From Asaia bogorensis (GTDB lineage Bacteria; Pseudomonadota; Alphaproteobacteria; Acetobacterales; Acetobacteraceae), in contig CAMBXJ010000031.1 of assembly GCA_945871455.1 (NCBI GenBank), forward strand, positions 1 through 17,319: a stretch of DNA of 17,319 nucleotides, read 5' to 3'. Shown piece by piece: positions 1-17,319 of this stretch (positions within the stretch are counted from its first letter, which is position 1; every line of letters starts with the position of its first letter). A model generated the notes under the pieces. That model saw nothing but the letters and a program-made list of their open reading frames with translations. It did not search any database and had not been told where the DNA came from. The translations under genes were made by a program, and so were the position numbers.

Positions 1-40
1 AAGTGCTGCAAGCCCGTGATCGGGACCGCTCGGGAGGATC

Positions 41-73
41 AGGACGCCGTGGGATCTGGTCTGGCGTCCTTTT
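41..73 (+). terminator. Rho-independent terminator of an upstream unit
   Basis: An 8-bp perfect stem, AGGACGCC (41-48) with GGCGTCCT (63-70), encloses a 14-nt loop and runs into TTTT (70-73). The shape is that of an intrinsic terminator for a gene or RNA lying left of the window. It also separates that unit from the tRNA-Gly downstream. Confidence 0.6.
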
Positions 74-186
74 GGGGCATCCCAATGGGGGCACGGTTGA
101 GGGGCGATGCGTGGGGCGGCCGTGGATCGGGTGCACAGAATTGCTCTGGCGTGTTGGGGCGGCGGCCGATATCATTGATGGCCTGC

Positions 187-260
187 GCGGGTGTAGCTCA
201 ATGGTAGAGCACCAGCCTTCCAAGCTGGCTACGGGGGTTCGATTCCCCTCACCCGCTCCA
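187..260 (+). tRNA. tRNA-Gly (anticodon TCC)
   Basis: A full cloverleaf can be read. The acceptor stem is GCGGGTG (187-193) paired with CACCCGC (250-256). The D-arm carries TAGCTCAATGGTAGAGC. The anticodon stem CCAGC/GCTGG holds the loop CTTCCAA, which gives anticodon TCC. The T-arm is GGGGGTTCGATTCCCC. The discriminator base is T257 and CCA (258-260) is genome-encoded. Anticodon TCC reads GGA/GGG glycine codons. There is no intron. No repeat of the tRNA 3' end was seen elsewhere in the window, so nothing indicates that it is an integration site here. Confidence 0.97.
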
Positions 261-616
261 GTCTCCGCCGCCCTTACCGACATTGCCGGGCTTGACCAGG
301 TAACCAATGCGTCAACGGCGCGGGGGAGGCTTGCGGGATCAGGTCCGGCAATGACGAGCATGCGGTGCGTCGGCCAAGGGTACCGTCGGCTGGCAGAAGG
401 CCGCCCCGATCGACCAGGGTTCGAAGCCTGCAAGCCTGATGAATTGACGCGGCAACGAAGCCTCGCGTTCGTGATGGGCGACGGACGGCAGGGCAGCATC
501 CGCCCCGGAAGCCATGCCTGCCGGCAGGGATGGCACGCCCCGGCATGCGTATTTTCCGAGCCTATCGAAGCCGGTGACAATCGTCCTATCAGCGCATCCT
601 GCGGAAGAAACGGTGA
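261..616. other. Intergenic stretch, no gene recognised
   Basis: About 356 bp lie between tRNA-Gly and the hybrid signalling gene. Open frames cross it on both strands, but one of them runs through the tRNA. None has a recognisable domain or a convincing ribosome binding site. No clear terminator, promoter or repeat could be supported by eye. The promoter of the hybrid regulator is presumably here. Confidence 0.5.
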
Positions 617-2389
617 ATGGCACCGCCCTTTCGCTTGGAACGGGACCGACACGGAATGCCCAAAACCGCAGCGCTGCTCACCCCCGTCCAGACCGAGGTC
701 GTGGCGATCGTCGATGATGACCCGCTGATCAGCCATGGGTTGTCGTACATGCTGGAAGAGCACGGTTGGCAGGTCGACGCATACGACAGTGCCGAGGCCT
801 TCCTGGCGGCGTTCCAGCCCGGGCGCGCGAACTGCCTGCTGCTCGATATCAACTTGCCCGGCATCAGCGGCCTCGATCTGCTGGAACAATTGCGGCGCGA
901 CGGCCACCGGCTTCCCGTGACCGTCATGACCGGGGCGAGCGATATCAAGAACGCGGTGGCGGCCATGAAGGCCGGGGCGACCGACTTCATCGAAAAGCCG
1001 ATCCTTGGCCCGGATCTGATTGACATGGTCGGGCGCAGTCTCGACCGGGGCCGCGACGCGGGCGCCGTGAGCACCTGGCGGGACGCGGCGGCGACGCGGA
1101 TCGGTACCCTGACGCGTCGGCAGCGTGAGATATTGGCCCTGATCCTGGACGGGAAGCCAAACAAGATCATCGCCTTTGACCTGAAGATCAGCCAGCGCAC
1201 GGTCGAGAACCATCGCGCCAGGATCATGGAGCGGACGCAATCGAAATCCATTCCGGACCTGACTCGCCTGGCCCTGATCGCGGACTGGTCGGATGGGGAA
1301 CCCCCGGCCGCCGTCCTAGCGGCATCGCTGCCAGCGGCGCTATCGGCTGCGTTGTCAGCCGGACCGCTCGACAATGAGCAGCTCCGGCGCTTCTTCGATG
1401 CGGTGCCGGTCGCGATCATCATTGCCGGCATGGCCGAACCAGAGGTGATTCTCTACGCGAACCATGCCTTCGAGGAGGTGTCCGGGCAATCCCTGAAGGA
1501 GGTGGAGGGCAAATCCTGGACCAGCCTGCGCGGTTTCGATGTGCTGACGCCGGAACGCCTGCTCGGTGAAGAGGTTGGCTCCGCCACCGACCTGGTTGGG
1601 ACGTTCCGGTTGGATCGCGCCGGGGCCGACAGCGTCACCGTCGACGCCTACTCAAGCGTCATCGTTGGCGATGACGACCAGCCGGCGTTCAGGATGTTGG
1701 CGCTGGTCAGGGTGAGCGATGACAAGGCGGCGGACCGCGGCGAGCTTGAAAAGCAAATCCAGGAAAAAGATGCGGCAATATTGGAAATACAGCATCGCGT
1801 CAAAAACAACCTCCAGATTATTACGTCTCTGATTCGTATCGAGGCGCGGAACTATCACAACAGAACCGACAAAACGATGCTTGGCCGCCTGGAAGGCCGC
1901 ATCAATTCGATCCAGATCCTCTACAAGTTGTTGTCTGATTTTTCGAAAAAAGACGAAATAGACCTGGGCGTCTACCTGAGCGAAATCGCGTCGTCGGTCA
2001 TGCGCTCGCACGCCGTGGAAGGGATTCGTCTGGACCTGAAGGTTGACGCTTATCCGGTGTCGGTCAATGTCGCCCTGCCGACCGGCCTGGTGGCGAACGA
2101 AGTGCTGACCAACGCGTTGAAGTATGCCTTCGTCGGCCGGGATGGCGGCACCATTACCTTGCACAGCCTGTCGGACACCCAGGGCTGTCGGGTGACGATC
2201 GCCGACGATGGCGTCGGTCTGCCCAGCGGCGTTGAGTGGCCGACACACGGGAAGATCGGGGAACTCGTTGCCCGTTCCTTGCGGCAGAACGCCAAGGCCG
2301 ATCTCACGGTTGAATCCTCGCCCGGGAAAGGCACCAAGGTCATCATCGCCTTCAGCCGAACCGCCGCGGCGGCGACCAGCGCGGGCTGA
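617..2389 (+). CDS. Hybrid response regulator / LuxR-type DNA-binding / PAS / HisKA_2 histidine kinase
   Basis: This 590-aa soluble protein has no signal peptide or membrane segment. Domains in order: a CheY-like receiver (about 28-142) with acidic pocket D33-D35, phospho-acceptor D77 (LLLDINLPG), T105 and K127 (EKP); a FixJ/LuxR-type helix-turn-helix (about 163-222, LTRRQREIL and ISQRTVENHRARIM); an Ala-rich linker (230-250); a PAS domain (about 255-368); a short coiled coil (375-390); a HisKA_2 dimerisation domain with phospho-His H393 (IQHRVKNNLQ); and an HATPase domain with the N-box around N494-N499, DDGVG (530-534) and GKGTK (570-574). All catalytic residues look intact. The start at 617 has GGAAG 9 nt upstream; an in-frame ATG at 656 is the alternative. 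Family knowledge says such kinases sense cytosolic signals through PAS. Having the DNA-binding output in the same chain suggests a one-protein phosphorelay that controls its own targets, which is inference. A local GC drop coincides with the coiled coil and H-box. Confidence 0.93.
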   Translation: MAPPFRLERDRHGMPKTAALLTPVQTEVVAIVDDDPLISHGLSYMLEEHGWQVDAYDSAEAFLAAFQPGRANCLLLDINLPGISGLDLLEQLRRDGHRLPVTVMTGASDIKNAVAAMKAGATDFIEKPILGPDLIDMVGRSLDRGRDAGAVSTWRDAAATRIGTLTRRQREILALILDGKPNKIIAFDLKISQRTVENHRARIMERTQSKSIPDLTRLALIADWSDGEPPAAVLAASLPAALSAALSAGPLDNEQLRRFFDAVPVAIIIAGMAEPEVILYANHAFEEVSGQSLKEVEGKSWTSLRGFDVLTPERLLGEEVGSATDLVGTFRLDRAGADSVTVDAYSSVIVGDDDQPAFRMLALVRVSDDKAADRGELEKQIQEKDAAILEIQHRVKNNLQIITSLIRIEARNYHNRTDKTMLGRLEGRINSIQILYKLLSDFSKKDEIDLGVYLSEIASSVMRSHAVEGIRLDLKVDAYPVSVNVALPTGLVANEVLTNALKYAFVGRDGGTITLHSLSDTQGCRVTIADDGVGLPSGVEWPTHGKIGELVARSLRQNAKADLTVESSPGKGTKVIIAFSRTAAAATSAG

Positions 2390-2427
2390 ATGACGGGCGC
2401 GCAGGGTGTGGCGGGGGGCCGTCATTT
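2390..2427 (+). terminator. Possible terminator after the hybrid kinase
   Basis: A 7-bp perfect stem, ATGACGG (2390-2396) with CCGTCAT (2419-2425), starts one base after the kinase TGA stop (2387-2389) and ends in only three T residues. The short T-run makes it a weak candidate. It overlaps the -35-like TTGACG that follows. Confidence 0.35.
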
Positions 2428-2455
2428 GACGTTCGAGTTTAATGGCTCCTACTAC
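2426..2455 (+). promoter_or_regulatory. Possible sigma-70-like promoter
   Basis: TTGACG (2426-2431) matches the -35 consensus at five of six positions. It is followed after 18 nt by TACTAC (2450-2455), a poor -10 match. It would drive the metallopeptidase gene with a leader of about 200 nt. The support is sequence similarity only. Confidence 0.3.
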
Positions 2456-2664
2456 GCTATTTGTTGGAAGTGTCAGGAACGGTGGCTCGCGCCGATCTGT
2501 TCAGGCTGCCGGACAAGCCACTGATATGTCGTGGCGTTCAACCCGATCACGCGGCCCGCGACATCCGGACCCCCGTCGGCGACCCCTTGCTCTCGCTGGC
2601 TGCCTGCCGGGGCCAAACCGCTGCCAAGATTGACGAATCGGCGTCCGTTGCGGTCTTTGGTCGC

Positions 2665-3366
2665 ATGGACGTGCCCCCGCCCGAGTTGATCGCCCTGCCA
2701 TCCGGGTCCGCCCGCGTCGAATGGCGCCGCAGCGCGCGCGCTCGGCGGATCAGCCTGCGGATCGATCCGTCCGACGGCGCAATCGTCGTCACCCTGCCGC
2801 CCCGCGCCAGCCGCCGCGCCGGGCTTGTTTTGCTGACGCACCATGTGGACTGGGTGTCGGAGCGTATCGCCGCCCTGCCACGCCAGGTCGCTTTCGCCGA
2901 TGGCGCCGAGGTCCCGGTCTCCGGCGTCCCCCACCGCATCCGCCACCGCCCGGACGCGCATGGTGGCGCCTGGCTGGCGGACGGGGAATTGCACGTCACC
3001 GGCGCGCCCGAATTTCTGCCTCGGCGGGTTGGCGACTTCCTGCGCGCGGAGGCAAAGCGCCGGCTGGCGGAGATGGTGGCGGCGAAGACGCAAGCCGCCG
3101 GGGTGGCGGCCAGGCGCGTGACCGTGAAGGACACCAGCAGCCGCTGGGGAAGCTGCGCGCCGGACCGGTCTCTGGCCTTCAGTTGGCGGCTGATCTTCAC
3201 GCCGGATTTCGTGCAGGACTACGTGGCGGCGCATGAGGTCGCGCATCTGCGGCATATGAATCACGGCCCGCTGTTCTGGGCGCTGGTCGAGCAACTGACC
3301 CCGCACCGCCCCACCGCCGTCCCCTGGCTTCGCAAGAACGGAGCCGCGTTGTTGCGGATCGGTTGA
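2665..3366 (+). CDS. YgjP/DUF45-type zinc metallopeptidase
   Basis: This 233-aa cytosolic protein matches the YgjP-like (PF01863, SprT-related) family in length and motifs. An N-terminal basic stretch (RRSARARRISLRI, 21-33) is followed by the family signature SRWGSC (159-164) and the zinc site HEVAH (190-194), with a third ligand probably H200 in MNHGPLFW. H190 and H194 bind zinc and E191 is the catalytic base, by family knowledge. The physiological substrate of YgjP proteins is not well defined. The ATG at 2665 was chosen because family similarity begins right after it. The frame stays open upstream to a TTG at 2461, but that extension has no recognisable domain. The ribosome binding site is weak. 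The gene looks monocistronic, with a terminator-like hairpin at its 3' end. Confidence 0.85.
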   Translation: MDVPPPELIALPSGSARVEWRRSARARRISLRIDPSDGAIVVTLPPRASRRAGLVLLTHHVDWVSERIAALPRQVAFADGAEVPVSGVPHRIRHRPDAHGGAWLADGELHVTGAPEFLPRRVGDFLRAEAKRRLAEMVAAKTQAAGVAARRVTVKDTSSRWGSCAPDRSLAFSWRLIFTPDFVQDYVAAHEVAHLRHMNHGPLFWALVEQLTPHRPTAVPWLRKNGAALLRIG

Positions 3367-3396
3367 TACGTTCGGTGAACGCGGCGGCTCTTTTTT
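3341..3396 (+). terminator. Likely terminator of the metallopeptidase gene
   Basis: GAGCCGC (3341-3347, inside the end of the coding region) can pair with GCGGCTC (3384-3390), directly followed by TTTTTT (3391-3396). An inner hairpin, CGTTC (3369-3373) with GAACG (3377-3381), sits in the loop. The six-T run after a GC-rich arm is the strongest part of the evidence. Confidence 0.5.
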
Positions 3397-3474
3397 CTCC
3401 GGCCTTTACCTGTTGGAAGATTGGCTTCAGCCCGAGGCTCCATGGAAGCCACCGGCGGTCCTGATCCATTAGCC

Positions 3475-3625
3475 CTGCTTCGTGTCTTCGTGTCTTCGTG
3501 GTGAGAATCGCGGCGCCGCGGTTCGTTGTGTCCCGAACCGATGGGCATCTCCCGGACAGGCAAGGCGTCCTGGTTTCGCTCCGCGATTCTCCACCACGAA
3601 GACACGAAGGGCACGAAGAAGGCAG
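3475..3625. repeat. Inverted-repeat element with CACGAAG signature (REP/MITE-like)
   Basis: The left arm (3486-3513) reads CTTCGTGTCTTCGTGGTG then AGAATCGCGG. The right arm (3581-3609) is its reverse complement apart from one extra base, giving about 28 paired bases around a 67-bp centre. The similarity extends less perfectly outward to about 3475 and 3625, where more CTTCGTG/CACGAAG units occur. The centre holds a smaller hairpin, CGGTTCG (3519-3525) with CGAACCG (3534-3540). CACGAAG-type repeats are widely scattered non-coding elements in bacterial genomes and are often mis-called as small proteins. No transposase is nearby, so mobilisation would have to be in trans. Confidence 0.75.
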
Positions 3626-4671
3626 GTTGCGGCAGCGCCACCGGCGAAGTGGGTCGCCATCCAGACCGCAGCCTCGCACGCTCCACTCCGACCCTTGCCC
3701 CAAGCCGCTTTGGGGCGGCGTGCCCTGGTGCAAGGCGCCCGCGGCGAAGGGGGGTATCATTCACTGCCTCGGTTTGCGGTTTGGGGGGCGACCGAGTGGA
3801 AATGCTGCGTGGAAGGGCAGGTTGCGCAAAAGGCGTGCAGACGCGGGCAAATGTTTAACGGCGGGAAAACGCAACGATACCCCCCGAATTACGCATTGTA
3901 TCGTAACGAATACCCGCCATTTCCGCGCCAGATCGGAACGATTTGCGAAATCCTCGCACTTAAAGTGGAATCTTAAGTCCACCAGAAATACGCAACCAAA
4001 ACAGTGCCGTGTGACGCGATTTTAAGTCCAGATCTCAGGATTCGCGAAATCGGCCAAAACCCCCTGACGGCCAATATTATTCCTGAGACGATTTTGTTAA
4101 CCATTGCCGATTCCTTGGGCAAACCGCCCCGTCGGCCGTGGCCGGACACCAGAAACCCGCGCGAAACCGCGAGAAATCGCATTTCGCTTGCCGCCGCTCG
4201 GCCGCTCATGACAGAACGGAATATGAACGCCAACGCCTCCTTGCATGCTTCGATCCGCGGTTTCCGTCGCGTTTGTCGCCGAGCGGCGCCCGTTTCATGC
4301 CCGCCGGAATGGGCTGGCTGGCATGAATCGCACACGCAGAGTCGAAAATCGTGCCCTGGCGACCGCGCCACGCCGCGCGATCGGGCGGTCAGGCGTGCAA
4401 GCACCCGGTCGGCCGGCACAGGACCGCGATGCGGCGGCCTGGTCGTGGCGGTAAGCGTTCGGTCCCGATGGGCGCCAGCCCGGATTGTGCCCAGGGGCCG
4501 TCTGGGGTACCCGCCCGGTCGCGACATCGGCGAACACGATGGCATATCGCCGCGTCGGAACACCGGCACGCGCAACCTGCCGGCCGGGTCGGCGGGCCTT
4601 CGGGATCAGCGTCATCCCCCGGTAGCATTCCAGCCCGTTTCGCGACATAACGGCGCCAAGGAGTGCCCCCT
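3626..4671. other. Long intergenic region without a convincing gene
   Basis: Roughly 1 kb lies between the repeat element and the DAHP synthase start. Open frames exist on both strands, but they are Arg/Pro-rich, lack domains and have no good ribosome binding sites. A short hairpin, GCCCCAA (3697-3703) with TTGGGGC (3710-3716), lacks a T-run. The segment 3841-4080 is about 49% GC by hand count, clearly below its surroundings, and holds several small palindromes listed separately. The stretch 4190-4650 is GC-rich and nothing functional could be recognised there. The DAHP synthase promoter should lie in this region. Confidence 0.5.
3940..4051. promoter_or_regulatory. Paired near-palindromes, possible operators
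   Basis: GATTTGCGAAATC (3940-3952) and GATTCGCGAAATC (4039-4051) differ at one base, are near-palindromic and start 99 bp apart. Between them, TTAAGTCCA occurs twice (3973-3981 and 4022-4030), and ACTTAA/TTAAGT flanks 3959-3978 as a short inverted repeat. The pattern resembles a regulator-binding array in a lower-GC leader. The regulator is unknown. Confidence 0.3.
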
Positions 4672-6066
4672 ATGACGACAACATCCCAAGCGCGCTGGAC
4701 CCCCGACTCATGGCGCGCCTGCCCCATCCGCCAGGTCCCCAGCTATCCCGACCAGGCCAAGCTCGAAGAGATGGAGCTCCGGCTTGGCAAGTATCCGCCT
4801 CTGGTGTTCGCCGGAGAGGCGCGCCGGCTGAAGGCGTATCTCGCCCAGGCGTCGGAAGGGAAAGCCTTCGTCCTGCAAGGCGGCGATTGCGCCGAGAGCT
4901 TTGCCGACTTCACCGCGAACATCATCCGTGACACGTTCCGCGTGCTGTTGCAGATGGCGGTGGTGCTGACCTTCGGTGCGTCCCTGCCGGTGGTGAAGAT
5001 GGGCCGCATGGCGGGGCAGTTCGCCAAGCCGCGGTCATCCGACAACGAAACCGTGGGCGATGTCACCCTGCCCAGCTATCGCGGCGACATCATCAACGGG
5101 CCGGAATTCACCTCGGACGCCCGCATTCCGGACCCGAAGCGGATGGAATTCGCCTATTTCCAGTCGGCCAGCACGCTCAATCTGCTGCGGGCGTTTGCCT
5201 CGGGCGGCTATGCGGATCTGCATGAGGTGCATCGGTGGAATCTCGGCTTCGTGGAGCGTTCCCCGTTGGCCGACCGCTATCAGGACCTGGCGCACCGCAT
5301 CGACGAAACGCTGTCCTTCATGACGGCATGCGGCATGACCAGCGCCACCACCCGCGATCTGCGGGAGACCGACTTCTATATAAGTCATGAGGCGCTGCTG
5401 CTGCCGTACGAGCAGGCTCTGGCGCGAGTCGATTCCACCAGCGGCGACTGGTATGGCTGTTCGGCGCATTTCCTGTGGATCGGCGACCGCACGCGCCAGG
5501 CGGACGGGGCACATGTGGAATTCTTGCGCGGCGTGAAGAACCCGCTGGGCATGAAGGTCGGCCCGACGCAGGAACCCGACGATCTGCTGCGCCTGCTGGA
5601 TATCCTGAACCCGACGAATGAGGCCGGGCGCATCACCCTGATCAGCCGCATGGGGGCCGACAAGGTCGGTGCCCGCCTGCCCGGGTTGATCCGCGCGGTG
5701 GAGCGCGCCGGTCACAAGGTCGTGTGGCTGTGCGATCCGATGCACGGCAACACCATCACCACCGGGGACAAGCTGAAAACCCGCAATTTCGACGCCATCC
5801 TGCGGGAAGTGCGCGGCTTCTTCGACGTGCACGCGGCGGAGAACACCTGGGCCGGCGGCGTTCACGTCGAAATGACCGGCCAGGACGTCACCGAATGCAC
5901 CGGCGGCGCGCATGAACTCGGTGAATCCGACCTTGCCGCGCGTTACGAGACCTTCTGCGATCCGCGGTTGAATGCGGAACAATCCCTGGAACTGGCGTTC
6001 CTGGTGGCGGAGGAATTGAAACAGCGGCGGTCTCCGGCCGTGCAGCCGGCGCTCGCGGCGCAATAG
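4672..6066 (+). CDS. aroG: Class II 3-deoxy-7-phosphoheptulonate (DAHP) synthase
   Basis: This 464-aa cytosolic enzyme condenses phosphoenolpyruvate and erythrose 4-phosphate to DAHP, the first step of the shikimate pathway to aromatic amino acids. It is the plant/mycobacterial class II type, of normal length. Visible family residues are metal ligands C73 (GGDCAE), H358 (DPMHGNT), E400 (HVEMTG) and D430 (CDPRLN), and substrate-site blocks [14 protein letters not shown] (109-122), GDRTR (271-275) and MKVGPT (294-299). The start is the ATG at 4672, with AAGGAG at 4658-4663 and 8-nt spacing; the GTG at 4663 lies inside that site. The stop is 4 nt before pncB, so the two are probably co-transcribed. 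The symbol aroG follows mycobacterial class II usage; other symbols are used elsewhere. Confidence 0.97.
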
Positions 6067-6070
6067 CGGG

Positions 6071-7282
6071 ATGACGGAAAGCGGCGACGATGTGGGCGCG
6101 GTGTCGGATCTGACGGGTGGAAGCCCGGCGGGTGGAGGTCTGGCGGGTTTGGGGGCGGATATCGCCGCCAGGACCGACAGCTACTTCAACCGCACCAAGC
6201 GCATCGTCGCGCGTTTCGGCGACAAGCAGGTCATCTACACCATCTTTCTGCGCCGCCCGGTCATCTCCGCCCCTCGGTTGATGCTGGACTGGCTGCGGCT
6301 GGTGGCGCGGGAACGTGGGGTGGCGATCGGCATCGACCTGATCTACCGGGAAGGCGACTGGGTCGGCGCCGGGGAGCCGATCGTTTATCTGACCGGCAGC
6401 ATGGTCCAATTGTCGGACCTTGAGACGATCCTGTTGCAGAAACTCGGTGCGGCATGCGTGGCGGCCCACAACGCCTATCAAATGAGCCTGGCCCTGCCGA
6501 ATGTCGCCTTCCTGGCGATGGACGCGCGCCACTGCGCCGGGGCGGAAATGCAGGACATGATGGCCTATGCGGCATCTGTCGGCAGTTCGGCGGCGCAGCA
6601 TGAGGGCGCGAAAGGCTTCGTCGGCAACGCCAATGACGGCACCGCGCACTGGTTCGGCACCGGACGCGGCATGGGGACGATGCCGCATTCGCTGATCGGC
6701 TATGCCGGATCGACGGTGCGCGCGGCGGAAATGTTCCGCGAAACCTTCCCCGAGGAGCCGATCACCGTCCTGGTGGATTATTTCGGCCAGGAGATCACCG
6801 ACGCGATCGCGGTGTGCCGGCGTTTCCCCGATCTGGCGGCGGCGGGGATGCTGTCGTTCCGGTTGGACACCCATGGCGGGCGGTTCCTGGAAGGGCTCGA
6901 TCCCGCGGAAAGCTATGCGGTGCTGGATCGGCGCGCCCCCGGGGCGATCCGGCGCTATCGCAGCGAAACGGAATTGCGCTACCTGGTCGGCACCGGTGTG
7001 TCCGCCGCCGCCATCTGGTTCACCCGGGAAGCGTTGGACAAGGCGGGGTTCCCGAATGCGCGGATCGTGGCCTCGTCCGGGTTCGGTGTGGACAAGTGCC
7101 GGGTGATGGCGGATGCAAAAGCGCCGATCGACGTGGTCGGCACCGGCAGTTTCATCCCCGATTCCTGGCACGAAACCTACGCCACCGCCGATATCGTCGA
7201 ATATGACGGCACGCCGATGGTGAAGGTCGGACGGGAATTCCTGCTGCGCAAGAACGGCGCGCGCAAGAAAGCCGGGAGCTGA
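6071..7282 (+). CDS. pncB: Nicotinate phosphoribosyltransferase
   Basis: This 403-aa cytosolic enzyme of the NAPRTase family converts nicotinate and PRPP to nicotinate mononucleotide in NAD salvage, with coupled ATP hydrolysis in the family. Motifs seen are TDSYFNRTK (35-43) near the N-terminus, GTMPHSLIG (202-210) with H206 as the expected phosphorylated histidine, SFRLDTHGG (262-270) and VVGTGSFIP (355-363). The N-terminal 30 residues are Gly/Ala-rich and unlike the rest, so a later start is possible, though no better ribosome binding site was seen. The ATG at 6071 comes 4 nt after the DAHP synthase stop, implying an operon or translational coupling. PRPP and shikimate-pathway demand could be linked this way, but that is inference. 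Confidence 0.92.
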   Translation: MTESGDDVGAVSDLTGGSPAGGGLAGLGADIAARTDSYFNRTKRIVARFGDKQVIYTIFLRRPVISAPRLMLDWLRLVARERGVAIGIDLIYREGDWVGAGEPIVYLTGSMVQLSDLETILLQKLGAACVAAHNAYQMSLALPNVAFLAMDARHCAGAEMQDMMAYAASVGSSAAQHEGAKGFVGNANDGTAHWFGTGRGMGTMPHSLIGYAGSTVRAAEMFRETFPEEPITVLVDYFGQEITDAIAVCRRFPDLAAAGMLSFRLDTHGGRFLEGLDPAESYAVLDRRAPGAIRRYRSETELRYLVGTGVSAAAIWFTREALDKAGFPNARIVASSGFGVDKCRVMADAKAPIDVVGTGSFIPDSWHETYATADIVEYDGTPMVKVGREFLLRKNGARKKAGS

Positions 7283-7371
7283 TCCGGGTTGATCCATGTC
7301 ATGCACGGTGCCGTGATCGATGACTAGTCTGGGTTTTGACTGCAACCGGACCATGGCAAGCGGACGAAGAG

Positions 7372-7671
7372 ATGAAACTGCAGGACCTCGAACGGGTAAA
7401 TCACCTTGTGTCGGAACTCGCCGACATCAAATCCTTGATCGACATGGCGCAACGGGCCGAACCGATGGCATTTCAGTTGTTTATAGAGGCACCCGGGGAT
7501 GCCAGCCTGCGCATGTCGATGGAAGGCGCCAGCACGACGCATTCGCGCGGGATCAATACCTCGACCGGGTTCCTGGACAGCCTCAAGCTGCTGGCGGTCG
7601 AGGAACTCCAGGCGCACAAGCAACAGGTGCTGTCCGAACTCATTGCGCTGGGCGTCGATCCGGAGGCGTGA
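7372..7671 (+). CDS. Hypothetical protein, 99 aa
   Basis: This small, mildly acidic, cytosolic protein is not recognised. Residues 1-30 (DLERVNHLVSELADIKSLID) and 65-95 (FLDSLKLLAVEELQAHKQQV) look amphipathic and helical. Between them lies a polar Ser/Thr/Gly-rich middle, suggesting a helical hairpin or oligomeric small protein. The ATG at 7372 was chosen. GAAG lies just 5' of it but close (about 3 nt), and a TTG at 7336 in the same frame is possible. It follows pncB by 89 nt. A hairpin in that gap (arms 7298-7308 and 7311-7324, with an internal bulge) has no T-run, so read-through from pncB is possible. It is convergent with the pyruvate-kinase-like gene. Confidence 0.65.
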   Translation: MKLQDLERVNHLVSELADIKSLIDMAQRAEPMAFQLFIEAPGDASLRMSMEGASTTHSRGINTSTGFLDSLKLLAVEELQAHKQQVLSELIALGVDPEA

Positions 7672-7731
7672 TCCCCGGCCGATCGCGAAACGGCATAACG
7701 ACCGCCGGGCAGCCCACCCGTGCTACCCGGT

Positions 7732-9225
7732 TCAGGGGGGCGCCAGGGCAAGCTCTGACAGCGGCCAGGAATGCAGGGGGCCAAGCCGAGCGGTGTTCTT
7801 GGCGTGGTGTCGATCCATGCGGAGGAGGATGTCGGCGAGGAAACGGATCCCCTCGGGCAGGAATGGGCCTTTGTTCAGCATCACGCACTCCGCCCTCTGC
7901 GCCATCGCCGCATCCGTCGCCTCCGCTCGGCTTGGCATGCCGTCGCTGACAAGACTGTCCAATACTTGCGTGGCCCAAATCACAGGCACATGCGCGGCCT
8001 CGCACAGCCACATGATTTCTTCCTGGATTTCGGACAGCCGGGCGAAGCCGATCTCCACCGCCAGGTCCCCGCGGGCGATCATGACCGCGACCGGCCCGGT
8101 GGCGATCCCCTGGATGATCAGCCTGGGTAGGTTCCGCACCGCGAGCGGGGTCTCGATCTTCATAACGATCGGCAGCGGCTTTTCCCGCGTGTTCCGTTTC
8201 GCCAGTTCATCGCGAAGAAGGCGCAGGTCTTCGGGTCGTTGCACAAACGAAAATCCGACGACGTCGGCGATGGAAGCGATGATGTCGAGGTCTGCGTGGT
8301 CCTTGGGTGTCAGCGGTGCCAGATGCAGTTCCGTGTCCGGGAAGTTCACGCCTTTTTCCGGACGCAGGCGCTCTCCCTTGGTTCGGGCGCTGAACACGTC
8401 CAGTTCCACGCGTCCGCCGCCGGTCGATATCACGCGAGAGCCGATCTTGCCGTCGTTGATCCATACAGTGTGGCCGGTTTGCAGGCTGGCCAGGATGTCG
8501 GGAAAGGTGATGGTCGCGATGACCGCGTCGGACGCTTTCGCGGCGGCCATGTCGCGCACCAAGGCGATACGGTCGCCCCGGAACAGGCGGATCTTGTCGA
8601 CGGCGTGCACGGTCTCGATCCGGCATTTCGGGCCGGCGATGTCCATCAGAACCCGGCATTCCACGCCGGCGGCGGTCGCCTCGGCGCGAACCATGTCGGC
8701 CATGGCTTGCCACATCTTGGCGTCGTCATGGGCGCAGTTGATGCGCGCGCAGGTCATCCCCGCCTCGATCAGGGACCGCATCAACGTTTGGTCGGTTGCC
8801 GCTTCGGACGGCAACGTCACCATGATGCGGGTCCGGGCGGCGATCACTTGTGGACCGAAGAAACGGGATTGGGCATCCCGCACGGCCTGTTCCGCGCCGG
8901 CCCGGTCACCGGGGGCAGGATAGCGATGCCCGGAAACCCCGGCGATCCGCGCCAACGTCGCCCCGAGCGCCTGCAACGAACCGAGGACATGGGCTTCGCT
9001 GCGCCCGAGCGTGGAAAGCCCATAATCGGCCAGTGCTGGTTGCAGATCGCTGATATCGTGGTGGCGCAATGCCAGATAGGCGGCGAGGTTGCGCGCCCCC
9101 GGCAGATCCCCCACGCCGCCTGGTTCGCGAGTCCAGCGTTTCAGCGTGTCGCTGGCCTCCTGCTCGACGGATTTGCGCAGATGCTCGATGCGATCCAGCA
9201 TTTCATGGGCGTTGAGACGATTCAT
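7732..9225 (-). CDS. Pyruvate-kinase-like protein, C-domain-less, with N-terminal extension
   Basis: This 497-aa protein has residues 131-470 that match the pyruvate kinase barrel and B domain: RIMVTLPS (133-140), ARINCAH (160-166), MDIAGPKCRI (194-203) for canonical DTKGPEIR, VMKIETP (354-360) with catalytic K356 and E358, MIARGDLAVEI (382-392), ATQVLDSL (418-425) and PSRAEATDAA (431-440). Where canonical enzymes read MLSGETA, this one has MLNKGPF (449-455). The protein ends about 40 residues later, so the C-terminal regulatory domain is absent. About 130 helical residues precede the barrel. The start (complement of 9223-9225) has AAGG 8 nt upstream. Phosphotransfer residues are largely kept, so an enzymatic role on PEP/pyruvate or a related substrate is plausible but unproven. 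It is monocistronic, with a TATAAT and a palindrome upstream. Confidence 0.85.
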   Translation of the reverse strand: MNRLNAHEMLDRIEHLRKSVEQEASDTLKRWTREPGGVGDLPGARNLAAYLALRHHDISDLQPALADYGLSTLGRSEAHVLGSLQALGATLARIAGVSGHRYPAPGDRAGAEQAVRDAQSRFFGPQVIAARTRIMVTLPSEAATDQTLMRSLIEAGMTCARINCAHDDAKMWQAMADMVRAEATAAGVECRVLMDIAGPKCRIETVHAVDKIRLFRGDRIALVRDMAAAKASDAVIATITFPDILASLQTGHTVWINDGKIGSRVISTGGGRVELDVFSARTKGERLRPEKGVNFPDTELHLAPLTPKDHADLDIIASIADVVGFSFVQRPEDLRLLRDELAKRNTREKPLPIVMKIETPLAVRNLPRLIIQGIATGPVAVMIARGDLAVEIGFARLSEIQEEIMWLCEAAHVPVIWATQVLDSLVSDGMPSRAEATDAAMAQRAECVMLNKGPFLPEGIRFLADILLRMDRHHAKNTARLGPLHSWPLSELALAPP

Positions 9226-9261
9226 TATGATGGCCTTGAAGTTCGATGTGTTCGAGCGCGC

Positions 9262-9288
9262 ATGACATGAAAAATACATGTCATTATA
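9262..9288 (-). promoter_or_regulatory. Promoter -10 and palindromic operator for the pyruvate-kinase-like gene
   Basis: On the minus strand TATAAT (complement of 9283-9288) gives a perfect -10. Overlapping its end is a perfect inverted repeat, ATGACATG (9262-9269) with CATGTCAT (9277-9284), separated by an A/T-rich 7 bp. The position over the probable transcription start fits a repressor site. No good -35 hexamer was found. One half-site, CATGTCAT, also occurs at 7295-7302, downstream of pncB. Confidence 0.5.
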
Positions 9289-9678
9289 TTGTAATCAGGC
9301 AATCCCATGCCGAACATTGATCCCGGTCAACGTCGGGTTGCCCAGTGTGGCGTTCAAGGCGTGAACGACAAACGCCACACTTGCGGGTGTCCCCGGTGTG
9401 GTTTGGCGCGCCCAGGGTCGTATAGCGAATGGAGAGCAGAATTGGCGGCACACCAGGGCACGTCGCCGAGCAGCCACGCCAGCATGCGATCCGAGATGGC
9501 CCACAATCACGGTCGGATACGGTGGGACAGGGCCTCCCGCAAGGTCAAGACTGGAATTGACATCTTGTGTATCGCTGCCCCGCGCCGCCTGGCGTCGATT
9601 GCGTCTCCCCGGATGGGTGGCGCATTGTCCGGGCTTCGCTGCGGTACCGTTGCGCGCGACCACGATGGAGTGATGACG
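9289..9678. other. Intergenic region between divergent pyruvate-kinase-like and cytochrome genes
   Basis: The frame of the cytochrome is open back to 9307, but no domain appears before 9679. A minus-strand frame across 9295-9663 has no recognisable domain either. The main visible structure is the hairpin at 9345-9380. TTGACA at 9557-9562 could be a -35 element, but no -10 follows at a proper distance. Confidence 0.4.
9345..9380. repeat. 10-bp perfect inverted repeat (hairpin)
   Basis: GTGTGGCGTT (9345-9354) is the exact reverse complement of AACGCCACAC (9371-9380), with a 16-nt loop. An alternative inner pairing, GTTC/GAAC, is possible. There is no T-run on either side, so it is not a typical intrinsic terminator. 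Confidence 0.5.
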
Positions 9679-10101
9679 ATGGGCAAAGCGGAATTTGTCG
9701 ACTCAACCCACGATGGCCGCGATCCGACAGGTCGGGTCCCCGACCGCCGGCAGGCGCGGGACGCCCGTGCCATTCTCCGTCCCGCCATCGCCGCGGCCGT
9801 CCTGGGCGTGGGCCTGTTGGCATCCTCCCACACCGGGGCACAGACGTTCGGCGATGCGGCGGCGGGACAGGCCCTGGCTCAGCGATGGTGTTCATCCTGC
9901 CACTTGGTCGATGCGGGTCAACCGACTGCCCTGGCCAACGGGGTGCCGACCTTCGCCGGGATCGCACGCATGACATCGACGACGGCGCTGTCGCTGCGCG
10001 TCTTCCTGCAAACCCCCCATATCCGGATGCCGGATTTCAATCTGACCCAGGAAGAGATCGGCGACGTGACGGCCTATATTCTCACTCTGAAAAGACGATA
10101 G
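9679..10101 (+). CDS. Small exported c-type cytochrome
   Basis: This 140-aa class I-like cytochrome c has heme-attachment motif CSSCH (71-75) and probable distal ligand M117 (RMPDF). A hydrophobic export segment, about 31-50 (AILRPAIAAAVLGVGLLASS), ends at a likely signal-peptidase site near TGA-QT (52-56), so the mature protein is periplasmic and about 85 aa. The ATG at 9679 has GGAG at 9667-9670 with 8-nt spacing; an ATG at 9673 is the alternative. The charged region before the hydrophobic core is about 30 residues, unusually long for a Sec signal, and no later in-frame Met precedes the core. The electron-transfer partner is unknown. The neighbours offer no respiratory context. Confidence 0.88.
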   Translation: MGKAEFVDSTHDGRDPTGRVPDRRQARDARAILRPAIAAAVLGVGLLASSHTGAQTFGDAAAGQALAQRWCSSCHLVDAGQPTALANGVPTFAGIARMTSTTALSLRVFLQTPHIRMPDFNLTQEEIGDVTAYILTLKRR

Positions 10102-10236
10102 CCAGCAATGGGATGCACCAGGCTGATGCGTTTGGCGACAAGCCGGATTTCCCCCCTGCGTCCCAACGCCGGCTGATGGGCGGCTGCGATGGACTCGGCC
10201 GCACCCCGGTTCACCATTGCACCGGCTTGCGCTGGA

Positions 10237-11100
10237 CTACTCTGTAACGTGAACCTCGACCGTCATCCCGTGAAAGGCGTCGCTCGCCCCCACGAAGCTG
10301 CCGGCAACCGGCATGACCTGCCCGATACCGCGCGCGACGGCCACCGGGATCAGGTTGGACCCGCCGACGCCGCGGTTCGTCGGATCGAAGGTGATCCAGC
10401 CGGCGCCGGGCACGTAGACCTCGGCCCAGGCATGGGTCGATCCGGCATCGCCGAACGCCACGTTGTCCCGATCCGGATGGTAAAGATAGCCGGACACGAT
10501 CCGCGCCCCGAAGCCCAGGGCGCGGGCCGCTTCGGCGAACAGGACCGCGAAATCGCGACACGATCCCACCCGCCGGTCCAAGGTTTCGATGGGCGATTGG
10601 GTGCCTTCGGTCTCCCGGCTTTGATACGATATCCACGCCGCGACACCGGCGCACAGGTCCTTCAGCAGGGCCAGCGTGTCGGTCGGATTGGCCCGCACAA
10701 AGCCCCGTGCCCAGTTCCCCAACTGTCCGGCCGGGTCCGGGTATTGCTGGACCGTCAATGCGCCAAGGTCGATCCAGTCGGCCTCGGTGTAACGGAAGGG
10801 ATAGACGATGGCGGCGGCGGCGATGGCGAATACCGGCCAGGCAACGGCGTCGAGTTCGATTTCGGCCAGGCTCTCGATCACCAGCGTGTCCGTCATGGTC
10901 TGGAATGTCGCGGTGGCGACGGTGTTGCCGAAAACGTCCTGCGCCCAGGTCAACGTCGAAGGCGGGGTCACCGTCACGTCAATGGAGAGCAGCCGAAGGT
11001 CATGGCTTTCGCGCGGACGCAGCATCAGGCGATGCGCCCCGAGGCTCACCGGTTGCCGGTAACGATAGGTGGTTGCGTGGCGAATCCGGAGCGTGATCAA
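10237..11100 (-). CDS. Transglutaminase-like cysteine protease family protein
   Basis: This 287-aa protein has an N-terminal bacterial transglutaminase-associated domain (about 1-90, RIRHATTYRYRQPVSLGAHRL) followed by a transglutaminase-like core (about 140-245). The catalytic triad is visible as C181 (VGSCRDFA), H223 (STHAWAEVYVP) and D239 (FDPTNR). No signal peptide is seen, so it is probably cytosolic. Family members act as proteases or amidases more often than as cross-linkers, and the substrate is unknown. The start is a TTG (complement of 11098-11100) placed where family similarity begins; it has no clear ribosome binding site, and the next in-frame Met (26) would cut into the conserved domain. 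It is convergent with the cytochrome c gene. Confidence 0.9.
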   Translation of the reverse strand: MITLRIRHATTYRYRQPVSLGAHRLMLRPRESHDLRLLSIDVTVTPPSTLTWAQDVFGNTVATATFQTMTDTLVIESLAEIELDAVAWPVFAIAAAAIVYPFRYTEADWIDLGALTVQQYPDPAGQLGNWARGFVRANPTDTLALLKDLCAGVAAWISYQSRETEGTQSPIETLDRRVGSCRDFAVLFAEAARALGFGARIVSGYLYHPDRDNVAFGDAGSTHAWAEVYVPGAGWITFDPTNRGVGGSNLIPVAVARGIGQVMPVAGSFVGASDAFHGMTVEVHVTE

Positions 11101-11202
11101 CGGTGGCTTGTGTCCGCGGTCATGCCGGATAGGCTAGGGCGGATAGGAGGGGCCTGTCGATCACCGTATCGCGATGGTGTCAGAAGGCGGGGCGCAAGGC
11201 GG

Positions 11203-11231
11203 TTGGTCTCGGACCGAATTCGCTCTACCCT
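11203..11231 (+). promoter_or_regulatory. Possible promoter of the 122-aa protein / GluRS-like unit
   Basis: TTGGTC (11203-11208) and TACCCT (11226-11231) are separated by 17 nt and lie about 40 nt before the start codon at 11274. Both hexamers are only partial matches to sigma-70 consensus. Confidence 0.28.
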
Positions 11232-11273
11232 GTCAGGGATGATGGCACATTTCCTCCCGCGACGGTCCGACCC

Positions 11274-11642
11274 ATGAGCGATCTGTTTGCCCCCGATGGT
11301 GGCTGGCGGGTTCGCATCCTCGATCTGTCGGGCGGCGCCCAGGACAATATCGTGGAGGAGATCGGCGGCTTCCCCACCCTGATGCAGGCCAATGCATTTG
11401 CCCGCTGCTATGTGCGCGATTCCGTGGAACTGTGCCGCGGTCCCGGGATGACCACGAAGGAAGTGCTGGAGGCCTGGTTCGCCTTTGGGGAGGATGCGGA
11501 AGTCGTCGATGCCGGCGAAAGCGGCTGGAAAAGCGCCACCGAACTCGGCGATTTCGTGGACCGTCGGGCCGGCAGGGATGAGCGGAACTGGCGTGCCCTG
11601 GATCCGCGCCGGGACGAGATGGACGACGAGTCCGAGGAATGA
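11274..11642 (+). CDS. Hypothetical acidic protein coupled to the GluRS homologue
   Basis: This 122-aa protein has no recognised domain. Residues 10-60 (GGWRVRILDLSGG, GFPTLMQANAFARCYVRDSVE) could form a small alpha/beta fold, and the last 40 residues are highly charged with an acidic end (EMDDESEE). No signal peptide or membrane segment is seen. The start ATG at 11274 has no good ribosome binding site. Its TGA stop overlaps the ATG of the next gene (ATGA, 11639-11642), so the downstream synthetase homologue is probably translated by coupling. The tight link suggests a joint function or joint regulation, which is inference only. Confidence 0.75.
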   Translation: MSDLFAPDGGWRVRILDLSGGAQDNIVEEIGGFPTLMQANAFARCYVRDSVELCRGPGMTTKEVLEAWFAFGEDAEVVDAGESGWKSATELGDFVDRRAGRDERNWRALDPRRDEMDDESEE

Positions 11643-12997
11643 TCAGGGTCCGGTTCGCCCCGACCCCGTCCGGCCATCTGTTTGTCAGCAGCGCCCGCGT
11701 GGCCCTGGCCAATTTCCTGCACGCGCGCCGGCATGGCGGGCAGATGCTGTTGCGCCTTGACGATCTGGACGCGGAGCGGACGAAGCCGATCTATGCCGAG
11801 TCCATGATGCAGGACCTGCGGTGGTTGGGCATCGCCTGGGACGAATCCATCCGCCAATCCCAACGCATGCCGCTCTATGCCAAGGCGATCGAGCGGTTGA
11901 AGCAGTCCGGTCGGCTGTATCCGTGTTTCGAGTCCGAGGAAGAGTTGCGGGCGAAACAGGACTATCGCCGCAAGCGTGGTCAGCCCACCATCTACGACCG
12001 GGCGATGCTGCAACTGACCCCTGAACAGCGAGCGGCGGCGGAAGCCGGGGGCAAGGTCCCGTATTGGCGGTTTCGCCTGTCCGCGCGGATCCTGGAATGG
12101 CCGGATCTGATCATGGGGAAGCGGCAGGCGAAACTGCCATCGGTGTCCGATCCGGTTCTGGTCCTTGCCGACGGAAGACCGGCGCCGCTGCTGGCGAGCG
12201 TGGTGGACGATATCGACACCGGCATCACCCATATCATTCGTGCCGACGACAACGCCGCCAATACCGGCATCCAGATCGAGCTGTTCGAGGTCCTCGGCGC
12301 CAATGCCAGCCGCCTGACCTTCGCGCATCTGCCGCAGATGACCGACGCGTCGCGGGATGGCGGTTCAGCCGGGACGCGCGGGAAAGCGGGCAGGCGGGTC
12401 GGCAGCCTGTCGTTGCGGAGCCTGCGCGGGGACGGGATCGAGGCGACGGCCCTGGTGACCTACCTGGCGGCGGGCGGTGGCGCTGGGGACCGCGACGCCG
12501 AACCGGCCTTGGAACTGGCCCCGGTGTTCTCTTTGGCTCGATTGGGCAAGGCGAGCGGCGGCTTCGATCCGATCGCGCTGATGGCGATGAACCGCCAGGC
12601 CTTGCGCCGCATGGCGTTCGCCTCGGTGGTCGATCGCCTGCCGAACGGGGCGACGGAAGCGTTCTGGCTCTCGATCAGGGGGAGTTTGGACCTGCTGACC
12701 GAGGCGCGCGGGTGGTGGGACGTCGTGACCGGCACGATCGTGCCGCCGGTGATGGAGAAAGAGCGCGATTTCCTGACCACGGCCGAGACGTTGCTGCCGC
12801 CGGAACCGTGGAATGGCGCGGTCTGGCAGACCTGGATCGATGCGCTGGCCCAGGCGACGGGGCGCGATTTGAACGCGGTCGCCGAGCCATTGCGGCTGGC
12901 GCTGACCGGCGAAGACCACGGACCCGATTTGACGGATCTGCTGCCGCTGATCGGACGCAACCGGACAGCGAACCGGTTGCGGATCGCCGTGTCATGA
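11639..12997 (+). CDS. gltX: Glutamyl-tRNA synthetase homologue with degraded signature motifs
   Basis: This 452-aa class I glutamyl-tRNA synthetase family protein is full length. The Rossmann fold starts with RFAPTPSG (5-12), but the HIGH-type motif reads HLFVSS (13-18) where the family has LHVGN. LRLDDLD (38-44) stands for the usual LRxxDTD. ITHIIRADDNAANT (196-209) stands for ITHVIRGEDHxxNT. The KLSKR loop is replaced by KAGRR (249-253), preceded by an extra 8 or so residues, before a well-kept GSLSLRSLR (255-263). The C-terminal anticodon-binding part (about 290-452) is present. The frame is intact. Family knowledge says HIGH and KMSKS bind ATP and drive adenylation, so activity may be altered or lost. 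A tRNA-Asp or amino-acid-ligase-type side role, or a regulatory paralogue, is possible. It overlaps the preceding gene by 4 nt. Confidence 0.85.
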   Translation: MIRVRFAPTPSGHLFVSSARVALANFLHARRHGGQMLLRLDDLDAERTKPIYAESMMQDLRWLGIAWDESIRQSQRMPLYAKAIERLKQSGRLYPCFESEEELRAKQDYRRKRGQPTIYDRAMLQLTPEQRAAAEAGGKVPYWRFRLSARILEWPDLIMGKRQAKLPSVSDPVLVLADGRPAPLLASVVDDIDTGITHIIRADDNAANTGIQIELFEVLGANASRLTFAHLPQMTDASRDGGSAGTRGKAGRRVGSLSLRSLRGDGIEATALVTYLAAGGGAGDRDAEPALELAPVFSLARLGKASGGFDPIALMAMNRQALRRMAFASVVDRLPNGATEAFWLSIRGSLDLLTEARGWWDVVTGTIVPPVMEKERDFLTTAETLLPPEPWNGAVWQTWIDALAQATGRDLNAVAEPLRLALTGEDHGPDLTDLLPLIGRNRTANRLRIAVS

Positions 12998-13084
12998 TGG
13001 ACCGAGGGCGCCTGCAATCCTGCGCCTGGGGCCGGTCACCGGCTGCCGCGTCCGACCGGCGTGACTGAGGAGGGGATAACAACC

Positions 13085-14248
13085 ATGCAACGCAGCACAG
13101 CTCGCATTCTCACGACCCATACCGGCAGCCTGCCGCGGCCGGCGTCCCTGGTCGAACTCTATGTTCGCAAGGCGCGGGGGGAGGCGGTGGATGCCGAACT
13201 CGCCGCCGCGGCGCACGCGGCGATGCGCGATGTCATCGTTCGGCAGCGTGATGCCGGGATCGATATCGGCAACAACGGGGAGCAGCAGCGCGAGGCGTTC
13301 TTCCTGTATGTCCGCGGGCGCATGAGCGGCTTCGGCGGCTCCTGGACCCGGTTGCCGCGCCAGGATGTGGAGCGCTATCCGGAGTTGAAGGCGGCCCTTG
13401 CCCGCGAACAGGCCAATACGGTGATGGTCAGCGCGCGGGAGCATCTGCCCACCGCGATCGGCGAGGTCCGCTACCTCGATCGTTCGGCCATCGACCAGGA
13501 ATGCGCCGATTTCCGCGCGACCCTGGATGCGATGGGCCAGCCCTTTGTGGAGCCGTTCATGACCGCGCCTTCGCCCGGTATCGTCGCCGCCGCGTTGCGC
13601 AATGATTACTACCCGTCCGAAACGGCGTATCTGGAAGCATTGGGAGAGGCGTTGCGGGTCGAGTATGAGACCATTGTCGGGAATGGCTTCCTGTTGCAGC
13701 TCGATTGCCCGGACCTGGCGATGGAGCGGCATTTTTCCTACCAGGACCGGCCGTTGGCGGATTTCCAGGGTTTCGTGCAGCGTGTGGTGACAACCATCAA
13801 TACGGCGCTGTCGAACATCCCGCGCGACAAGGTGCGGCTGCATGTCTGCTGGGGCAATTACGAGGGGCCGCATGACTGCGACGTGGAATTGCAGGAGATT
13901 TTCCCGATCCTGCAAGGACTGAAGGTCGGCGGTTTTGTGCTGCCCTTCGCCAATCCGCGCCACGCGCACGAATATCGCGTGCTGAAGGAGTTTCCGCTCG
14001 ACAAGGATCAGATCATCGTAGCCGGTGTGATCGATTCCGTGACGAATTTCGTGGAACACCCGGAAACGGTCGCCGAACGGATCGAGCGGGTGGTGGAAGC
14101 GGTCGGCGATGCCAGCCGGGTGCAGGCGGGCACGGATTGCGGGTTCGATACCTCGGCTGGGATGCGCCGGGTGGCATCCGATGTGGTGTGGGCCAAGCTG
14201 GCCGCGTTGAGCGACGGGGCGCGGATTGCTTCGGGGCGGGTTTTCTAG
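13085..14248 (+). CDS. Cobalamin-independent methionine synthase (MetE C-terminal) family protein
   Basis: This 387-aa protein corresponds to the zinc-containing C-terminal barrel of MetE, without the N-terminal half. It begins with TTHTGSLPRP (10-19), typical of the stand-alone family. Zinc ligands are visible as H253 and C255 (LHVCWGN) and C352 (GTDCGF); a fourth acidic ligand lies between them but was not assigned. Members transfer a methyl or alkyl group to a thiol such as homocysteine or coenzyme M, or cleave C-S bonds, so the exact substrate is open. The start ATG at 13085 has GGAGGGG (13069-13075) 9 nt upstream, much better than the in-frame GTG at 13061. It follows the GluRS homologue by 87 nt, and no terminator was seen in the gap. 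Confidence 0.88.
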   Translation: MQRSTARILTTHTGSLPRPASLVELYVRKARGEAVDAELAAAAHAAMRDVIVRQRDAGIDIGNNGEQQREAFFLYVRGRMSGFGGSWTRLPRQDVERYPELKAALAREQANTVMVSAREHLPTAIGEVRYLDRSAIDQECADFRATLDAMGQPFVEPFMTAPSPGIVAAALRNDYYPSETAYLEALGEALRVEYETIVGNGFLLQLDCPDLAMERHFSYQDRPLADFQGFVQRVVTTINTALSNIPRDKVRLHVCWGNYEGPHDCDVELQEIFPILQGLKVGGFVLPFANPRHAHEYRVLKEFPLDKDQIIVAGVIDSVTNFVEHPETVAERIERVVEAVGDASRVQAGTDCGFDTSAGMRRVASDVVWAKLAALSDGARIASGRVF

Positions 14249-14282
14249 TGTTGGTAGTGGATCCCGGTTTCCCGTTCGGCGC

Positions 14283-14318
14283 TTCCCCCGGTTGGGCACA
14301 GTTCTTATAGTCGTTCAA
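14283..14318 (+). promoter_or_regulatory. Possible leaderless promoter of the right-end operon
   Basis: TATAGT (14306-14311) is a good -10 element ending 6 nt before the ATG at 14318, so transcription would start at or next to the start codon. No Shine-Dalgarno sequence precedes this ATG. The -35 position holds only TTCCCC (14283-14288). Read-through from the preceding MetE-like gene is the alternative. Confidence 0.35.
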
Positions 14319-15118
14319 TGTCAAACTCCGACTCCGCCCCCACCACCGTCGAAGCCTCGTTGGAAGCCTGGGAAGCCAGGCTTGCCGAACTCGAACGCCA
14401 GGCGACCGCCGCGCTGAAATCGGCCCGCCGGTTGCGCAAGGCGGCGCAGGAAGGCGCCGTGTCGACCTTCCCGGCCGCGTCCGATGCCATGCGCCAGGAC
14501 GCGGTGCGGCTCGCCGATATCGTCGATCGGACCGCGACGCCGCCGGACATTTCGATCGCGACGGCCTTCGAGGACGGGCAGTTCCTGGCCGAACTGGCCA
14601 GTGCCGCCGCCGCCGCCAACGTGACCCTGGTGCAGCGCGACGGGCGGATCACCGCGTTTCCGCTGATCCTTCGCCTGGAAACCCGTTCGCAAGCCGTGCG
14701 CATCGGCCGCAAGCTGGAAAAGCGCATCCGCCCCAGTTTTCTCGCCGCCCAACTGAAAGCGCTGCAAGGCCGGCCTAACCGTTTCAATGCGCGTTCGTTC
14801 CTCGATCGGCTGATCAAGGCCTACACCGCCCTGGCGCCCGACTGGCAGCAACAGCGCGGCGGGGAGGGGCCGTTGCTGGCGCTGGGCGACCTGCATGAGG
14901 TGCTGACGATCCTGCCCGCCGCCGCGGCCGATTATCCGCAGGAGGAGTTCCTGCTGGACCTGCTGCGGCTCGACCGCCAGCCGGACGCCCGCACCGCGCG
15001 CGGGCATCGGTTCGAATTCGGCGGGTCCACCGGCACCAAGGGCGCCAAACGCCTGACCGCCTTCGACGAAACCGGAACGCAGCACGACTACTATGCCATC
15101 CGTTTCCTCTCGGCCTGA
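14318..15118 (+). CDS. Hypothetical coiled-coil protein, first gene of the DUF2791 operon
   Basis: This 266-aa cytosolic protein matches no family I recognise. Residues 12-48 form a strong coiled coil (WEARLAELERQATAALKSAR). A compact central region (about 75-215) includes QRDGRITAFPLILRL (106-120), which looks like a beta-turn-beta unit. The end (230-266) is a probable beta-rich module with a Gly/Thr-rich loop (FGGSTGTKGAKR) and a final HDYYAIRFL. No catalytic motif, signal peptide or membrane segment is visible. The ATG at 14318 lacks a Shine-Dalgarno sequence. The next gene starts 18 nt after its stop. By position it is likely a structural, adaptor or DNA-contacting partner of the two P-loop-family proteins that follow, which is inference. 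Confidence 0.85.
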   Translation: MSNSDSAPTTVEASLEAWEARLAELERQATAALKSARRLRKAAQEGAVSTFPAASDAMRQDAVRLADIVDRTATPPDISIATAFEDGQFLAELASAAAAANVTLVQRDGRITAFPLILRLETRSQAVRIGRKLEKRIRPSFLAAQLKALQGRPNRFNARSFLDRLIKAYTALAPDWQQQRGGEGPLLALGDLHEVLTILPAAAADYPQEEFLLDLLRLDRQPDARTARGHRFEFGGSTGTKGAKRLTAFDETGTQHDYYAIRFLSA

Positions 15119-15136
15119 TCCGATGGAGGCGCGCCA

Positions 15137-16108
15137 ATGGAAACGATAGACAGTCCGGCGCTGCCATTGGAACAATGGATCGGGGTGATGGAACGCGAGT
15201 ATCTCCACGCGTTCCTGCCCGCCGGTGGCGCCGCGGTGAAGTTCGTGATCGCCGGAGAGGACACCGCCGAAACCCTTTTACACGCCATTGCCGGGGTCGC
15301 CGGCCGCCACGGCATGATCGCGGCCCGGATCAACGCCGGCGACACCCGCCTGCATATGCTGCAGGAGATATTCTTCGCGTTGGCCCGCGTGCTGCCCTGG
15401 GACGACCTCGTCCGCCGCTATGTCGAGGAATTGTTCGCACGCAACGACTACCCGTGGCCGGAACCGGGCCAGAAACTGACCATGGCGGAACTGGCGCAGG
15501 AATTCGGCGTGGCGCCCAACCTGTTGACACGTGGCCGCGACCAGTGGCTCAGCCGTGACCTGTGGGACGATCCGCATCTGGCGCGGGATTTCCGGTCCGC
15601 CATGCTGCATCTCTGCCTGGCGCGCCTCGAACCCGACGGGGACAGCAACGTCGCATCGATTTTCCAATGGCTGTGCGGGGAGAAAGTCCTGCTGGGCCAA
15701 CTGCGCCAATTCGACATCGTGTCGCGGATCACCCGCACCAACGCCCGGTCCATGCTGATCTCCGTCTGCCATTGGCTGCGCAAATGCGGGGTCGGCGGCC
15801 TGGTCCTGGCGCTTGATCTGCGACCGGCGATGCGGCCGGGCGGGCGGGCGGGTTCGGCCGCGGACCAGACCGTGCGCTATTCCACCGCCGCGGTGATGGA
15901 TCTCTACGAAGTCCTGCGCGAGCTCATCGACGATATCGAGGGTCTGCCCGGACTGTTCGTCCTGGCACTTGCCGACCAGGCCTTGGTGGCCGGCGACCGG
16001 CGCCGCACCTTGGATACCTATAAGGCGTTGGAAATGCGCATCTGGCCCGATGTTCGCCCCGGCGACCGGCAAAACCCCTTGGCGCCGCTGGTCACGGTCG
16101 GCGCATGA
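15137..16108 (+). CDS. Degenerate P-loop protein related to the BrxC/BrxD (DUF2791) ATPases
   Basis: This 323-aa cytosolic protein follows the BrxC/D-type ATPase plan. VKFVIAGEDTAETLLHAI (34-51) sits where a Walker A would be, but the GxGK[ST] is lost. It is followed by MLQEIFFALARVLPW (74-88). A hydrophobic strand, GLVLALDLRP (221-230), stands at the Walker B position without the usual DE pair. Near the end, AGDRRRTLDTYKALEMRIWP (285-304) resembles the Arg/Tyr block of DUF2791 proteins. ATP hydrolysis by this chain is therefore unlikely, and it may be a regulatory or scaffolding partner of the intact ATPase next door. Start: ATG with GGAGG (15125-15129) at 7-nt spacing. Its TGA overlaps the ATG of the next gene (ATGA). 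The family assignment is by eye and is less certain than for the next gene. Confidence 0.72.
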   Translation: METIDSPALPLEQWIGVMEREYLHAFLPAGGAAVKFVIAGEDTAETLLHAIAGVAGRHGMIAARINAGDTRLHMLQEIFFALARVLPWDDLVRRYVEELFARNDYPWPEPGQKLTMAELAQEFGVAPNLLTRGRDQWLSRDLWDDPHLARDFRSAMLHLCLARLEPDGDSNVASIFQWLCGEKVLLGQLRQFDIVSRITRTNARSMLISVCHWLRKCGVGGLVLALDLRPAMRPGGRAGSAADQTVRYSTAAVMDLYEVLRELIDDIEGLPGLFVLALADQALVAGDRRRTLDTYKALEMRIWPDVRPGDRQNPLAPLVTVGA

Positions 16109-17319
16109 ACCTCGCGGCCCGCATCGCCATCGAGGCCCTTCGTGCCGGCGTCCCCAACCGTTCGGCCATCCGTATGCTCGGTACCGAAGAAGGGGGCATC
16201 GAACAGTCCTTCGACGAATTGCTGCAATCGGTATGGACCGGCTCGCGCCCCGGACTTGGCATCGCTGGCGGCTTCGGCACCGGCAAGTCGCATTTCCTCG
16301 GCTATCTGGGAGAGGTCGCGCGCACCCAGAATTTCGCCGTCAGCCGCGTCGTCATCAGCAAGGAAACGCCGCTTTCCGATCCCGCCCGCGTGCTGGAAGC
16401 GGCCTTGCGTGAGGCGACCCTGCCAGAGCGCAACGACGACCCGATCGGCGCGGCGCTGTCGATCCTGCGCGATTCGCCCGACCGGTTGGACGGGCTGGAA
16501 GACCTGGTCCGCAATCCCGAATTCGGCCTGTCGCCGGTTTTCGGGGCGATCCTGTTCCTGCTGCGGAAGTCGTCGACCTCGCAGGAGACGATGCGCCGGT
16601 TCGAGCGGTTCATCGCCGGGGGGCGGGTCAACGCCACCGTGTTCCGCCAGGCCCTGTCGGCCGCCGGTGCCGCCCGCATGTTCGATCTGCGCATGCCCGC
16701 CTCGGCCAACCTGACCCAGCAGCGCATCCGCTTCGCCTCCCACCTGTTCCAGGCCGCCGGTTTCGCCGGATGGTGCCTGCTGCTGGATGAAGTCGAGTTG
16801 ATCGGCCGCTACACCCCCCTCCAACGCGCCATCGCCTATAGCTGGCTCAGCACCTGGCTCGGCCTTGATCGGACACTTCGGTTTCCGGGCATCGTCACGG
16901 TCTATGCCATCACCGACGATTTCATCAGCGCGGTGGTCGAGCAGCGGGACGACCTGGCCAAACTGCCCGAGCGCCTGCGCCTGAAAGGCCGCGAGAACGA
17001 CGCTGAAACCGCCGTTGAGGCGATCGAGCATATCGAAACCACCGTCCGCATGCATCGGCTGCGCCCGCCCGGATCCGAGGAACTCGACCGGTCCCGCGAA
17101 CGCCTGCGCGGCATCTATGAAGCCGCCTATGACTGGGCCGCGCCACCTCTGCCGCCATCGCCGCGCACCGCCACCCGTACCATGCGTCAGTATATCAAGG
17201 CGTGGATTACCCGCTGGGACATGGACCGCCTGACCGGCACCGAATCCGACATCCATGAGGAACAGGTGACTTCCAACTACGAGGAAAACGAGGGACTTGC
17301 GGCGCCGGCGGCCGACGAA
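16105..17319 (+). CDS. DUF2791 (BrxC/BrxD-like) P-loop ATPase, 3' end outside the window
   Basis: An open frame of 405 codons starts at the ATG at 16105 and has no stop by the window end; the Glu/Ala-rich last residues suggest the C-terminus is near. Motifs: AARIAIEALRAGVPNRSAIR (4-23), Walker A GGFGTGKSH (55-63) with K61, VVISKETPLSDP (90-101), Walker B WCLLLDEVELIGRY (223-236) with D228/E229, a sensor-like VYAITDDF (266-273), and MRQYIKAWITRWDMDRL (360-376). This matches the DUF2791 P-loop family (BREX BrxC/BrxD-like ATP-binding proteins), which in family knowledge occurs in anti-phage and TerB/helicase-associated loci. It is a cytosolic AAA+-type ATPase, likely working on DNA or remodelling partners. 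It overlaps the upstream gene by 4 nt (ATGA), implying coupled translation. Confidence 0.88.
   Translation, partial: MNLAARIAIEALRAGVPNRSAIRMLGTEEGGIEQSFDELLQSVWTGSRPGLGIAGGFGTGKSHFLGYLGEVARTQNFAVSRVVISKETPLSDPARVLEAALREATLPERNDDPIGAALSILRDSPDRLDGLEDLVRNPEFGLSPVFGAILFLLRKSSTSQETMRRFERFIAGGRVNATVFRQALSAAGAARMFDLRMPASANLTQQRIRFASHLFQAAGFAGWCLLLDEVELIGRYTPLQRAIAYSWLSTWLGLDRTLRFPGIVTVYAITDDFISAVVEQRDDLAKLPERLRLKGRENDAETAVEAIEHIETTVRMHRLRPPGSEELDRSRERLRGIYEAAYDWAAPPLPPSPRTATRTMRQYIKAWITRWDMDRLTGTESDIHEEQVTSNYEENEGLAAPAADE

Follow-up and report, generated by a model that had tools for sequence, protein, structure and literature searches.

The last 3 kb of the window, by which we mean the whole 17,319-nucleotide contig of Asaia bogorensis under study, hold three codirectional open reading frames on the + strand (g1, g2, and g3, Table 1), and the contig ends inside the third. 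A preliminary description of this DNA proposed that they form the left end of a defence or DNA-handling system with its own composition, and that a helicase, nuclease, or methylase should follow beyond position 17319. Are these genes the edge of something larger, or a unit in themselves?

The layout given in that description is exact, by open reading frames as by direct reading of the sequence: the genes run in the same direction, 18 nt separate g1 from g2, and g2 and g3 overlap by 4 nt (ATGA). The GGAGG upstream of g2 presumably acts as a Shine-Dalgarno sequence for its translation. The window matches L024, where G032, a sister species, carries its trio, at 89.4% across 14269-17318 (blastn), and the flanking gene that ends at 14248 matches a different G032 contig. 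The two trios are 91-93% identical. Since g3 of L024 has 410 aa (93% identity), g3 of the window lacks about 5 codons before its stop and is nearly complete. Because the contig ends there, the genes beyond g3 were studied in relatives. The supposed composition of its own did not survive inspection. More precisely, the G+C of the trio (0.66-0.68) lies inside the range of the remaining window (0.59-0.70), which rules out a distinct G+C, and its GC skew, negative where the preceding 4 kb are positive, is also negative elsewhere in the window.

Table 1. Features of the three-gene unit, in window coordinates
Feature	Position	Strand	Basis
5' segment of 49 nt, common to the window and L024	14269..14317	+	Start of the unit's DNA similarity (blastn)
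g1, 266 aa	14318..15118	+	ORF; N-terminal helical hairpin and alpha/beta C-domain (predicted)
g1 residues 11-72, helical hairpin	14348..14533	+	AlphaFold2 model
GGAGG, Shine-Dalgarno-like, upstream of g2	15125..15129	+	Read from the sequence
g2, 323 aa, AAA+ pseudo-ATPase	15137..16108	+	PF10923 24.0 bits; AlphaFold2 model; Walker A missing family-wide
Degenerate P-loop position of g2 (residues 39-46), AGEDTAET	15251..15274	+	Alignment; L086 has GRPGSGKT there
g2 Arg301, candidate trans-acting arginine finger	16037..16039	+	Invariant in alignments; putative role
g3, 405 aa within the window, BrxD-like AAA+ ATPase	16105..17319	+	PF10923 60.2 bits; PADLOC BrxD 8.9e-14
g3 Walker A, GGFGTGKS	16267..16290	+	Gly55, Phe57, Gly58, Gly60, Lys61, Ser62 invariant in A3 (17 rows)
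g3 Walker B, LLLDEVELIG	16777..16806	+	Asp228, Glu229 invariant in A3 (17 rows)

A dead and a live ATPase

The third gene had been described as an intact ATPase of the DUF2791 type, and this holds. Walker A (GGFGTGKSH) and Walker B are present, and the PF10923 score exceeds the curated threshold (22.2 bits). The nearest PADLOC models are BrxD and, more weakly, SngB (E 1.2e-3). Against NF033438, the BrxD equivalog of NCBIfam, g3 reaches 51.4 bits, below the cut-off of 350, and a sequence search of the PDB returned the P-loop segment of BrxC and of helicase loaders.

The second gene encodes a relative of g3 that has neither a Walker A/P-loop nor a C-terminal lid. It exceeds the PF10923 cut-off narrowly and scores 23.1 bits against NF033438. 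The pattern G-x(2-4)-GK[ST] is missing from g2 in 19 of the 20 trio loci in one scan and in 20 of 20 in a second one. The Walker B Asp is retained, and the residue that follows is not Glu in any aligned g2, L086 included. Without Walker A and the catalytic Glu, g2 is indeed the catalytically dead relative that had been suspected. The fold of its AlphaFold2 model (pLDDT 89.6) matches solved AAA+ cores and may be ORC/Cdc6-like; ORC2 stands 1.5 Z ahead of p97, and other ORC rows overlap those of p97. Arg301 is invariant in alignments A2 (17 rows) and A6 (68 rows), in 19/19 trio g2 sequences, and in L086 and L088. In the outlying relative L086 both ATPases have a P-loop, which hints at the origin of the dead subunit.

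The first gene had been called a coiled-coil protein with no known domain. Indeed, neither Pfam nor PADLOC has a family that matches it at E<=1, and its single NCBIfam match (13.7 bits) is far below the 129-bit cut-off. However, only residues 11-72 form a helical hairpin, and the AlphaFold2 model (mean pLDDT 87.9) shows the remainder as a domain of mixed alpha/beta type. Sequence searches of the PDB with g1 and g2 returned coiled coils and weak matches to unrelated proteins, and a Foldseek search with g1 gave no informative match. VIA-align matched mainly the hairpin of g1; the C-domain was thus barely probed, and this result is not evidence that it lacks a fold.

Distribution of the trio and of its helicase

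The three genes are conserved together, as the preliminary description supposed. They co-occur in the same order in Acetobacteraceae and Chloroflexota, and the order is kept in all fetched trio loci; the exceptions are cuts or splits at contig ends and three genes that each lie in two open reading frames (g1 in L034, g2 in L174, g3 in L026). Carriers are 12 of the 33 genomes of the genus and 32 of the 397 of the family (32 strong carriers; G1368, G1395, and G1229 were not fetched). In a survey of 145 genomes, G071 (E 7.6e-4) is without the trio, so that carriers number 16. Sequence classes of the trio are discordant within one genus, and G000 and G032 have similar dS, in line with vertical inheritance. 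The trio proteins evolve faster than two neighbours (dN/dS 0.12 vs 0.03-0.04; the flanking gene at 13061-14245 was compared over 387 codons). An empty counterpart of G032's trio site was sought in the window's genome, and the sole match was a dispersed repeat. A phage, plasmid, or viral origin was also considered and rejected, as no match turned up (g1 was compared with plasmid sequences alone, and g2 with no such set).

A dedicated SNF2 helicase follows the trio in 21 of 42 judgeable loci, all 21 matching one SNF2 profile, and it co-diverges with the trio. The underlying tree has 49 rows, of which seven end too early on their contigs to be judged (the window, L036, L159, L161, L174, L078, and L084). 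It omits L044 and L155 (duplicates of L025 and L028), L086 (its branch is very long), L085 (g3 cut), and L034 and L041 (no usable g3). The state of the helicase changes about 9 times, at least 7, on this tree; we quote it rather than a smaller tree of 32 rows, which has 4 changes. These changes are best explained as losses, a direction that we infer. Three loci retain a helicase stub of 28-92 residues, and one has an XPB-like helicase in place of SNF2. Both helicases tested against Pfam (L031 and L054) have PF00176. The best PADLOC matches of five (L054, L037, L082, L156, and L075) are ZorD/DpdE/DrmD; the 25 families listed for them, out of 39-43, do not include SngC.

The helicase expected beyond the contig end is therefore a feature of half of the judgeable relatives, but it is absent from the window's own clade (0/8 judgeable loci, L024 among them). 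The genes identified downstream in this clade are metabolic, the plain housekeeping content that was to count against the proposal. Hence the trio does not have to mark the left edge of some larger system. We also reject, for the 20 trio genomes searched, that the dedicated helicase is encoded at another site: 5 of them have it (568-824 bits), always at the trio locus, and the SNF2-type proteins of the remaining 15 are different ones (51-295 bits). In the window's genome, which is 85% complete, no SNF2 protein scores above 294 bits against the helicase profile. Purifying selection acts on the trio also where the helicase is missing: dN/dS is 0.09-0.34 in 6/6 tested pairs with no known helicase (L159, in one pair, is not judgeable), and in the nine rows of the window's clade the trio frames are unbroken except for g3 of L026 and the contig cut of the window.

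Function and relation to known systems

The genomic setting was scanned in 147 of 172 selected flanking open reading frames, from 20 of 23 loci; as these were chosen by a G+C3 rule, some genes were surely missed. The defence islands that had been anticipated are clear, among the matches traced, in one locus, L074 of Chloroflexota, where a GmrSD protein flanks the trio on one side and Azaca ZacA/ZacB on the other. A PLD restriction-like neighbour of the trio in L083 hints at a second such setting. Among the flanking Pfam families, metabolic ones are the most frequent. BrxC, PglX, and BrxL are not among the 25 PADLOC families listed, of 57, for these frames. Further matches include REase_II (one frame, 2.1e-22), mad2, mad8, C3a156, and others, and the mad3 match in L040 is an SMC-type protein.

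The reading that we favour, at slightly less than even confidence, is that the trio is a self-contained, horizontally mobile, heteromeric AAA+ cassette of the BrxD type (ORC/Cdc6-like), which likely handles invading DNA and for which a helicase is exchangeable or dispensable. In such a complex, g3 would be the sole ATP-hydrolysing subunit. As g2, the dead and lid-less copy, keeps the core fold and the invariant Arg301, it most likely packs on g3 and acts in trans on the ATP site there, which it would complete or regulate. The product of g1 may be a coiled-coil adaptor that connects the pair with DNA or with a partner. The ancestral machine may have loaded or gated the adjacent SNF2-type DNA translocase, as has been suggested for BrxD with BrxHI; in the window's lineage, where the helicase gene would have been lost, the complex may act alone or borrow another helicase. 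The likeliest cellular task would be the recognition and handling of invading DNA, that is, a probable role in defence. More tentatively, the trio may represent a family of mobile systems against invaders that has so far not been described. Its minimal and repeatedly selected form would be the dead/live BrxD-type pair with its coiled-coil adaptor, with SNF2 or XPB-like helicases as exchangeable add-ons and L086 as a transitional form, in which the P-loop of the later dead subunit is still in place.

SNF2 remodellers and ORC-like loaders also do housekeeping DNA work. It is thus conceivable, if rather unlikely, that the trio is an accessory factor of DNA repair or of transcription/replication conflicts, whose AAA+ pair loads or removes proteins on host DNA together with the SNF2 remodeller and has no anti-phage role. 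The metabolic flanks and the vertical inheritance between G000 and G032 fit this proposal, whereas the patchy presence, the discordant classes within one genus, the faster protein evolution, and the proximity to BrxD and, weakly, SngB speak against it. We regard as improbable that the trio is a drifting relic of a four-gene system: the repeated absence of the helicase, its stubs, and the split genes would suit decay, but the low dN/dS, the unbroken frames of the window's clade, and the invariant catalytic residues of g3 would not. That the helicase-less trio is a defence system of its own, both sensor and effector, is very improbable; the helicase was dispensable many times and the neighbours in L074 and L083 are suggestive, yet no nuclease or toxin domain is recognised in g1, g2, or g3, and the clear island is a single one. 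The most doubtful reading makes the trio the leftmost part of a BREX- or TerB-like defence system, with a helicase, nuclease, or methylase just past the contig end, since the helicase of half of the relatives and the cut in g3 are offset by its absence from the window's clade, the low SNF2 scores of the window's genome, and a search for PglZ that did not find it there.

If the preferred cassette reading is correct, the loci form a natural deletion series, apparently produced several times, in which the helicase is gone and the ATPase trio is still under selection, so that the solo function of an ORC-like defence ATPase becomes testable with three small genes. The series from P-loops in both ATPases to one dead subunit, and then to the loss of the helicase, may also serve as a model for the origin of pseudo-ATPases in AAA+ complexes.

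Our literature search, whose scope left out most subscription papers and preprints, recognised no published trio with an SNF2 helicase. In the accessible part of the account of BREX type 2, the ORC/Cdc6 AAA+ ATPase BrxD is genetically paired with the SF2 helicase BrxHI, and helicase loading by BrxD is proposed (PMC12839542). The relatives of the trio resemble this pairing. Compared with what that part describes, however, the trio has two BrxD-type proteins, one of them dead and lid-less, plus g1, the helicase of its relatives is SNF2 rather than Ski2-like, g3 falls short of the BrxD equivalog, and PglZ is not found. Indeed, PglZ was not found in the window's genome (85% complete) or in 16 of the 19 other trio genomes (17 of 20 overall), and lies on non-trio contigs in the remaining three; this rules out BREX membership, also as a piece of BREX. 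Shango consists, in the accessible part of its description, of TerB, an ATPase, and a DEAD/DEAH helicase (PMC10250203), and the trio likewise has few genes, with a helper protein, a BrxD-like ATPase, and, in relatives, a helicase. Unlike this description, g1 has no TerB domain, which rules out Shango membership, the match of g3 to SngB is weak, the helicase is absent or SNF2, and there is an additional dead ATPase. Also comparable are the tandem BrxD-like genes of L087 and L088, the first aligning full-length with g2 and the second BrxD-like as g3; however, both L087 genes and the first L088 gene have a P-loop, neither locus matches g1, and L088 has a BrxHI/SngC-like DEAD helicase nearby. Finally, the modelled AAA+ core of g2 appears similar to that of eukaryotic and archaeal ORC-Cdc6, although g2 is too short to hold a winged-helix domain, the trio was not seen in a replication context, and the partners differ. 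ORC, too, combines ATPase-active and inactive subunits.

The trio and the helicase downstream of g3

ORF calling and sequence reading upheld the three-gene layout of the preliminary description, with its 4-nt overlap and 18-nt gap, so that its observation is confirmed while its interpretation is borne out in part only. Both the P-loop-less pseudo-ATPase (g2) and the intact ATPase (g3) pass the Pfam cut-off of the BrxC_BrxD family PF10923, with BrxD as their nearest PADLOC model, and searches of the coiled-coil protein (g1) for Pfam and PADLOC domains found none. Judged from the 410-aa homologue in L024, the trio locus of the sister species, g3 is about 5 codons short of its stop. The trio had been credited with a composition of its own, of which G+C within the window gives no sign.

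The window is the entire contig C31 of its genome, and sequence past 17319 is absent there. A helicase, one of the kinds of gene that had been predicted beyond g3, does follow in half of the judgeable trio loci, but in 0 of the 8 judgeable ones in the window's own clade of the g3 tree (nine rows). In L031, L037, L040, and L042, a helicase of about 440 aa, assigned to the SNF2 family by putting that of L031 to Pfam, lies immediately 3' of g3, and L054 and seven Chloroflexota loci (L074-L077, L080-L082) have a related helicase whose frame is longer. With 20 further Acetobacteraceae loci added, the tree holds 49 loci, 42 of them judgeable for helicase state: present in 21 (including L165, where it runs into the contig end, and L167, where it is split over two frames), none in 17, an N-terminal stub in 3, and a different helicase in 1. 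The XPB-like helicase of L079 seems to stand in for the SNF2 helicase.

The divergence of the helicase follows that of g3 (r = 0.91, 21 loci), g2 (r = 0.93, 21 loci), and g1 (r = 0.94, 20 loci), and for none of the three did any of 999 permutations reach the observed value; restricted to 12 Acetobacteraceae loci, r is 0.77. Mapped on the g3 tree, helicase state requires 9 changes (bootstrap range 8-9, with 7 or more on starred branches, against a shuffled mean of 14.3), and since the helicase occurs in both phyla and is co-inherited, loss is the best reading of these changes. Because of their stubs, L166, L172, and L173 are direct cases of loss: an intact trio is followed by only 28-92 alignable residues of the helicase N-terminus and then by other sequence. 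When 20 trio genomes were searched throughout with the helicase profile, five scored 568-824 bits, always at the trio locus; within the limits set by incomplete genomes, the other 15 gave only 51-295 bits (294 in the window's genome), the best of these matches being mostly proteins of 900-1600 open codons.

Distribution, selection and mobility

The search with g2 matched 17 of 145 relatives, 16 of them with the trio; G071 has a weak match and lacks it. The trio is present in 12 of the 33 genomes of the window's genus, and the g3 profile matches 32 of 397 Acetobacteraceae genomes at E<1e-50. Besides the window's own genome, the class sample (385 genomes) has a strong g2 only in G452, from another family (3.8e-76), and weak partial matches in six further genomes, and the phylum sample (398 genomes) has a strong g3 only in the window's own (next best, 7.1e-8). 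Among 350 genomes from the same phylum as the Chloroflexota locus L031, 14 have g3 at E<1e-50, and g1 and g2 precede it at all 14 loci. Contig ends aside, the order g1-g2-g3 is constant across all trio loci; one gene is spread over two ORFs in L034 (g1), L174 (g2), and L026 (g3).

Between the window and the sister species G032, dN/dS is 0.118 for g1, 0.129 for g2, and 0.117 for g3 (dS 0.32-0.38), compared with 0.033 and 0.043 for two flanking genes (dS 0.30-0.35). By these values the dead g2 is under as much constraint as the live g3, the trio proteins evolve 3-4 times faster than those two flanking genes, and the two species have had the trio for about as long as they have been separate. In pairs where no helicase is known, dN/dS is 0.09-0.34, and in the helicase-bearing pair L164/L165 it is 0.21-0.28, which indicates, in these few pairs, no visible relaxation of selection after helicase loss.

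The gene preceding the trio in the window (13061-14248) has a 91.9% identical copy on another G032 contig, where other sequence follows to the contig end, and similarity to G032's trio contig starts at 14269. The trio sites seem to differ between the two genomes, a difference that may also come from a chimeric contig in one of the two MAGs. Horizontal exchange of the trio is suggested by a separate comparison, because g3 identities to the window's fall to 57-66% in seven genomes of the genus and 44-45% in three while the housekeeping DAHP synthase, G032 aside, stays at 83-88%. A search for g3 in plasmid, phage, and viral collections matched 0 records.

Neighbouring genes and a possible role in defence

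Where identified, the genes downstream of the trio vary among loci of the window's clade, and the close kin L026, L029, and L030 have theirs in common. A 4-hydroxyphenylacetate hydroxylase lies downstream in L025, an alcohol dehydrogenase in L032, and a fatty acid hydroxylase in L030. An upstream neighbour is common to L036, L038, and L039, which do not belong to this clade. Eight Chloroflexota loci, including L074 and L075, have a conserved gene X after g3 (170-240 codons open); the copy from L082, searched against Pfam (E<=0.1) and PADLOC, has no match in either. The helicase of L054 carries a fused X-like stretch (46.8 bits).

If the trio is a DNA-handling cassette, the odds of a defence role are somewhat better than even. 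In favour are the nearest PADLOC models of its ATPases, which are defence ATPases, its patchy distribution, a PLD restriction-like protein adjoining L083, and the L074 region of a Chloroflexota genome, a defence island where the module is flanked by a GmrSD-type protein and Azaca ZacA/ZacB. Against it, the commonest Pfam families nearby (147 flanking ORFs, 20 loci) are metabolic, with dehydrogenases and transporters among them. Among the best 25 of 57 PADLOC families in flanking ORFs are ZacA and ZacB, both from L074, REase_II (2.1e-22, one ORF), and DndA/SspA, whose matches probably represent cysteine desulfurases, given that the same ORFs include SUF genes.

Elsewhere in the window, a single ORF encodes a FixJ-like response regulator (residues 29-222) followed by a histidine kinase (residues 259-577) resembling blue-light-activated histidine kinase 2; a response regulator placed before the kinase is an unusual order. 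The intergenic element of L024 has 81 matches in the window's genome, on many contigs and both strands, so that many sites are counted twice; no similarity to it at E 1e-3 was found in the window's inverted repeat.

Coordinates of features in the window and in related loci
Feature	Position	Remark
tRNA-Gly (TCC) gene	window 187-260	
Regulator-kinase ORF	window 617-2389	
Inverted repeat	window 3474-3622	arms ~42-45 nt, 89-90% identical
Dispersed palindrome-like intergenic element	L024:5694-5887	up to ~170 bp
Defence island	L074:1733-15112	
Gene X	L074:9194-9763	after g3
Gene X	L075:7396-8025	after g3
XPB-like SF2 helicase (PADLOC PbeA-like)	L079:8948-10477	starts directly at g3 stop
Weak g1 and two BrxD-like ATPases	L086:5605-8936	genome G608
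Tandem BrxD-like ATPase genes	L087:6768-10236	g1 absent
Tandem BrxD-like ATPase genes	L088:1225-6790	g1 absent

Related loci and comparison with BrxD

Both ATPases of L086 keep the P-loop, and the first has a non-canonical Walker B; this is possibly a transitional locus. Close to the tandem ATPase genes of L088 lies a BrxHI/SngC-like DEAD helicase.

Homology and linkage lead us to propose that g2 and g3 together, g1 serving as their adaptor, would have loaded or gated the SNF2 translocase. The repeated absence of this helicase shows that the trio is useful without it; such a trio might recruit another helicase, or the ATPase switch might itself be the useful part. In PMC12839542, BrxD is proposed possibly to load or activate BrxHI. 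The trio is a variant of this BrxD-helicase kind, made of a dead/live AAA+ pair and a coiled-coil partner, which probably had an SNF2 helicase originally and recurrently occurs without one.
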